From the NCBI RefSeq assembly GCF_000146675.1, contig NZ_GL397214.1, positions 1,071,871 to 1,135,870 of the forward strand: a DNA stretch of 64,000 nucleotides, read 5' to 3'. This stretch comes from Hoylesella marshii DSM 16973 = JCM 13450. Lineage in GTDB: Bacteria > Bacteroidota > Bacteroidia > Bacteroidales > Bacteroidaceae. A program made the translations under genes and the position numbers. Below the pieces are notes generated by a model. The model was not told the origin of the DNA. It saw nothing but the letters and a program-made list of their open reading frames with translations, and did not search any database. Shown in pieces: positions 1-64,000 of the stretch (position 1 is the first letter of the stretch; every line of letters starts with the position of its first letter).

Positions 1-38
1 CGATGGAGATGAAAATGAATTTGAATAAAAACAGAACA

Positions 39-1760
39 ATGAAAATGAAAACGACATTATTTAGCCTTTGCCTTGCAATAGGAGCACTTGCAATCACAGC
101 ATGCAGCAAAGAGGATAACAACGACAGAGAGGAAGAAGCCACGTTTCAGGCCGTGCAGTTCTGCATGGCGGAAGAGGGATTCGGCACAGAAACCGAACTC
201 ACCCGAGCCTCTTCGATACCATCAGCACCTGCTCTGTCTGAGGTGGGCGATTGCGAAGCAGAAACCACACTTGAGAGCGAACCGGCAGAGAAGCCGACAG
301 CAGCTACCCGCGGCGTAACCACCCCCACGCACTACACCATCCGCGCCTACCTCGGAGGTGTGTTGTATAGAGAGATAAAAGGCACATTCACTGCCACAGA
401 TTTTACACCCGACGCCGGCTCATCTAACAGTATGGAGTTGCATAGAAACCGCACCTACGACATTCTTTGCTTCAATGACCAAGTAACGCCCGTTGGCGAT
501 AAACTCGAAGTTGTTTTGGCTAATGCTGCTACCGCACGCATCGGTCGGCAGCAAATCACTTTGGGTAATACCGATCAAAACATATATCTTTCCTCCAAGC
601 ATGTGGGCGTACGCGTACGCTCCCATATTGTGGCAAAAAAGGATATTCCGACAGCCCTCACCGCCACGCTCCAAGGCAGCAACATTCCGCAACGAGTGTC
701 TTATAATCCCGCAGATGGCACCTACACCACCGTTGCCACCGGTGCGCTTGCCACGCCGGCCATCACCTCTCCCGCCAGTACGCAAGCAAAGTTTACAGCC
801 TCCAACTACGGGCAGACCTATGCTTACACCTCTACGGCTACGAACTATTACTACGTGCTTCCCACGACCGACAGCAAAGACCTGAAACTGAATTTCACCG
901 GCGGAAAAATCTTTTGGAACCCACTCACCGGCTCCACATCGGGACTGACCAAGACAAGCCGGCCGCTTACGGCCAACGCCAGTTACCGCATTGCGGTGAA
1001 GATGAAACCCGCCTTTATCTATCTGATGAGCAACGGGCATACCGGTACTTTCCGGCAAACTCGCTTTGGCGGAGGCGATCAAACGCCCATCGCTCTCGTG
1101 ATTGATCCCGGCCTACATCTCGCCATTGGGTTGAAAGATGCTCATAGAGGCCCCGTGTTCTGGTGTACAAATATCCCTTCCGGTGGCGTTTGGGGAAGTT
1201 ATACAAGAATGCAGTGTAATACGCATGCAGCAACAACGCTGCAAGAAGCATTCTCTACCTTGGCTGCAAGCGGTAGAGATGAAACATGGAATGCCGCTTT
1301 CAGTGCAAGTGCTCCGCTAATGACTCCTATTGGTGTGAAGGCCACAAATCCTTATTTTCCTGCTTTCAATATTGCGGCACAATATAATCCCGGCGGAGGC
1401 TACACGGGACCAACCGCTTTGCAGTGGTTTCTTCCGTCTGTCAGCGACTGGAAGCGATGGACAGCGTGGGCTTGCTTCGATTGGAATGTTCAGATTGTAT
1501 CAAATGGTGCAGGTTGGGACACAATGTGGTATAAAAACTTGATAGAAAGCGGTTTGACGCAAGTGGGAGGAGGAGGATTTCGCCCCAGTGGAAATACTAT
1601 GTATCAAACAAGTACAGAGTATAACGATGGGTCTAATACGTCTCGCTATTTTTATATGGCAGGTCCTGCGGGGAATGCTATAATGTTCTCAGACTATAAA
1701 TACGGAGGACAGAAAAATTTGCCTACCATTCAAGCTATTCGCTCTTTTGTGATCTATTAG
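39..1760 (+). CDS. Fimbrillin-like lipoprotein with C-terminal Lcl/FISUMP-like domain
   Basis: This is a predicted surface lipoprotein of 573 residues. A longer reading from base 3 is open, but the Met at base 39 gives a clean signal peptide with hydrophobic core and lipobox (LAITAC, then SKED), so I chose it. The N-terminal two thirds (to about residue 330) is Thr/Ser/Ala-rich beta-type sequence as in FimA/Mfa-type fimbrillins, including a TRGV stretch where such proteins are often processed. The last 200 residues are Gly/Trp-rich, with WFLPSVSDWKRW, a TSTEYND segment and a final IRSFVIY, resembling the Lcl/FISUMP domain of Bacteroidetes surface proteins. It may be a tip or accessory fimbrial subunit. 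The family assignment is inferred from sequence character. The promoter lies outside the window. Confidence 0.65.
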   Translation: MKMKTTLFSLCLAIGALAITACSKEDNNDREEEATFQAVQFCMAEEGFGTETELTRASSIPSAPALSEVGDCEAETTLESEPAEKPTAATRGVTTPTHYTIRAYLGGVLYREIKGTFTATDFTPDAGSSNSMELHRNRTYDILCFNDQVTPVGDKLEVVLANAATARIGRQQITLGNTDQNIYLSSKHVGVRVRSHIVAKKDIPTALTATLQGSNIPQRVSYNPADGTYTTVATGALATPAITSPASTQAKFTASNYGQTYAYTSTATNYYYVLPTTDSKDLKLNFTGGKIFWNPLTGSTSGLTKTSRPLTANASYRIAVKMKPAFIYLMSNGHTGTFRQTRFGGGDQTPIALVIDPGLHLAIGLKDAHRGPVFWCTNIPSGGVWGSYTRMQCNTHAATTLQEAFSTLAASGRDETWNAAFSASAPLMTPIGVKATNPYFPAFNIAAQYNPGGGYTGPTALQWFLPSVSDWKRWTAWACFDWNVQIVSNGAGWDTMWYKNLIESGLTQVGGGGFRPSGNTMYQTSTEYNDGSNTSRYFYMAGPAGNAIMFSDYKYGGQKNLPTIQAIRSFVIY

Positions 1761-1789
1761 AACTTCAGAAGATGCAAAAAGTGAGAATA

Positions 1790-2045
1790 AGTGGCTTGCA
1801 AAGGCATTTACAAGTGAAAAAATACGTCTGCAAGCCACTTGTTGGGACGCTGCAAACGTGAAATGTGCTAACAAGCCACTTGTTGGGCTGCTGCAAACGT
1901 GAAATGCGCCAGCAAGCCACTTGTTGGGTCGCTGCAAACGTGAAATGCGCCTGCAAGCCACTTGTTGGGCTGCTGCAAAAATGAAATGTGCCTGCAAGCC
2001 ACTTGTTGGGTCGCTGCAAAAGTGAAATGACCAACAAGCCGCTTG
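1790..2045. repeat. 41-bp tandem array A1 (about six units)
   Basis: Units begin with caagccacttgttggg at 1831, 1872, 1913, 1954 and 1995, an exact 41-bp period. A degenerate unit precedes them (1790-1830) and a partial one starts at 2035 after 40 bp. Each unit holds the dyad CAAG-CCA-CTTG and ends tgcaaacgtgaaatgcgcc or a close variant. It fills the gap between the fimbrillin-like gene and the DUF6261 gene. The same 41-bp family recurs at 38.25-38.5 kb. Confidence 0.95.
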
Positions 2046-2085
2046 CTACGAACATAAATATTCATCATTTAAAATCACAACCACT

Positions 2086-3057
2086 ATGTCATTACAACAA
2101 AAAACAAAAATCGGAGACCACGGTGCTTCATTCAACAACGTGCTCCACATGCAGTATCACCGCGCGATGTACACGCAGGTGACGGCAGTAGACAAACAGA
2201 AACTCCACCTGACGGACGAGCTGCTCAAAGAGTGGAAGCGATGCATCGACATGGAAGAGGAAATCAACCGCGCGGTGGTGGCCTCTCTGCTCTCGAAGCG
2301 GCTGAATGAGAAAGACGGCGAGCGCGACGACACACTCTCATTTCTCTTTGGCGTGATTCAGCACCACAAGTATTCGGCCGACCCCACCGAGCGCGGTGCC
2401 GCCGAGGCATTAGGCATGATTATCAAGCCCTATAAAGGGATTCAAAGGGAACCCCTCGAAGAGGAATCCGGTCATATCTATGGGCTGCTCCACGACCTCG
2501 AAAAGCAACCGGCCGAACTCATGGCACTCAGCCTCGACGCAACCCTCACGCGACTGCGCACGCTCAACGACGAGTTCGCCAAACTGTTTCTCCAGCGGCG
2601 CCAAGATGTGGTAGCCTCGAAGCTGCCCACTTCGCGTGTGGCACGTCAGCAGACAGATGCCGTATGGGACAAAATCGCCGGCCTCATCTATGCCTCGCAG
2701 CAACTGTCTGCCACCGATGCCGACCGCGCGCTCATCACGACGCTTATCGACAACCTCAATCAAACGTTCGCCGACTACAGAACGATGAATAAACAGAGCA
2801 TCGTGCCGAAGAAGAAAGATAAGGACGGGAAAGATAAAAAGCCGTCGGACGGCGACAAGAAGCCGGGCGATGACAAGGATAAGAAACCATCAGAGGGAGA
2901 TAAAAAGCCGGGCGATGGTGGCAAGAAACCGGATGGCGGCGATAAAAAGCCAAGTGACGACGGTAAGAAGCCGGACGACGGTGGCGGTAAAAATCCGGGC
3001 GGCGGCAGTGCCGGCCCTATACCCTCCGACCCTCTTCCGATGGTGCCGAAGGAGTAA
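2086..3057 (+). CDS. DUF6261 family protein with Lys/Pro/Asp-rich repetitive tail
   Basis: This is a 323-residue cytoplasmic protein of unknown function. Residues 1-240 are mostly helical and match what I know of DUF6261 proteins of Bacteroides and Prevotella: conserved YHRAMY near the N-terminus, a central LFGVIQHHKYS segment and an RGAAEALG motif. Residues about 243-310 are low complexity, built from variants of KKPSDG and KKPGDG units. The tail ends in a Gly/Pro-rich segment. There is no signal peptide. It follows the 41-bp array directly and is followed by a strong hairpin with a T-run at 3104, so it is probably a single-gene transcript. The DNA encoding the tail is repetitive and may vary in length between strains. 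Confidence 0.7.
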   Translation: MSLQQKTKIGDHGASFNNVLHMQYHRAMYTQVTAVDKQKLHLTDELLKEWKRCIDMEEEINRAVVASLLSKRLNEKDGERDDTLSFLFGVIQHHKYSADPTERGAAEALGMIIKPYKGIQREPLEEESGHIYGLLHDLEKQPAELMALSLDATLTRLRTLNDEFAKLFLQRRQDVVASKLPTSRVARQQTDAVWDKIAGLIYASQQLSATDADRALITTLIDNLNQTFADYRTMNKQSIVPKKKDKDGKDKKPSDGDKKPGDDKDKKPSEGDKKPGDGGKKPDGGDKKPSDDGKKPDDGGGKNPGGGSAGPIPSDPLPMVPKE

Positions 3058-3103
3058 GGCAGCCCCGCATGCCTATAAGAAACTATTTTTTGCATAATAC
3101 ATA

Positions 3104-3142
3104 GAGTGGTACGCGTCGCGATGACGCGTACCACTCGCTTTT
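3104..3142 (+). terminator. Rho-independent terminator, hairpin copy 1
   Basis: A perfect 14-bp inverted repeat (gagtggtacgcgtc, 5-nt loop, gacgcgtaccactc) is followed by gcttttt. It lies 47 bp after the DUF6261 stop codon. An almost identical hairpin occurs at 3481. Confidence 0.85.
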
Positions 3143-3480
3143 TAATGATTGGAAAGGCAAGTGCTGTGGACATCAAGCGGGGTTGCCGCTTTTTAGGACG
3201 ATGCCTTTGTAAAAGGAAACCTCGGAGAGGTGACAGAACACAGGCAGGGGTGAAGCCCCTGATAAGCATGCGCAAAAAGAAAAAGCCCCAAAGGGGCGAC
3301 GGAATAGCAACATATCCGTTATCATTCCGTCACTCCTCCGGAGTTTTGATGGGGGATGCTTTTATACAGGGGTTACGCTATCGCTTCACCACTTGCCTAA
3401 GGTCTTCCGCCCCTTTGGGGTTTACAATCCGAATAACCTTATCCCGAACTCACGTATAAATTGCTTGATTACATACAACA
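3143..3480. repeat. GC-rich intergenic repeat block
   Basis: No credible gene is seen here. The block holds the module caggcaggggtgaagcccct followed by gataagc (about 3241-3270), inverted ggggcga/cgcccctttgggg elements and the motif ttatcccgaactcacg at 3439-3454. The same module and end motif recur at 50.1-50.28 kb, and the end motif again at 60.15 kb, so this is a dispersed intergenic element. Confidence 0.7.
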
Positions 3481-3520
3481 GAGTGGTACGCGTCGTGATG
3501 ACGCGTACCACTCGCTTTTT
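3481..3520 (+). terminator. Hairpin copy 2 with T-run
   Basis: The same 14-bp-arm inverted repeat as at 3104, with one loop base changed (gcgat to gtgat), is followed by gctttttta. The T-run lies on the plus strand, so it does not obviously terminate rho, which reads leftwards and ends at 3594. With copy 1 it brackets the repeat block. Confidence 0.8.
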
Positions 3521-3593
3521 TATTGAGATCTCGATGCCGGCTGGCATGATATCGAACGTGAAGCCCTGCGGGGCAAGCATTTTCTTCACATGG

Positions 3594-5573
3594 TCAGGAA
3601 TTCATTGTAAGCAGGAATTCCTCGTTGCTCTCGGTGCGCTGCATGCGTCCATGAATCTCGTTCATGGCTTCAATGGGATTCATGTCGGCAATAAACTTGC
3701 GCAGAATCCACATGCGATCGAGTGTAGTCTTATCTTGCAACAAGTCGTCGCGGCGCGTGCTCGATGCCACCAGATTGACGGCAGGGAAGATGCGCTTGTT
3801 GCTGAGCGAACGGTCGAGCTGCAATTCCATGTTGCCCGTGCCTTTGAATTCTTCAAAGATGACCTCGTCCATTTTGCTACCGGTATCAATCAATGCCGTG
3901 GCAATGATGGTGAGCGACCCTCCGCCCTCGATGTTGCGCGCTGCACCGAAGAATCGTTTGGGTTTTTGCAGTGCGTTGGCATCCACACCGCCTGTGAGAA
4001 TCTTTCCGCTGGCCGGAGCCACTGTATTGTAGGCACGTGCCAAGCGGGTGATGGAGTCGAGGAAGATAACCACGTCGTGGCCGCATTCGACCATGCGTTT
4101 GGCTTTTTCCAACACGATACCGGCAATCTTCACGTGGCGTTCGGCAGGTTCGTCAAACGTTGAGGCGATGACTTCGGCATTCACCGTGCGCGCCATGTCG
4201 GTCACTTCCTCGGGACGTTCATCGATGAGCAACATCATCAGGTACGCCTCGGGATGGTTGGCGGCAATGGCATTGGCAATGTCTTTCATCAAAATGGTCT
4301 TACCCGTCTTGGGCTGGGCGACGATGAGTGCACGCTGTCCTTTTCCGATGGGCGAGAAGAGATCTACCACGCGTGTCGAAAGGTTGGTGGTGCGACGGTC
4401 GCCGCAGAGTGTAAACTTTTCATCGGGGAAAAGAGGTGTCAGATGCTCAAAGGGGATGCGGTCGCGTATGTCGGCCGGCATGCGTCCGTTGATTTTATCG
4501 ATGCTCGTAAGGGGGAAATACTTCTCTCCATCGTGGGGCGGACGCACATGGCAGTCTACCACATCGCCCGTTTTCAATCCGAACTGCTTGATTTGTTGCA
4601 CGGAGACATAGATGTCGTCGGGCGAAGAGAGATAGTTGAAATCGCTGGAGCGTAGGAATCCGTAGCCATCGGGCATTACTTCGAGCACGCCGTTGGCTGC
4701 GATGAGGTCGGCGAAATCAAAAGTATCTGTCTCGCCTACGGGCATTTGCTGATAGGCGGGCGTGAGGTTTTGCATGGGTAGCGTAGGATTGTCGAACATG
4801 TCGTAGTTGGGCAGTGCCGCCTGATCTTCTATCGGCAAATCCACCACGGTGATGAAATCGGTTCCATCGTTAGGATCGCCTGCCCATACGCCATTGGCAA
4901 CAGGCTCGGTGGCATCGTCTAACACGCTGTTATGCGCCTGCACTTTGGCTTGCAATTGTGCCAGCAAATCATTGTCGGGTTCATCTGCCGCCATGGCTTC
5001 CGCCGGTTCAAACGATGCTTCGGGTACAATCTGTTCAGCCATCTCCTCGGCCGGTGCCGGCAGTTCGGGTGCCTCGGCCGGTTCGCTTGTCGGCGTCTCT
5101 ACTGTTGGTTCTTCCTTTGTTGTCGGCTGCTCGGAACTTTCTGCTTCCGATTCGGCAGTTGCTGTCGGAGTTTCTTCCACGGATGCTTTCGGTTTACGTC
5201 CGCGACGCTTCGGGGCTGCCTTCACGGCCGGTTCTTTCTCCTCTGTAGCTTCAGATTCTACGGCTTCTACCGGCACATCCTTAAACAATGAAGGCGTTTC
5301 GGCCGTCGTTTTGTTTTTCTTTGTATCGAAGTTCTCCCCGTCTGTTCCGTTCACGGTATATACACGGTCGGTGGTATCCTTCTTCGCGATTCGTGTACGA
5401 CGCCGTTTGGTTCCCAACGGATTTTTGTTGCCTTCAACTACTGCCTGCTTGTCGAGAATGGCATAAACGAGTTCTTCTTGTCCTGACTTGGCATTGAAAT
5501 CGGCGCCAAGGTCTTTTGCAATATCTTCCAACTCGGAGATATTTTTTGATAATAGTTCGTCTTTACTATACAT
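3594..5573 (-). CDS. rho: Transcription termination factor Rho
   Basis: Rho is a hexameric RNA-dependent ATPase/translocase that ends untranslated transcripts. The protein has 659 residues against about 420 in E. coli. The extra length is an acidic Ala/Glu/Pro-rich insertion (about residues 60-260) between the N-terminal helical domain ([20 protein letters not shown]) and the RNA-binding domain ([15 protein letters not shown] to about residue 360). This arrangement is usual in Bacteroidetes. The ATPase core has a Walker A (QPKTGKT, around residue 420), the RPEEVTDM segment, a Walker B ([16 protein letters not shown]) and the [12 protein letters not shown] region. A TACCTTTG promoter element lies 80 bp upstream. 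The low-complexity insertion is likely disordered. Confidence 0.97.
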
Positions 5574-5653
5574 ATATAAAATTGTATATGAAAAATTTGT
5601 CTGTGTGAATGTGTTTCACGGACGGAAACACTTGTTGTATGAAAATTATGCTG

Positions 5654-5661
5654 CAAAGGTA
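5654..5661 (-). promoter_or_regulatory. Promoter -7 element of rho
   Basis: On the minus strand the sequence reads TACCTTTG followed by CAG, matching the Bacteroidetes TAnnTTTG consensus 80 bp before the rho start. I see no good TTTG at the -33 spacing. Confidence 0.6.
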
Positions 5662-5783
5662 ACAAAAAGAATTGATACTGCTGTCCTTTTATCCTACTTT
5701 TTGCAGACTATACGTTTCAAAAGGTTTTGCGGACAGCAAAGATAAGTAGAATCATTTTCTATGATAAGATATCGATTGCTTGT

Positions 5784-7556
5784 CTACTTCTTGCGTTGCT
5801 TCATGCCTGCTTCTCGCTCAGGAGAGAGTTTCCGCAACCGTCGAATGGGTTCCGGTGCCGTGGGATAGAGTGTAAGTGCTTTCTTGTAGTTAGCAATGGC
5901 AGCGGCCGTCATACCCTCTGTCTCACATTCTTTACCTAAGAGTGTGTATTCGGCGGCCAACTCTTTCAGAAAGGTTTCATGCTTTTGTTGCTCTTCGCGC
6001 AGACGCTCATTCTCCTCGCGCAAGCGATGGATGACGCTCAGTTTGCGACGGATAAGACGCTTGGCGGCAGGCTTTTCTATGTCATAGCGACTATGGATAG
6101 CCTTGAAGAAATGGTCGATAAAAGCATCGAAATCACCTTTATCAAAAGAGGTAGCGGCATCGTGGTACTCCCTGTCTGCTTTCGATTCTTCCAATGCGGT
6201 ATTGATAGTGTGGCGGTCGTTGTAGGAGCGCGCGAAATGAAGTATTTCGGGACGCACGAAAATCTCGCTGCGTCGGATAGGGTCTTTGAGGCTAATGCCT
6301 TCCAAGGAAGTGCAACGGCTCAATGCCACATAGGTTTGTCCGCCGGCAAATACTCCTCCCGTGAAGTCGATATGCACATTGCGGAAAGTGAGTCCCTGAC
6401 TTTTGTGCACGGTGATAGCCCATGCCAATCGAATTGGGAATTGTACATAGGTGCCTATTTCCTCCTCTTCGATCTTCTGCTCCCGTTCGTTGAAAGTGTA
6501 ACGCATGTTGCTCCATTTTTCTTGCTCTACATCGAAGTCTCGTCCGTCTTCGGTTCTGATGTAGAGTTTGCCATCATCGTTACTGATGCCGATGATGGTA
6601 CCGAGCGTTCCGTTGACCCATCGCCGCTCTTTATCGTTTTTGATGAAGATGATTTGCGCGCCCGTTTTCAGGTCGAGACGGATGGGGGTGGGCAGACTGT
6701 TTTCGGGGAACTCACCCTCGATGATTCCGTAAAATACAGTCGGTTCGCCAGGGAGCAGGCCGAGCTGTTGGCTGTTGATGTAGTCTACCGTATCGCGTCG
6801 GGTAGAAAGTGTGATAGCGAGTTTGTCGTCAGAGGTGTCGAGTTCGGCTCCTACTCTGCTGTTGAGCCGTGCCAAATTTGGCGTGTCGATGCCCCCATCA
6901 CGTATCTGGTCGAGAATGTGAATAAAAGTAGGATCGGTCTGCCGGTATATCTTCTTCAGCTCAATGCTCACGAGCTGTATCTCGCGAAACACATGGGCAT
7001 CGAAGAAAAAGCCAGAGGGGTAGAACGGGCGGAGCAGCTGCCGGTCTTCTTCTCTTATCACGGGTTCCAATTGATAGACATCTCCTACAAGCAACAATTG
7101 CTTGCCACCGAAAGGCTCGCGTATGTTTCGCGAGTAAATACGCAACACTTTGTCGATGAAGTCGATGATGTCTGCCCGCACCATGGAAATCTCGTCGATA
7201 ATGATGAGTTCGAGTTCTCGAATCAATTGACGCTTCTCTCCGCTGTACTTCAACGTGTCTTTGATATGGTGCGGACTGTATCGCATGTCGTTGGGCAGCA
7301 GAGGATGGAACGGAATCTTAAAGAAGCTGTGCAGCGTAGAACCTCCCGCATTGATGGCAGCAATACCGGTCGGCGCAAGAATCACGTGTTTCTTCTTCGT
7401 CGTAGCGGCAATGTGGCGCAGAAAAGTAGACTTTCCCGTCCCGGCCTTTCCCGTGAGAAAGAGCGACCGATGAGTGAATCGGATCAGCTGCAGTGCGTCT
7501 GCCAGCTCAACATTATCAAGGTCAATGGGTTCTATGACTGATGAGAGATTGTCCAT
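5784..7556 (-). CDS. PIF1/RecD-like superfamily 1 helicase with C-terminal TPR-like segment
   Basis: This is an ATP-dependent DNA helicase of the PIF1-like group common in Bacteroidetes. The Walker A is GKAGTGKS near the N-terminus. It is followed by APTGIAA, the DE-box IIDEISMVRADIIDFID, the GDVYQLEPV motif and C-terminal helicase motifs (WAITVHKSQGLTF, then VALSRC). After about residue 430 the helicase fold is followed by a coiled coil (IHRLREENERLREEQQ) and a TPR-like repeat (AAAIANYKKALTLYPTAPEP), which could be a partner-binding tail. I start at the ATG at 7556. The frame extends eight codons further to a GTG at 7580, but the ATG is the more usual start. It sits between rho and PBP1A on the same strand. 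Confidence 0.85.
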   Translation of the reverse strand: MDNLSSVIEPIDLDNVELADALQLIRFTHRSLFLTGKAGTGKSTFLRHIAATTKKKHVILAPTGIAAINAGGSTLHSFFKIPFHPLLPNDMRYSPHHIKDTLKYSGEKRQLIRELELIIIDEISMVRADIIDFIDKVLRIYSRNIREPFGGKQLLLVGDVYQLEPVIREEDRQLLRPFYPSGFFFDAHVFREIQLVSIELKKIYRQTDPTFIHILDQIRDGGIDTPNLARLNSRVGAELDTSDDKLAITLSTRRDTVDYINSQQLGLLPGEPTVFYGIIEGEFPENSLPTPIRLDLKTGAQIIFIKNDKERRWVNGTLGTIIGISNDDGKLYIRTEDGRDFDVEQEKWSNMRYTFNEREQKIEEEEIGTYVQFPIRLAWAITVHKSQGLTFRNVHIDFTGGVFAGGQTYVALSRCTSLEGISLKDPIRRSEIFVRPEILHFARSYNDRHTINTALEESKADREYHDAATSFDKGDFDAFIDHFFKAIHSRYDIEKPAAKRLIRRKLSVIHRLREENERLREEQQKHETFLKELAAEYTLLGKECETEGMTAAAIANYKKALTLYPTAPEPIRRLRKLSPEREAGMKQRKK

Positions 7557-7640
7557 ATTATATTTTGAAACGGAAGACACGGAGCACTGCAGGTGTTATC
7601 GGTCTGCCGGCTCCGTGTCTCCCCATAGTTTGCTATATTG

Positions 7641-10154
7641 TTATAGGTCGTCCAGATTTACCTTTTGCTCATCCGGTTTCTTACGTTTCTTCTCTTTGGC
7701 AGACTTTGCCTCTGTGGGATTACGGGCTGGTGTAGTGCTGCCATCGGCATCGGTCTGCTCTACCACGGATATGCCGTTGTCGTCTAAGATGACTTCACCT
7801 TCGGAGGAAGCCGAAAGACTGTCGATGGCTGTTGTGTCTCTGCGTGCCTGCGGTCTGTAACTGTCGCAGATATACATCCCTCGCGTGATGTCCTCATCTT
7901 TCGGTCGGTCAAACTTCCCGTGATAATCTCTAAATGCAGGGTCTTTGAAAACCGCTTGCAGAAAATAGCCGCAGATAGGAAGTGCAGTCCGACTGCCTTG
8001 CCCTAACGCGCCGGTACGGAAGTGGATACTTCGGTATTCGCCACCTACCCACGCGCCGACAACGAGCTTCGGACTTACGCCCATGAACCACGCATCGGAA
8101 TGGTTGTTGGAGGTGCCGGTCTTGCCGCCAAATTCCGTATCTCGAAACTCTCCCACATAACCCCACAGGCTCTGCGAGGTTCCGCCGGGTTCACGCATTC
8201 CTCCTTGCAGGAGTTGCTGCATCAGGAAAGCACTTTTGTAAGGTATCACCTGACGCTCTTCGTTCGGACCGACATATACTTCATGCCCGTCCTTGTCTAC
8301 GATACGTGTCACTAACACCGGCTCGTGCATCTTACCATTGTTGGCCACCGTACAATAAGCATCTGTCAGCTCAAGGAGGTTGACATCGGAAGACCCTAAT
8401 GCCAACGAGGGTGTTTCGTCCAAAGGACTCTTGATACCCATTTCGTGAGCTGTTTTGATAATGTTACGGATGCCCATCTCTTGTCCGAGTCTCACAGCAA
8501 CAGAATTGATACTGCGGGCAAAAGCACTCTTCAATGGCATAGAATCACCCGAAAAAGAACCGTTGGCGTTAGAAGGTGTCCACGTTACATCCTGCTTTTT
8601 AAACTTGTCATACACCTGCATAGAGATGTATTCATCACGCCGTTTATCGCAAGGGGTAAGCCCTTGATTCATCGCCTCAGTATAAACAAAAAGTTTAAAC
8701 GTAGACCCGGGCTGTCGCATGGCCGTCACTTTGTCGTATTTCCATGAATTGAAATCAATGTCACCCACCCATGCCTTTACCGCACCGCTCTGCGGTTCCA
8801 TCGCCACAAAGGCACAGTGCATGAATCGCACCATATAACGGATAGAATCCATCGTGGACATTTCTTTCTCTATCACTCCTTTTTCATAGTCGAAGAGCTT
8901 CACCTTGTGGGGCTGATTGAGATAGAATTGAATGGAATCGGGGCTGTTGGGGAATCGTGCCAACAGGTTTTTGTACACCGGTTGCTTCTGCACAATATCT
9001 TCAATGAAGTGGGGTATCACCTTGTGACTTTCGTCTTGCCACGGTTCTTGTCCTGCCCAATGACTGTTGAAGTTACGTTGCACTTGCCTCATCTGCTTGA
9101 TAGCAGCTTGTTCGGCATACTTCTGCAAACGCGTATCGATGGTCGTATATATCTTCAAACCACTGCTGTAGAGGTCGTAACCGTTATCTCTGCACCAATC
9201 TTTCAGGTATTCTGCCACCGCTTCACGGAAGTATTTGGCTTGTCCGTCGTAATTACTCTCCACGTTATAGTTCAGCCGAAGCGGTGTCTGAACAAGCGAA
9301 TCGCACTCGGCTTTCGTCAAATCGCCGTGAGAAAGCATTTGCCTCAACACCGTATTGCGCCGCTTCAAACTGTTTTCCGGATTGGAAATAGGATTATAAT
9401 AGGTAGTGGCTTTGAGCATACCTACCAGCACTGCGGCCTGTTCGGTCGTGAGTTGCGCCGGCGTTGTATTGAAATACGTTTTACAGGCGGTCTTGATGCC
9501 AAAGGAATTGGAACCAAAATCTACTGTATTTGCATACATCGTGATGATTTCTTTCTTATCATACACGGCTTCGAGCTTGCAGGCGATAATCCATTCCTTA
9601 CTCTTCATAATGAGCATTCGTATGCCCGGAATATATCCGAGCAGGCCGGTAGAATATTGCGTGCGAACCCTGAACATATTCTTGGCCAGTTGCTGCGTGA
9701 TGGTAGATGCTCCGCGGGCATCGTGATGCAAAATAGCATCCTTCATTGCAGCAAACATTCCCTGTGGGTCAATGCCGAAATGCTTGTAGAAACGTTCGTC
9801 TTCTGTGTCTACAAGGGCTCTCCAAAAGGCTGGATTCACCTCTTCATACTTCACGGGAGTTCTGTTCTCATTGAAATACTTGCCAATCAACACACCATCC
9901 GCACTATATATTTCAGAGGCTTGATTAGTGGTAGGATTCATAATCTTGGAAAACCCGGGCGACTTGCCAAACAACCACAGAAAGTTGATGTCTACCGCAC
10001 CAAGGTAGAGAAACAAGGCTACCAATAACGATGCAAAGGCCACTCCTGTCTTCACATACCACGGTCGCCCCTTATAAAGCGACTTGTACCAAGGCCAAAA
10101 AGCACGGCATTTAGCCAAGAACTTATCCCAATAGGGTCTTATCTTTTCTATCAT
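7641..10154 (-). CDS. mrcA: Penicillin-binding protein 1A, bifunctional glycosyltransferase/transpeptidase
   Basis: This class A PBP polymerises and cross-links peptidoglycan in the periplasm. The 837-residue protein has one N-terminal membrane anchor (residues about 36-56), a family 51 glycosyltransferase domain with EDERFYKHFG (118-127) and GASTITQQLAKN (148-159), and a transpeptidase domain with the serine motif STFK (484-487), SIN (548-550) and KTGT (678-681). The C-terminus is a charged Lys/Glu-rich tail. The miaA gene lies 55 bp upstream on the same strand. Co-transcription with miaA and the lpx genes is possible but not shown. Confidence 0.95.
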   Translation of the reverse strand: MIEKIRPYWDKFLAKCRAFWPWYKSLYKGRPWYVKTGVAFASLLVALFLYLGAVDINFLWLFGKSPGFSKIMNPTTNQASEIYSADGVLIGKYFNENRTPVKYEEVNPAFWRALVDTEDERFYKHFGIDPQGMFAAMKDAILHHDARGASTITQQLAKNMFRVRTQYSTGLLGYIPGIRMLIMKSKEWIIACKLEAVYDKKEIITMYANTVDFGSNSFGIKTACKTYFNTTPAQLTTEQAAVLVGMLKATTYYNPISNPENSLKRRNTVLRQMLSHGDLTKAECDSLVQTPLRLNYNVESNYDGQAKYFREAVAEYLKDWCRDNGYDLYSSGLKIYTTIDTRLQKYAEQAAIKQMRQVQRNFNSHWAGQEPWQDESHKVIPHFIEDIVQKQPVYKNLLARFPNSPDSIQFYLNQPHKVKLFDYEKGVIEKEMSTMDSIRYMVRFMHCAFVAMEPQSGAVKAWVGDIDFNSWKYDKVTAMRQPGSTFKLFVYTEAMNQGLTPCDKRRDEYISMQVYDKFKKQDVTWTPSNANGSFSGDSMPLKSAFARSINSVAVRLGQEMGIRNIIKTAHEMGIKSPLDETPSLALGSSDVNLLELTDAYCTVANNGKMHEPVLVTRIVDKDGHEVYVGPNEERQVIPYKSAFLMQQLLQGGMREPGGTSQSLWGYVGEFRDTEFGGKTGTSNNHSDAWFMGVSPKLVVGAWVGGEYRSIHFRTGALGQGSRTALPICGYFLQAVFKDPAFRDYHGKFDRPKDEDITRGMYICDSYRPQARRDTTAIDSLSASSEGEVILDDNGISVVEQTDADGSTTPARNPTEAKSAKEKKRKKPDEQKVNLDDL

Positions 10155-10209
10155 ATTATAATGGGATTTGGTTTCTTTGTGATTACAAAAATATGAAATG
10201 AATGATATT

Positions 10210-11106
10210 TTACGATAACTCGTCTATATATTTTATGATTTCTTCAACATCATCGGGATTAAACCATCGGATGGTATCATCGCGTTTAAACCATGTCAAT
10301 TGCTTTCTGCAATACCTACGGGTAGCTGATTGTATCTTAGCAACAGCCTCTTCCATTGTCGTTACACCGTCGAAATACTCGAAAAGCTCTTTGTAACCCA
10401 CCGTATTCAGGGCATTCAAATGCCTATAAAGAAAGTTTCTACGTGCTTCTTCCACAAGTCCCTGCTTCATCATCTTCAACACGCGTTCGTTGATACGACG
10501 GTAAAGCACTTCACGTTCACGGTTCAGCCCAATCTTCACAATACGGAACGGACGTTGTTTCTTTTCGTTTTTGCGGTAAGAAGAATACGGCTTTCCCGTA
10601 ATATGACATATCTCTAACGCATGAACCACTCGCCTCGGATTATTTCTGTCTACCTCTTTATAATGCTCGGGGTCTAATTTTCGCAACTCCTCTGCCAAGG
10701 CCGACAGTCCCTCTTCCTTAAGTCTCTGCTTCATCCATGTCCGTGTAGTATCGTCTACAGTAGGCAGTTCGTCTATCCCGTGGCAAACAGCATCGATATA
10801 CATCATGCTCCCGCCGCTCATCAGAGCAAAGCGATGGGTCTCGAACAGTTTATCAAGCAGTGTCAGCACATCTTCCTCAAACATCGAGGCATTATAGTAA
10901 TCGGAAAGTTGCTTGCATGCTGTAAGGTAATGCTTCACGCGTTGTCGCTGTGCAACAGTAGGTGCAGCGGTACCGATGGGCAATTCTTTGAAAAGCTGAC
11001 GGGAATCTGCATTGATGATAGGTACACCCAAATGTTCCGCCACTTGAAGGCTTAACTCGGTTTTACCCACGCCCGTCGGCCCCAAGATAACGATGAGTGT
11101 ATTCAT
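10210..11106 (-). CDS. miaA: tRNA dimethylallyltransferase MiaA
   Basis: MiaA transfers a dimethylallyl group from DMAPP to N6 of A37 in tRNAs that read UNN codons. The 298-residue protein is of normal length. It has the P-loop GPTGVGKTELS (residues 9-19), the substrate-binding stretch INADSRQLFKELPIGTAAPT, the RRVVHALEI segment and the C-terminal QLTWFKRD, all diagnostic. It lies downstream of lpxA with a 101-bp gap and upstream of the PBP1A gene. Confidence 0.96.
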   Translation of the reverse strand: MNTLIVILGPTGVGKTELSLQVAEHLGVPIINADSRQLFKELPIGTAAPTVAQRQRVKHYLTACKQLSDYYNASMFEEDVLTLLDKLFETHRFALMSGGSMMYIDAVCHGIDELPTVDDTTRTWMKQRLKEEGLSALAEELRKLDPEHYKEVDRNNPRRVVHALEICHITGKPYSSYRKNEKKQRPFRIVKIGLNREREVLYRRINERVLKMMKQGLVEEARRNFLYRHLNALNTVGYKELFEYFDGVTTMEEAVAKIQSATRRYCRKQLTWFKRDDTIRWFNPDDVEEIIKYIDELS

Positions 11107-11207
11107 CTGTTGTTATCGAATTAAATCCCTACAACATCAATCACAGAATAAAGCAAAACCGACTTATCATGCTAACAAACAGAATTTCACGCCCTATAAA
11201 AGCATGA

Positions 11208-11978
11208 TTATCGGATAATTCCTCTGTTAGAAGACTCGACAAAATCTATGATATACTTTATTTCTTTCGTGATTTTCAACTGTCGCTTTATCTCTTCTAT
11301 ACCCTCAGCCAGCACTCCTTTTGAGTACAAAAGCCGATAAGCCGTGTGTATCAGCTCAATGGTTTCATTGTCAAAACCCTTTCTGCGAAGTCCTACCAAA
11401 TTGATACCTGCATATCGTATGGGGTCTTTTCCGGCCGTAATATAAGGTGGAATGTCCTGACTGAAACGGCTTCCGCCTTGTATCATGACATAGCCGCCAA
11501 TGTGACAGAACTGATGACAAAGCACGGCTGCACTGATAATGGCATAATCATCGACTGTTACCTCGCCGGCAAACTTCGTGGAATTGCCGACGATAACATT
11601 GGAACCGATAATACAATCGTGAGCCACATGCATATTCTCCATCAGCAGATTGTTGCTGCCCACCAAGGTGGAACCCTTGGAAGCTGTACCTCTGGATATG
11701 GTCACGCTCTCACGTATGCTGTTGTTATCTCCTATTTCACACAACGTTTCTTCACCTCTGAACTTCAAATCCTGTGGCTTCGTAGAGATACTTGCCCCGG
11801 GGAAGAACTCATTATTACTGCCGATACGCGCCCCGAAATGAATGGTGACACTATTCTGCAACACGTTATTGTCGCCTATCACCGTATTACGGTCTATATA
11901 ACAGAAAGGGCCTATCACATTGTTGTCACCCAATTCCGCTTCAGGATGAATGTAAGCCAACGGGCTAATTTGATTCAT
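11208..11978 (-). CDS. lpxA: UDP-N-acetylglucosamine acyltransferase LpxA
   Basis: LpxA carries out the first step of lipid A synthesis, transferring a hydroxyacyl chain from ACP to the 3-OH of UDP-GlcNAc. The 256-residue protein is a left-handed beta-helix of hexapeptide repeats (HPEAELGDNNVIGPFCYI and following), with the MENMHVAHDCIIGSNVIVGN region carrying the catalytic His, and a helical C-terminal domain (RRKGFDNETIELIHTAYRLLY). It starts 14 bp after the lpxC/fabZ stop, so it is the third gene of the lpxD-lpxC/fabZ-lpxA operon. Confidence 0.97.
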   Translation of the reverse strand: MNQISPLAYIHPEAELGDNNVIGPFCYIDRNTVIGDNNVLQNSVTIHFGARIGSNNEFFPGASISTKPQDLKFRGEETLCEIGDNNSIRESVTISRGTASKGSTLVGSNNLLMENMHVAHDCIIGSNVIVGNSTKFAGEVTVDDYAIISAAVLCHQFCHIGGYVMIQGGSRFSQDIPPYITAGKDPIRYAGINLVGLRRKGFDNETIELIHTAYRLLYSKGVLAEGIEEIKRQLKITKEIKYIIDFVESSNRGIIR

Positions 11979-11992
11979 ACGTAGTCTGTATT

Positions 11993-13387
11993 TTACTTAT
12001 TCTTTACGATTTGCGCCGTAAATGTGGCTTCGGAAACCACCTTGTCGCCCACAAACACATAGCCTTTCATGGATGAAACGCCGTGTCTGACAGGTGCAAG
12101 CAGTTCTACTTTGAAGAGCAAGGTATCTCCCGGCACCACTTTCTGACGGAATTTCACGTCGTCTATCTTCATAAAATAGGTAGACCAACGCTCCGGCTCC
12201 TCTAAAGTGTTCAGCACCAATAAGCCACCACATTGCGCCATAGCCTCTATTTGCAAAACGCCGGGCATCACCGGTTCCTGCGGGAAGTGCCCTTGAAAGA
12301 AGGGTTCATTGCTCGTTACGTTCTTTACGCCCACAATACTTGTAGCGCCTACGGCCGTAATCTTATCGACCAATTGCATCGGATAGCGATGAGGAAGCAG
12401 TTCGCGGATGCGGTTTACATCCATCACGGGTTCCTCATTAGGGTCATAAATCGGAGCTTGTATCTCGTGTTTCTTTATTTCGCGACGCAGCAGACGTGCA
12501 AACTTATTATTAATGGTGTGACCCGGGCGAGTGGCAACGATGCGCCCTTTAATAGGCTTTCCTATCAGTGCCATGTCACCAATGACATCCAACAACTTAT
12601 GGCGGGTACACTCGTTTTCCCAAACCAACGGCTTATGCTGGATATAACCCAACTTAGTAGCATCCATATGGGGCACTTTTAATAGGTCGGCCAGCTGGTC
12701 TAAACGCTCCTGAGAGGTTTCTCTCTCGTAGATAACAATGGCATTGTCCATATCGCCTCCTTTGATGAGATTGGCTTTCAGCAAAGGCTCTATATCACGA
12801 ACAAAAACAAACGTACGGGCGGCAGATATTTCCTTAGAAAAATCCGACATGGCATCGAGTGTTGCAAACTGACTGTTCACAAACTTGGAGTCAAACGAAC
12901 ACATGGCTGTGATACTGAAATCTTCTTCGGGGAAGATAGTGATGCACGAGCCACTTTCCTCATCTTTCACTTCTATTTTCTTGCGAATGATGTAAAAGTC
13001 CTTGGGAACAGACTGCTCCACGATGCCCACTTCGTTGATTTTCTCTACATAAAGAGCGGCAGAACCGTCGAGTATCGGAAATTCGGGACCGTTTACCTGT
13101 ATGAAGCAGTTATCGATTCCAAGTGCATAAAGGGCAGCAAGACCATGTTCAACGGTAGACACCCGTACCTCTCCCTTTGCCAATACGGTGCCTCGCTGCG
13201 TATCTACCACGTTCTCGGCAATGGCTTCAATAATGGGTTGTTCTTCTAAATCGATGCGTTGTATCTTATATCCTGTATTCTCAGGGGCAGGATTGAATGT
13301 AACGGTAAGACTCAAACCGGTGTGCAATCCCTTACCGCACAGGGAGAAACTGCCTTTCAGTGTCTTCTGTTTCAACATTTCTGTCAT
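11993..13387 (-). CDS. lpxC/fabZ: Bifunctional UDP-3-O-acyl-N-acetylglucosamine deacetylase / 3-hydroxyacyl-ACP dehydratase
   Basis: This is a natural fusion of LpxC (zinc deacetylase, committed step of lipid A synthesis) with FabZ (dehydratase of fatty acid elongation), as is typical of Bacteroidetes. The LpxC part, residues 1-300, has GKGLHTG, TVEHGLAALYALGID with a zinc-binding His, and HKLLDVIGDMALIG with His and Asp ligands. The FabZ part, from about residue 315, has LLPHRYPMQLVD, the catalytic GHFPQEPVMPGV and EAMAQCGG. The fusion ties the hydroxyacyl-ACP branch point to lipid A. A second Met three codons in is an alternative start. lpxD lies 14 bp upstream. Confidence 0.97.
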   Translation of the reverse strand: MTEMLKQKTLKGSFSLCGKGLHTGLSLTVTFNPAPENTGYKIQRIDLEEQPIIEAIAENVVDTQRGTVLAKGEVRVSTVEHGLAALYALGIDNCFIQVNGPEFPILDGSAALYVEKINEVGIVEQSVPKDFYIIRKKIEVKDEESGSCITIFPEEDFSITAMCSFDSKFVNSQFATLDAMSDFSKEISAARTFVFVRDIEPLLKANLIKGGDMDNAIVIYERETSQERLDQLADLLKVPHMDATKLGYIQHKPLVWENECTRHKLLDVIGDMALIGKPIKGRIVATRPGHTINNKFARLLRREIKKHEIQAPIYDPNEEPVMDVNRIRELLPHRYPMQLVDKITAVGATSIVGVKNVTSNEPFFQGHFPQEPVMPGVLQIEAMAQCGGLLVLNTLEEPERWSTYFMKIDDVKFRQKVVPGDTLLFKVELLAPVRHGVSSMKGYVFVGDKVVSEATFTAQIVKNK

Positions 13388-13401
13388 TATATCTCTTTTT
13401 A

Positions 13402-14439
13402 TTATTTCTTCTCTCTTCGCAGTTCGTCTACCTCACGTTGCAAGTCATTGAGTTGCCGGTACAACTCCGGTAATCTACGGAAAATAGCTTGCGACTTGAA
13501 ATAGCCTTTGGGTTCCATCGGCGGTGTGCCGATAAGCGACTGATTGTCTTTCAGGTTTCCCGGCACACCTGATTGTGCTCCAAGGAAAACTTTGTCGCCT
13601 ATCGTGAGATGACCGGCAAGCCCCACCTGACCGCCAAACATGCACCAACGACCGATTTTTGTAGAACCGGCCACGCCAACTTGTGCCGACATGACCGTAT
13701 TTTCACCCACATCGGTATTATGGGCTATCTGTACGAGATTGTCTAACTTCACCCCTTTACGTATGTAAGTACTGCCCATTGTAGAACGGTCGATACAGGT
13801 ATTAGCGCCAATCTCCACATTGTCTTCAATTGTTACTATGCCTATCTGCGGTATTTTGTCGTAGCCCTCGGCATTGGGGGCGAATCCGAAGCCATCAGCA
13901 CCTATCACCGCACCGGCATGAAGAGTCACATGATTGCCTAAACGGCAGTCATGATAAACAGTAACATGGGGATAAATCAAGCAACCATTGCCTATTTTCA
14001 CGTTGTCACCAATGGTTACATGGGGATAAATCTGACAGCCATCACCTATCTCCACATGCTCGCCGATATAGGCAAAGGCACCGATATAGGCATCTTTTCC
14101 CACCTTTGCATCAGGCGAAATGAAAGCCAACGGGTGGATACCGGTCTTCTTGGGGCGTGTCGATTCATAAAGCTGCAACAATTGGGCTACAGCCTCGTAA
14201 GCATTCTTTACCCGAATCAGTGTGGCATGTGTGGGTCTTTCGAGCTTCACATTCTCGTCGATAAGCACAATGCTCGACTGCGTTTCGTAAATGTAATGTG
14301 TATATTTAGGATTTGATAAGAAAGAAATAGCACCCGACACCCCTTCTTCTATCTTAGCAAAGGTATGGACGGATGCATGCTCATCTCCTTCTATTCTGCC
14401 TTGTATGTATTCGGCTATTTGTTTTGCAGTAAATTCCAT
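13402..14439 (-). CDS. lpxD: UDP-3-O-(3-hydroxyacyl)glucosamine N-acyltransferase LpxD
   Basis: LpxD is the third enzyme of lipid A synthesis. It N-acylates UDP-3-acyl-GlcN. The 345-residue protein has an N-terminal uridine-binding domain ([19 protein letters not shown] to about 100), a hexapeptide-repeat beta-helix with [27 protein letters not shown]-type coils, the [15 protein letters not shown] segment carrying the catalytic His, and a C-terminal coiled helix ([20 protein letters not shown]). It is the first gene of the lpx operon. A TATATTTG promoter element lies 30-40 bp upstream. Confidence 0.97.
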
Positions 14440-14467
14440 TTCAACCTAATCAGTTGCATTATTTCTG

Positions 14468-14475
14468 CAAATATA
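14468..14475 (-). promoter_or_regulatory. Promoter -7 element of the lpx operon
   Basis: The minus strand reads TATATTTG followed by CAG, a TAnnTTTG match 29 bp before the lpxD start codon. I see no TTTG at the -33 spacing. Confidence 0.55.
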
Positions 14476-14712
14476 ACAAAATAAATTCATATACGGGGGA
14501 AACGCTCTTAAATATTTTTGTTTTTTGCGTTTTATACTTGCTGAAAGAGCATATGACTTCCAATTAACGAGAACAAAAAACCTTGTTCCCGACCAATCGA
14601 AAGCTGTACAACAATGAGGAAAAAGAGGCATATTGTCAAAAAAGGTGATAACTTTTCACAACGTAAAAGCAGGGGTATCGACAAGAAAAAAAGTCTCCTC
14701 CATGCGATATCT

Positions 14713-14750
14713 AAGAACAAACAAAAGGAGAGAATCCATAGATTCCCTCC
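14713..14750 (-). terminator. Rho-independent terminator of the LRR lipoprotein operon
   Basis: On the minus strand there is a 10-bp stem (ggagggaatc, loop tatg, gattctctcc, one A-C mismatch) followed by ttttgtttgtt, 26 bp after the stop codon at 14776. The rest of the 14440-14775 gap holds a small inverted repeat (gaacaa/ttgttc near 14571) and no gene. Confidence 0.85.
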
Positions 14751-14775
14751 TAAAGATAGTCTTCCAGACAATTCG

Positions 14776-16283
14776 TTACTGATTAAAACGGCTATCGATG
14801 AGGCTGTAACCAGCCACGTCTGTCCAGCGTTCAAACTTCTTCGTTTGAAGGTTCAACACGCCAAGACGACATTCCTTACTGGCCGTAGTATAAGAAATGA
14901 GCAACAAATCGAGTTTGGCATGCTTGGCAATGCTTACCAAACCGGAGTTAGCAAAGCCCGCATCTTTCAAAGATACCTCGCCAAGTAAGGTTTGTTCCTT
15001 AGTCTCTATGTTGTAAGAAAATATGCTTGTTTTCTTATTTTCATCACCTATGAAATAGAGCATCTTCGTTTTTTCATCATAAGCTGCTGACTTTCCAAAA
15101 TTTGTTACCGACAGTTCCGCAATAGCAGAACCATCTTTCATACTCCTCAATATCGGCGTATTCTCTATAGTAATCAAAGTATTGTCAGAAGATTGTACTG
15201 CCGATTTAATTTTAGACGATGTCGTAAGACTCTCCATCTTTTGGGCATCATAATCATAACTATACAGTTTGTCACGGAAAGGTATGAATGCCCACACTCT
15301 TCCCTCTCCGTAATAATACCTGCGGAGTTTAAGTCTGTCGAAAGCGGGCACAGGGTCTTTCAGTCGCTCATCATCCTTTAAATCCTTATTGAAATCCACT
15401 TTAAAGAACGAGGGGCCGAATGCAAAATATACGTTCCCTTTATTATCGACCGTTACACCGTTAAATCCATACCAATCAAGGTCTTCCGGTAATCGCACAA
15501 CAGCTTGGTGAACAACTTTCAAGGACTTGGCCTCAAACACTGTTACAAAATGATCTTTCTGCTTCGGAGTTACGAATTGAGAGTATACCAGATAATAGTT
15601 GCCTGCACGTTTCAGCGTTGATTCGTAACCAAGACTTATATTCGGATTTATCTCTTTGAATATTTTGTCATCTACCTTCCCATCATATGAAGTCAGAATG
15701 ATATTGCTCTCAATACCTGTAGGTGCGTGAGATGCGCCGTTATAAGGCACGCTCCCTTGGTCAAGCGTAATGAAATAACCGAAATAAGGCTCGTAAATAG
15801 CTCCGATAGGAGTCTTATTTACAGTGGAAAAGCCATACGCTTCCCATGAGGAGAACTCGGCTTCCGCTTGAGTATAAACGGTCTTTCCATTAGGTGTTTG
15901 ATAAAATACACCTTTCCCGAGTTGAGGTGCTTTGTCTACATAAATGACAGACAATGGAGTTTCTGCAAAAGCAGAATCAGCCAATTCCTTAGCCCCGTTC
16001 AACTTAACCGTAGTCAGATGTGAGCAGCCTTTAAATGCAGAAAGAGCAACTGTTGTGACCGAAGAGGCCTGAATCTCTTTTAACTTCTGCGAATTTCTAA
16101 ACGCATTCTTCCCGATAGTCTTAACTGTAGCAGGCAAAGTGACAATGCCGTCGGCCGGAATCAGCTCTTCCGGATAAGAAATCAGCACATCCCCTTGTAT
16201 CACGATCTCTGGTTGCTTCGTGTCGTCGCTGTCAGAACAGCCCACGAAAGCAATGGACAAAAAAATAAAAGATACTTATACAT
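14776..16283 (-). CDS. BspA-like LRR and beta-propeller-like lipoprotein, signal peptide out of frame
   Basis: The mature protein has an N-terminal acidic linker, LRR_5/BspA-type repeats at about residues 35-135 (LPATVKTIGKNAFRNSQKL, VALSAFKGCSHL) and a 330-residue C-terminal region of repeated short beta segments that looks like a propeller. The main frame has no ATG: it opens only at a TTG at 16260. An ATG at 16283-16281 overlaps the upstream stop as TAATG and reads ATG TAT AAG TAT CTT TTA TTT TTT, then loses frame in a T7 run (16265-16259). One extra T would give MYKYLLFFLSIAFVGCSDSD, a textbook lipoprotein signal. The gene is therefore phase-variable, slippage-decoded, inactivated, or carries a sequencing error. 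Downstream there is a good terminator. Confidence 0.75.
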
Positions 16284-17383
16284 TATTTCTTCACTTTAGA
16301 AATAGAACTATTCATATATTTAGTTTGTCCCATAATTTGGGTTCCTGTACAATCTACAACCATCAAATGAGGTTGTTTAACGCCGAAAAGCGGCGAGAAA
16401 ACGCCTGTAAAGTCATTCTTTGCAAGATAGATGCAATATACATTGGGTAACTTTGTCAGCACATCGATACTACCTGATAAGCGGTTGTTTTCTAAAGAAA
16501 GCTGCTGTACGGCAGAGAGATGGGCAAATGATTCGGGAATGCTGCCGGTAAGATTGTTATTTGATAAATACAATTCCTTTACTTTCAAATGCCCATAAGA
16601 GTCAGGTATCCCCCCTTCAAACTTATTCTTCGACAGATAAAGAACCTTTAATTTCTCCGCATTCTTAAATTGAGGCAAACGACCTTTCAGATTGCAAACA
16701 GCTAAGTCGCACTCAACCAAATTGGGCAAATCTATAACCTCCGGCATGGAAGTAAAGCCCTGACGACCTAACCGGAGGAAAGAGAGCTTTTTCAGGTTAT
16801 TGATAGTTTGAGGAATCGCACCTGTTAAAACATCCGGATTTTGAGCATGGGTAACATGCTTCATATCCCATGGAGATGTCCACATATCTAATGAATCAAG
16901 CGAGGTTAAACAGCCTATTCTGTCAGACAAACTACCTGTTAGACTCGTGAAGGATAGTTTCAAACTTTTCAACTCGGTAAGATTATATATCTCGTCAGGG
17001 ATGGAACCACCTAAATCTGTATTGTAAGAAAGATTGAAGCGTTGAAGACGCGACAGTTTGCCAATGGACTCCGGTAGTTTTCCCTTCAAATTGTTGTGTA
17101 CCAAACACAAAGAGACCACTCTTCCGTTAGCAACCTTTACGCCATACCAATCCTTGAGAGGTTTCTCCAACCAACCTTCATTCTTGTACCAATGACCACC
17201 ATCTAAAGCATTGTAAAAGTCTACTAAAGCCAATGAATCTGACGATTCTGTGACGCGACTTTTCATGTTTGATACTTGTTTCTCTTTGGTACCTTGCTCT
17301 TCCGAAGTGATGTCGCTACCACATGAAGCCAGCAAAGCAACCATACTCAATGCTGAAATACAGCACAATTTAAACATTTTCAT
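16283..17383 (-). CDS. Leucine-rich-repeat lipoprotein
   Basis: This is a predicted surface lipoprotein of 366 residues. The open frame reaches back to 17494, but the Met at 17383 starts a proper signal peptide (MKMFKLCCISALSMVALLASC, lipobox LASC), so I use it. The mature part begins with a plant-like LRR cap (LVDFYNALDGGHWYKNEGW), then about nine 23-residue repeats of the form LxxLxLSxNxLxGxIP. Such proteins in oral and gut Bacteroidales act in adhesion, but the ligand here is unknown. Its stop codon overlaps the ATG of the next LRR gene (TAATG), which indicates translational coupling. Confidence 0.8.
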   Translation of the reverse strand: MKMFKLCCISALSMVALLASCGSDITSEEQGTKEKQVSNMKSRVTESSDSLALVDFYNALDGGHWYKNEGWLEKPLKDWYGVKVANGRVVSLCLVHNNLKGKLPESIGKLSRLQRFNLSYNTDLGGSIPDEIYNLTELKSLKLSFTSLTGSLSDRIGCLTSLDSLDMWTSPWDMKHVTHAQNPDVLTGAIPQTINNLKKLSFLRLGRQGFTSMPEVIDLPNLVECDLAVCNLKGRLPQFKNAEKLKVLYLSKNKFEGGIPDSYGHLKVKELYLSNNNLTGSIPESFAHLSAVQQLSLENNRLSGSIDVLTKLPNVYCIYLAKNDFTGVFSPLFGVKQPHLMVVDCTGTQIMGQTKYMNSSISKVKK

Positions 17384-17629
17384 TTGCTTGTTTTTTTTAA
17401 TAGTAAGTTTCCAAGTTAATTCTCTATTGTTTTTTATCTCTACTTGACAGTGCAAAGGTAATATTTTATTACCACTTTCCATGACCTTTTTCATACTTTT
17501 TTTGTATAAAATTCATACATAATTAACCAGCATCCGAAAGTCCACCTCATACCTCCTTTTTTCTCCATGATATAAGAGATTAGGCAAAATCAACATTTGT
17601 AAAACATCAATACCCAAACTTCCATATAA

Positions 17630-17715
17630 TAAAAGGATAGCTTTCACACGCTAAGAGCTATCTTTTTACACGCTCAAAGCTATGCTTTTAAGAGGTAGGA
17701 GCTTAGCTTTTAAAA
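17630..17715. repeat. 22-bp period array B1
   Basis: cacgct recurs at 17647 and 17669 (22 bp), and agct recurs at 17656, 17678 and 17700 (22 bp). The first part folds as gatagct...agctatc and on the minus strand is followed by cttttatt, so it could terminate the ileS operon about 230 bp past its last gene. The same style of array, with agctaagct cores, occurs at 23.87-23.95 kb after rpoD. The rest of 17495-17898 shows no gene. Confidence 0.7.
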
Positions 17716-17898
17716 TACAACCTTTATCTATCTGTATACCAACGGATTATCTTTGACCCGATATTTTTTCACTTGCAATGTTCTATGAACAAAAGTATTT
17801 TGTCATTGAAACAGCATTTTATCTTGTCCTTACTGTGTTTTCCATAAGATATTTTGTTGCGTCGATAGTACTTCTAACAAGGCTACGAACAAGAAAAA

Positions 17899-18108
17899 TC
17901 AGGCTAACAGGTGGCCATTCCAATACGCATGAAGTGTTCCCTTGTTATCACGGTGGAGCGAGATACGGCCTTCTAACCATTCGGTCATGGCCATCTCTTG
18001 GGTTAAAGCTCCGTAATTGACCACACGTCCCTCATCGATTTCAAGGAAAAAGAGGGGTAAACGCTCGCCCGTCTCCAGCTGCAATTCGTGAGCGGCATAT
18101 CGTTTCAT
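17899..18108 (-). CDS. Small conserved-looking hypothetical protein (69 aa)
   Basis: The 69-residue protein is unrecognised. It begins MKRYAAHELQLETGERLPLF and contains an FFLEIDEGRVVNYG segment and an acidic/aromatic middle (EWLEGRISLHRD). No signal peptide or membrane segment is present. Support for its being real is position: its ATG overlaps the DUF4296 stop by four bases (ATGA), the same junction as between lspA and the DUF4296 gene, so it looks like the last gene of the ileS operon. Confidence 0.6.
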   Translation of the reverse strand: MKRYAAHELQLETGERLPLFFLEIDEGRVVNYGALTQEMAMTEWLEGRISLHRDNKGTLHAYWNGHLLA

Positions 18109-19061
18109 CGTTTTTGTGGCGGCATTAAGCGGGCTTTCTGCGGCGCTTGTTTCAACGATTTGATGAGCTGTTCATCCGCGGGAACTGCTTCCGGCAGTGT
18201 TGAGGGTACAACTCCATTGCTATCGGGTTTCGGCATGGCATCCTTCGGTGCTATGCTATCGGTGGGCGATGGCGTTTTCTTTCCATTGTCGTGCATCCTT
18301 ATCAACTGCACATGATAGATGCTCATCAGTCGCAAAGTGGTAGAGGGTACAGCGCTTCCCTGTAAGTTTGACAACATGAAATAGCCGCGTATCTCGCGTA
18401 TTCCAAGATGTGCCTCGTCGTCCAAGACCAATGAATAATGCGTAGCTGAAGTGATTTGTTGTGTCCGGGAGGCCACACTATCGTTGGCAAACCTCACAGC
18501 CAATACGGCAACTCCTTCGCGTAAACCGTCTTGGTAGATAAATTGCGCATCGAAATTGAGCATGATACGGTCGCCGCGATGATAGGTGGAATCGGCAGTA
18601 AGATAGAAAGATTGAACGCTATAAGGGGCTTTGGGAAGAAGGAAAAAAGACTTGTCACCCGTCCAAATGTCAGCGGTATCACCTTGAGCTGTCATCGCGC
18701 CAAACTTATTTAAATCGCTTGCAGAGGCTCCGAGGGCAACAGCATCGTCGTTGAAACGTTTTGCCAATCGCTCATAGATATCGTGCAAGCGGTCGGCATG
18801 CCGTGTATAATAAACTAAAGACGAATCGAACTCGGCTTTAGTGACACCGTACTTCCTGAAAACTGCTGCCTGATAAAGTTGTTGCTTATAACCGTCGACA
18901 GCACCGGCATTATTGTCCTGCAACATGGCTTCTGCCAAATGATAATCGTAAAGAATATCTTCCATCTCGCCGGGCTGTATATATTGGCTCGGCACTGATG
19001 GCTTGCAACTCCACAAAACGAGAACTGCAAACATGAAGAATATGACTTCTAAACGTTTCAA
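18105..19061 (-). CDS. DUF4296 domain lipoprotein
   Basis: This is a 318-residue lipoprotein. The signal MKRLEVIFFMFAVLVLWSC ends in a lipobox. It is followed by the DUF4296 signature near residues 30-110 (QYIQPGEMEDILYDYHLAEAML, YGVTKAEFDSSLVYYTRH). A central beta-rich region (about 140-250) and a Pro/Lys-rich C-terminal tail follow. The function is not established. The domain is widespread in Bacteroidetes and often lies beside lspA, as here, where the start overlaps lspA's stop by four bases. Confidence 0.85.
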   Translation of the reverse strand: MKRLEVIFFMFAVLVLWSCKPSVPSQYIQPGEMEDILYDYHLAEAMLQDNNAGAVDGYKQQLYQAAVFRKYGVTKAEFDSSLVYYTRHADRLHDIYERLAKRFNDDAVALGASASDLNKFGAMTAQGDTADIWTGDKSFFLLPKAPYSVQSFYLTADSTYHRGDRIMLNFDAQFIYQDGLREGVAVLAVRFANDSVASRTQQITSATHYSLVLDDEAHLGIREIRGYFMLSNLQGSAVPSTTLRLMSIYHVQLIRMHDNGKKTPSPTDSIAPKDAMPKPDSNGVVPSTLPEAVPADEQLIKSLKQAPQKARLMPPQKR

Positions 19062-19696
19062 TCCTTTTTCTTTTTAAGTCGGAAAGAGATGGTGGAAAGG
19101 TCTTGTCGGCAATAAATCATCAGCAAAACGAAACCTACGCTGATACAAGCATCGGCAAAATTGAAGACAGGACTGAAGAAAATAAACTCTTGACCGCCCC
19201 AAAACGGTACCCAATCAGGCCACGTCGAGACAATAAGAGGAAAGTAAAACATGTCTACCACCTTACCCATAAGGAATGGAGCATACCCATTTCCCCAAGG
19301 CACAAAGTAGGAAACATAGTAAGGAGACGAAGCATTAAAGATGAGACCATAGAACATACTGTCTATCATATTTCCCATTGCACCGGCCAAAACCATGGAA
19401 AGAAACACGATATAGCGAGTTCGTGCCTTGACCTTTACCTGCTTATAGAGATAAATCGCTATGACTCCGATAGCCAAGAGACGGAAGAGGCTGAGCATAA
19501 ATTTATTGATAAACGTCATGCCATATGCCATTCCGTTATTCTCAATGAAGCTGATGTAGAACCATTGGGTCACTTCTATGCTCTGATGCAGTGTCATATG
19601 GGTCTTTACTTCGATTTTTATGATTTGGTCGATAACAAGTATCGACAACACAATCAAGCAAGCCAACTTGCCATCGGAGTGAAGTATATTCTTCAT
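19058..19696 (-). CDS. lspA: Lipoprotein signal peptidase (signal peptidase II)
   Basis: This inner-membrane aspartyl protease cleaves prolipoproteins before the lipidated Cys. I start at the Met at 19696 (MKNILHSDGKLACLIVL). The frame extends 17 codons further but with unlikely sequence. It has four membrane segments, the ENNGMAYGM segment, and the two catalytic aspartates in GAMGNMIDSMFYG and FNFADACISVG. The length of 212 is slightly over the usual 160-200 owing to an insertion around the FVPWGNGYAPFLMGK loop, as in other Bacteroidales. The window encodes several lipoproteins that would be its substrates. Confidence 0.95.
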   Translation of the reverse strand: MKNILHSDGKLACLIVLSILVIDQIIKIEVKTHMTLHQSIEVTQWFYISFIENNGMAYGMTFINKFMLSLFRLLAIGVIAIYLYKQVKVKARTRYIVFLSMVLAGAMGNMIDSMFYGLIFNASSPYYVSYFVPWGNGYAPFLMGKVVDMFYFPLIVSTWPDWVPFWGGQEFIFFSPVFNFADACISVGFVLLMIYCRQDLSTISFRLKKKKD

Positions 19697-19775
19697 CTGT
19701 CTGTTTGTTGTTGAGAAATAAGGGCAGGCATCCATACACTGAAACACAGTACCTGCCCTTTATCTTCATAGATTT

Positions 19776-20156
19776 CTACCCTTTACGGGCGTTTTTCGAC
19801 TCCACACTCAACGTGGCATGGGGTACGGCACGCAGACGTTCTTTGGGTATCAACTCGCCCGTTATACGGTCGATGCCATAGGTTTTATTCTCTATACGCA
19901 CTAAAGCGGCCTCCAAACCCTGTATGAACTTCTGCTGACGACCTGCCAACTGAATGAGTTCTTCCTTGCTTTGCGTGGCACTACCTTCCTCCAACACCTT
20001 GTAAGTGGGTGAGGTATCGTCCACGTCGTTGCCGTCGGCATTCATCAAAGTACGCATCATTTGCTCGTAATCTCTTCGTGCCAAACGCAGCTTTTCATTA
20101 ATGATGGCTCTGAATTCTTCCAGCTCCGAATCACTATAACGTGTTTTCTCTGCCAT
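19776..20156 (-). CDS. TraR/DksA-family protein lacking zinc-finger cysteines
   Basis: This is a probable RNA polymerase-binding regulator of the DksA/TraR family, 126 residues from MAEKTRYSDSELEEF. An N-terminal helical hairpin with the acidic tip NADGNDVDDTSP is followed by a globular domain (RIENKTYGIDRITGELIPKERLRAVPHATL). The C4 zinc-finger pattern is absent: there is no Cys in the translated protein. Related Bacteroidetes proteins also have degenerate fingers, so loss of zinc is probably ancestral. It lies between ileS and lspA in the same operon. Confidence 0.85.
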   Translation of the reverse strand: MAEKTRYSDSELEEFRAIINEKLRLARRDYEQMMRTLMNADGNDVDDTSPTYKVLEEGSATQSKEELIQLAGRQQKFIQGLEAALVRIENKTYGIDRITGELIPKERLRAVPHATLSVESKNARKG

Positions 20157-20234
20157 AATAGATATAGTTAATGATATTTGAAAATAGAGGTTCGACAATC
20201 ATCGGTTTTAGCCATTGCCGTGTCCTCCCTATGT

Positions 20235-23200
20235 TTAAATCTTTTGAATGGATATGTTGAGTTTGAAATGATCAAAGTCTACCTCGGTTCCTTCGTTAGC
20301 TCCAATGGAGAGATGATTGGCCAACACTTGGCTCTTCACATAGTCGGCATAGTCGGCAATGGCAGCTTCCACGTCCGGATGCTTAGCTATCACGACATCG
20401 ATGCGGTCTGTTATCTCCAAGCCCGCTTCCTTTCTGAGGTTTTGAATGCGGTTGATTAACTCGCGTGCCATACCCTCTTTGCGGAGCGCATCTGTGAGTT
20501 GCACCTCTAAGGCCACAGTCAGGTTACCTTCATTGGCTACCAACCAGCCCGGAATATCTTCGCTGATAATCTCTACATCGGTAGCATCTACCGTCACCGA
20601 CTCACCTTCTACAGTGAAAGAGATACTGCCCGATTGTTCAAAAGCTGCAATCGCATCTTGGTCGAGCTTATCCATCTGTGCGGCAATGCTCTTCATCAAT
20701 TTGCCAAACTTTTTGCCCATTGTGCGGAAATTGCACTTTATCTTCTTCACAAGGACACCTGTTCCCTCCACGAAATGCAGCTCTTTCACATTCACCTCAT
20801 GCTTAATAAGGTCTGCAACGGCAGCGATATAGCGCTTTTGGGTCTCGTCGGTGGCAGGAATCATTATCTCTTGAAGGGGTTGTCGCACCTTGATATTCAC
20901 TTTGCGGCGCAGTGCCAAAACCATTGACGTTATCTTCTGAGCCATTCCCATGCGGGCTTCCAGCTCTTTGTCGATAAACATTTCGTTGGGTTCGGGATAG
21001 CTGCTGAGGTGTACGGAAAGGGCTTTCTCGCGCTTGGTTACGGCCATTAAGTCTATATAAAGTCTGTCAGCATAGAACGGAGTCATGGGTGCCAAGAGTT
21101 TGGCAACCGTCTCCAAGCAGGTATAAAGCGTCTGATAAGCACTGAGTTTATCCTTACTCATCTCTTTGCCCCAGAATCTTTTACGGTTCAAACGCACATA
21201 CCAATTGCTTAAATCGTCGTTTACGAAAGCATCGATGAGCCGTCCTGCACGGGTGGGGTCATAGTTTTCAAATTCCGATATGACAGCTTTCACCAGCGAA
21301 TGCAGACATGAAAGCACCCAACGGTCTATCTCCGGTCGTTCGTTTAACGGCACATCAGGTTCCGAATAGGTAAATCCGTCTACATTGGCATAGAGCGAGA
21401 AGAAAGAATAAGTATTGTAAAGTGTGCCGAAGAGCTTACGTCTCACCTCATCAACGCCGTTTTCATCGAACTTCAAGTTGTCCCATGGCTCGGAGTTTGT
21501 CATCATATAAAACCTTACGGCGTCAGCTCCGTACTTGTCGATCATATCAAACGGATTGACAACATTTCCCACTCGCTTGCTCATCTTGTTGCCTTTGGCA
21601 TCGAGGACAAGCCCTGTTGAGATGACGTTTTTAAAGGCAATACTGTCAAAAACCATAGTGGCAATGGCATGAAGGGTAAAGAACCAGCCGCGAGTTTGGT
21701 CTACTCCCTCGTTGATAAAGTCGGCCGGAAAGGCTAATCGGTTATCTATCGCCTCTTTGTTTTCAAACGGATAATGCACCTGAGCATAGGGCATGGCACC
21801 TGAATCGAACCATACGTCGATGAGATCGGTTTCCCGTTTCAAGGCTTTTCCTGTGTTGCTGACCAACACGATGTGGTCTACATAGGGGCGATGCATGTCT
21901 ATTCGTTCGTAGTTCTCTTTTGAATAATCTCCCGGAACGAATCCTTTCTCTTTCAAAGGATTCGTCTTCATGACACCGGCATTCACACTTTTCTCTATTT
22001 CAGCATAGAGTTCTTCCAGCGAACCGATGCAAATGGCTTCGCCGTCGTCGTTTTTCCATATCGGCAGAGGGGTGCCCCAAAAGCGGCTCCGGCTAAGATT
22101 CCAATCATTCAAGTTCTCCAACCAGTTGCCGAAACGTCCCGTACCGGTGGATTCAGGCTTCCAATGAATGGTTTTATTCAGTTCCGACATGCGTTCTTTC
22201 TTTGCCGTTGAACGGATAAACCACGAATCTAACGGGTAGTACAACACGGGCTTGTCGGTTCTCCAACAATGGGGATAGCTGTGCACATGCTTCTCTATCT
22301 TAAAGGCTTTATTGGCTGCTTTCAGGTCGATACAAATGGAAACATCCAGCGTTTCGTCTTTTTCGGTGAGACGTTCGTCATACGCATTCTTCACAAAACG
22401 GCCGGCATATCGACCCCATGCCTCACGATGGATGTAACGATTCACAAACTCCGCATCCAAATCCGCCATGTCATAATACTTGCCTTGTAGGTCTACGATG
22501 GGGCGTTGCATGCCGTTTTTATCAATCATCACAATGGGAGGAACACCTGCCTTGCGAGCTACGAGGGCATCATCGGCACCGAAATTCGGCGCAATATGCA
22601 CGATACCCGTACCGTCTTCGGTAGTAACATAATCGCCGGGGATGACCCTAAACGCACCGTTCTCCATGGGACTGACGAGCGGAAGCAACTGTTCGTACTC
22701 CATACCCACAAGGTCTGTACCCTTATAATGTGCGGTTATCGTCCACGGTATCACCTTATCGCCTTTCTTATACGTTTGCAAATCAACGTCTTTCCCTGCC
22801 TCATTGAAATATGCAGACACACGTGCTTCGGCAAGAACGACCGTTATCGGCTCGCCGGTGTACATGTTGTAACTGCGCACGGCCACATAGTCTATCTTCG
22901 GACCGACGCACAATGCCGAGTTCGCCGCTAATGTCCACGGGGTGGTTGTCCATGCTATGAAGTAGGCATTGCCCCACCCTTGCAACTCGGTTTTTGGCTT
23001 CTTGATGAGAAATTGGGCTGTAACGGTGGTATCCTTTACATCTCTGTAACAGCCCGGCTGGTTCAGTTCGTGGCTTGAAAGCCCTGTTCCCGCAGCGGGC
23101 GAATAGGGCTGTATGGTGTAGCCTTTATAGAGAAGGTTCTTTTCATAGAGCTGTTTCAAAAGCCACCAAAGGGTCTCTATATATTTATTGTCATAAGTAA

Positions 23201-23666
23201 TATAAGGATGATCGAGGTCTATGAAATAGCCCATGCTTTCCGTCAACCGCCTCCACTCTGTGGTAAACATCATGACATTCTCACGACATTTCCTGTTATA
23301 GTCTGCTACCGAGATGTATTTCTCAGAGTCTTTATTGTCTATATCGGCCTTTGTGATGCCCAATTCCTTTTCTACGCTCAATTCAACAGGCAGCCCGTGG
23401 GTGTCCCAGCCTGCCTTGCGGCGCACTTGGAAACCACGCATGGTCTTGTATCTGTTGAATGTATCTTTGATGGCACGTGCCAAAACATGGTGTATTCCGG
23501 GATGTCCGTTCGCCGAGGGAGGTCCCTCGAAGAAGATAAACGGCGGACAACCGTCGCGCTCTTCTATGGATTTTCGGAAAATGTCGTTCTGCTCCCACGA
23601 TGTCAATACTTCTCTATTAACAGCCGCGAGGTCAAGTCCTTTATGTTCGGCGAATTTCTCTGCCAT
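20235..23666 (-). CDS. ileS: Isoleucyl-tRNA synthetase
   Basis: IleS charges tRNA-Ile, with an editing domain that removes valine. The 1143-residue class I synthetase has the HIGH-like GHPGIHH (residues about 53-59), the editing-domain WTTTPWTLAANSAL, WFIRSTAKKERM, and the KMSKRVGN loop. The Arg after KMSK, the large size and the C-terminal extension fit the eukaryote-like IleRS2 group rather than E. coli-type IleRS, a group associated with low mupirocin sensitivity. That last point is inference. A full TTTG-N20-TATCTTTG promoter lies about 40 bp upstream. It heads the operon ileS, dksA-like, lspA, DUF4296, small ORF. Confidence 0.97.
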   Translation of the reverse strand: MAEKFAEHKGLDLAAVNREVLTSWEQNDIFRKSIEERDGCPPFIFFEGPPSANGHPGIHHVLARAIKDTFNRYKTMRGFQVRRKAGWDTHGLPVELSVEKELGITKADIDNKDSEKYISVADYNRKCRENVMMFTTEWRRLTESMGYFIDLDHPYITYDNKYIETLWWLLKQLYEKNLLYKGYTIQPYSPAAGTGLSSHELNQPGCYRDVKDTTVTAQFLIKKPKTELQGWGNAYFIAWTTTPWTLAANSALCVGPKIDYVAVRSYNMYTGEPITVVLAEARVSAYFNEAGKDVDLQTYKKGDKVIPWTITAHYKGTDLVGMEYEQLLPLVSPMENGAFRVIPGDYVTTEDGTGIVHIAPNFGADDALVARKAGVPPIVMIDKNGMQRPIVDLQGKYYDMADLDAEFVNRYIHREAWGRYAGRFVKNAYDERLTEKDETLDVSICIDLKAANKAFKIEKHVHSYPHCWRTDKPVLYYPLDSWFIRSTAKKERMSELNKTIHWKPESTGTGRFGNWLENLNDWNLSRSRFWGTPLPIWKNDDGEAICIGSLEELYAEIEKSVNAGVMKTNPLKEKGFVPGDYSKENYERIDMHRPYVDHIVLVSNTGKALKRETDLIDVWFDSGAMPYAQVHYPFENKEAIDNRLAFPADFINEGVDQTRGWFFTLHAIATMVFDSIAFKNVISTGLVLDAKGNKMSKRVGNVVNPFDMIDKYGADAVRFYMMTNSEPWDNLKFDENGVDEVRRKLFGTLYNTYSFFSLYANVDGFTYSEPDVPLNERPEIDRWVLSCLHSLVKAVISEFENYDPTRAGRLIDAFVNDDLSNWYVRLNRKRFWGKEMSKDKLSAYQTLYTCLETVAKLLAPMTPFYADRLYIDLMAVTKREKALSVHLSSYPEPNEMFIDKELEARMGMAQKITSMVLALRRKVNIKVRQPLQEIMIPATDETQKRYIAAVADLIKHEVNVKELHFVEGTGVLVKKIKCNFRTMGKKFGKLMKSIAAQMDKLDQDAIAAFEQSGSISFTVEGESVTVDATDVEIISEDIPGWLVANEGNLTVALEVQLTDALRKEGMARELINRIQNLRKEAGLEITDRIDVVIAKHPDVEAAIADYADYVKSQVLANHLSIGANEGTEVDFDHFKLNISIQKI

Positions 23667-23704
23667 ATTATTACCTTAATTTATGATGCTGTATTATTAG
23701 CGTG

Positions 23705-23736
23705 CAAAGATACAATATTTTCTCTGCCTAACCAAA
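23705..23736 (-). promoter_or_regulatory. Promoter of the ileS operon
   Basis: On the minus strand TTTG (23736-23733), 20 bp, TATCTTTG (23712-23705): a full match to the Bacteroidetes primary-sigma promoter, 38 bp upstream of the ileS ATG. Confidence 0.8.
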
Positions 23737-23865
23737 ATAAATAACCTAATTTTGGCTGCAAAGCTGTGAATAAAAAGCCGAAAAACAGGCTTTTCTTCTA
23801 TCAAAGACAAACGCCGTTACGACAAGTGCAAAGCACTGAAAATAAGCCAAATAAGTATCAGCATT

Positions 23866-23911
23866 GTAAAAGCTAAGCTCTTAGGCCGTCAAAGCTAAGC
23901 TATGATACGAT
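23866..23911. repeat. 22-bp period array B2
   Basis: Copies of aagctaagct or a close variant start at 23870, 23892, 23914 and 23936, an exact 22-bp period. The last two copies form the arms of the rpoD terminator hairpin. A related array lies at 17.63-17.72 kb. No gene is seen in the rest of the 23737-23998 gap. Confidence 0.8.
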
Positions 23912-23948
23912 AAAAGGTAAGCTTTCAACGCGTGAAAGCTTACCTTTT
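23912..23948 (-). terminator. Terminator of rpoD
   Basis: A perfect 15-bp inverted repeat (aaaaggtaagctttc, 7-nt loop, gaaagcttacctttt) lies 50 bp after the rpoD stop. The arms end in A/T runs on both strands, so it could act in either direction. Confidence 0.85.
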
Positions 23949-23998
23949 ATCTTTATGGATGAATGCCTCCCAAAAGAGGAAGGCTATCAATGAGTTGA

Positions 23999-24871
23999 TT
24001 ATCCCAAATATTTCATGAGGACTTTAACGTTTCCGCTGTCTCTTAACTTGGCTATACTTTTCTCTCGTATCTGACGAACACGCTCGCGAGTAAGCCCCAA
24101 ACGGTCGCCAATCTCTTCGAGACCTTTCTCATGACAACCAATTCCGAAGCATTCGCGGATAATGGTTATCTCGCGATCTTTAAGCACTTTGCACAATACA
24201 GTATTGAGTTCCTGTGCCATAGACTCGTGGTCTACGAGACGATCGGTACGACTGTCTTCACCACCGGCCATGACATCGAGCATGCAGTTTTCTTCTCCTT
24301 CCTGAAAAGGGGCATCTATACTGACGTGATGTCCATCAGCCATCAGGCTCTGCCCTATCTTTTCTTCGTCGATATGGGTAACGTCTGAAAGCTCGGAGAC
24401 CGACGGATGACGCTGATTCTCTTGCTCAAACTTATTGATTTCGTGGTTTATCTTGTTGAGAGAGCCAACCTGATTAAGTGGCAAACGCACGATACGGCTC
24501 TGTTCAGCGATAGCTTGAAGTATGCTTTGGCGTATCCACCATACGGCATAAGAGATAAACTTAAACCCTCGTGTCTCATCAAACTTCTGTGCGGCTTTAA
24601 TAAGTCCGATGTTTCCTTCATCTATTAAGTCAGTCAAAGTGAGACCTTGGTGCTGATATTGTTTGGCTACCGATACGACGAAACGCAAGTTGGCAGTCAC
24701 CAATTTGTCTTTTGCACGCTCGCCTTCGGGGCCTCCTTTCTTTATCTTTTGTGCTAATTCTATTTCTTCATCGATAGAAATCAATGGTGCACGGCCAATC
24801 TCAACGAGGTATTTATCTAAGGCTTCGCTCGATCGATTGGTTATACTCTTTTGTATCTTTAGCTGTCTCAT
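23999..24871 (-). CDS. rpoD: RNA polymerase primary sigma factor (RpoD/SigA)
   Basis: This is the housekeeping sigma-70 factor of Bacteroidetes type, 290 residues, lacking most of region 1.1. It has region 1.2 (DKYLVEIGRAPLISIDEEIELAQKI), region 2 with KLVTANLRFVVSVAKQYQ and the DLIDEGNIGLIKAAQKFDETRGFKFISYAVWWIRQSI core, region 3 (LPLNQVGSLNKI) and region 4 with the helix-turn-helix GLEEIGDRLGLTRERVRQIREKSIAKLR. It should recognise the TTTG/TAnnTTTG promoters noted throughout this window. Its own promoter element is TAATTTTG at 24952-24945. Confidence 0.96.
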   Translation of the reverse strand: MRQLKIQKSITNRSSEALDKYLVEIGRAPLISIDEEIELAQKIKKGGPEGERAKDKLVTANLRFVVSVAKQYQHQGLTLTDLIDEGNIGLIKAAQKFDETRGFKFISYAVWWIRQSILQAIAEQSRIVRLPLNQVGSLNKINHEINKFEQENQRHPSVSELSDVTHIDEEKIGQSLMADGHHVSIDAPFQEGEENCMLDVMAGGEDSRTDRLVDHESMAQELNTVLCKVLKDREITIIRECFGIGCHEKGLEEIGDRLGLTRERVRQIREKSIAKLRDSGNVKVLMKYLG

Positions 24872-24944
24872 CTTTTATAAACCTTAATCTTTACTAACTT
24901 ACTGAATACCAATTTAATACATAAAACTTACAGAGAAAACGTTG

Positions 24945-24952
24945 CAAAATTA
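24945..24952 (-). promoter_or_regulatory. Promoter -7 element of rpoD
   Basis: The minus strand reads TAATTTTG followed by CAACG, a TAnnTTTG match 73 bp before the rpoD start. No -33 TTTG is at the right spacing. Confidence 0.55.
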
Positions 24953-25046
24953 CAAAAAATACAGTTACACATGTGTTAAAATAGAGAAAACATTTAGCCA
25001 ATAATCGTTAATATCTTCTATTTCATTCGTTTCTTTTGAAGCCATA

Positions 25047-25080
25047 AAATAGCGATACGGAGGGTTCCACATCGCTATTT
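25047..25080 (-). terminator. Hairpin downstream of htpG
   Basis: A 10-bp perfect inverted repeat (aaatagcgat, 14-nt loop, atcgctattt) lies about 90 bp beyond the htpG stop. The trailing sequence is only weakly T-rich, so termination is plausible but not certain. The remainder of the 24953-25170 gap has no gene that I can see. Confidence 0.5.
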
Positions 25081-25170
25081 CATGGTCATCAGCCCGCCAT
25101 TGGAGAGGAATAAAAGCCTCGCCGTTCGGCTAAGACTGTCATGCTACAGATGAACTGAAAGATTGTCACC

Positions 25171-27225
25171 TTATTTAATAAGGTCGATAGAACGTTTTAA
25201 GAAAGCATCAAGTCCGGCACCTTTCAGCATACCGTTTTGCAACAAGGCCAAATCTATCAACTGCTTAACGATTTGATTGCTTGCAGCATAATCGGCAATG
25301 ATGCCGTTTTTCTTTTCCGTTTCTTCGCTCACGGCCTTTTCGGTTTTAGCCATCTCGTCTTTCTCTTCCTGCGTTATCTCCTCTGCTTTTTTGTCTTTTT
25401 GCGATTGACGCAGGGCTGCAAGACGGGCATTCAGGCCTTTGAGTTCGGCAAGAACAGGCTTCAACGCTTCTGAGCAATGGGCTACTTCATCGCTAAGCAC
25501 CTGTTTCACCAGCCTGTGATTGCTGTTCAGAACCAGCGAAAAGGCATCGGGCATCTGTGCATAGAAGTTCATACCGCTTTGAAAATGACTGATATCTTTC
25601 ATCCGTCGCATCCATTCATTCTGCGTGATGAGCACCGGCTGTGCATTCTCTCCTAAGTCCTGTACTTCTACACTGAACTCTACTTTTTCTATCTTGGGCA
25701 ACTGTGAACGGAACGTTTGTGACAAATTGGCACTTTCTTCCTCTGTGAGCGAGGTCTCGTGCCTCTCTTCCTTTACAATCAAACGGTCGATAATATCGGC
25801 ATCTACACGGGCAAAGCGACTCTTCTCAAACTTCTGCTCAAGCATGGAAACCATGTGTACGTCGAGTTGTCCGTCAAGCATGAGCACGCTATATCCCTTT
25901 GCTTTAGCAGCCTCAATATAACTATACTGTTCTTCTTTGTTAGTGGCATACAGATAAATGAGCTGTCCGTCCTTGTCGGTCTGGCTGTCTTTGATAAGCG
26001 TTTTATACTCCTCAAAGGTAAAGAACTTGTTTTCCGTATCTTTAAAGAGTGCAAACTCTTTGGCTCTATCATAGAAATCTTCTTGTGACAGCATGCCATA
26101 GTTGATAAATATCTTTAAATCGTCCCACTTTTTCTCATAGTCCTTACGGTCTTCCTTAAAAAGCGTGTTAAGACGGTCGGCCACTTTCTTGGTGATATAC
26201 GATGAGATTTTCTTCACATTGGCATCGCTTTGCAGATAGCTGCGGCTCACGTTCAACGGGATGTCGGGTGAGTCGATGACTCCATGAAGCAATGTCAGGA
26301 ACTCGGGTACGATACCCTCTACTTGGTCGGTAACAAAGACCTGATTGCAATAGAGCTGAATTTTGTTACGCTGCAAGTCAAGATTCGATTGCACACGAGG
26401 GAAGTAAAGCACTCCTGTAAGATGGAAGGGGTAGTCCACATTGAGATGAATCCAGAAGAGCGGATCATCCTGCATGGGGTATAATGTGTGGTAAAACTGT
26501 TTGTAGTCGTCATCTTTCAACGTGCTCGGTGCCTTCGTCCAAAGGGGGGCGACATCGTTGATGATATTGTCCTCGCCGGTCTCCACCTGCTTTCCATCTT
26601 TCCATTCTGTCTTCTTTCCGAAAGCAATGGGCACGGCCATGAATCGACAATATTTGTTCAGAAGTGCCTGTATGCGTTCTTTCTCTAAAAATTCCTTACA
26701 GTCATCGGCAATGTGCAATACGATGTCCGTACCTCTCTCTGCCTTGTCCACCTCTTCTACCTCATACTCGGGGGAACCATCGCAACTCCATTTCACGGCC
26801 TTGCTATCCTCTTTATAACTACGAGTAATGATTTCCACCCTGTCGCTTACCATGAAAGCCGAATAGAAACCAAGTCCGAAATGACCGATAATGGCATTGG
26901 CATTGTCCTTGTATTTGTCCAAGAAGTCTGTAACGCCAGAGAAAGCTATTTGGTTAATATACTTATCTATCTCGTCTTCTGTCATACCAAGGCCATGGTC
27001 GCTGATGGTGATGGTTTTCTTTTCTTTATTCAATTGCACAGAAACGGTGAGCGAACCCAAGTCTCCTTTATACTCACCACGTTCTGATAACGTTTTCATC
27101 TTCTGTGTAGCGTCTACCGCATTGGAAACCATTTCACGCAGAAAGATTTCATGGTCTGAGTATAAAAACTTCTTAATAACGGGGAATATGTTTTCGGTTG
27201 TTACCCCAATGTTGCCTTTTGCCAT
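25171..27225 (-). CDS. htpG: Chaperone HtpG (Hsp90)
   Basis: HtpG is the bacterial Hsp90, a dimeric ATP-dependent chaperone. I start at the Met at 27225 (MAKGNIGVTTENIFPVIKKF), giving 684 residues. The longer frame to 27312 has no Hsp90 homology. The N-terminal GHKL ATPase has EMVSNAVDATQKM, ISDHGLGMT and GHFGLGFYSAFMV. The middle domain has DVAPLW and LPLNVSRSYLQ-like segments (IPLNVSRSYLQSD). The C-terminal dimerisation domain contains a Lys/Glu-rich loop (QSQKDKKAEEITQEEKDEMAK) that is longer than in E. coli. It is a single gene. Confidence 0.97.
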   Translation of the reverse strand: MAKGNIGVTTENIFPVIKKFLYSDHEIFLREMVSNAVDATQKMKTLSERGEYKGDLGSLTVSVQLNKEKKTITISDHGLGMTEDEIDKYINQIAFSGVTDFLDKYKDNANAIIGHFGLGFYSAFMVSDRVEIITRSYKEDSKAVKWSCDGSPEYEVEEVDKAERGTDIVLHIADDCKEFLEKERIQALLNKYCRFMAVPIAFGKKTEWKDGKQVETGEDNIINDVAPLWTKAPSTLKDDDYKQFYHTLYPMQDDPLFWIHLNVDYPFHLTGVLYFPRVQSNLDLQRNKIQLYCNQVFVTDQVEGIVPEFLTLLHGVIDSPDIPLNVSRSYLQSDANVKKISSYITKKVADRLNTLFKEDRKDYEKKWDDLKIFINYGMLSQEDFYDRAKEFALFKDTENKFFTFEEYKTLIKDSQTDKDGQLIYLYATNKEEQYSYIEAAKAKGYSVLMLDGQLDVHMVSMLEQKFEKSRFARVDADIIDRLIVKEERHETSLTEEESANLSQTFRSQLPKIEKVEFSVEVQDLGENAQPVLITQNEWMRRMKDISHFQSGMNFYAQMPDAFSLVLNSNHRLVKQVLSDEVAHCSEALKPVLAELKGLNARLAALRQSQKDKKAEEITQEEKDEMAKTEKAVSEETEKKNGIIADYAASNQIVKQLIDLALLQNGMLKGAGLDAFLKRSIDLIK

Positions 27226-27315
27226 AATGATATTTGTTTTTTCGTCATTAAATTTTTGCCATATCACAAACAAATAGTATGCCAAAGGAGCAGGAAAAGG
27301 ATAGGTAATCACTAA

Positions 27316-27353
27316 AAAAGGATGACACTCACAGGGAAGAGTGCCATCCTTTT
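27316..27353 (-). terminator. Terminator of the DUF308 gene
   Basis: A 15-bp stem with one mismatch (aaaaggatgacactc / gagtgccatcctttt) has A/T-run ends on both strands and lies 18 bp after the stop of the DUF308 gene. It separates that gene from htpG. Confidence 0.85.
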
Positions 27354-27370
27354 ATATTACCGAAAACAAG

Positions 27371-28000
27371 CTATTCGGTAACGGAAGCACTATTCTCGTC
27401 GTCCGAAAGGGGTATTTCCGCAGCTTTTGCTTCGATATTTCGCCTGACAGAATGAGATTTAATACCGTTCAGACATTCGGTCACTCCGTAAAGAATCATA
27501 GTTAATCCTATGATAAGAAGCGGTGCGCTGGCAATAAAAGACGGTTTCACAATAGCCACGATGCCCACAAGAAGTGCCAACGACGGCAGCATCCAATAGA
27601 AGAGCCCTATACGACAATATTTCGTAAGCGAGCCTAATCCTACGAATTGGTTGAGTGCTCCGAGGATGAGAAGGGCGGCTAAAAGATATACCTGCCAAGC
27701 AATGAAAGTGTCAGGCATCAGTGAAAGAATGGCACCCAATATCAGACTTCCCGCACCTACGATGGGATATGCAGGACGGACAGCAGATGACGACTCTGCC
27801 AACGTTTCGCCGTCTGAGGTATCTTTGGAAGCTCTGCGCAAGGCAAAGAAGGTGGCACAGGATACGATACCCGAGAGAAAGAACAATACACCGATGGCTA
27901 CCGTGAGCCAAGTTACGGTCTCCTCACGATACATAATCAGCAATCCGCCTACTACAATAGCACACAATGCGCGCACATAAATACTCTGTATGACTTTCAT
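27371..28000 (-). CDS. DUF308 / HdeD-like membrane protein
   Basis: This is a 209-residue inner-membrane protein with six predicted helices in two groups (residues 8-55 and 75-180) separated by a charged loop (RRASKDTSDGETLAESS). It matches the HdeD/DUF308 pattern of paired short helices with Gly-rich turns (IGVLFFLSGIVS, LIIGLTMILYGVTECLNGI). The C-terminus is cytoplasmic and acidic. E. coli HdeD is linked to acid resistance, but the role of the Bacteroidetes proteins is not known. It is transcribed divergently from the phosphatase gene, from a TACTTTTG element at 28041-28034. Confidence 0.8.
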   Translation of the reverse strand: MKVIQSIYVRALCAIVVGGLLIMYREETVTWLTVAIGVLFFLSGIVSCATFFALRRASKDTSDGETLAESSSAVRPAYPIVGAGSLILGAILSLMPDTFIAWQVYLLAALLILGALNQFVGLGSLTKYCRIGLFYWMLPSLALLVGIVAIVKPSFIASAPLLIIGLTMILYGVTECLNGIKSHSVRRNIEAKAAEIPLSDDENSASVTE

Positions 28001-28033
28001 TTCTTTTCCGTTCGTTGGTGATATTTATGCGGA

Positions 28034-28041
28034 CAAAAGTA
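28034..28041 (-). promoter_or_regulatory. Promoter -7 element, DUF308 gene
   Basis: The minus strand reads TACTTTTG, 33 bp before the DUF308 start. It is back to back with a TACTTTTG on the plus strand at 28074. Confidence 0.5.
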
Positions 28042-28073
28042 CGAACTATCTCTTATATGAGCAATCTTTTTTA

Positions 28074-28081
28074 TACTTTTG
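28074..28081 (+). promoter_or_regulatory. Promoter -7 element, phosphatase/M1 operon
   Basis: The plus strand reads TACTTTTG 79 bp before the histidine phosphatase ATG. Its position means codons before about 28088 cannot be translated from this transcript, which supports the start at 28161. Confidence 0.5.
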
Positions 28082-28160
28082 TGCTGAAATTCATGTACCG
28101 AAAGGCCAGAAATGTATCAACACGCATATAAATGGCCACCACACAAATACCGAAAACAAG

Positions 28161-28667
28161 ATGACAAGACTATGGTTGGTTCGTCATGGAGAGACGATAG
28201 ACAATGTAAAACAGATACTTCAAGGCCAATGTCAGGGTGAACTCACTGAGCATGGTCTACAGCAGGCATGCGACGTAAGAGACAGACTAAGGGATGAGTC
28301 TATCGATGCTTTCCTTTCAAGCGACCTGAAACGCTCTATCGACACATGCCGTGTGATTGCTGAACCTCACGGAAAAGAAGTGACTACTACTCCACTCCTA
28401 AGAGAGAGAGATTGGGGTGACTTTACCGGTGCGTTTATACCTGATTTGAAAGGCCGTCAGTGGCCGGAAAACGTTGAAACACTCGATGCGCTGCGTGCAC
28501 GTGCCCACAAGTTTCTGTGCTTCCTGCGACAGACTTTTCCCAATTGTACCGTGCTTGCCGTCGGTCACGGCATTATCAATAAAGCCATACAGAGTGTGTA
28601 CTTCGACAAGCCGATGAATGAGATCATGAAGATGAACAATGCAGAGGTGCGCGAACTACTTCTGTAA
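28161..28667 (+). CDS. Histidine phosphatase family protein (phosphoglycerate mutase-like)
   Basis: This is a 168-residue phosphatase of the PGM/RHG superfamily. The start MTRLWLVRHGETIDN puts the catalytic RHG motif at residues 8-10. Other active-site parts are SSDLKRSIDTCRVI, LLRERDWGDFTG and the second His in VLAVGHGIINKAI. The open frame extends 57 codons upstream without homology and overlaps the promoter. The substrate cannot be assigned; the family includes alpha-ribazole phosphatases and sugar-phosphate phosphatases. The M1 aminopeptidase gene follows by 40 bp, probably in the same transcript. Confidence 0.88.
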   Translation: MTRLWLVRHGETIDNVKQILQGQCQGELTEHGLQQACDVRDRLRDESIDAFLSSDLKRSIDTCRVIAEPHGKEVTTTPLLRERDWGDFTGAFIPDLKGRQWPENVETLDALRARAHKFLCFLRQTFPNCTVLAVGHGIINKAIQSVYFDKPMNEIMKMNNAEVRELLL

Positions 28668-28707
28668 CAAAGACAATTCCGATATGTAATACCTACAAAA
28701 CAAAGAT

Positions 28708-31254
28708 ATGACTACACAAAAAGCACATCCTTACCTTTTATTATCCGCCATCCTCTTAGCCCTCTTATTCATTCCCTTTCTGCCCGCTACGGCACAAGAG
28801 GAACGAGGTGTTCCACTGAAATTGGCTGACCTACGGGAACAGACCATCAGTCAACCTGCCTACCACCTCAACTTCACCATACCTAAAGAAGGTGTTGTCA
28901 AGGGAGAAGCCATCATCTCATTCGTCAGCAAGACCCGACGAGTGGTACTCGATTTCCAAGCCGATGCCAACCAACTCCACACCATCATGGTAAACGGACA
29001 AAAAGCCAATGCCACCGTAGTAAACGAGCATATAGTGCTTCCTCGCTCGCTTATACGAAAAGGCAAGAACACCGTTGCGTTGCAGTTCACAGCAGGCGAC
29101 AAGGCTTTAAACCGCCATACCGATTTTCTCTACACGCTGTTGGTACCCGACAAGGCACGAATGCTGTTCCCTTGCTTCGACCAACCCAATCTGAAAGCAC
29201 AGTTTACGCTGACGCTGACCGTACCAAACGGTTGGTGTGCGGTGTCCAACACGGCCATCGTCGATTCTGTTTCTATCTCTGAAGGCATGCGATACACCTT
29301 TGGTACGACCCGACTTCTGCCTACCTATCTGTTTTCTTTCGTGGTCGGACGTTTCCAAAAGACATCTACCGTATGCGACGGTCTCCCTATGACAGCCTAT
29401 TATCGCGAGACCGACACTGCAAAAGTTTCGCAATTACCCGAAGTTTTTCGGCAGATTGCCTACTCCAAACGCTGGTTGGAAGACTACACCGGTATAAAGA
29501 TGCCGTTTGAAAAATACGATTTCATCATGATTCCGGGCTTCCAATTCGGGGGGATGGAGCATCCGGGAGCCGTGCTCTACAAGCATAACTCCATCTTCTT
29601 AGGCCCCACGCCCACACCTGATGAGCTGCTCCGACGCGCCGAACTCCTTGCACATGAAACCACTCATTACTGGTTTGGCGACCTCGTAACCATGCGTTGG
29701 TTCAACGATGTATGGACAAAAGAGGTTTTTGCCAACTACTTGGCTGCCAAAATCATGCAGCCCTTATATCCCGACATCGACCATCCGCTCAATTTCCTAC
29801 GCTCCTATCAGACACGTGCCCTTACCGAAGACCGCACACAGGGCACACACCCCATTCAGCAACCGCTTGATAATCTTAACAACGCAGGCCTGCTCTACGG
29901 CAATATCATCTACTGCAAAGCTCCTGTCATGATGCGCAAACTCGAAGAGACTATCGGCGAAAAGAACTTCCGCGATGGCCTTTCCGAATACTTAAAAACC
30001 TATTCTTATGGCAATGCTACATGGGACAATCTGGTAAACATCTTCGCAAAGAAAGACCCGCGGGTACTACAATTCAACGATGTATGGGTGAAATCAAAAG
30101 GGTTGCCTACGATTTCGTGCGAGGCGAAAGACGGCATACTTACGGTGCGGGAAACCGATCCTTACGGCAGAGGCTGCCGATGGACACAGCGACTGAAGCT
30201 GAAACTCGTATATAACGACGACGAACAAACGGATAAAAAAGATGCTCAAATACATCCACAGACACCCTACGAAATAAAGGAAGTGACCATGGGACAGGGT
30301 GATGTACGCATACCCGTGTCAGACAGACTGCGCTTCGTGATACCCAACTGCGACGGCAGTACCTACGGACGTTTCGTTCTCGATGACCGCGCATTGAACT
30401 ACCTTCTTGCCACATGGGCAGAAGAAGAGAGTGCCGAAGCACGCATGGCTGCCCTCATGAATATCTATGAAAACCGACTGATGCACCGTTGTTCCGACGA
30501 ACAAACTGCTCGTTCGCTGCTTCGAGGCCTGAAATGGGAGCAAGACCCGCTGGTAGCATCGGCATGCTGCAACTATATGTCGTCGGTCATGAGCCGTCTT
30601 CATGGTGAACCGAGACTACAAATGGAGCGTAAAATGTGGTATATGAGCCTCTCCCATTCCCTCGTGTCGTGCCGGCAAAGGCTGGTGAGGTCGCTCTTCA
30701 GCTTAGCTACCGACACAACCCTCATTGCCCATCTCTATGACGTATGGCAGCAACAAAGCAACAAGCAACTGAACGAGCGCGACTATACAAGCCTCGCTTA
30801 CCAACTTGCCATCCGCCGTCCGGCAGAGTGGCGCGCCATTCTCGATACACAGAGGAGCCGACTTACAAGTGCCGACCGTAAGGAAGAATTCGACTTCATC
30901 AGCCGTGCCTGCACACCCGATGTGGAGGAGAGACGAGCACTGTTTCGCTCCTTGCTCAAGAAAGAAAACCGAAAGGTAGAGCCTTGGGCAGCATCGCTAC
31001 TCTCACTACTCAACCATCCGTTGCGGCAACAACAGGCTTTGGAATACATCCTGCCCGGATTAAACGTGCTGGAAGAGGTACAACGCACTGGCGACATATT
31101 CTTTGCGAAAGACTGGGTCATGGCGTTGCTCGCAGGACACGACAGCGACGAGGCTAAACACATTGTGGAAACGTTTGTGGAAACTCATCCCAACTATCCG
31201 CCGGCACTGCGAAACAAACTTCTGCAAGCTGCCTATCCGCTGCTCAACCGATAG
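28708..31254 (+). CDS. M1 family aminopeptidase
   Basis: This is a secreted zinc aminopeptidase of 848 residues. A signal peptide (to about residue 29, ATAQ) precedes the M1 N-terminal beta-domain. The catalytic domain has the exopeptidase motif as GGMEHPG instead of the usual GAMEN, and HETTH, 18 residues, then Glu in WTKEVFANYLAAK, the zinc-binding set. A helical C-terminal domain completes it. It probably degrades peptides in the periplasm, fitting an amino-acid-using organism. His in place of Asn in the GxMEN motif is seen in other Bacteroidetes M1 proteins. Confidence 0.92.
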   Translation: MTTQKAHPYLLLSAILLALLFIPFLPATAQEERGVPLKLADLREQTISQPAYHLNFTIPKEGVVKGEAIISFVSKTRRVVLDFQADANQLHTIMVNGQKANATVVNEHIVLPRSLIRKGKNTVALQFTAGDKALNRHTDFLYTLLVPDKARMLFPCFDQPNLKAQFTLTLTVPNGWCAVSNTAIVDSVSISEGMRYTFGTTRLLPTYLFSFVVGRFQKTSTVCDGLPMTAYYRETDTAKVSQLPEVFRQIAYSKRWLEDYTGIKMPFEKYDFIMIPGFQFGGMEHPGAVLYKHNSIFLGPTPTPDELLRRAELLAHETTHYWFGDLVTMRWFNDVWTKEVFANYLAAKIMQPLYPDIDHPLNFLRSYQTRALTEDRTQGTHPIQQPLDNLNNAGLLYGNIIYCKAPVMMRKLEETIGEKNFRDGLSEYLKTYSYGNATWDNLVNIFAKKDPRVLQFNDVWVKSKGLPTISCEAKDGILTVRETDPYGRGCRWTQRLKLKLVYNDDEQTDKKDAQIHPQTPYEIKEVTMGQGDVRIPVSDRLRFVIPNCDGSTYGRFVLDDRALNYLLATWAEEESAEARMAALMNIYENRLMHRCSDEQTARSLLRGLKWEQDPLVASACCNYMSSVMSRLHGEPRLQMERKMWYMSLSHSLVSCRQRLVRSLFSLATDTTLIAHLYDVWQQQSNKQLNERDYTSLAYQLAIRRPAEWRAILDTQRSRLTSADRKEEFDFISRACTPDVEERRALFRSLLKKENRKVEPWAASLLSLLNHPLRQQQALEYILPGLNVLEEVQRTGDIFFAKDWVMALLAGHDSDEAKHIVETFVETHPNYPPALRNKLLQAAYPLLNR

Positions 31255-31837
31255 TGCAGTCCAACAGACATCCACTGCCGCCCAACTATCTCCGTTAGGA
31301 TAAAGAGGATATTCTCAATACCATACTTATAATGACATAAGATACAACGCAAGCTCAGGAAACGAAGTTCGCTGTGCGAAGCGAATAGCGAGCTCCATTT
31401 CTGCACTTATCTTTCAATCATTAAAGAATACGATTTGTCTCAAGAAAGGTTGCCGATCTTCCATGTAAAACGCCACCTGTACATAGAACAACCGGCATTT
31501 GTACAGGGTACAGATGCCGACTTATCAATCGTAACTTTACGACCCTTCCAAATTGTAATCTCAAGCTTTTGAGTATCAAATACTAAAGAATCAAAACAAA
31601 AACGGGGTAAAAAGTTACAGATTAAAAGTATCTTTCGGCCGACATAAAAACATCGATGAATCTACAGACAACACAAAAGAGAGTATGAGAAAAGGAGGTG
31701 GATTTAGAATATCCGCACCCTTTTCTATGAGCAATGAGATAGGAGGGAGGGAATATGAGGGGACGATGTAGACCGAAAATGAGAAACTGATGCGATTAGG
31801 TCAGGGAGTGACGGAAAAAATGTATATTTGCAATGCA
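31255..31837. other. 583-bp intergenic region with two hairpins
   Basis: I see no gene here. At 31477-31519 two overlapping helices are possible and mutually exclusive: ctgtac/gtacag and cggcat/atgccg. At 31689-31725 there is a 15-bp stem with two mismatches (gaaaaggaggtggat / atccgcacccttttc) without a T-run. The 31340-31400 stretch is rich in gcgaa/ttcgc words. These may be transcript ends or leader structures. Confidence 0.45.
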
Positions 31838-32758
31838 ATGAAGAAACAATTGTTATGGGGCATGAGTCTGCTGTTCGTGGTCTCCTGCAACACAGGACAT
31901 GAGACAGAAATGGTACGTGGAGCCTACTATTGGAGCACTACGTTTGCTTTAGACAGCACACAGCAGGCCTTTCTGTCGACACATCGCATCAGTCGTCTCT
32001 ATGTGAGATACTTCGATGTAGTAGACAACCGCGAGGGACAAGCCGTGCCCAATGCCACCATCGACTTCCACTCCGCGATACCCAAAGGCATAGAAATAGT
32101 GCCCACCATCTATATATTGAACGACTGCATGCGGCACGAGGAACCCGATTTAGCGGAGAAATTGCTGAAACGGGTGCTACAAATGAACGAGACAAACGAC
32201 ATTCCGAAGATTCGCGAACTGCAAATAGACTGCGACTGGACAGCCTCCACCCGACAGCGTTACTACGACTTTCTGCGTGAGCTACGCGAACGGGCTGCAC
32301 AACAAGGCATCGTGCTGTCGACCACCATCCGCCTACATCAGCTCTCTATGGAGGTGCCGCCGGTGGAGCGAGGCACGTTGATGATGTATAATACCGGAGA
32401 TTTCAGACGACTTGATGACCATAAACCCATTCTTGACATGGCGGTGGTACGTCCCTATCTGCGACATCTGAAGCGATATGCACTGACATTGAACACAGCC
32501 TATCCGCTCTTTAAGTTCCGTCTGTTGTTCCGCCGTGGTCGATTCGTAGGCGTGATTCACAGCAAAGACGAATATCCCATTCTCTCAACAGACAGCATCA
32601 TTACCCGAATGCCTGCACTGGGCGACATCATCGATGCCCGCAATGCCGTGGAAGCCATGCGTCCCGATGCCAACAACGAAATCATACTCTACGATATGAG
32701 TACCGATAATCTGACCCGTTTTAATCCATCCGAATATGAGAAGATTTATCATCCTTAA
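31838..32758 (+). CDS. Hypothetical lipoprotein, possible TIM-barrel fold
   Basis: This is a 306-residue lipoprotein. I start at the Met at 31838 (MKKQLLWGMSLLFVVSC, lipobox VVSC) rather than the upstream Met at 31790. The mature protein alternates hydrophobic strands and helices: ISRLYVRYFDV, GIEIVPTIYILND, the acidic strand IRELQIDCDWT followed by RQRYYDFLRELR, and GIVLSTTIRLHQL. This pattern suggests a barrel like the DUF3142 or glycoside-hydrolase type, with the Asp residues of QIDCDW as possible active-site residues. No substrate can be named. It overlaps the next gene by 23 bp, so the two are probably co-expressed. Confidence 0.6.
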   Translation: MKKQLLWGMSLLFVVSCNTGHETEMVRGAYYWSTTFALDSTQQAFLSTHRISRLYVRYFDVVDNREGQAVPNATIDFHSAIPKGIEIVPTIYILNDCMRHEEPDLAEKLLKRVLQMNETNDIPKIRELQIDCDWTASTRQRYYDFLRELRERAAQQGIVLSTTIRLHQLSMEVPPVERGTLMMYNTGDFRRLDDHKPILDMAVVRPYLRHLKRYALTLNTAYPLFKFRLLFRRGRFVGVIHSKDEYPILSTDSIITRMPALGDIIDARNAVEAMRPDANNEIILYDMSTDNLTRFNPSEYEKIYHP

Positions 32759-34895
32759 CATCTTGTTCGTTCTATCGTGCCTGCGCGGAATGGCCTGTGC
32801 AGGTGAGTATTTTACGCACGACACGAATGTGTTTAATATCTTTTACAACGACGAATACGACAACGATTCCGGCGATGCCCGCCTCCTGTTTCAAAAGCAA
32901 TTGGTGGACTATTGGCTGAAGTATGTGGGCGAAGGCTCCGTGCGCGCGCAGTGGAAGCGCGAGCCTGTGTATTCCGAAGCCGCTTACTTTTTTGAAAACA
33001 ATTGTAAACGTCTGTTTGCTGCTGCCCGCCGAAAGGGTGATGTCGAAATGGAAACGTATTTGAAAGAGACAGTGAAGTACAACCACATCTGCGAAGAACT
33101 GTCTGACGTATGGGAATATCCCACCAAGCAGCAGTTGACTGAGCGAAAACGCATCCTTCGCAACATGCAGACCGTGGGGCTTTCCTACAAAGGCACTCGC
33201 ATGAAAGCCCAATATGCACTGCTCTACATGCGTGCCAATCTGCTGTTGGGTGAGTATGCTACCAATCGCACCTACTGGTTGCAAACGGCTGCCGATTGCA
33301 CGAAAGGCGTTTACCGCGATATGATGCGAAGCCTCTATGCCAACGCCTTGCTCCACACCGGGGCGTTTCGCCGCGCTTGCGATATCTATGTCGAGCAGGG
33401 CGACTGGGTGAGCGTGCGTTGGGCACTGCGGAAATATCGCAACATTGCCGGCATACAAACGATTTACAAGGAAGACCCTAACTCGCCGGCCTTGACCTAT
33501 CTTGTGCAGTATTTCATCAATGGAAGCAACTCGTGCTATGAGGCAGACCCAGATGCAGCCGACGACAAAGCCCGCGAGGATGACAGAATCGTCCTCCTTT
33601 CGTTTATCGAGAAGGACGTGTTGCATCATCCTGCCGTGCGCAACAAAGCCATGTGGTTGGCCGTTTCAGCGATGTTGTATTATGATATGGATAGTAACGA
33701 CGAGGCTTGGCAAGCGATCAACAAGGCCATGCAAATGCAGACCGATACCCGCACGAAAAACAGCATCCGCTGCATACGTCTGCTGATTTCCACAGCTGCC
33801 AAGCCCTTGGATAATACTTATTACGATTACCTCTCTACAGAGTTTGCGTGGTTGATTAAGCAGGGAAAGGAACAGAAGAATGCCTATTTCAACGGCGTGC
33901 TCGACCGCATTGTCTATAATGAACTGAAAACAAAACTGTATGACGGCGGACAGAAACAGTTGGCCGTCGCCCTTATCGGTATGATGGACGAATTGAGTTT
34001 GCCCGTAGAACAATATGAGTTCAATGAAGAAAGCAGTGATGTCGACACCGAGAACAGCGAGTATCACTATTTCGGGTGGGAATATACGGAATTGCTCGAC
34101 GAAATGACTGCCGACGAGTTGCGCGATTATTTCCGTTACATTGCCGGCACGCCCGCAAATGCAATCGAGCGGTTCGCATTCTCGCGTATCTATAGAGGCG
34201 ATGATATGTTCAACGATCTCATCGGCACAAAGTACATCGCACGGGGGGATTTTGCCACGGCACTCACATATCTCGAAAGGGTTTCTATGAAAAATGTCAA
34301 TGCTACAGATATTTCGTTTTATGCCGATGACCGTGACTATGAAAAGGAGCGGTGGTTCGTGAGGCAACGGGCACCCGAACAGGATAGCGATGAAACGGCC
34401 GATCGCCCTAATATGACGGAGAATCCCAAAGTAAACTTCTGCCGCGAGATGCTGCAATTAGAGCGTCGGTTCTCGCTCGCCCGCGAGGGAGAAGGCAAGC
34501 GTGGCATGGCCTACGATTTGGCCACACGCTACTACCAAGCCTCCTGTTATGGCGACTGCTGGTATCTGACGCACAATACGCAGAGTTGGGATGACAGTGC
34601 GCGTGTCAACGAAAAGGACTTTGCTGCTACAGCCATTGCTTATCTGAACATCAGCAAAAAGAGCAAAGACAAAGACTTGCAGGCGAAAAGCCTCTTTGCC
34701 ATCGCCTACATCTGTTATCAAATTGAGGTATGGGGCTGCACCTACGAGCATGGTGAGTGGTTCTCAGACATCCCTCCGTACTCGCCCGTTTATCCCGCTT
34801 ATCGTGAATTGGCTGCTTGCGTAAGACGAGACAAGACGCAACGAGACTACATCACACATTGTGACATACTGCAAGAGTTTATGAACAGTAACTGA
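32736..34895 (+). CDS. Hypothetical secreted helical-repeat protein (719 aa)
   Basis: I do not recognise this family. An N-terminal signal peptide (MRRFIILNILFVLSCLRGMACA, cleavage near ACA-GE) predicts export. The mature 700 residues are almost wholly alpha-helical, with Tyr/Trp/Arg-rich helices, TPR-like pairs (YALLYMRANLLLGEYATNR, MRSLYANALLHTGAFRRAC) and an acidic loop around residues 420-440. No catalytic motif is evident. Its start overlaps the upstream lipoprotein gene, so the two may form a surface or periplasmic pair. A hairpin with TTTGTTTT follows at 34904. Confidence 0.65.
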   Translation: MRRFIILNILFVLSCLRGMACAGEYFTHDTNVFNIFYNDEYDNDSGDARLLFQKQLVDYWLKYVGEGSVRAQWKREPVYSEAAYFFENNCKRLFAAARRKGDVEMETYLKETVKYNHICEELSDVWEYPTKQQLTERKRILRNMQTVGLSYKGTRMKAQYALLYMRANLLLGEYATNRTYWLQTAADCTKGVYRDMMRSLYANALLHTGAFRRACDIYVEQGDWVSVRWALRKYRNIAGIQTIYKEDPNSPALTYLVQYFINGSNSCYEADPDAADDKAREDDRIVLLSFIEKDVLHHPAVRNKAMWLAVSAMLYYDMDSNDEAWQAINKAMQMQTDTRTKNSIRCIRLLISTAAKPLDNTYYDYLSTEFAWLIKQGKEQKNAYFNGVLDRIVYNELKTKLYDGGQKQLAVALIGMMDELSLPVEQYEFNEESSDVDTENSEYHYFGWEYTELLDEMTADELRDYFRYIAGTPANAIERFAFSRIYRGDDMFNDLIGTKYIARGDFATALTYLERVSMKNVNATDISFYADDRDYEKERWFVRQRAPEQDSDETADRPNMTENPKVNFCREMLQLERRFSLAREGEGKRGMAYDLATRYYQASCYGDCWYLTHNTQSWDDSARVNEKDFAATAIAYLNISKKSKDKDLQAKSLFAIAYICYQIEVWGCTYEHGEWFSDIPPYSPVYPAYRELAACVRRDKTQRDYITHCDILQEFMNSN

Positions 34896-34903
34896 CCGCA
34901 TAC

Positions 34904-34946
34904 TGCCCAATACCCGATTTCAACAGCGAGGTATCGGGCATTTGTT
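34904..34946 (+). terminator. Probable terminator after the 719-aa gene
   Basis: cccgat (34913) can pair with atcggg (34933), or tgccc (34904) with gggca (34936); tttgtttt follows. The stem is short, so confidence is moderate. Confidence 0.55.
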
Positions 34947-35059
34947 TTCCGGTCGGAGATTTGCTCCCAGCATGTTTTTGAGCTGCTTTCCTGTCGGAAA
35001 TTGCCTCGAAAACTTTTAGAAAGCATCTTATGTCCGCCTTCACTTTGCATCTGTTTTGT

Positions 35060-35090
35060 TTTGTGATTCCGTGGATTTAAAGTAACTTTG
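35060..35090 (+). promoter_or_regulatory. Promoter of the 210-aa hypothetical gene
   Basis: TTTG (35060-35063), 19 bp, TAACTTTG (35083-35090). A full Bacteroidetes promoter match 29 bp before the ATG at 35120. Confidence 0.75.
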
Positions 35091-35119
35091 CAGTGTTAAA
35101 ACAAGAAATCTATAAAAAT

Positions 35120-35749
35120 ATGGGTATATTTTCAAATCTATTCGGTAAACGTGGTGTAGGCCATGCCAAAGTGGGAGGAATGGAAGACTTTATGACGCTG
35201 ATACGCGTTTACTTTCAGGCATCGCTGGCAGCCGGTCTCGGTATCACAAACCTTGCCGTTTTACCGGATTTACGCACATTTAAAGCAACGCTGCGAGTTC
35301 CGACGGTGAATAACAAATTGGGGATAGGAGAGAAGACCCACTGCAAAAAGATGATGAAGGAACTCTACAAAATGGATGACAGTTTCTTCAAGGAAATCGA
35401 CCGGAGTATCCGTCGTAATTGCCATAAGATGCAGGATGCGCAGACCTATCTCCTCCAGTTTCAGGCCTTCAGTCAAGATACCATGATGCTCATGGGCAAT
35501 TTGATGAAGTTCAAGTTGCGCGTACCATCATTCTTCAAAAAGGCCATTCATTCCATGACAGAGAAGACTGTATCGGATATTCTGAACAAAAACGACTTTG
35601 ATGATGTGGGCGTGATGAAAACCGTTATCGGTATTCGCAAGTACAATGCCCGTTTGGGATTCTCGCAAGGTTGGATAACCGAGTTTGTCTTCCATGTGGT
35701 TATGCTGGCAAAGAAGGAACCAAAGCCTGCCGACGACGGGAAGAAATAA
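35120..35749 (+). CDS. Conserved-looking hypothetical protein (209 aa)
   Basis: This is an unrecognised cytoplasmic protein. I start at the Met at 35120 (MGIFSNLFGKRGVGHAKVGG), because an upstream Met at 35093 lies within 3 bases of the promoter -7 element. The protein is basic and helical, with MEDFMTLIRVYFQASLAAGLGI near the N-terminus and a Lys-rich C-terminal end. There is no signal peptide, although the short amphipathic N-terminus could touch the membrane. It has its own promoter and is followed by the zapB-like/zapA operon, which has another promoter. Confidence 0.65.
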   Translation: MGIFSNLFGKRGVGHAKVGGMEDFMTLIRVYFQASLAAGLGITNLAVLPDLRTFKATLRVPTVNNKLGIGEKTHCKKMMKELYKMDDSFFKEIDRSIRRNCHKMQDAQTYLLQFQAFSQDTMMLMGNLMKFKLRVPSFFKKAIHSMTEKTVSDILNKNDFDDVGVMKTVIGIRKYNARLGFSQGWITEFVFHVVMLAKKEPKPADDGKK

Positions 35750-35804
35750 GTGGTCGCAGGTGAGGCTATCTCCCTTGCAGCATACCGTGAAATGCAATCT
35801 TTTA

Positions 35805-35836
35805 TTTGGCATATTCGATTAATTCAACTAATTTTG
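35805..35836 (+). promoter_or_regulatory. Promoter of the zapB-like/zapA operon
   Basis: TTTG (35805-35808), 20 bp, TAATTTTG (35829-35836), 17 bp before the ATG at 35854. A full consensus match. Confidence 0.75.
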
Positions 35837-35853
35837 TAACCCAATTGTAGGAT

Positions 35854-36147
35854 ATGATTGCAGACGAAAATGCACTGGTACAATTCACAACGCGCATCCG
35901 ACAGATGATTCTTCGCCACGAGGAAATCTCACAAGAGAAAAAGCAACTGCGTATCGCTGTGGAAGAGAAAGAGGCACAAATTGCCGAACTCACCCGTCAA
36001 ATAGAGCATCTGCAACACGAGTACAACAGTCTGAAGATGGCCAGGATGATTGAAATCACGGACGACGATATGGAAACTTCCAAGAAGAAAATCAGCAAGC
36101 TCATCAGAGACATCAATAAATGTATCACACTTCTGAGTGAGAAATAA
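35854..36147 (+). CDS. Coiled-coil protein, ZapB-like division accessory
   Basis: This is a 97-residue cytoplasmic protein. Residues about 5-60 form a continuous coiled coil (RQMILRHEEISQEKKQLRIAVEEKEAQIAELTRQ region), followed by DDMETSKKKISKLIRDINKCI. Size, coiled coil and direct linkage to zapA (8 bp gap) suggest a partner of ZapA in Z-ring assembly. Sequence similarity to E. coli ZapB is not something I can claim. It is the first gene of the operon. Confidence 0.65.
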   Translation: MIADENALVQFTTRIRQMILRHEEISQEKKQLRIAVEEKEAQIAELTRQIEHLQHEYNSLKMARMIEITDDDMETSKKKISKLIRDINKCITLLSEK

Positions 36148-36155
36148 GCGGCTGA

Positions 36156-36464
36156 ATGGCTGGAATCAACAACGAGAAACTTAATATCACACTGCATATC
36201 TACGACGAAGATATACAGGTTACAATTCCTCGAGAAGACGAAGAACTGTACCGCAATGCGGCGAAACTCATCACGAGTACCATCAGCTCTTACGCCGAAG
36301 TATACAGAGGGCGCAAGGGCGAAAAGATTATTCACTATATGGCACTCATTGATATTGCTCTTAGATATGCACGTGAAGCCAAGCGCAACGATATGACACC
36401 TGTTAATGAACTTCTTGGTAAGCTGACTTCGGAAATAGAAAAGGCTTTGGATGATAGGGAATAG
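36156..36464 (+). CDS. zapA: Cell division protein ZapA
   Basis: ZapA binds and bundles FtsZ filaments at the division ring. The 102-residue protein fits the family: an N-terminal beta part (LNITLHIYDEDIQVTIPREDEELYRNAAKLI) with the typical NAAKLI segment, then a long helix (YMALIDIALRYAREAKRND). It follows the coiled-coil partner gene by 8 bp. The rny gene lies 130 bp downstream; that gap shows no gene. Confidence 0.85.
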   Translation: MAGINNEKLNITLHIYDEDIQVTIPREDEELYRNAAKLITSTISSYAEVYRGRKGEKIIHYMALIDIALRYAREAKRNDMTPVNELLGKLTSEIEKALDDRE

Positions 36465-36594
36465 CTGTGTAAGCACACAATGCCCTGTCATTTCTTCACA
36501 TTTCCACTCCATCGTGTTTTTGATATTCGCCCCGCTCGCCGGAAATGATTGTCCATAAATTAAACTCAATATACGAACATAAATATAACATTCA

Positions 36595-38130
36595 ATGACA
36601 TCAACTATTATTATTGCTGCCTCCTGCCTCCTCGTCGGAGGTGTCGTAGGATACATGATATTCCGTTACATCATTAAAGGGAAATACAACGGAATGATAC
36701 AAGCTGCCACAAAGGAAGCCGAAGTATTGAAAGAAAAGAAACTGCTGGAAGTAAAAGAGAAGTTTCTCAACAAAAAGAGTGAGCTGGAGAAAGAAGTGCA
36801 ACAGCGCAACCAGCACATACAGCAGAGTGAGAATAAACTCAAGCAACGCGAATTGTCGTTAAACCAGCGACAGGATGAGTTGTCGCGTCGCCGGCAGGAA
36901 ATGGAGCAAAATCAGCAGCGTTTTGAAAACGAAAAAAGGCTGTTGCGAATAAAACAGGAAGAGTTAGACAAAATGCAGAGCCTCGAGCGCGAGAAGTTGG
37001 AAGAGCTCTCCGGGTTGAGTGCCGAAGAAGCACGCAGCCGATTGGTGGAAAGTCTGAAAGATGAAGCCAAGACCAATGCTGCCGGCTATATCAACGAGAT
37101 TATGGACGAGGCAAAGCTCAATGCCAATCAGCAGGCCAAGAAGATTGTCATACAAACCATTCAGCGCGTTGCCACCGAAACGGCCATTGAAAACTCCGTC
37201 AGTGTGTTCCATATTGACAACGACGAAGTGAAAGGCCGCATCATCGGTCGCGAAGGTCGCAACATCCGCGCGTTGGAAGCTGCTACGGGGGTGGAGATTG
37301 TGGTAGACGATACACCCGAAGCCATCGTCATTTCAGCTTTCGACCCCATCCGTCGCGAAGTTTGTCGTCTGGCATTGCATCAACTCGTGGCCGACGGCCG
37401 CATCCATCCCGCCCGTATCGAAGAGGTTGTAGCGAAAGTGAAAAGACAGTTAGACAACGAAATCATAGAAACAGGCAAGCGTACTACGATTGACTTGGGT
37501 ATTCACGGCTTGCATCCCGAACTCATCCGCATCGTCGGAAAGATGAAATACCGTTCTTCATACGGTCAGAATCTGCTTCAGCATGCACGTGAGACGGCGA
37601 ACCTATGTGCCATCATGGCATCGGAATTAGGGTTGAATCCCAAGAAAGCCAAACGTGCCGGACTGTTGCACGACATCGGTAAAGTGCCTGATGAAGAAAG
37701 CGAACTGCCCCACGCGCTCTATGGAGCAAAGATAGCTGAGAAGTATAAAGAGAAACCCGACATCTGCAATGCTATTGGCGCCCACCACGACGAGATAGAG
37801 ATGAATACACTGCTGGCACCCATCGTGCAAGTGTGCGATGCCATTTCCGGCGCCCGCCCGGGTGCTCGCCGTGAAATCGTAGAAGCCTATATCAAACGTC
37901 TCAACGACCTCGAAGCCATCGCCATGAGCTATCCGGGCGTCACCAAGACCTATGCCATACAGGCCGGTAGAGAGCTTCGCGTCATTGTGGGGGCAGACAA
38001 GATGGATGATAAGGAAACCGAGGCTCTCTCCGGAGAGATTGCCACCAAGATACAAAACGAGATGACCTATCCGGGGCAGGTGAAGATTACCGTCATCCGC
38101 GAGACTCGCTCCGTATCTTACGCCAAGTAA
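36595..38130 (+). CDS. rny: Ribonuclease Y
   Basis: RNase Y is a membrane-anchored endoribonuclease that starts mRNA decay. The 511-residue protein has an N-terminal membrane helix (residues 4-24), a long coiled coil (about 30-150), a KH RNA-binding domain with [28 protein letters not shown] (about 210-240), and an HD domain with [13 protein letters not shown] and LLHDIGKV, where His-Asp bind the catalytic metal. Length and domain order are normal. Downstream is a 41-bp repeat array. Confidence 0.96.
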
Positions 38131-38252
38131 GTGTCGTCGGATTCTTTCCGAGTCCAGGATAGAAAAGTCGGCAGCTGTGCTGTAGTCTTACAAACAAAAG
38201 TCTACGCATAGCTGCCGATTTTGTTTGTCGAGAACGAAATCGCCTCCGCCAA

Positions 38253-38515
38253 CAAGCCGCTTGCAGGCTCGTTGCAAAAGTGAAAAGCGCCAACAAGCCG
38301 CTTGCAGGCTCGCTGCAAAAGTGAAAAGCACGAACAAGCCACTTGCAGGCTCGCTGCAAAAGTGAAAAGCGCCAACAAGCCGCTTGCAGGCTCGCTGCAA
38401 AAGTGAAAAGCGTCAACAAGCCGCTTGCAGGCTCGCTGCAAAAGTGAAAAGCGCCAACAAGCCGCTTGCAGGCTCGCTGCAAAAGTGAAAAGTGCCAACA
38501 AGCCGCTTGCAGGGA
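38253..38515. repeat. 41-bp tandem array A2 (six full units plus partial)
   Basis: caagcc starts at 38253, 38294, 38335, 38376, 38417, 38458 and 38499, an exact 41-bp period with few substitutions. The unit contains CAAGC-C-GCTTG and tgca-ggctcgc-tgca dyads, then aaaagtgaaaagcgccaa. It is the same family as A1 at 1.8-2.0 kb and lies between rny and the ATP-grasp-like gene, both on the plus strand. Confidence 0.96.
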
Positions 38516-38607
38516 GATTTACAGCGTAAAAACGCCGACAGACCGTTTTTCAGATGGCTCCAATGTATTTATTTCCGAGATTCTCTTCTGAACTTCCGTT
38601 TATTTTG

Positions 38608-38615
38608 TACTTTTG
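38608..38615 (+). promoter_or_regulatory. Promoter -7 element of the ATP-grasp-like gene
   Basis: TACTTTTG followed by CATCC, 27 bp before the TTG start at 38643. Confidence 0.55.
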
Positions 38616-38642
38616 CATCCGTTCATGTAAAAAGATTCTCTC

Positions 38643-39722
38643 TTGAAACTCCATCTCTTTAATCCCGAACACGACCTTGCCTTGGCCACCAATGAGGCTC
38701 ATTTCACAGCTCCGCATGCTGCCCGCGAACTGCGTGCAGACCTCGGATTCATACCTGCTTTATGGGCTTCCGATGGCGATTTGGTGCTGGTAGACGACGT
38801 AGCGGCTGCTTTCAATGCCTATCGCCGTTTTAAATTTGACAGAAAGCCGGAAGTCATCTTCATAGCGAAAGATGATTTGGCTACAGGTGTTTTTTCTTCA
38901 GACGCACATATAGAAATCGCTCCTTGGGGATGGGACAGAGCCATTGCCACGCAGTTGAAGAGCATGCAGATTCCCGAACATTTGTTGCCAAGCGACGACG
39001 CATTGCAGCATATCCGTCGCCTGTCGCATCGGCAAACATCCGTCGCCTTGCTTCATGCTTTGCGGAAGCAACTTCCGCAATCGACTGTAGGAGAGCGAGT
39101 GGAATGTCGGTGCATGATGGAAGTGCATCAATGGATTGACCGTTGGCATCACGTCGTGGTAAAAGCACCGTGGAGCAGTAGCGGGCGTGGCGTGAGATAC
39201 ATTCATTCCGAGATGGAAACCAACACCGCGGGATGGCTCAACAACATGATTACCCGACAGGGAAGCATCTTCGTAGAGCCCTATTTCAACAAGGTGAAAG
39301 ATTTTGGCATGGAGTTCTTTTCAGACGGAAATGGACGCATTGATTATTGGGGATTGTCGCTCTTCAAAACCATAAACGGGGCGTATGCAGGAAGTCTGCT
39401 GGCCACAGAAGAGGAGAAAGAAACCGCTTTGACGGGATATATATCAAAAGACGTGATACAAACGGTCTGTACCCGCATTCAAAATCAAATGGGAAGCCTG
39501 CTCAAAGGTCGCTATGCCGGAGCGTTCGGGGTGGATATGATGGTGGTAGCAGAAAAAGACGGAAACGGTTTTGTCTTGCATCCCTGTGTAGAAATCAATC
39601 TTCGTCGCACGATGGGGCATCTTGCTTTAGCGTTGTCACCCAAGGAAAGTGGCATCCCAAAACTCATGCGCATCTGCTACGAAGGCACGTCTTATCGTTT
39701 GAGAATCATGCCCGCAGATTAA
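38643..39722 (+). CDS. ATP-grasp-like hypothetical protein, TTG start
   Basis: This is a cytoplasmic protein of 359 residues of unknown substrate. The C-terminal half looks like an ATP-grasp ligase: the lysine strand HHVVVKAPWSSSGRGVRY with a Ser/Gly-rich loop, IFVEPYFNKVKDFGMEFF, AGAFGVDMMVV and a metal-binding-like VEINLRRTMGHLA. The N-terminus MKLHLFNPEHDLALA is compact and must begin at the TTG at 38643, because an in-frame TAA lies 15 bases upstream and no ATG intervenes. A promoter element is 27 bp upstream. It may join an amino acid or peptide to an unknown acceptor. Confidence 0.7.
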   Translation: MKLHLFNPEHDLALATNEAHFTAPHAARELRADLGFIPALWASDGDLVLVDDVAAAFNAYRRFKFDRKPEVIFIAKDDLATGVFSSDAHIEIAPWGWDRAIATQLKSMQIPEHLLPSDDALQHIRRLSHRQTSVALLHALRKQLPQSTVGERVECRCMMEVHQWIDRWHHVVVKAPWSSSGRGVRYIHSEMETNTAGWLNNMITRQGSIFVEPYFNKVKDFGMEFFSDGNGRIDYWGLSLFKTINGAYAGSLLATEEEKETALTGYISKDVIQTVCTRIQNQMGSLLKGRYAGAFGVDMMVVAEKDGNGFVLHPCVEINLRRTMGHLALALSPKESGIPKLMRICYEGTSYRLRIMPAD

Positions 39723-39729
39723 TCTCACT

Positions 39730-39909
39730 TCAGTATCGGCTTTCTTTTTTCAGGCCGACAGTGTAGCCGATAGTGCCTGAAACTATCAATGCAGAAGCCG
39801 AAAGCAAAGGGATGTTGCTATCGTTCCATCCGGTAATAAGGATTATTGCGAAGAGTATGCTCCCTACAAAAATGGCATACAGTCCAATGTGAGCCCAGCG
39901 TATCTTCAT
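39730..39909 (-). CDS. Small two-helix membrane protein (59 aa)
   Basis: The minus strand encodes 59 residues beginning MKIRWAHIGLYAIFVGSILF. Two hydrophobic segments (about 8-26 and 33-52) are separated by a short polar turn (GWNDSN), and the C-terminus is KKESRY. A TACTTTTG promoter element lies 26 bp upstream (39942-39935). Positive residues at both ends suggest both termini face the cytoplasm. I do not recognise the family. It occupies the gap between the ATP-grasp-like gene and rpsF and runs opposite to both. Confidence 0.65.
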   Translation of the reverse strand: MKIRWAHIGLYAIFVGSILFAIILITGWNDSNIPLLSASALIVSGTIGYTVGLKKESRY

Positions 39910-39934
39910 GAATCATTTTATTTTCTTTGTGGCG

Positions 39935-39942
39935 CAAAAGTA
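39935..39942 (-). promoter_or_regulatory. Promoter -7 element of the 59-aa gene
   Basis: The minus strand reads TACTTTTG followed by CG, 25 bp before the ATG at 39909. Confidence 0.5.
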
Positions 39943-40050
39943 CGAAGAAATACGTTGTACCTTGCCCCTTGGTCGTTGTATTTTCTGCAAAAAACAGTTA
40001 AATCACATGGAATACAATAGCGCACATGGCGTATTTCAAACGGAAATCAT

Positions 40051-40058
40051 TACCTTTG
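40051..40058 (+). promoter_or_regulatory. Promoter -7 element of rpsF-rpsR-rplI
   Basis: TACCTTTG followed by CACAG, 49 bp before the rpsF ATG. The leader up to rpsF is A/T-rich. Confidence 0.6.
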
Positions 40059-40107
40059 CACAGCATTTTTGCAAATTATCAATTATTAATCAATTATTTA
40101 AAGTAGT

Positions 40108-40455
40108 ATGAATCAATACGAAACCGTTTTCATTTTGACTCCCGTTTTGTCTGATGAACAGATGAAGGAAACGGTCGCTAAATTCAGAAATCTGCTCGTA
40201 GAAAAAGGAGCAGAAATCGTGAATGAAGAGACCTGGGGGCTGAAGAAGATGGCTTATGCTATTCAGAAGAAGTCCACAGGCTTTTATTGCCTGCTGGAGT
40301 TCAAAGCAGAGCCAGAAGTAATTAACACGCTCGAAACACAGTTCAGACGCGAAGAGAAAGTGATTCGTTTCATGACTGTTAAGCTCGACAAATATGCTAT
40401 TCAGTATGCCGAGAAGAGAAAAAACAAATGGACAGAAAAACTAAAGGAGGCTTAA
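40108..40455 (+). CDS. rpsF: 30S ribosomal protein S6
   Basis: S6 is a small-subunit protein that binds S18 and 16S rRNA on the platform. The 115-residue protein shows [18 protein letters not shown] at the N-terminus, the [13 protein letters not shown] strand and [16 protein letters not shown]. It is the first gene of the usual rpsF-rpsR-rplI operon, 3 bp before rpsR. Confidence 0.97.
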
Positions 40456-40458
40456 ATC

Positions 40459-40725
40459 ATGGCAGAACAATCGGAAATCAGATATTTAACTCCACCTTCC
40501 GTGGACACGAAGAAGAAGAAATACTGCCGCTTTAAGAAGAGCGGTATCAAGTATATCGACTATAAAGACCCCGACTTTCTGAAGAAATTCCTGAATGAAC
40601 AGGGTAAGATTCTTCCCCGTCGCATTACCGGAACGTCATTAAAGTATCAGCGTCGTGTAGCTCAGGCTATCAAGCGCGCACGTCAGATAGCATTGCTGCC
40701 TTACGTAACTGATTTGATGAAATAA
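40459..40725 (+). CDS. rpsR: 30S ribosomal protein S18
   Basis: S18 pairs with S6 in the 30S platform. The 88-residue protein has [39 protein letters not shown] and the C-terminal [19 protein letters not shown], all diagnostic. One Cys is present in the N-terminal part. Confidence 0.97.
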
Positions 40726-40743
40726 ATAAGGAGGAATTGACAG

Positions 40744-41274
40744 ATGGAAATCATACTGAAAGAAGATATTATCGGCTTGGGTTACAAGAACGATATCGTA
40801 GAAGTGAAATCCGGCTATGGCCGCAACTATCTCATTCCTAAGGGTAAAGGAGTCATTGCTTCTGAATCTGCCAAGAAGGTACTTGCAGAGAACCTGAAGC
40901 AGCAAGCCCACAAGTTGGCTGCTTTGAAAGATGCTGCTGCAAAGCGCGCAGAAGCATTGAATGGGGTGGCTCTCGTCATTGAAACCAAGGTAAGTGCTAC
41001 CGGTGTGACATATGGTTCGGTGAATGCAGCTACCGTGGCCGAAGAGTTGAGCAAGAAAGGTTTTGATATCGACCGCAAAATCATTACGATGCGCGACATC
41101 AAGACTGTGGGTGACTTCGAAGCTGTTATCCATTTCCATAAGGAAGTGGAGGTAGTTATCCCTGTAAAGGTGGTTGCCGAGAATGCACCCGTTGAGGCTG
41201 CACCTGCCGAAGAGGTTGCTCCCGTAGAAGAACCGCAGGTTCAGACAGAGGAGGAAGCACCTGCCGCTGAGTAA
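40744..41274 (+). CDS. rplI: 50S ribosomal protein L9
   Basis: L9 binds 23S rRNA near the L1 stalk. The 176-residue protein is longer than the usual 150. The N-terminal domain MEIILKEDIIGLGYKNDIVEVK and YGRNYLIPKGKG is canonical. The last 30 residues are an added acidic Ala/Pro/Glu tail (EEVAPVEEPQVQTEEEAPAAE region) with no known function, common in related species. A strong terminator follows at 41303. Confidence 0.96.
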   Translation: MEIILKEDIIGLGYKNDIVEVKSGYGRNYLIPKGKGVIASESAKKVLAENLKQQAHKLAALKDAAAKRAEALNGVALVIETKVSATGVTYGSVNAATVAEELSKKGFDIDRKIITMRDIKTVGDFEAVIHFHKEVEVVIPVKVVAENAPVEAAPAEEVAPVEEPQVQTEEEAPAAE

Positions 41275-41302
41275 GAAATATATAGCAAATAGATTTATCT
41301 TC

Positions 41303-41340
41303 AATCCCGATTGCCTGTGATGGCCGTCGGGATTTTTTTT
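41303..41340 (+). terminator. Terminator of the rpsF-rpsR-rplI operon
   Basis: An 8-bp stem (aatcccga / tcgggatt) with a 16-nt loop is followed by a run of eight Ts, 29 bp after the rplI stop. Confidence 0.9.
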
Positions 41341-41467
41341 GCGATTCAATCCCAATCGGTCATAAGACTGCTCATCTAACATCTTAATATTGATGACATG
41401 GCTTCCATCAGCAATTCCTTTTTCGTCCTATCCCTTCTATGAAAGTTCAGCGGACTTCTTCCTACTT

Positions 41468-44350
41468 TTATCGGTAGATATCTGACCGGTGCAGTTCCAC
41501 GATACGTCCGTATTGCGCCAAGCGTTTCAAATCGAGTTTCTTCTTGTTGCCTACAACGATGATGGCGCGGGGTTCTTTGCCGGCTGTGTTCGTCTGATAA
41601 TTGGTCACGTCGTTGGCCGAAAGCGAAGGGAGAATCGTCAGCCATCGCCGGGACGGATCTTCTGTGTAACCGTTTCTGTGCAAGAAGGCGATGCGATTGC
41701 CGATACTGCGAAACGAGGGGAAGTTGTTGGAAATTCTGTTCAGTATGCCTTGTCGGGCAATATCAACCCCCGTTTGTCGCAGCGGCATGTGGGTAAGCAG
41801 ACTGTCGAGCACAGAGAGTGCGTTCATGGTCTTGTCGGCCTGTGTGCCTAAGCGGGTGGTGAAGGCCGTCGGTGCATCGGCATGGCGGATGAGCGAAGGA
41901 CACATCAGATTGGCGGAGGCATAGTAGGCCAGCGAGCGAAACTCGCGTATCTCTTGGAAAATAACCGACGACATGCCGTTACCTAAATAGTCTGCCCACA
42001 GCGTTTGTCTAACGCGGTCTTCCACCGTGGGGGCGGATGGCAACTGGGCATACGTGCCGATGATGGTCTGCCGCGCCGAGGGATTGTTGAACAGATAGAC
42101 CGTAGGCTCACAGACGGGCATGAGGGGGACGAATGTGGACTGGGCGGGACGCGCCATGCTGTCGATAGAGAACTGTTGCTTCAGGGCTTGCGCCACTTCG
42201 TCGGGCGGAAGTTGTCCGCTATAGACGATGGAGCATGCGTAGCGTTGCGCGTCGGCAAAATGTGCCAAGAGGTCTTCGGCACGCAGGGCACTCAGGGTCT
42301 TTGCCGAGGGCTGCGTGAGGTAAGCAGAGCGGTCGCCGTTGGCCACGCGTTCGAAGACGGCATTGGCAATGGTCGTGTTGTCTTTGAAGAACGTGCGGTC
42401 GCTTAATTTCCTTTCGGTTACGACATCGCGCATTTTCCGTGCATCAACCTCGGCATGATACATGAAATGATTGAGCAAACGGAGCGTGGGTGCGAGGTTA
42501 CGGTCGTATCCGCTGATGCCGAGGATGAAGCTCGCGTTATCAACGCTTATCGCCATGTGTGAGCCCAACTGTTGGAATGCTTTGCCCAACGCGAGTTTCG
42601 AGAGTGAGTCGGTGCCGACAGTGGAGAGGTATTCTTTTGTTGCTTCGAGCAATGGGTCGGCAATGGTGCCTTGATGGAAGATGAATTGCAGTTTGAAGAG
42701 GTCGTTTACGGGATTCTTCACTGCGTAGAGATTTACCTGCGGCGAGAGTGCGATGGTGGTGGCATCGCGGTCGAAGTCGATGAGGCGTACAGGTTTGTCG
42801 TCGGTTGGCATCTTCGAGAGTTGTTCGGCGTAGGCCGACTGTGCGCCGATGTTTTTCGGCGTGACGGGTTGGTAGCCCGGCTGCGCCATCTTGTCCTTTT
42901 TTCCGCTGCCGTATTTCTTAACGACACGTATGGATTGGTCGTTGAAGTAGCGGGCAGCCACGCGCATGATGTCGGCCTTCGTGAGGTTGGCCACATTGCG
43001 ACCGGTGCTTATATAGTCGTCCCACGAGCGGTCTTGAGTAAAGGCGTCAATCATAGCACTTGCACGGCTGTCGATTTGCTCCATCATCTGTTGTTTTTCT
43101 CTGATGTAGTCGCGTTTCAGACTTTGCAGCATCTCGTCGCTGAACGCACCGCTTTTCAGTCGGTCTACCTGTTGACGACACAGTGTTTCAACCTTGTGTT
43201 TGGAACCGAAAGGGATGTTGGGCACGGCACCGAAGAACAGCAGTCCCGTGTGTCGGAGTGCCATACGTTCGCAGAAGGCATAGAGCATCTTGTGGCTGTG
43301 CACCAGCGAGTCGAGCAAACCGGTGTTGTTGTCGTTGGAGAGCAGTTGGGTGGCTATGTCTAATGCTGGGGCATCGGGGGCATCGTCGGTCGGGGCACGG
43401 AAGGCTACGGCATCTATCTTGATGAGCGGAATGGGTAGTTTGACACCGAGCGTCTCCTTGCCCGTGAAAGGCGATAGTTGCCAAGGCGCGCGTGCCGGAG
43501 CATTGCCCGGGCGTATTCGTCCGAAAGTTCGTTCGAGGAGCGGCATGAGGGTGGAGGGGTCGATGTCGCCGCAGAGAATAAGCCCCATGTTGCCTGCCAC
43601 GTAGTATTTGTCGAAGAACTCGCGCATTTCGCTGAGCTTCGGATTCTTCAGATTTTCGGTGCTGCCGAGGACGGGATAGGCGTAGGGACTGCCAGCAAAG
43701 AGCTTGCTCATAAACTTTTCCATGGCATTGCCGAGCACATTGTCGTTGACCATGTTTTTTTCCTCGTACACGGTTTCGAGTTCGTTTTGGAATCCGCGGA
43801 ACACGGGATGGATGAGCCGTTCGCTGTTCAGTTCCGCCCATTGTGCGATGTATTGGGGGGCGAACTCGTTGTGGTAGACGGTCTCGTCGTAGGAAGTGTA
43901 GGCGTTGAGTTTTGAGCCGCCATAGCGGGTAATCAGCGAGTTGAACTCGTTGGGGATGCTGTAGTCGGCAGCTTTCCGGCTCAACCGGTTGATATCTTGC
44001 TGCAAGGCGCGGCGGGCGGCCTTGTCGGCTGTAAGGGCGAGTTGGTCGTATCGGGCGGAGATGGAATCCAGCCACGGTTTCTCTGCTTGGTAGTTGGTGG
44101 TGCCGATTTGGTCGGTTCCCTTAAACATGATGTGCTCAAAGTAGTGGGCAATGCCGGTGTTGGGGCAGTCGTTGGCACCTGCTTTCACTACCACTGCGCC
44201 CATCACTTTGGGTTGGCTGTGGTCTTCGTTGAGCCATACGGTCATGCCGTTGGAGAGTTTGTGTTCCACCACCCGAAGCGGGTCGGTCTGCTGTGCACAC
44301 ACCGGATAGATGCTGCACCACGTGATGAGAAATGCGAGGATATGTTTCAT
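41468..44350 (-). CDS. M16 family zinc metallopeptidase
   Basis: This is a secreted two-repeat peptidase of the insulinase/pitrilysin family, 960 residues. A signal peptide (cleavage near PVCA-QQ) precedes the active M16 domain with the inverted zinc motif HYFEH (69-73) and the downstream ELETVYEEKNMV segment with the third ligand. Inactive middle and C-terminal M16 domains follow (about 250-460 and 530-900). It is probably periplasmic and degrades peptides. A TACCTTTG promoter element lies 30 bp upstream, and a 42-bp palindromic array begins about 50 bp further upstream, which could affect its expression. Confidence 0.92.
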   Translation of the reverse strand: MKHILAFLITWCSIYPVCAQQTDPLRVVEHKLSNGMTVWLNEDHSQPKVMGAVVVKAGANDCPNTGIAHYFEHIMFKGTDQIGTTNYQAEKPWLDSISARYDQLALTADKAARRALQQDINRLSRKAADYSIPNEFNSLITRYGGSKLNAYTSYDETVYHNEFAPQYIAQWAELNSERLIHPVFRGFQNELETVYEEKNMVNDNVLGNAMEKFMSKLFAGSPYAYPVLGSTENLKNPKLSEMREFFDKYYVAGNMGLILCGDIDPSTLMPLLERTFGRIRPGNAPARAPWQLSPFTGKETLGVKLPIPLIKIDAVAFRAPTDDAPDAPALDIATQLLSNDNNTGLLDSLVHSHKMLYAFCERMALRHTGLLFFGAVPNIPFGSKHKVETLCRQQVDRLKSGAFSDEMLQSLKRDYIREKQQMMEQIDSRASAMIDAFTQDRSWDDYISTGRNVANLTKADIMRVAARYFNDQSIRVVKKYGSGKKDKMAQPGYQPVTPKNIGAQSAYAEQLSKMPTDDKPVRLIDFDRDATTIALSPQVNLYAVKNPVNDLFKLQFIFHQGTIADPLLEATKEYLSTVGTDSLSKLALGKAFQQLGSHMAISVDNASFILGISGYDRNLAPTLRLLNHFMYHAEVDARKMRDVVTERKLSDRTFFKDNTTIANAVFERVANGDRSAYLTQPSAKTLSALRAEDLLAHFADAQRYACSIVYSGQLPPDEVAQALKQQFSIDSMARPAQSTFVPLMPVCEPTVYLFNNPSARQTIIGTYAQLPSAPTVEDRVRQTLWADYLGNGMSSVIFQEIREFRSLAYYASANLMCPSLIRHADAPTAFTTRLGTQADKTMNALSVLDSLLTHMPLRQTGVDIARQGILNRISNNFPSFRSIGNRIAFLHRNGYTEDPSRRWLTILPSLSANDVTNYQTNTAGKEPRAIIVVGNKKKLDLKRLAQYGRIVELHRSDIYR

Positions 44351-44380
44351 GTTGTGTTTGTTTTTTTATGATGGACGATG

Positions 44381-44388
44381 CAAAGGTA
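44381..44388 (-). promoter_or_regulatory. Promoter -7 element of the M16 peptidase gene
   Basis: The minus strand reads TACCTTTG followed by CATCG, 30 bp before the ATG. Confidence 0.6.
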
Positions 44389-44441
44389 CGCGGAAGATGG
44401 AGAATGGCCAAGACTTTTCTCTCGCTTTTTATCGGGATGTA

Positions 44442-44780
44442 CCGGCGCAGGGTGCGCCGGGGCTGCATGAGTGCCGAACCATGTCGGCGCAGGGTGCGCC
44501 GGGGCTGCGCGAGTGCCAAACCATGCCGGCGCAGGGTGCGCCGAGACCGCACGAGTGCCAAGTGTTAAGATTTAGACTGCGCCGTTAACAAATGAGTGCC
44601 AAACAGTTAAAATATCAACTACGCCGTTAACGGATGAGTGCCGAGTGTTAAGATTTAGACTGCGCCGTTAACAAATGAGTGTCGTGCGGTCTCGGCAGAG
44701 GCTCTGCCGAGGCTCCCGGAGTGCCAAACCATGCCGGCAGAGGCTCTGCCGGGGCTTTCGGAGTGTCGCACAGTGCAAAC
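44442..44780. repeat. 42-bp tandem array C with perfect palindromes
   Basis: gagtgcc (twice gagtgtc) recurs at 44469, 44511, 44553, 44594, 44636, 44677, 44719 and 44761, a period of 42 or 41 bp. Between these markers lie three kinds of insert: ccggcgcagggtgcgccgg palindromes (three), gttaa...ttaac inserts (three) and ccggcagaggctctgccgg-type palindromes (two). The array fills the gap between the M16 gene and cdd, both on the minus strand. It contains no credible gene. Confidence 0.93.
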
Positions 44781-44796
44781 CGGAGTTCGGGTCGGG

Positions 44797-45282
44797 TCAT
44801 GGGTGCATACACTCGTCTACAAAGGAGAGGGGTAAGAGGTCTTTCATGCTGTTGAGTGCATAGATGGCATTCGTGCCATAAAGCAGAATGCGGACGGGCT
44901 GGCGGTAACGGTCTTCTATTTCCAATACTACCTGCCGGCATGCACCGCAAGGACTGATGGGGTTTGCCAACAGATGTCCCTCCGTATTTCGAGCGGCCAC
45001 GGCCAACGTGCGTATGGGCTGGTCGGGGAATTGCGATTGGGCGGCAAATATGGCCGAGCGTTCCGCGCAGAGACCGGAGGGGTATGCGGCATTCTCCTGA
45101 TTGGCGCCGATAACCGTCCGTCCGTCGTTGAGCAAGAGGGCTGCACCCACACGGAAGTGCGAATATTTGGCATACGCATTCTGTGTGGCATCGATGGCTG
45201 CTTTGAGAAGTTGTTGCTCAACTTGGGAAAGTTCTTCCATCGTATAGACTTCAATGTCGATGGGCAGATTGATGTGTTTCAT
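44797..45282 (-). CDS. cdd: Cytidine deaminase
   Basis: Cytidine deaminase is a pyrimidine salvage enzyme converting cytidine and deoxycytidine to uridine forms. The 161-residue protein is the short homotetrameric type, with zinc ligands in LCAERSAIF and PCGACRQ and the proton-shuttling Glu in CAE. The N-terminal part has a YSHFRVGAALL segment. It starts 11 bp after the stop of the beta-helix lipoprotein gene upstream, so they may be co-transcribed. Confidence 0.95.
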   Translation of the reverse strand: MKHINLPIDIEVYTMEELSQVEQQLLKAAIDATQNAYAKYSHFRVGAALLLNDGRTVIGANQENAAYPSGLCAERSAIFAAQSQFPDQPIRTLAVAARNTEGHLLANPISPCGACRQVVLEIEDRYRQPVRILLYGTNAIYALNSMKDLLPLSFVDECMHP

Positions 45283-45293
45283 TTGTCTTCTTG

Positions 45294-46739
45294 TTAGTCT
45301 TTTTTGTATTCATAGCATCCTATGTCGGGTTTCCCATCGCGGGGCTGTCCGTCCTTGTCGGCGGGCAACGAATGGGTGGCATCGGCTTTGTCTATGGCCA
45401 ATGATTTCTTGCTGAGGCGGAAGTCGTAGCGCAACAAGCGGGTATCGACTTCTTTGAAATTCTTCCATCCGGCTGAAACGGTATCGCTCACGTTTTCCCA
45501 AATAATATGGCTGTAATGCGTGGCATCGTCTTTCACTTCGGGTGTTCGCAGCAGACAATTCTCGAACCGATAGTTGAACGGCGTTCCCTCCTTGCGGTCG
45601 TCGCCTTTGATAACGTCGTCGGCATAGCCCGTAACAAGGGTGTTGATGCAACGAAAATCCTGCAAAGGGAAAATCTTATCGCCCATACGGTTGCCGATGA
45701 AGAGCGCACTGCCGCGGTTGGAATCGAAGGGATAAAGCTGGGCGATGGTGTTGTGCAGGAGCAATGCCGAACCGCCGTAAATGGCCATGCAGGCCGACAG
45801 GGCGTTGGTGATTTGGCAGTTTTTCACTTCAATGTGGGAGTTGTAAGACAGCACCCCCGTTCCTTTACTGTTGTGCACCGTGGTTGAAAATAGCGTGAGC
45901 TTCAGCCGCGAGGCGTCGGAAGAATCGCATACAATGGCATCGTTCGCACCGTGAATATCCGTATAGGAAATGCGGTTCTCGTAAGAGGTTTTATGAAAAC
46001 GCAAGCCTTTCCATTGTCCACTGATGCGGTCGTAAGGCAGATAGGGGAATATTTTGTCGAGGCGATCGCCGCGTAAGACGATGCTGTCAGTTGGCGTTCC
46101 TTCACACACAAGTTTGCCGTGTACATCAATGCCTGCCTTATCGTGGAAATAAAGCGTTGTGCCCGGGGAGATGGTCAATGTGGCTCCTTCACCCACGGTT
46201 ATGCCTCCGTATATGATGATGGGCGCGGGGCCTGACAAGGTTGTGTCGTGGGTAAGGGTCGTATGAGTCAGTTTTGTGGCATCCCAAGCCCAAGCCTGCA
46301 GGCATACTTTCTGTTCCACGCCGTTTTCCAGCGTAAAGAGCAAATCATCTTCCACTGCTTTTGGATTCACTTGGTGGCTTAATGGCGAAGTCAATGCTAC
46401 AAACACGTTGATGCTGTCTTTGTTTCTTATTTCCACATCGGAAGTGCGGTAACCTTCCGTCTTACCTAAATTCGCACCGTCTACATTCACGAGAAAGCCC
46501 GTTTGATTGCCTTGCCTCAAACGGACATTTGTGCATCGCAGACCAGCTCCGGAACGGTTGTAAACCCGAAAGACGGTGGTGGCGGTGGGAACATTTGAGA
46601 AGACGGTATCAAGTCGTACCGTGTCTGTGGAGAAAGAAAGGATATGCGAGGGCGATGTTGAAAAAGAATCATCGTCGCTGCAGGAAGCCCATAAAAAGAG
46701 GAAAGCGGGCAGTACAAAGGGTATTATTCTACATCTCAT
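45294..46739 (-). CDS. Right-handed beta-helix lipoprotein
   Basis: This is a 481-residue surface lipoprotein. The signal peptide MRCRIIPFVLPAFLFLWASC ends in a lipobox. An N-terminal Ig-like region (to about 145) is followed by parallel beta-helix coils from about 150 (IIIYGGITVGEGATLTISPGT, then ISYTDIHGANDAI, HIEVKNCQITNA). The C-terminus has a SLAIDKADATHSLPADKDGQPRDG segment and ends PDIGCYEYKK, a known ending of choice-of-anchor/pectate-lyase-like Bacteroidetes proteins. The function is unknown, perhaps carbohydrate-binding. Its start overlaps the tilS stop by 11 bp. Confidence 0.8.
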   Translation of the reverse strand: MRCRIIPFVLPAFLFLWASCSDDDSFSTSPSHILSFSTDTVRLDTVFSNVPTATTVFRVYNRSGAGLRCTNVRLRQGNQTGFLVNVDGANLGKTEGYRTSDVEIRNKDSINVFVALTSPLSHQVNPKAVEDDLLFTLENGVEQKVCLQAWAWDATKLTHTTLTHDTTLSGPAPIIIYGGITVGEGATLTISPGTTLYFHDKAGIDVHGKLVCEGTPTDSIVLRGDRLDKIFPYLPYDRISGQWKGLRFHKTSYENRISYTDIHGANDAIVCDSSDASRLKLTLFSTTVHNSKGTGVLSYNSHIEVKNCQITNALSACMAIYGGSALLLHNTIAQLYPFDSNRGSALFIGNRMGDKIFPLQDFRCINTLVTGYADDVIKGDDRKEGTPFNYRFENCLLRTPEVKDDATHYSHIIWENVSDTVSAGWKNFKEVDTRLLRYDFRLSKKSLAIDKADATHSLPADKDGQPRDGKPDIGCYEYKKD

Positions 46740-48063
46740 CGGTCATATAACGTATCAGAAGCGTATTTATTGTCTCGGAAGAGATGCGGTATCGGTTGTC
46801 TATTCTTTGTCCTACCAGCCATATAATGCGCCCCGAAGCATCGGTAACTACGAGTTGCTCTCTTTTCTCGAAGCGTGTCATTTTGCGGTCGGTCATGAAA
46901 TCGCTGACCAGCTTTGAACCCTTCATGCCGAAAGGAACGAAACGGTCTCCCTCGGCAGTGCAACGGATGAAGAGTGGAAATTGTACTTCGTCAGCATCTA
47001 AACAAGCCCACAAGGGGTCGCGTATCACGGGAGTGCCAGGATTTGTCTGTATCGTCTGAAAACTAAATCTAACATTTTTCCTGTAAACATAGGTACCCTC
47101 TTCGGGGATTTTCAATGGTTTGGAAACTTCTTTTTCCGTTTCTTGAAGCAACAATCTGTCTCTGTCAATCAGCAATCTGTGAGTAGCAGACAGCCATTCT
47201 TTTCCTGGCGAAGCGTGGAGATGGGTGTATATATCCTCTATCTGTGCGGAGCGAAAACCGTATTGTTGCAGGATGAAAAACAACAGATATTCGGGGGAAG
47301 GCTCTTCTAAAAGACGAGGAATGGATAATGTATGCGGCATCGTACATACTCTTTGAGTTGCTTTCTGTAAAGCCGCTTCAGTCACTTTGATGGCCTCCGA
47401 AACATAGAAAGCCGTCTTGGCCATGCTTTCGCAGGCAGCAGGATTAATGTCTTTCAACAGAGGGATAATGTTGAGTCGTATTTTATTTCTCACAACATCG
47501 GCTACAAGGTTGGTACTGTCGGTGATGTATGTCTGCCCGATGTCTCGCAAGTACTGTTCTATCTCCATTCTTCCGACGCAAAGTAACGGGCGCAATATAA
47601 AACCGTTTCGTGGCAGAATGCCTTGTAATCCATGAAGTCCCGTACCGCGCACAAGGTTTATCAGCATCGTTTCTACGATGTCGTCACGATGATGGGCTAT
47701 GCAGATGCCGTCGCAGGAAAGGTCTTTCCGCAGGCTCTCGAAATAGTTGTAACGCAATTCTCGCGCTGCCATTTCTATGCTGATTCCGTGTAATCGGGCA
47801 TACGAAGATGTGTCGAAATGGACTGTATGGAACGGAATGTTGAGACTGCGACACAGTTTCTGACAGAAAGCCTCATCTCTATCGGCCTCTTCTCCGCGAA
47901 GTTTGAAGTTGCAATGTACGGCTTCTAAATGATAATGAAGCCTGTTTAAAAGGAATAGAAGTGCTACACTGTCTGCTCCTCCCGATAACGCGACGAGATA
48001 TTTGCCTTCCTTTTGCAAGAGCCGGTGGATGGCAATATAGTTGGAAACGGTTTTACTGAACAT
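46729..48063 (-). CDS. tilS: tRNA(Ile)-lysidine synthetase
   Basis: TilS modifies C34 of the tRNA-Ile with CAU anticodon to lysidine so that it reads AUA. I start at the Met at 48063 (MFSKTVSNYIAIHRLLQKEG); an upstream Met at 48072 is also possible. It has the PP-loop LVALSGGADSVALL (residues about 26-39), the HHRDDIVETMLINLVRGTGL motif, and the C-terminal TilS domain (KGSKLVSDFMTDRKM). The 444-residue length is normal. It overlaps the methyltransferase stop by about 11 bp, giving a compact operon. Confidence 0.95.
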   Translation of the reverse strand: MFSKTVSNYIAIHRLLQKEGKYLVALSGGADSVALLFLLNRLHYHLEAVHCNFKLRGEEADRDEAFCQKLCRSLNIPFHTVHFDTSSYARLHGISIEMAARELRYNYFESLRKDLSCDGICIAHHRDDIVETMLINLVRGTGLHGLQGILPRNGFILRPLLCVGRMEIEQYLRDIGQTYITDSTNLVADVVRNKIRLNIIPLLKDINPAACESMAKTAFYVSEAIKVTEAALQKATQRVCTMPHTLSIPRLLEEPSPEYLLFFILQQYGFRSAQIEDIYTHLHASPGKEWLSATHRLLIDRDRLLLQETEKEVSKPLKIPEEGTYVYRKNVRFSFQTIQTNPGTPVIRDPLWACLDADEVQFPLFIRCTAEGDRFVPFGMKGSKLVSDFMTDRKMTRFEKREQLVVTDASGRIIWLVGQRIDNRYRISSETINTLLIRYMTDEM

Positions 48064-49237
48064 ATAGCACAAGCCCCTTCAGGTATTCGCCTTCGGGATG
48101 ATAAATATTGATGGGGTGGTCTGCGGGTTGATGCAATTGATGAAGGATTCTCACATTTCTGCCGCTTTGTGCAGCTGCAGTAAAGACCGCTTGGCGGAAA
48201 TGGTCTTTGGAAACAATTTGGCTGCAACTAAATGTAAACAGGATTCCTCCGCTTTTAATGCGCTCAAAAGTCTTTGCATTGAGCCGAATATAACCTTTTA
48301 ACGCATTATGAAGTGCTGCTCGATGTTTAGCAAAAGCCGGAGGGTCGAGCACAATAAGGTCGTAAGCCTCTTTCGCCACATCAAGAAAATGGAATGCATC
48401 TTCGCAGAATGCTTGATGGCGGCTGTCGCGGGGGAAGTTAAGTTCTACGTTTTTGTTGGTGAGTTCAATGGCTTTGGCACTACTGTCTACGGAGTGTACG
48501 AGGTTGGCTCCTCCTCGCATAGCATAAAAAGAGAAACCTCCTGTATAGCAAAACATGTTCAGCACGTTGCGGTTCTTTGCATATCGTTCCAGCAAACAAC
48601 GGTTTTCTCTCTGATCGATAAAGAACCCTGTCTTTTGTCCTTTTAACCAATCGACATGGAAAAGTAGCCCGTTCTCCATGGCCGTATTGTCTTCGCTTCC
48701 CCCATAAAGGAATCCATTTTCTTGTCCGAGGTCGGCCTTGAAAGGTAGAGTTGTTTCACTTTTATAGTAGATATGTTCTATTCTGTCGGCCATTACTTTG
48801 ATGAGTGCCTGTGCAATCTCTGTTCTGCTCACATGCATACCTATGCTGTGTGCCTGCATTACCGCAGTTTTCCCATATACGTCGATAACCAACCCTGGCA
48901 GATTGTCGCCTTCTCCATGGACAAGACGATAGGTATTATTGGATGGAATATCAGTTATGCCGGCACCAATCCGCATGTTTAAGGCCTCTGTTAGCCTACT
49001 TTCCCAAAATGAAGCATCAATTTTGACGTCCTCGAACGACAGAACCCGTACAGCGATAGAGCCTATTTGAAAATGACCGACGGCAGCGAATTGTCCATCA
49101 GAATGAAGTACCCGTACCGTATCTCCTTCTTCTATATTACGGTCTGTATGGTGTATGGCTCCCGAAAATATCCACGGATGAAAGCGTTTTAGGCTCTCTT
49201 CTTTGCCTTGTTTTAGGTAAATATTTTTAGTGTTCAT
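48053..49237 (-). CDS. Class I SAM-dependent rRNA methyltransferase, RlmI family
   Basis: This is a probable 23S rRNA cytosine-5 methyltransferase. The 394-residue protein has an N-terminal PUA domain (LKQGKEESLKRFHPWIFSGAIH to about 75), a central EEHD-like region (GLVIDVYGKTAVMQAHSIGM) and a C-terminal Rossmann fold with VLNMFCYTGGFSFYAMRGGA (SAM binding), VHSVDSSAKAIE, and DLIVLDPPAFAKH and FTFSCSQ (catalytic region). Length and order match RlmI. It precedes tilS with overlap, so both are likely translation-related genes in one transcript with the exonuclease gene 13 bp upstream. Confidence 0.9.
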   Translation of the reverse strand: MNTKNIYLKQGKEESLKRFHPWIFSGAIHHTDRNIEEGDTVRVLHSDGQFAAVGHFQIGSIAVRVLSFEDVKIDASFWESRLTEALNMRIGAGITDIPSNNTYRLVHGEGDNLPGLVIDVYGKTAVMQAHSIGMHVSRTEIAQALIKVMADRIEHIYYKSETTLPFKADLGQENGFLYGGSEDNTAMENGLLFHVDWLKGQKTGFFIDQRENRCLLERYAKNRNVLNMFCYTGGFSFYAMRGGANLVHSVDSSAKAIELTNKNVELNFPRDSRHQAFCEDAFHFLDVAKEAYDLIVLDPPAFAKHRAALHNALKGYIRLNAKTFERIKSGGILFTFSCSQIVSKDHFRQAVFTAAAQSGRNVRILHQLHQPADHPINIYHPEGEYLKGLVLYVQ

Positions 49238-49250
49238 TAGAATTTACAGG

Positions 49251-49907
49251 TTATTTGTTTTCGTTTTTCAGCGCATCAGACTGCCTCTCTTCTTGAACTG
49301 TGACAAGTTGGTAAGCGTGGTCTTTTTTCAATCTATTGAATTCTTCATAGAGTTTGATACATGCCCACGCGTCTGTTGCGGCATATCTTTTCTGCTTCTC
49401 GGTCAGCACATCTGCATCCCAATTCGTTAGTTGTTCTCTTTTACTGATTCGTTGTCCAAAGATATTGGCATATAATTTAGCTAACCCAAGGTCTTGAATA
49501 CCTATTTCCTTTACGTGATCCTGCAAGTCAATAAAATTACCGGGGATAAAACTTCCTCGTTTTTGTAAAGCCATAACATCGTCTCCTAACGATAATCCTA
49601 TCTTGGGGACAGTGCTGTCTTCCAAGAAATATTTAATGGAAGAAGTAAGGCCAATCATGTTCAAGCGAAAGAGAAAACAGGTGTCATTTGTAGAAACTTG
49701 TAAAAGAGAAACTTTGTGGGTTTGTCCTTTTTTAAATGCCGGTCGTGTTTCGGTGTCTATTCCAAGAATGGTCTGTGAGAGCAAGAAAGCTACAGCCTTG
49801 TCTGCCTCTTCTTTTGACTGGACGACAATGATTCTTCCCCCAAATAAAACTCTGGGTAATTGGCTGATTGCCTGTTTGTCGAACTTACTGAATATTACCT
49901 TTTTCAT
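49251..49907 (-). CDS. DEDDy-type 3'-5' exonuclease (RNase D-like)
   Basis: This is a 218-residue exonuclease domain protein. I start at the Met at 49907 (MKKVIFSKFDKQAISQLPRV); a Met at 49958 is a weaker option. The four acidic residues are seen in GIDTETRP, the GLSLGDDV segment and YAATDAWACIKLY, the last with the Tyr four before Asp that marks the DEDDy class. It lacks HRDC domains, so it is shorter than E. coli RNase D. It may act on tRNA or other RNA 3' ends. It is likely the first gene of the operon with the RlmI-like gene and tilS. Confidence 0.88.
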   Translation of the reverse strand: MKKVIFSKFDKQAISQLPRVLFGGRIIVVQSKEEADKAVAFLLSQTILGIDTETRPAFKKGQTHKVSLLQVSTNDTCFLFRLNMIGLTSSIKYFLEDSTVPKIGLSLGDDVMALQKRGSFIPGNFIDLQDHVKEIGIQDLGLAKLYANIFGQRISKREQLTNWDADVLTEKQKRYAATDAWACIKLYEEFNRLKKDHAYQLVTVQEERQSDALKNENK

Positions 49908-49939
49908 GTACTTACAAATTACAGAATGCGTCGGTTCAA

Positions 49940-50290
49940 GATAAAGCATCTTGTCCAAAAGCCCCCAAAATTCTTATCCCAAAGTAGCATAAATGTTTGT
50001 TTTGATGCTTGCCTCGGCTGGGCATTTGACTTTCCTTTCGGTTTGGCGTTTGCTCATGTTGAGCATTTAACTTTCCTTTCGGTTTGGCGTTTGCACGCGT
50101 GTGGGATTTCCATGAGCCCCGGAGGGGCGGCGGATTTCAGGCAGGGGTGGAGCAACGAGCAGAACCCCTGATAAGCGACCCATCAAGGAAAGAACTCCGG
50201 AGGGTCGACGGAGCATCGGACAACCTCCCCTCTGTCGCCCCGTCTGAACTTACTGCTCAAGCATCCTTATCACGAACTCACACGCAACGT
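49940..50290. repeat. Short 41-bp array D1 with GC-rich module
   Basis: The motif tgggcatttgactttcc (50019) recurs as tgagcatttaactttcc at 50060, a 41-bp step. Spacer sequence ctttcggtttggcgtttgc follows each. The flank aaagcccccaaaa (near 49958) matches one at 59767. After the array comes the gaggggcgg...caggcagggg...cccctgataagc module and the end motif ttatcacgaactcac at 50267, shared with 3.2-3.45 kb. It sits between divergent genes. Confidence 0.8.
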
Positions 50291-50342
50291 GCAAAATTAG
50301 AAAAAAGTTCTTGGAATCTCATCTTTTCTTAGTTTTTTCCCT

Positions 50343-50350
50343 TAATTTTG
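50343..50350 (+). promoter_or_regulatory. Promoter -7 element of ftsK
   Basis: TAATTTTG followed by CATA, 27 bp before the ATG at 50378. A gaaaggtgg ribosome-binding-like sequence precedes the start. Confidence 0.55.
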
Positions 50351-50377
50351 CATATAAATTATTGAAAGGTGGGACGA

Positions 50378-52849
50378 ATGGTAAGAAAAAAAGCCGGAGC
50401 AAGGTCTAAAAGTCTTGCGGGAAGGTTCGGTATCAAGCATATTTTAGAAAACGAAAAAGCCAATTTTCTGTTGGGGATTGTGCTTTTATTTATATCTGCT
50501 TATATCATTATTGCATTCTTTTCTTACTTTTCTACCGGTCAGGCAGACCAAAGCCTTGTATTGGATTTACGGCCGGGAGAACTGGAAAATCAAGCACGTG
50601 AGTTTAAAAATTATTGTGGTTCTATTGGGGCATTAATATCCTATTTCCTCATTGCTCGCTGCTTCGGATTCCCGGCTTTCTTTATTCCTCTTTTTCTTGC
50701 ACTGACGAGTTTGCAGTTAATGTCTGCTTACAAGGTGAATCTTTGGAAGTGGTTCTTTGGAACTATGCTTGTTATGGTTTGGAGTTCTGTCACACTTGCC
50801 AAGTTCCTTACTCCTTTTATGGGGGATCAGGTCTTTAATCCTGGCGGAGACCATGGTGTTTATTGCTCGCAGTATCTCGAAAATGTTATTGGATCGCCTG
50901 GACTAACTGCCGTTTTGATTTTTGTTGCCCTCGCTTTCCTCACCTATCTTAGTTCAGAAACAGTTTTAGTAGTTCGCAAGATACTAAATCCCATTGGCTA
51001 TATTACTAACAAAGTAAAGTTCACAGTAACCAATGAATCTCACGAAAAAGAAGCGACGGCATCTGAAGAACTTCTTGTTGATACACAGGAAGACCCTGAA
51101 GTATTTGATAATCCGGCACCCCAGACGGTTGAATTTCATGGCGACAATGAAGTTATTTTTAATGAACCGGCTTCTGAAGATGACGTTTCTTTTTTATTGG
51201 ATGGACATGTTGAAAATGCGATAAAACCATTTACACCGGTAGACAGTGAAACAGAAATGGCCGTTACCATAGCCGAAGAGGAAGAAAAGGCAAGCGGGAA
51301 GACAGTAACCTCTGAAGAGGTACTCAATACCCCCATCAATCCGAAAGAGCCCTTTACAAACTATAAGTATCCTACTCTCGACCTTCTTAAGAAATACGAC
51401 AATGATGGTAAGCCTTATATAGATAAGGAAGAACTTATGGAGAACAAGACCCGAATCATTGAGGTCTTAAATAGTTTCGGTGTGCAGATACGGGAGATTA
51501 AAGCAACTGTTGGTCCAACAATTACATTATACGAAATTACACCGGCTGAAGGGGTACGTATCTCTCGTATCAGAAACCTCGAAGATGATATTGCTCTCAG
51601 TCTTTCCGCTCTTGGTATACGTATTATTGCACCCATCCCGGGTAAGGGTACTATCGGTATAGAAGTACCGAATGCAAAGCCGAACATTGTCTCTATGGAG
51701 AGTATTCTTAACTCTAAGAAGTTTCAAGAGACAACTATGGACTTACCTATAGCCATAGGTAAAACCATTACTAATGAGGTTTACATGGTCGATTTGGCTA
51801 AGATACCCCATCTGCTGGTGGCAGGTGCTACCGGTCAGGGCAAGTCTGTGGGGCTCAATGCAATTATTACTTCCTTATTATACAAGAAACATCCCAACGA
51901 ATTAAAGTTCGTTTTGATTGATCCAAAGAAAGTTGAATTCAGTATTTATGCCCCCATTGCCAATGCTTTCCTTGCCAAAGTACCGGATGAAGACGAAGAA
52001 CCTATCATTACTGATGTAACGAAAGTTGTAAGAACATTGAAGAGCTTGTGTGGATTAATGGACCATCGCTACGATCTCCTTAAACTCGCAGGGGCACGAA
52101 ACATTAAAGAATATAATCAGAAATTTATCAACCACCAGCTCAATCTCACAAAGGGGCATGATTTCATGCCTTACATTGTGGTGGTTATTGATGAGTTTGG
52201 CGATCTTATAATGACAGCAGGCAAAGAGATAGAACTGCCGATTGCCCGTATTGCACAGCTGGCTCGAGCTGTTGGCATACATATGGTTATAGCTACACAG
52301 CGCCCCACAACAAGCATTATAACGGGTAATATAAAGGCTAATTTCCCTGGGCGTATGGCTTTTAAAGTAAGTGCAATGATTGACTCGCGTACCATCTTAG
52401 ACCGTCCGGGTGCCAATCAACTGATAGGAAGAGGAGACATGCTTTTCTTAAATGGCAATGAACCGGTGCGTGTACAATGTGCTTTCGTAGATACACCCGA
52501 AGTAGAGAAGATCAATGCCTATATTTCGCAACAGCCGGGTCCCATTCAGCCTATGGAACTTCCCGAACCTGTTTCAGAGGATGGAGGTACTTCCGGTAGT
52601 CAAAGTGCAGACCTTCATTACCTCGACCCTCTTTTTGAAGAAGCTGCTCACGCCATAGTTATCAGTCAGCAAGGTAGTACAAGTATGATACAGCGTCGCT
52701 TTTCTATTGGTTATAACAGGGCAGGACGCTTAATGGATCAATTGGAGAAAGCCGGTATTGTAGGTATAGCGCAAGGCAGTAAACCGCGAGATGTGTTGAT
52801 AACAGACGATAGTTCTCTTGAGAAACTACTGGCCTCTCTTAGAGGTTAG
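50378..52849 (+). CDS. ftsK: DNA translocase FtsK
   Basis: FtsK is a septum-anchored DNA pump that clears chromosome ends at division. I start at the ATG at 50378; a GTG nine bases upstream is also in frame. Four membrane helices lie in residues about 25-195, followed by an acidic linker (about 225-330) shorter than in E. coli. The motor domain has Walker A AGATGQGKSVGLN (around residue 485) and Walker B VVVIDEFGDLIM. The C-terminal winged-helix gamma domain (DPLFEEAAHAIVISQQGSTSM, then RRFSIGYNRAGRLMDQLE) reads KOPS-like sites. The lolA-like gene follows by 26 bp. Confidence 0.95.
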   Translation: MVRKKAGARSKSLAGRFGIKHILENEKANFLLGIVLLFISAYIIIAFFSYFSTGQADQSLVLDLRPGELENQAREFKNYCGSIGALISYFLIARCFGFPAFFIPLFLALTSLQLMSAYKVNLWKWFFGTMLVMVWSSVTLAKFLTPFMGDQVFNPGGDHGVYCSQYLENVIGSPGLTAVLIFVALAFLTYLSSETVLVVRKILNPIGYITNKVKFTVTNESHEKEATASEELLVDTQEDPEVFDNPAPQTVEFHGDNEVIFNEPASEDDVSFLLDGHVENAIKPFTPVDSETEMAVTIAEEEEKASGKTVTSEEVLNTPINPKEPFTNYKYPTLDLLKKYDNDGKPYIDKEELMENKTRIIEVLNSFGVQIREIKATVGPTITLYEITPAEGVRISRIRNLEDDIALSLSALGIRIIAPIPGKGTIGIEVPNAKPNIVSMESILNSKKFQETTMDLPIAIGKTITNEVYMVDLAKIPHLLVAGATGQGKSVGLNAIITSLLYKKHPNELKFVLIDPKKVEFSIYAPIANAFLAKVPDEDEEPIITDVTKVVRTLKSLCGLMDHRYDLLKLAGARNIKEYNQKFINHQLNLTKGHDFMPYIVVVIDEFGDLIMTAGKEIELPIARIAQLARAVGIHMVIATQRPTTSIITGNIKANFPGRMAFKVSAMIDSRTILDRPGANQLIGRGDMLFLNGNEPVRVQCAFVDTPEVEKINAYISQQPGPIQPMELPEPVSEDGGTSGSQSADLHYLDPLFEEAAHAIVISQQGSTSMIQRRFSIGYNRAGRLMDQLEKAGIVGIAQGSKPRDVLITDDSSLEKLLASLRG

Positions 52850-52875
52850 ATACTTTTTTATAAGGTAAATAAGTA

Positions 52876-53484
52876 ATGAAAAGACTTTTTCTTATCTCCA
52901 TGTTGCTTTTGCTGGTTGCTGCAACCATGATAGCGCAAGGTAATAACAACGCCCGAAAGATACTTGACCGTACTTCCGCTGTTGTAGGAAACAAAGGAGG
53001 AGCTACGGCTTCATTCACTCTATCGGGTGGAAAGCTGGGTAAGCAGCAGGGCACCATTGCTATCAAAGGCAATCGTTTTTATGTACAAACGACTAAAACT
53101 ATTGTTTGGTTTGACGGGAAGACGCAGTGGACTTATCTCAAAGGCGGCGATGAAGTGAACGTAAGTTCGCCGAATGCAGCACAACAACAGGCCATGAATC
53201 CTTATACATTTATTCGATTGTATCGAAACGGTTATAACCTGACAAGTAAGACAAAGGGTAAAGGATATATGGTTCACCTCCTTGCACAAAACAAGAAGCA
53301 AGGTTTACAAGAACTGTACATCACGGTTGATGCCAAGTATCGTCCTACGCAGGTGAAGATGAGACAGGCAAGTGGATGGATAACCATTGATATCAAAAAC
53401 TTTAAAACAGCCAACCTGAGCGATGCTAAATTCAAGTTCAATGCCAAAGAGTTTCCGAAACTCGAAGTGATAGACCTGCGATAA
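52876..53484 (+). CDS. LolA-like outer membrane lipoprotein carrier
   Basis: This is a periplasmic protein of 202 residues with a signal peptide (MKRLFLISMLLLLVAATMIAQ). The LolA-like beta half-barrel is suggested by GGATASFTLSG, GNRFYVQTTKTIVWFDGKTQWTY and ELYITVDAKYRPTQVKMRQ. The family carries lipoproteins to the outer membrane, and the window's many lipoproteins need such a carrier. The ftsK-lolA gene order is frequent in Bacteroidetes. The next gene starts 3 bp after its stop. Confidence 0.85.
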   Translation: MKRLFLISMLLLLVAATMIAQGNNNARKILDRTSAVVGNKGGATASFTLSGGKLGKQQGTIAIKGNRFYVQTTKTIVWFDGKTQWTYLKGGDEVNVSSPNAAQQQAMNPYTFIRLYRNGYNLTSKTKGKGYMVHLLAQNKKQGLQELYITVDAKYRPTQVKMRQASGWITIDIKNFKTANLSDAKFKFNAKEFPKLEVIDLR

Positions 53485-53487
53485 CTC

Positions 53488-55008
53488 ATGAAACTTTCTA
53501 CAAGCTATTTTCAACTCTTGCGGATAATCCTTCATCACCGCAAGCTCTATGATAAGCGAAATCTGACGTTTGAGGAAAACAGAACAGCAAAAATCTTGGT
53601 TTGGATCTTCCAATCCTTTCTGCTTTGCTATTTCATATTTATCTCTGTTCTACTTGCTCTTGCGGCACAGGAATCCAGAACCATCACCGCCTATGAATTA
53701 ATGTTTGGTTTCCTGCCTTTTATCCTTTCCATTGATTTTCTGATACGCCTTATTAGGCAACAGACACCTTCGCAACTCATCAAACCTTATATCCTGTTGC
53801 CTATCTCAAAGTACATATGTATCGATTGCTTCATCTTTGCCTCGCTCGGGTCTTACACCAATCTGATTTGGTTTACCATATTTCTTCCATACGCTATTAT
53901 TTCTGTCTTGTTTAGCGAGGGTTTAGGCATCACGTTCTGTTTCCTTCTCGGTCTGTATATCGTTGTTTTAATCTGCAACCAATGGTACGCCATCGTGCGT
54001 GCGCTTACTCGCAAACACCTCCTATGGTGGTTTTTGCCCATTGCCGTTTATGTCTTGGTTTATGCTCCTCTGTTCTTAGGCCGACACGTCTCCATAGAGC
54101 GATTATTGCACTTCTACGCATCTTTCGGTACCTCTATCTGTCGTGGGCATTGGCTTGCATGGCTGATATTATCCGCCTTGTTAGCATTCACGATTTATGT
54201 CAATAGAAAGATACAGCTTCGCCTTGTGCTCTCTGAAGTGCAACGTCAGGAGACAGCAAAGGCAGCACGCGTGTTCCGTCTGTCGTTGTTTGATAGATAC
54301 GGAGAAATCGGCGAATACATGAAGTTGGAAATAAAAAGTATCATGCGAAACAAGGCAGTGCGCACATCGTTCCTCGTTGCAAACGCCGTTATCGTAATGT
54401 TTAGTGCCATTATCTCCTTGTCCGGTATCTACGACAACACTTTCATGCTTAACTTCTGGTGTCTGTACAATTTTGTCATCTATGGAGCGACAATGCTTAC
54501 ACGCATCATGTGTTACGAGGGCAACTATATTGACTGCTTGATGGTGCACAGAGAAAACATCCTCTCACTGTTGAAAGCCAAATATTATCTTTTTTCGTTG
54601 CTGTTGGTTATCCCTCTGTTGTTCATGTTGCCCACTGTCTTTGTCGGCAAGTGCAGTTTACTGATGCTCTTTACATTTATGTTTCTTGCTGTCGGTCCCG
54701 TTTATTTCTGCCTTTTCCAAATGGCAGTCTACAACAAACGAACCATTCCTCTTAATACCAAGTACACAGGAAAGGGAATGATGGAAAACAACTATATACA
54801 GATTGTCGTGCAACTTGTTATCTTTACCGTTCCGCTTCTTTTTCTCAATCTATTGCAGCTTGTAGTCTCAGAGACGATAGCCTATATTGTTCTTATCCTT
54901 TTTAGCATAGCATTCATGCTCTCGTCAAACATTTGGATTCACCGGATATACCGCCGTATGATGAATCGTCGGTACAGTCTGATAGAAGGATTCCACACCT
55001 CCCGATAA
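53488..55008 (+). CDS. DUF5687 multi-pass membrane protein (ABC-2-like permease)
   Basis: This is an inner-membrane protein of 506 residues with about 12 hydrophobic segments and a central cytoplasmic stretch with YGEIGEYMKLEIKSIMRNKAVRT, the pattern of DUF5687 proteins. Such proteins resemble ABC-2 permeases and usually pair with an ATP-binding subunit, but none follows here; the next feature is a tRNA. Its substrate is unknown. It follows the lolA-like gene by 3 bp and so is in the ftsK operon. Confidence 0.75.
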   Translation: MKLSTSYFQLLRIILHHRKLYDKRNLTFEENRTAKILVWIFQSFLLCYFIFISVLLALAAQESRTITAYELMFGFLPFILSIDFLIRLIRQQTPSQLIKPYILLPISKYICIDCFIFASLGSYTNLIWFTIFLPYAIISVLFSEGLGITFCFLLGLYIVVLICNQWYAIVRALTRKHLLWWFLPIAVYVLVYAPLFLGRHVSIERLLHFYASFGTSICRGHWLAWLILSALLAFTIYVNRKIQLRLVLSEVQRQETAKAARVFRLSLFDRYGEIGEYMKLEIKSIMRNKAVRTSFLVANAVIVMFSAIISLSGIYDNTFMLNFWCLYNFVIYGATMLTRIMCYEGNYIDCLMVHRENILSLLKAKYYLFSLLLVIPLLFMLPTVFVGKCSLLMLFTFMFLAVGPVYFCLFQMAVYNKRTIPLNTKYTGKGMMENNYIQIVVQLVIFTVPLLFLNLLQLVVSETIAYIVLILFSIAFMLSSNIWIHRIYRRMMNRRYSLIEGFHTSR

Positions 55009-55046
55009 GACTGATTCTTTCCCATATGAAAAAAGTTAAGGAAAAG

Positions 55047-55078
55047 TTTGTTCGTTTCATAGAAAAGACCTACCTTTG
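55047..55078 (+). promoter_or_regulatory. Promoter of tRNA-Lys
   Basis: TTTG (55047-55050), 20 bp, TACCTTTG (55071-55078), 43 bp before the tRNA 5' end. A full consensus match. Confidence 0.8.
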
Positions 55079-55121
55079 CACCTACGAAAATCAGAAATTC
55101 AGAGGAATTTGTCTGTAACTT

Positions 55122-55194
55122 GCATCCTTAGCTCAGTTGGTAGAGCAACTGACTCTTAATCAGTGGGTCTAGGGTTCGAATCCCTAAGGATGTA
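55122..55194 (+). tRNA. tRNA-Lys (anticodon CTT)
   Basis: A cloverleaf is formed: acceptor GCATCCT/AGGATGT with a G-T first pair, D-arm GCTC...GAGC, anticodon arm ACTGA-CTCTTAA-TCAGT with anticodon CTT, and T-arm AGGGTTCGAATCCCT. The discriminator is A and CCA is not encoded. It has its own promoter and terminator. Confidence 0.96.
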
Positions 55195-55196
55195 CA

Positions 55197-55236
55197 AAAG
55201 ATGCCTATCTCATAAGAGGTAGGCATCTTTTTATAT
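55197..55236 (+). terminator. Terminator of tRNA-Lys
   Basis: An 11-bp stem (aaagatgccta / taggcatcttt) with a T-run lies directly after the tRNA. Confidence 0.88.
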
Positions 55237-55359
55237 TTATGTTATAAGGGAAAAGCAGGTTAAGGTGGAATGTCCGATCGGAGAATGTTTTAAAATATTA
55301 CTGTCCGGTAAACCTTTTCCGTATAAGAGTTAGGGAATGAAATTCAAACGAGGTTTTTT

Positions 55360-55390
55360 CTGTCATCCGCGCTGGCGGATGACAGTTTTT
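55360..55390 (+). terminator. Orphan terminator-like hairpin
   Basis: A perfect 11-bp stem (ctgtcatccgc, loop gctg, gcggatgacag) is followed by ttttt. No gene lies upstream between the tRNA terminator and this point, so its transcript is unknown. The rest of the 55237-55639 gap holds the pfkA terminator and no gene. Confidence 0.75.
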
Positions 55391-55474
55391 ACTCATTGCC
55401 AACCTGCTCTGTACTGTTATCTATAGAATGATAAAAAAAAGACACGTATCTTTCTCACAGGTGCTAACCATGCT

Positions 55475-55516
55475 AAATAAAAGAATGCGGGATTACCTAT
55501 ATAAAGGCAATCCCGC
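55475..55516 (-). terminator. Terminator of pfkA
   Basis: On the minus strand gcgggatt...aatcccgc (8 bp plus 3 more pairs, one mismatch) is followed by attcttttattt, about 125 bp past the pfkA stop. Confidence 0.7.
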
Positions 55517-55639
55517 AAGGGAATCTATGTTAGAGATGTTTTGCGGACAAGCAATAATTTTAAAACAATGATGAAGGGGCGGAGGAGAGGTCATCTTTAT
55601 AAAAAGCGACAGATGGGCCGCCTGATGATTGATGGGGGA

Positions 55640-56617
55640 TTAAATACTTAATTCGTCGAGTACTTTAATCAGTTTTTTGTCGAAAGGCTTGTCTGAGCGT
55701 ATGGCCTCGCTTAGCGGCACATATACCACTTCGTTGTTTCTGATGCCTACCATGACGTTGCGTTGTCCTTGCATGATGGCTTCGATGGCGCCAATGCCTG
55801 TGCGTGCGGATAGGATTCTGTCGTGAGCAGAGGGGCGTCCGCCGCGTTGCAGATGGCCTAAGATGGAGACGCGGACATCGAATCCGGGGAATTCTTTCTT
55901 CACGCGGTCGGCATAGTAAAGGGCACCACATTTGGGACTTTCCGACACGATGACGATGCAACTCTTCTTGGATTTGCGGATGCCTCGCTCCATGAAGCGG
56001 GCTAATTGGTCTACGTCGGTAGAGTCTTCGGGGATAATGGCTGCCTCGGCGCCACTTGCGATGGCACTGTTTTGTGCAAGGAAACCGGCATCGCGCCCCA
56101 TCACTTCGACGAAGAAGATGCGTTCGTGGCTCTGTGCCGTGTCGCGGATGCGGTCTACGCATTCCACAATGGTATTGAGTGTGGTATCGTAGCCTATGGT
56201 TGAGTCGGTTCCGTACAGGTCGTTGTCTATAGTTCCCGGGAGGCCGATACAGCATACATCGTGTTCTTGTGCGTAGAGCATGGCACCTGTCAAAGAGCCG
56301 TTGCCGCCGATGACTACAAGTGCATCGATGCCGGCCTTTACCATGTTTTCATATGCTTTCTGTCTTCCTTCCACGGTCATAAATTCATGGGAGCGTGCCG
56401 ACTTCAGAATGGTTCCGCCCGACATGATGATGCCGCTCACGTTTTCTGTGGTGAAGTCGGCAATCTCGTTATGGATTAATCCGTCGTACCCCCGATAGAT
56501 TCCTTTGATATGAAAGCCGTTGCAGATGCCCGAACGGGTAACGGCGCGTATGGCGGCGTTCATGCCCGGGGCGTCGCCTCCCGAAGTTAAGATACCTATG
56601 GTCTTTATTTTTCCCAT
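55640..56617 (-). CDS. pfkA: ATP-dependent 6-phosphofructokinase
   Basis: This enzyme phosphorylates fructose 6-phosphate in glycolysis. The 325-residue protein has the nucleotide-binding [28 protein letters not shown], the catalytic [20 protein letters not shown] and the [11 protein letters not shown] effector/substrate loop. A Gly (GGDAPG, GGNGS) at the key position after the first GGD indicates ATP rather than PPi use by the standard rule. The nhaD stop is 35 bp upstream, but nhaD has its own promoter. Confidence 0.96.
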
Positions 56618-56652
56618 GAGAATATATGATATATGTTACAGTACAATTTGTA

Positions 56653-58050
56653 TCAAACCAACAGCCATAATGCCACGAGTCCCAATGCCCATGCCGCTAA
56701 TGCTATCCAGCCCACGTGGCGGAAGTACCATCCCACGTGCATCTTTTCCATTTTCATCAACGCCAGACCACTCATAGAGCCGACGGCAAGCACGCTGCCG
56801 CCAATGGCTGCACTGAAAGCAATCATCTTCCAATAGGCCCCGTTGCAGACAAAGGCGTGGTAGTATTCGGAATCGGAGAAAGAAGACTGATGCACCGGCT
56901 CTACCACATCGTGGAGGGAGAACATGCTCATGGCGGTCGCGAAATTATCTAATACGATGCTTACGAATCCGGTGCCGATGCCTTCGACCCAGATGCTGTC
57001 TACATGCTCGGCTATCTGTCGCGCCATCCAACTAAGCGCACCCGTCTCATTGACCACGCCAAGGGCGAGCATCACGCCCATCACAAACAGCATCATCTGG
57101 ATGACACCATACTGCAAGACGCGCGGCACACGGCGATGTATCATCTGGTCTACGTTCATCAATTTGCGGTTGACCACCTCATTGACAATCCACAAAATCG
57201 ACAAGACGCACAATGCGCCAAGGAAAGGGCTGAGTTTCGTGATGTTATGAAACGTGGGGATAAACCATAAGCCGCCGATGCCCACGATGAGCATCAGGAT
57301 ACGTTGCCATACGTTCAGGTTGGTATCATCGCCACGGTAAGGCATCGCGACACCTTCCATTTCCACACGTTCGGGCAAATAACGCCCCAACCACCAAGTA
57401 GGCAATGCCCATGCGATGAGACACGGCAAGAGCAAAGACAAAGAGTAATCGGTGGCTGTTACGGCTCCCATATTCCACAATACGAGGCCTGCGGGGTCGC
57501 CGATTACGGTGAATGCACCACCACAATTGGCTGCGATGACCACCGCACTGCCGTAGAGCATACGTTGTCTGCGGTTGGGTATCATGTCGTGCATGATGGT
57601 GAGCATCATCACGGTCGTAGTGAGGTTGTCAAGATTGGCGGAAAGCAGAAAGGTGATAACAGAAAAGAGCCACAGGAACTTACGACTCTTGCGGGTGCGC
57701 ACCCAAGCACGGATAAAGTCGAAACAGCCGTTGTTGTTGAGTATCTCTACGATGGTCATGGTGGCCAAGAGAAACAAGACTATCTCTGCTGCCTTACCCA
57801 CGTATTTCAAGAAGATATTATGAGCGATATATTCTTTCACTGCGATGCTCGTGGGAACAGCTCCGCCGAGAAAATCGGTATATTCCCGTTGGTGCTGACT
57901 CATCACGAAGTCCGTGCCGTAACAGATATAGAGCACCCATCCCACCGTGCCGGCAAACATGGCTATGGCGGCCTTGTTGATGTTTGTCTGTCGTTCGGTT
58001 ACTATCAAGATGTAACCCAAGAGTAAAATTGCTGCGATAATCAGTCCCAT
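56653..58050 (-). CDS. nhaD: NhaD-type sodium/proton antiporter
   Basis: This inner-membrane antiporter exports Na+ in exchange for H+. Multiple helices are seen, along with TFLLSANLDNLTTTVMML, the SAVVIAANCGGAFTVIGDP motif of the arsenical pump/NhaD superfamily and FVSIVLDNFATAM. The frame extends to 58095, but a TACCTTTG promoter element lies at 58078-58071 inside that extension. I therefore start at the Met at 58050 (MGLIIAAILLLGYILIV), 21 bp downstream, giving 465 residues. Na+ gradients are important in this phylum, where Na+-NQR and Na+-coupled uptake are common. Confidence 0.9.
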   Translation of the reverse strand: MGLIIAAILLLGYILIVTERQTNINKAAIAMFAGTVGWVLYICYGTDFVMSQHQREYTDFLGGAVPTSIAVKEYIAHNIFLKYVGKAAEIVLFLLATMTIVEILNNNGCFDFIRAWVRTRKSRKFLWLFSVITFLLSANLDNLTTTVMMLTIMHDMIPNRRQRMLYGSAVVIAANCGGAFTVIGDPAGLVLWNMGAVTATDYSLSLLLPCLIAWALPTWWLGRYLPERVEMEGVAMPYRGDDTNLNVWQRILMLIVGIGGLWFIPTFHNITKLSPFLGALCVLSILWIVNEVVNRKLMNVDQMIHRRVPRVLQYGVIQMMLFVMGVMLALGVVNETGALSWMARQIAEHVDSIWVEGIGTGFVSIVLDNFATAMSMFSLHDVVEPVHQSSFSDSEYYHAFVCNGAYWKMIAFSAAIGGSVLAVGSMSGLALMKMEKMHVGWYFRHVGWIALAAWALGLVALWLLV

Positions 58051-58070
58051 AACACCTAAAAATACAAACG

Positions 58071-58078
58071 CAAAGGTA
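58071..58078 (-). promoter_or_regulatory. Promoter -7 element of nhaD
   Basis: The minus strand reads TACCTTTG followed by CG, and it sits between the flippase stop and the nhaD start at 58050. It decides the nhaD start. Confidence 0.6.
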
Positions 58079-58130
58079 ACAAATATTTCAAACAAGCAAG
58101 CAACTGTCGGCTTTTTTCTTTCTATCTTCT

Positions 58131-59618
58131 TTATGAATGTGTACCTCGCTTATCCGGCAGACCACGTAGACCGCCGGTTTTCGATTTCAGAATCTTAATG
58201 GAAATCATCGCGCTGACTGCCACGGACAACACGCCGAGCGACCCATACAGAAATGGATTGTCGAGAAGCGTAATGCCGAATGTGAGCAGACCGAGCGGCA
58301 ATTGCAGCATCATGTAAAGCCGCACGGAGGCAGACACACGGTAGCCATGTCGGCGATACATATAGATGAAAACGACAAGATAGTGAAGCAAACCTACGAC
58401 GGCCAGCGCCAATCCCGTCCCCCACAGTCCCCACAGACGGAAAAACGGGAGGGCAAAGCCCACGATGAGTAGGGCATATACGCTTTCCAAGACGAGGAAA
58501 CTGCGGGAGTCGCCCTTAGCCAGCGAGATGTACTCTACCGGCAGTCTGACCGCTCGCATATACATGCCGAGGAGCGACACCTGCGCCATGCCGACGGCCG
58601 GTGTGAAGCGTCCGCTGTACAACAAAGGCACGAGCCACGGCAACGTTATCATGAACAAGGCTATCAAGGGTGCGGCAAACAGCAGCGAGACTTCTATCTG
58701 CCGGTTCACCGTCTGGTTCATCGTAAACGTATGGGTTGCCACGGAAGAGAGGCGCGGAAAGTAGTCGGTCTCCATCGCCACGAATATCATCGACACATAA
58801 GTGGTGGTCAGCATGAATCCCGCATTGTAGAGTCCTACGGTGTCGAGTGCACCTTCGTGGTTGAGGAAGCTGCGGATAACGAACTCTGCACCGCTGGTCA
58901 TCGTGCCGGCCACGACGAAAGCTACGCCGAGCTTCACCATCGGCAGTCCAGCCCCCAACGTCTCCCGTCGGAGAGAAAGTCGAAGCGGATAGAGCCGATA
59001 CGAATAAACGATGGATAAGAATAGCTGTATCGCGGCCATCAACACCAAGGAGGGTACAATGGCGGCCTCGCCGAACTGCTCGTATAGAGGCACAGTGAGC
59101 AGGAGCGCAAGTAGCACCGTGCCAACAGACTGTTTGGCCAACGCCCGCAACTGTCGCGTAGCCTTCAGTATGGCCAATTCACCGTTTGTCACGGCAAGTA
59201 GGGGAATAATGGGCGAAAGTAGCATGAAATGAAGCGTATGGTCGCCCCAACTGAAAGTGAAACGGTCTAAAAGCGGACTTAATACGACGCATACGAACAT
59301 GCCGAACAGTCCGGCCAACAGGCTCCACGAGCGGATGACACGAACAGAACGTTCCATTTCCGGTGTATCGCCCGTAGCAAACGATTCAGACAGACGTTTC
59401 ACCGCACTCATGCCCAATCCCAAGCCTGTGGAATCGGAAACCAGTGCTATCGTGGAATTGAAGAGCGAGATAAGCCCCATGCCCTGCGGACCGAGAATCA
59501 TGGCCACCAACTTATTACGCACCACCCCCACGAGGATGTTCACTCCCTGTACACCGCCAAACATGCCGGTGTATTTCAGTATATGTAAATAGCTGTTGCG
59601 CTTTTCCCGTTTTTTCAT
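58131..59618 (-). CDS. Polysaccharide flippase (Wzx-like, MATE/MOP superfamily)
   Basis: This is a 495-residue inner-membrane protein with about 12-14 helices. The N-terminus (LHILKYTGMFGGVQGVNILVGVVRNKLVAMILGPQGMGLISLFNS) is the typical start of O-antigen translocases of Bacteroidetes. It contains no ATPase and probably flips lipid-linked oligosaccharide for O-antigen or capsule. No glycosyltransferase genes are nearby. The C-terminus ends with an Arg/Gly-rich tail. It is separated from nhaD by 80 bp (from 58050). Confidence 0.85.
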   Translation of the reverse strand: MKKREKRNSYLHILKYTGMFGGVQGVNILVGVVRNKLVAMILGPQGMGLISLFNSTIALVSDSTGLGLGMSAVKRLSESFATGDTPEMERSVRVIRSWSLLAGLFGMFVCVVLSPLLDRFTFSWGDHTLHFMLLSPIIPLLAVTNGELAILKATRQLRALAKQSVGTVLLALLLTVPLYEQFGEAAIVPSLVLMAAIQLFLSIVYSYRLYPLRLSLRRETLGAGLPMVKLGVAFVVAGTMTSGAEFVIRSFLNHEGALDTVGLYNAGFMLTTTYVSMIFVAMETDYFPRLSSVATHTFTMNQTVNRQIEVSLLFAAPLIALFMITLPWLVPLLYSGRFTPAVGMAQVSLLGMYMRAVRLPVEYISLAKGDSRSFLVLESVYALLIVGFALPFFRLWGLWGTGLALAVVGLLHYLVVFIYMYRRHGYRVSASVRLYMMLQLPLGLLTFGITLLDNPFLYGSLGVLSVAVSAMISIKILKSKTGGLRGLPDKRGTHS

Positions 59619-59795
59619 CGGTATATAAACGGCCGTCCATCGCGTTTATTGTCTGTTCTCTTCCTCTCTTTGGCAGCCTTGAATCCATGAGAAACACTGC
59701 GGGGCACCGTCTGCCCGTGGCCGATTAGTAAGGGAACATTAGTTCGAGATAAAGACCTCTTGCCAAAGCCCCCGAATCTGTTCTGATACTTGCCC

Positions 59796-60092
59796 CAGCC
59801 GGGCATTTAACTTTCCTTTTGGTTTGGCATTTGCTCATGTTGAGCATTTAACTTTCCTTTCGGTTTGGCGTTTGCTCATGTTGAGCATTTAACTTTCCTT
59901 TCGATTTGACGTTTGCTCATGTTGAGCATTTAACTTTCCTTACGGTTTGACGTTTGCTCATGTTGAGCATTTAACTTTCCTTACGGTTTGGCGTTTGCTC
60001 ATGTTGAGCATTTAACTTTCCTTTCGGTTTAGCGTTTGCTCATGTTGAGCATTTAACTTTCCTTTCGGTTTAGCGTTTGCACCAGCCGGGCA
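59796..60092. repeat. 41-bp tandem array D2 (about seven units)
   Basis: tgagcatttaactttcc begins at 59841, 59882, 59923, 59964, 60005 and 60046, exactly 41 bp apart; a variant, cgggcatttaactttcc, precedes it at 59801. Each unit has tgctca-tgt-tgagca, a 6-bp-arm dyad. Both ends of the array carry cagccgggca. It is the long relative of D1 at 50.02 kb and sits between divergent genes. 59619-59795 and 60093-60250 show no gene; the end motif ttatctcgaattcgcg is at 60151. Confidence 0.95.
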
Positions 60093-60292
60093 AGCCTCCC
60101 GCCTGTTGTCGTGACGTGCATCCGCGTGTGGGCTTATCGTCCCCCTATCTTTATCTCGAATTCGCGTTAAGGGAGTGGCGAGGAAACGCTAAATACCGCG
60201 GAAAATAGAGCGAAAATATTTCTTTGCATTTGCTGTCGGACTCTACGAACGACAATGTTTGACTCCGCTTCAACAATTATTGCTTCAAAATA

Positions 60293-60324
60293 TTTGCACA
60301 GTTATAAAGAAAACAATATCTTTG
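60293..60324 (+). promoter_or_regulatory. Promoter upstream of the ncRNA and ribE
   Basis: TTTG (60293-60296), 20 bp, TATCTTTG (60317-60324), a full consensus match. It lies 294 bp before the ribE start, too far for a simple leader. Confidence 0.75.
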
Positions 60325-60330
60325 CAATAA

Positions 60331-60562
60331 CAAAAGAGAGATACAGGTCGTATCGATTCGATTGGGATACTCATCAATTAAAATCGAAAAACCGAGATGA
60401 CTTCTCTTGTCAATGGCGGGCCACATACCACATAAGCGGTAAGCTGAAAAGCCGGTGGATTACAAAGGCGGAGAGCTCTCAAATCTTATATGACTCGGAG
60501 TTTTCATCACATCATCGGTACGACCTCTTACAATAGAGAGACAGGGTGAGCCTGTCTCTTTT
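60331..60562 (+). ncRNA. Putative structured small RNA (about 230 nt)
   Basis: A transcript starting about 7 nt after the promoter at 60317-60324 would run to the hairpin at 60537. Its ends can pair: aggtcgtatcgat (60345-60357) with atcggtacgacct (60514-60526) makes a 13-bp helix with one G-U pair. An inner helix pairs aaaaccgag (60388-60396) with ctcgg and tttt (60494-60504, two-base bulge). A 93-codon frame overlaps (60255-60536), but its only Met precedes the promoter. The shape, a long closed hairpin with internal bubbles, is like 6S RNA, but I cannot confirm identity. Confidence 0.5.
60537..60562 (+). terminator. Terminator-like hairpin before ribE
   Basis: A 9-bp stem (agagacagg, loop gtgag, cctgtctct) is followed by tttt and then ggttt. 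It would end the putative small RNA 56 bp before the ribE start. If it is leaky, ribE is read through. Confidence 0.65.
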
Positions 60563-60617
60563 GGTTTACGAACCGTTCTCGTCCATATAAACAAATAAAA
60601 GATAAAAACCACTGCTT

Positions 60618-61220
60618 ATGTTTTCCGGAATAGTAGAAAGCTTTGCCACTGTAATATCCATTGAGAAAGACAAAGAAAATATCGACTTTACACTCAGCTG
60701 CCCTTTTACCGACGAGCTGAAGATAGACCAAAGCATTGCCCACAACGGCGTATGCCTGACTGTGGTGCGGTTGGAGGATAACACCTACACCGTAACGGCG
60801 ATGCTCGAGACCCTGCGCCGCACAAACCTTGGCCTGCTGAAAGTGGGCGATAAAGTGAACATAGAACGTTCGATGCTCATGAACGGACGTTTAGACGGAC
60901 ATATCGTGCAAGGCCACGTAGACCTGACAGCTCAATGCACAGCCATACAGGATGCAGACGGCAGCACTTATTTCACCTTTACGTATCACGAAGACCCGGA
61001 AATGACACAGCGTGGTTACTTCACCGTGGACAAAGGCAGCGTAACAGTAAACGGCGTTTCGCTCACGGTTTGTCGCCCCACGGCCAACAGCTTTCAGGTA
61101 GCCATCATACCTTACACGAAGGAGCATACCAACTTCTGCGACATCGCGATAGGTTCTACAGTCAATATTGAGTTCGATATCTTAGGCAAATATATTGCAA
61201 GATTGCACGAACTGCGATAA
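60618..61220 (+). CDS. ribE: Riboflavin synthase alpha chain
   Basis: This enzyme joins two molecules of dimethylribityllumazine to make riboflavin. The 200-residue protein has two lumazine-binding halves: MFSGIVESFATVISI with SIAHNGVCLTVV, and GHIVQGHVDLTAQC with VTVNGVSLTVC. The repeats and the MFSG start are diagnostic. I looked for an FMN riboswitch upstream and saw no consensus; the putative small RNA occupies the leader region instead. Confidence 0.95.
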   Translation: MFSGIVESFATVISIEKDKENIDFTLSCPFTDELKIDQSIAHNGVCLTVVRLEDNTYTVTAMLETLRRTNLGLLKVGDKVNIERSMLMNGRLDGHIVQGHVDLTAQCTAIQDADGSTYFTFTYHEDPEMTQRGYFTVDKGSVTVNGVSLTVCRPTANSFQVAIIPYTKEHTNFCDIAIGSTVNIEFDILGKYIARLHELR

Positions 61221-61339
61221 GACGTAACCATCCGTCTCTCGCAATAAGAGGTTATTCATCAGGCAATATTCTTTTGCCAAGTTTCGTTTATATCCATAAA
61301 GTATCATCATTTCACCTACTGAACAAAACGACAAAACCC

Positions 61340-62683
61340 ATGAAAGAGAAACGTTTAAGACAGTTTGCACTACTTGCCTTGCTATGTTGCGGCATGCTTC
61401 ACTGTAGCGCACAAAAGCAATGGACATTGGAAGATTGCATCCATTATGCCCTCGAAAACAATATCAAAATTAAGAAAAGCAGTCTTCAGAAATTGTCGAC
61501 ACAGGAAGATATGTGGCAATCTAAAGCTGCCCTGTTGCCTTCTTTAAACTTCAATACGTCGCACAACATCGCCTATCGTCCGTGGCCGGAAAGCGGACAT
61601 TCAACCATAGCTAATGGTTCGAGTGTAGACAAGGTGTACTACAACGGCAGTTATAACGTAAATGCCAATTGGACGGTGTGGAACGGAAATCGCAACAAAA
61701 ACACCATCAAAGCCAACCAACTTGCAGTGCAACAGGCTGCCTTAGACTCTGCAACCACAGCAAGCACCATACAGGAACAAATAGCCCAACTCTACGTCCA
61801 GATACTCTATTCGGCTGAAGCCATCAATGTTAATCGGCAAAGTCTTGAAACAAGCAAGCTGAACGAAGAACGTGGACAATCCATGTTCCGCGTGGGAAAG
61901 ATGAGCAAGGCCGATGTAGCACAACTTACAGCACAGCGGGCACAAGACGAATATAATATCGTGGCAGCTGAAAGTAATCTGAGAAACTATAAAAGACAGT
62001 TGAAACAACTGCTCCAAATCACAAGCGACGAGCCCTTTGAAGTGGCTATCCCTACTACGACCGATGAGATGGCATTGCAGGAAATCCCGTCGCTGAACGA
62101 TGTCTATACTAAGGCACTGGAACTGCGACCTGAGATAAAAAGTGCCCAGCTGGCAATAGAAAGCAGCAACGTGAATATCAAAATCGCAAAAGGCCAGCAA
62201 CTACCAACGATCGGCTTGGCAGCTGGCTTTGTCACGAACACCACTTCCATCAATTCTAAAAGCTGGGGAACTCAACTGAAAACCAACTTCGATGCCTCGG
62301 CGGGAGTAACTGTCAGTGTACCCATTTTTGATAATCGCGCGGCCAAGACGGCCATCAATAAAGCCCGCTTGTCATACCAAACAAGTCTATTAGACCTAAA
62401 AGACAAGGAAACCATACTCTATGCCACAATCGAGAATTATTGGCTGGAAGCCGTCAACAACCAGAATAAACTGAAAGCAGCCATGGTAAGTGTAGCAGGG
62501 CAGACCGAAAGCTACAAGCTATTGAGCGAACAATTTAGGCTGGGACTGAAGAATATTGTAGAACTCATGACAGGTAAGACCCATCTCCTGACAGCACAAC
62601 AGAACGAGTTGCAAAGCAAATACTTGGCTATACTCAATATTAACTTGCTGAAATTCTATCAGAGCGGGATACTCAAGAATTAA
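61340..62683 (+). CDS. TolC-family outer membrane efflux protein
   Basis: This is an outer-membrane channel of 447 residues. I start at the Met at 61340 (MKEKRLRQFALLALLCCGML) so that a signal peptide precedes QKQWTLEDCIHYALENNI. It has two OEP repeats with long periplasmic helices (SKLNEERGQSMFRVGKMSKADVAQL; FRLGLKNIVELMTGK). No membrane-fusion or RND/ABC component adjoins it; a LytS-type sensor gene follows 180 bp downstream, so partners must lie elsewhere or beyond the window. ribE is 119 bp upstream. The 62684-62863 gap shows no gene. Confidence 0.88.
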   Translation: MKEKRLRQFALLALLCCGMLHCSAQKQWTLEDCIHYALENNIKIKKSSLQKLSTQEDMWQSKAALLPSLNFNTSHNIAYRPWPESGHSTIANGSSVDKVYYNGSYNVNANWTVWNGNRNKNTIKANQLAVQQAALDSATTASTIQEQIAQLYVQILYSAEAINVNRQSLETSKLNEERGQSMFRVGKMSKADVAQLTAQRAQDEYNIVAAESNLRNYKRQLKQLLQITSDEPFEVAIPTTTDEMALQEIPSLNDVYTKALELRPEIKSAQLAIESSNVNIKIAKGQQLPTIGLAAGFVTNTTSINSKSWGTQLKTNFDASAGVTVSVPIFDNRAAKTAINKARLSYQTSLLDLKDKETILYATIENYWLEAVNNQNKLKAAMVSVAGQTESYKLLSEQFRLGLKNIVELMTGKTHLLTAQQNELQSKYLAILNINLLKFYQSGILKN

Positions 62684-62863
62684 GGTTATAGCTCCATGGG
62701 TATGGACAAAGATGACCTCGTGTTATATGTCTGAAGCGAATGGGGACGACTTTACCATTCGCTCACAGCGTTATTCTTCGGTTATATCCGGCTAAGAAAG
62801 TAGCACAGGCAGGCCAGATAGAAGCCATCAGATACGAATAAGAAAAAGGGAAGGAGACAAAGA

Positions 62864-63955
62864 ATGAGTAAACGACTGCTAAGACGCGAATGGCTGTTGC
62901 TGCAAGCAATTGTATGGATTGTCTTATTTCTCATGCCATTGGTCTTCAGCGACCCCAACGACAATATGACGCTTTCCGGCTATCTGATACGCAGTATATG
63001 GCCGCTGGCTATGATTTTTGTTTTCTACGTCAATTACCTTTGGCTTGCTCCTCAATACATCAATCAGCATGGTGACAAGCGTACGTTCTGGATCGTAAAC
63101 GCCTGTCTCGTGGTGGCCATGGCGGCTATCCTCGGACAGTGTAATGAATACGGCCGACAGTTAAGCAAGAAAGAAAGAATGATGAAACACCACATCATAC
63201 GCCTTGAGTCTGACGATAACATGAAAAACATTTATATCATGTTTGTCAGAGACGTTTTCAGCTTGTCTGTAGCTGCGGCCATTGCGAATTCCATCATCAT
63301 GTATCAACGTCTGAAGATGGCTGAGCTGGCCAGGAAAGAGGCCGAAGCCGCAAGGGCTGATGCTGAACTGAAAGCCCTGCGTTGGCAAATTAATCCTCAT
63401 TTCCTGCTCAACACATTGAACAACATCTACGCCCTTGCAGCTTTCGATACGGACAAGGCACAGAGTGCCATCATGCAATTAGGCAAGATGCTCCGCCACA
63501 TTCTTTACGACAATCAGCAACAGCTCGTGAATCTGAGAAACGAGGTCGAGTTTCTCCATAATTACATCAATCTCATGAAAATCAGGCTCTCCTCAACCGT
63601 TGATATCACCGAAGAAATCAAGATTCCCAACCCTTGTTCGTTGCAAGTAGCCCCCCTTATCTTTATCTCACTCATAGAAAATGCGTTCAAACACGGGGTC
63701 AGCTCCACCGAACACAGCTATATCAAGGTGAAAATCATCGCCGACACCACCCACATCATCTGCGATATTGAGAATTCCTATCACCCAAAGACCGAACAAG
63801 ACCACAGTGGCCATGGCATAGGATTGCTACAGGTGCAACGCCGTCTCGACCTTTCATACCCCGGAAGTTATGAGTGGAAAAAAGAGATAGACCAAGAACG
63901 AAATTGTTACCAATCAAAAATTATTATCTATGATACTAAACTGCGCAATCATTGA
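62864..63955 (+). CDS. LytS/YehU-type sensor histidine kinase
   Basis: This is a 363-residue inner-membrane kinase of the His_kinase (LytS) family. Four hydrophobic helices in residues about 12-155 precede a coiled linker (AELARKEAEAARADAELKALRW) and the catalytic core: phosphorylated His in QINPHFLLNTLNNIYA, HATPase N-box LIENAFKHGV, and the GHGIGLLQVQRRL G-box. There is no separate sensory domain, so the membrane helices must sense. An aaggag ribosome-binding sequence lies about 10 bp before the start. It overlaps the response regulator gene. Confidence 0.92.
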   Translation: MSKRLLRREWLLLQAIVWIVLFLMPLVFSDPNDNMTLSGYLIRSIWPLAMIFVFYVNYLWLAPQYINQHGDKRTFWIVNACLVVAMAAILGQCNEYGRQLSKKERMMKHHIIRLESDDNMKNIYIMFVRDVFSLSVAAAIANSIIMYQRLKMAELARKEAEAARADAELKALRWQINPHFLLNTLNNIYALAAFDTDKAQSAIMQLGKMLRHILYDNQQQLVNLRNEVEFLHNYINLMKIRLSSTVDITEEIKIPNPCSLQVAPLIFISLIENAFKHGVSSTEHSYIKVKIIADTTHIICDIENSYHPKTEQDHSGHGIGLLQVQRRLDLSYPGSYEWKKEIDQERNCYQSKIIIYDTKLRNH

Positions 63956-64000
63956 CGACGAGCCTTTAGCTGCCGACTTATTGGCGAGTTATGCCCGCAA
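63930..64000 (+). CDS. LytTR-type response regulator, partial (cut by window end)
   Basis: A frame begins at 63930 within the last 26 bases of the kinase gene and runs out of the window. The 23 residues seen, beginning MILNCAIIDDEPLAADLLAS, are the receiver N-terminus with its acidic pocket (DDEP). The partner kinase type and this start imply a LytTR DNA-binding regulator. Confidence 0.85.
   Translation, partial: MILNCAIIDDEPLAADLLASYAR

Follow-up and report, generated by a model that had tools for sequence, protein, structure and literature searches.

Palindromic tandem array beside an M16 peptidase gene in Hoylesella marshii and its apparent place in a class of 40-42 bp arrays

The array between the cdd and M16 peptidase genes

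The window analysed here is a 64,000-nucleotide stretch of the genome of Hoylesella marshii DSM 16973 (contig NZ_GL397214.1, positions 1,071,871 to 1,135,870). It contains a tandem array of short palindromic units located between two minus-strand genes, beginning approx. 17-20 bp past the stop codon of the cytidine deaminase gene (cdd) and ending ahead of the promoter of an M16 peptidase gene. The promoter-like sequence, which we take to be a Bacteroidota-type promoter of the M16 gene, reads from 44411 to 44381 on the minus strand. The closest matches of the M16 protein reach at most 52% and are mostly Prevotella and Prevotellaceae records. At 80 M16 loci of other genomes (flanks of up to 4 kb, often less), cdd was never found in the flank, and no orthologous empty site was recovered.

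41468-44350, minus strand: M16 peptidase gene (PF05193, PF00675), start at 44350
44381-44411, minus strand: promoter-like TTGG-N19-TACCTTTG preceding the M16 gene, with the array upstream of it
44442-44780, no strand assigned: tandem array of 41/42-bp units that combine a GAGTG[CT]C spacer with exchangeable inserts
44442-44460, no strand assigned: 19-nt palindrome of type 1 (CGGCGCA..TGCGCCG), CCGGCGCAGGGTGCGCCGG
44484-44502, no strand assigned: type 1 palindrome with one end base changed, outer pair T.G
44526-44544, no strand assigned: type 1 palindrome with one end base changed, outer pair C.A
44553-44676, no strand assigned: three units with a GTTAA..TTAAC insert (41, 42 and 41 bp)
44692-44710, no strand assigned: palindrome of type 1b (CGGCAGA..TCTGCCG), outer pair T-A
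44734-44752, no strand assigned: palindrome of type 1b, CCGGCAGAGGCTCTGCCGG, outer pair C-G
44797-45282, minus strand: cytidine deaminase gene, cdd (PF00383), stop at 44797

A sequence-only reading had described this locus as a 42-bp array of units opening with GAGTGCC, with two 19-nt palindrome types that differ at positions 6, 7, 13 and 14 in paired fashion, a third insert type with GTTAA..TTAAC ends, and a position just upstream of the M16 promoter. This description holds. Eight GAGTG[CT]C sites, starting at 44469, 44511, 44553, 44594, 44636, 44677, 44719 and 44761, follow one another in steps of 42, 42, 41, 42, 41, 42 and 42 bp, and the units are arranged head-to-tail. The paired differences between types 1 and 1b are as claimed; the two types also differ at position 11, where G.G becomes G-C and the stem is extended. 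The third insert type occupies the units at 44553-44676, and the promoter-like sequence lies approx. 30 bp from the array. The inserts are ordered as three of type 1, three of the GTTAA..TTAAC type, two of type 1b and a degenerate unit.

A common period in arrays of different sequence

Tandem repeats were searched with TRF in 864 kb of the same genome, comprising the window and 40 stretches of 20 kb, some of them picked for known arrays. The search yielded 70 non-coding arrays with units of 15-100 bp, 42 of which have a period of 40-42 bp: 40 bp in one array, 41 bp in 32, and 42 bp in nine. Another 18 have periods of 22 (16 arrays), 23 (one) or 24 bp (one), and the remainder have periods of 31 (two), 61 (one), 66 (four), 84 (two) and 97 bp (one); none of the 70 falls at 32-39 or 43-60 bp. 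The GAGTG core is missing in 31 of the 42 arrays of period 40-42 bp, so the picking of stretches for this core cannot explain the period; the other 11 arrays fall into four clusters. By sequence, a strict cut divides the 42 arrays into 22 clusters; merging the GAGTG-core clusters leaves 19, and the loosest cut with the same merge leaves 13. Twelve between-cluster pairs score 12-14, against a shuffled maximum of 12, and some clusters may therefore be distant relatives. The period is thus common to the class, and the sequence mostly is not. Several families are present at more than one locus, and the window itself holds further arrays of the same period class:

1830-2045, no strand assigned: 41-bp array with a CAAGCCACTTG dyad
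38247-38513, no strand assigned: 41-bp array resembling that at 1830-2045
49998-50094, no strand assigned: short copy, approx. two units, of the array at 59803
59803-60080, no strand assigned: 41-bp array with a TGCTCAtgtTGAGCA dyad, flanked on either side by inverted repeats of TTCGAGATAAAGA at 59743 and approx. 60160

The possibility that the 41-bp unit is a doubled 20/21-bp unit was rejected, as half-period self-similarity was not raised among the 22 cluster representatives. Other arrangements were seen in passing. A 2.7-kb intergenic island (L079:17105-19834) holds 41-, 42- and 61-bp arrays, and a near-perfect 28-bp palindrome, GAGGGTGTGTCAATTTTGACACACCCTC, flanks two 41-bp arrays on both sides (L226:18037 and 18428). 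Arrays also occur as inverted pairs at some loci other than the window array. In particular, L017:1002-1457, L015:603-1150, L013 and L016 each carry two arrays of opposite orientation whose inserts differ; L017 and L015 appear by eye to have flanking sequence in common, and a terminator-like hairpin follows L017.

The GAGTG family is abundant in this genome far beyond chance. The pattern GAGTGYC-N(30-40)-GAGTGYC has 63 matches in the whole 2.56-Mb genome and its reversed form none. A partner of the window array, 355 kb away (L009/L084), has 314 bp in common with it at 88%, with the insert types in the same succession; between the window array and L009, similarity ends at or near the array ends. 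No match to the 401-bp array region was found in 39 other genomes. A stricter three-site pattern matched four of 200 genus genomes, this one included; the three relatives show a 21-bp array, an array of approx. 40-43 bp with another sequence, and a match that, by eye, is probably coding. The reversed control also matched several relatives, and the three-site pattern is therefore unspecific outside this genome. In one relative (G125:C37:22316-22553), a long 21-bp array, GAGTGCCGAACTTGCAGAAAA, shares the GAGTGYC start of the window units.

On this sample, a 22-bp regime is common in relatives and a 41-bp regime is particular to this lineage. Among 27 non-coding arrays in 669 kb sampled from genus relatives, 14 have periods of 21-22 bp, one has 42 bp and none has 41 bp. 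In 777 kb around the 80 M16 loci, which are mostly but not wholly Prevotella by record title, 31 non-coding arrays were found, 18 of 21-22 bp and none of 40-42 bp; the only 42-bp array in this sample lies inside an ORF. Other families of the order (253 kb) gave a single non-coding array. These counts in relatives rest on an ORF filter simpler than that used for the genome itself. No literature on 41-bp palindromic arrays in Prevotella was found by title or start of abstract, a search whose scope took in few subscription papers. The window array looks like an ordinary member of this unusual array class and not like proof of a special regulatory fold.

Dyads, covariation and the level at which they might act

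Dyads are generally enriched in the consensus units of the class, and not every family has one. With one representative per cluster, the median dyad p-value of the 22 clusters is 0.18, with three at or below 0.05, and dyads are enriched over dinucleotide shuffles with KS p = 2e-4 for 22 clusters and 8e-4 for 13 clusters. In 10 of the 22 clusters, at least one member reaches a dyad p of 0.1 or less. Many families carry one dyad of 15-26 bp per unit.

Within the GAGTG family, covariation was scored on an eight-pair stem in 24 inserts of 42-bp units from four loci (184 cells), with the degenerate terminal insert of the window (44776-44794) set aside. Pairing is found in 84.2% of the cells, against a shuffled mean of 81.8% (the observed value is reached by 40 of 500 shuffles). 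The cells changed on both sides number 14, against a shuffled mean of 9.5 (17 of 500), and the covariation score is 0.204, against 0.157 in shuffles (8 of 500) and 0.118 in the best slid version. The number of pairs with a change on both sides is not raised (three, shuffled mean 3.0, 379 of 500). Pair 7-13 is AU in seven inserts, CG in five, GC in three and unpaired in eight; pairs 4-16 and 1-19 are unpaired in nine and ten inserts, respectively. Part of the signal is carried by the AG/CT type, whose three inserts all lie within two homologous arrays and hence most likely represent one event. Covariation in this family is thin.

In other families, pairing was tested on distinct inserts collected with genome patterns that fix the outer arms or the linker and leave the inner bases free. 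Two inner pairs of the TTGCA family (14 inserts, 9 loci) gave p = 0.0096 and 0.0008. In the GYCATC family (25 inserts, 11 loci), pairs 8-15 and 9-14 gave p = 0.012 and 0.042, and pairs 7-16, 10-13 and 11-12 gave 0.41, 0.73 and 1.0. One pair was significant in the TTTCGG family (8 inserts; 7-12, p = 0.036; the other two were not) and one in the TAAC family (9 inserts; 9-15, p = 0.025; the other five were not). The patterns were drawn from families whose dyads had been noticed beforehand, two are symmetric and so pool arrays of either orientation, and the p-values ignore relatedness; of the 16 inner pairs in four families, only that with p = 0.0008 survives Bonferroni correction. Some inner stem pairs thus covary in four other families and others do not, and the exchange of stem sequence often, not always, keeps pairing.

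The sequence-only reading had regarded covariation within the array as strong evidence that a folded form, or a dyad-binding protein, is selected. Collecting the units bore this out in part, with the score and the both-side cells above shuffles; pairs 1-19, 4-16 and 7-13, however, often break. Unpaired stem changes in a broad sample, named by that reading as contrary evidence, do occur (29 of 184 cells in 24 inserts from four loci). The claim of selection draws on the class-wide dyads and the covariation in four families, but is weakened by the frequent broken stems and the few significant pairs. Template switching yields several compensatory stem changes in one step (PMC8794818). Since paired changes can arise in this way too, the covariation seen here gives no strong support to a selected fold or a dyad-binding protein.

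Two readings place a function in the units themselves. The array might be transcribed from cdd, its string of hairpins stabilising or terminating the transcript; the array does start approx. 17-20 bp past the cdd stop and end before the M16 promoter, and in some families T-runs follow the palindrome. At two co-directional places (L228, L229), however, the T-runs lie on the antisense strand. Pairing at the RNA level would predict more G.U than A.C on the transcribed strand. Wobble mismatches were counted in 24 arrays, four from the 22-bp class, after arrays scoring below 6 for dyads had been dropped together with those at 44442/44553 in the window, the L084 ones, and any unit of less than 60% identity. 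In the 10 co-directional arrays, a small sample with low power, distinct sense G.U (9) hardly differs from sense A.C (8), which argues weakly against an RNA-level role. Rfam gave no match over 44200-45000 at E up to 1. An RNA fold is thus unsupported by wobble asymmetry or Rfam; the two, at low power, lean to the DNA level, and we regard the transcript reading as very unlikely.

At the DNA level, each unit could serve a dimeric or structure-specific protein as a dyad operator or a structural site; the protein might be a regulator, a nucleoid protein or one with a gyrase-type role of the kind known from BIMEs. The enrichment of dyads in the class, covariation free of G.U bias, as expected from a DNA-level dyad, and the position immediately upstream of a promoter agree with this reading. 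A spacing of 41 bp is close to four helical turns, which would also suit it, yet the 22 bp of relatives and the 41 bp seen here imply different helical repeats. Moreover, one sequence-specific protein cannot serve all 13 to 19 sequence groups, stems are broken in many units, and array regions are not significantly placed with respect to promoters (19 co-directional, 8 convergent and 3 divergent, against 172, 48 and 57 for other regions). The idea that arrays favour 3' ends or shun divergent promoters was accordingly dropped, since it amounts to no more than a trend (p = 0.12 and 0.23). A protein could bind the dyads; a DNA-level function as a whole we consider unlikely.

Mobile remnants, a candidate origin and known systems

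The history of one family can be followed inside a mobile element, a copy of which lies in the window:

55297-55556, plus strand: IS-derived element; it has a ATTACTGTCCGGTAAA-type end and a transposase remnant, and contains a single 26-bp palindrome but no array; right boundary set by eye

Seven copies of this GYCATC..GATGRCA family (window 55297, L078 and L297-L301) retain one or more ATTGCTGTCCGGTA-type ends, and an additional copy, L296, carries a transposase remnant. The copies hold one (window 55297, L296), two (L297, L299), three (L298), four (L300), five (L078) or six palindromes (L301, one degenerate), and L302 is a six-unit array lacking the element flanks. In another species, the same right end is joined to the 3' end of a transposase (PF01609, DDE_Tnp_1, E = 1.6e-7); this genome has eight partial matches to the 141-residue transposase piece, none longer than 39 residues. 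Eight of 60 genus genomes, this one included, have pieces of the element, for the most part short stretches of its ends. Because copies hold one to six palindromes, the GYCATC array seems to grow by whole 41-bp units inside a decayed DDE_Tnp_1 insertion sequence.

For the window array, such a route would apply by analogy, since no inverted repeat of at least 11 bp was found within 260 bp of it. Inverted repeats surround seven of 46 array regions, against 4.35% of 2000 random places (coding included). A separate dispersed repeat, ACGCGARTTCGGGATAAGA, perhaps a MITE, has 45 intergenic sites in 864 kb (at most 2 mismatches) clustered near arrays. Of these sites, 25 lie no more than 400 bp from an array, whatever its class, a distance that takes in 18.3% of intergenic bases. 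The repeat often occurs as inverted pairs approx. 60-290 bp apart (e.g., L229:10718 and 10902, L097:15992 and 16052, L089:7267 and 7327); at 44001-45300, none was found with up to 5 mismatches.

Spread as REP/BIME-like elements by a hairpin-recognising Y1 (RAYT-type) transposase is, in our judgement, quite improbable. One Y1_Tnp gene (151 aa) was found in the genome, adjoining a 66-bp palindromic array. That array, however, falls in the 22/66-bp class instead of the 41-bp one, the window palindromes have neither a GTAG nor a CGTC tag beside them, and the best-traced family sits in DDE_Tnp_1 remnants. Moreover, a 20-kb sample of genome G003 (99% complete) contains three 22-bp arrays even though the genome shows no Y1_Tnp match. 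As an engine, RAYT is a weak candidate; the one Y1_Tnp gene is flanked by a different repeat class. At the locus itself (L289:1489-1941; G000:C1:1594075-1594419), the only Y1 (IS200/RAYT-like) match of the genome stands beside the 66-bp array and AAAAGCTATGCTTTT repeats, a REPtron-like arrangement.

The explanation we favour, at about an even chance of being correct, is that the arrays are hairpin-stimulated minisatellites, spread in part by IS remnants, whose dyads are kept largely by mutation through template switching. When replication exposes single-stranded DNA, the palindrome would fold back into a hairpin; the hairpin would stimulate tandem duplication in a preferred step, as well as template-switch copying between its arms, by which a dyad may be created and repaired without selection; and IS remnants and recombination might carry arrays to new sites. 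Under this explanation, no dedicated regulatory role falls to the window array beside the M16 promoter, even though supercoiling or transcription nearby could be influenced by it.

Several observations stand against the favoured explanation. That so many sequences have one fixed unit length follows from neither slippage nor template switching alone, and the 22-bp period of relatives does not divide 41. The window array has no terminal inverted repeat, and the six-unit array of L302 lacks element flanks. One-step and two-step paired changes look alike in these data, and pairing kept in several families is also expected under selection. No reading accounts for the 41-bp unit length, which is the part worth following. 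A mechanism of duplication that carries its own ruler and is peculiar to this lineage might amplify palindromic DNA in 41-bp steps whatever its sequence (22-bp steps in sister species), the palindrome being recognised by shape; we hold this to be doubtful. If the fixed 41-bp pitch of otherwise unrelated sequences is mechanistic, it would offer a handle on the birth of bacterial minisatellites, for which a series of one to six units is visible inside copies of one mobile remnant. As template switching can keep dyads without selection, covariation inside tandem arrays calls for caution before a selected fold is claimed.

Porphyromonas gingivalis is another member of the Bacteroidales. Its BrickBuilt element is described as a minisatellite-bearing MITE with a 23-nt repeat without spacers, found 19 times in strain ATCC 33277 (PMC4596501). 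The two systems are alike as intergenic, multi-copy short tandem repeats in a non-autonomous element with inverted-repeat ends, and in the long stem-loops predicted for BrickBuilt. They differ in that BrickBuilt has one 23-nt repeat, whereas the unit here is 40-42 bp in 13 to 19 sequence groups, many units contain a dyad, and many arrays, including that of the window, have no detected terminal repeats. The window array itself is intergenic and multi-copy, with a 41/42-bp instead of a 23-nt unit and no inverted-repeat ends detected. REP/BIME elements (PMC3733652, PMC2817692) similarly consist of short palindromes in many intergenic copies and regularly spaced clusters; in contrast, the window units run head-to-tail at a fixed 41-42 bp pitch, do not alternate in palindrome orientation, and belong to a class diverse in sequence. 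GTAG, CGTC and GACG do not occur in 44442-44780, and one CTAC is present at 44619, in a GTTAA-type unit. Template-switch hairpins were inferred in RNA genes (PMC8794818), whereas switching is itself inferred here, for non-coding tandem arrays; the two have in common multi-base compensatory changes that keep a stem.
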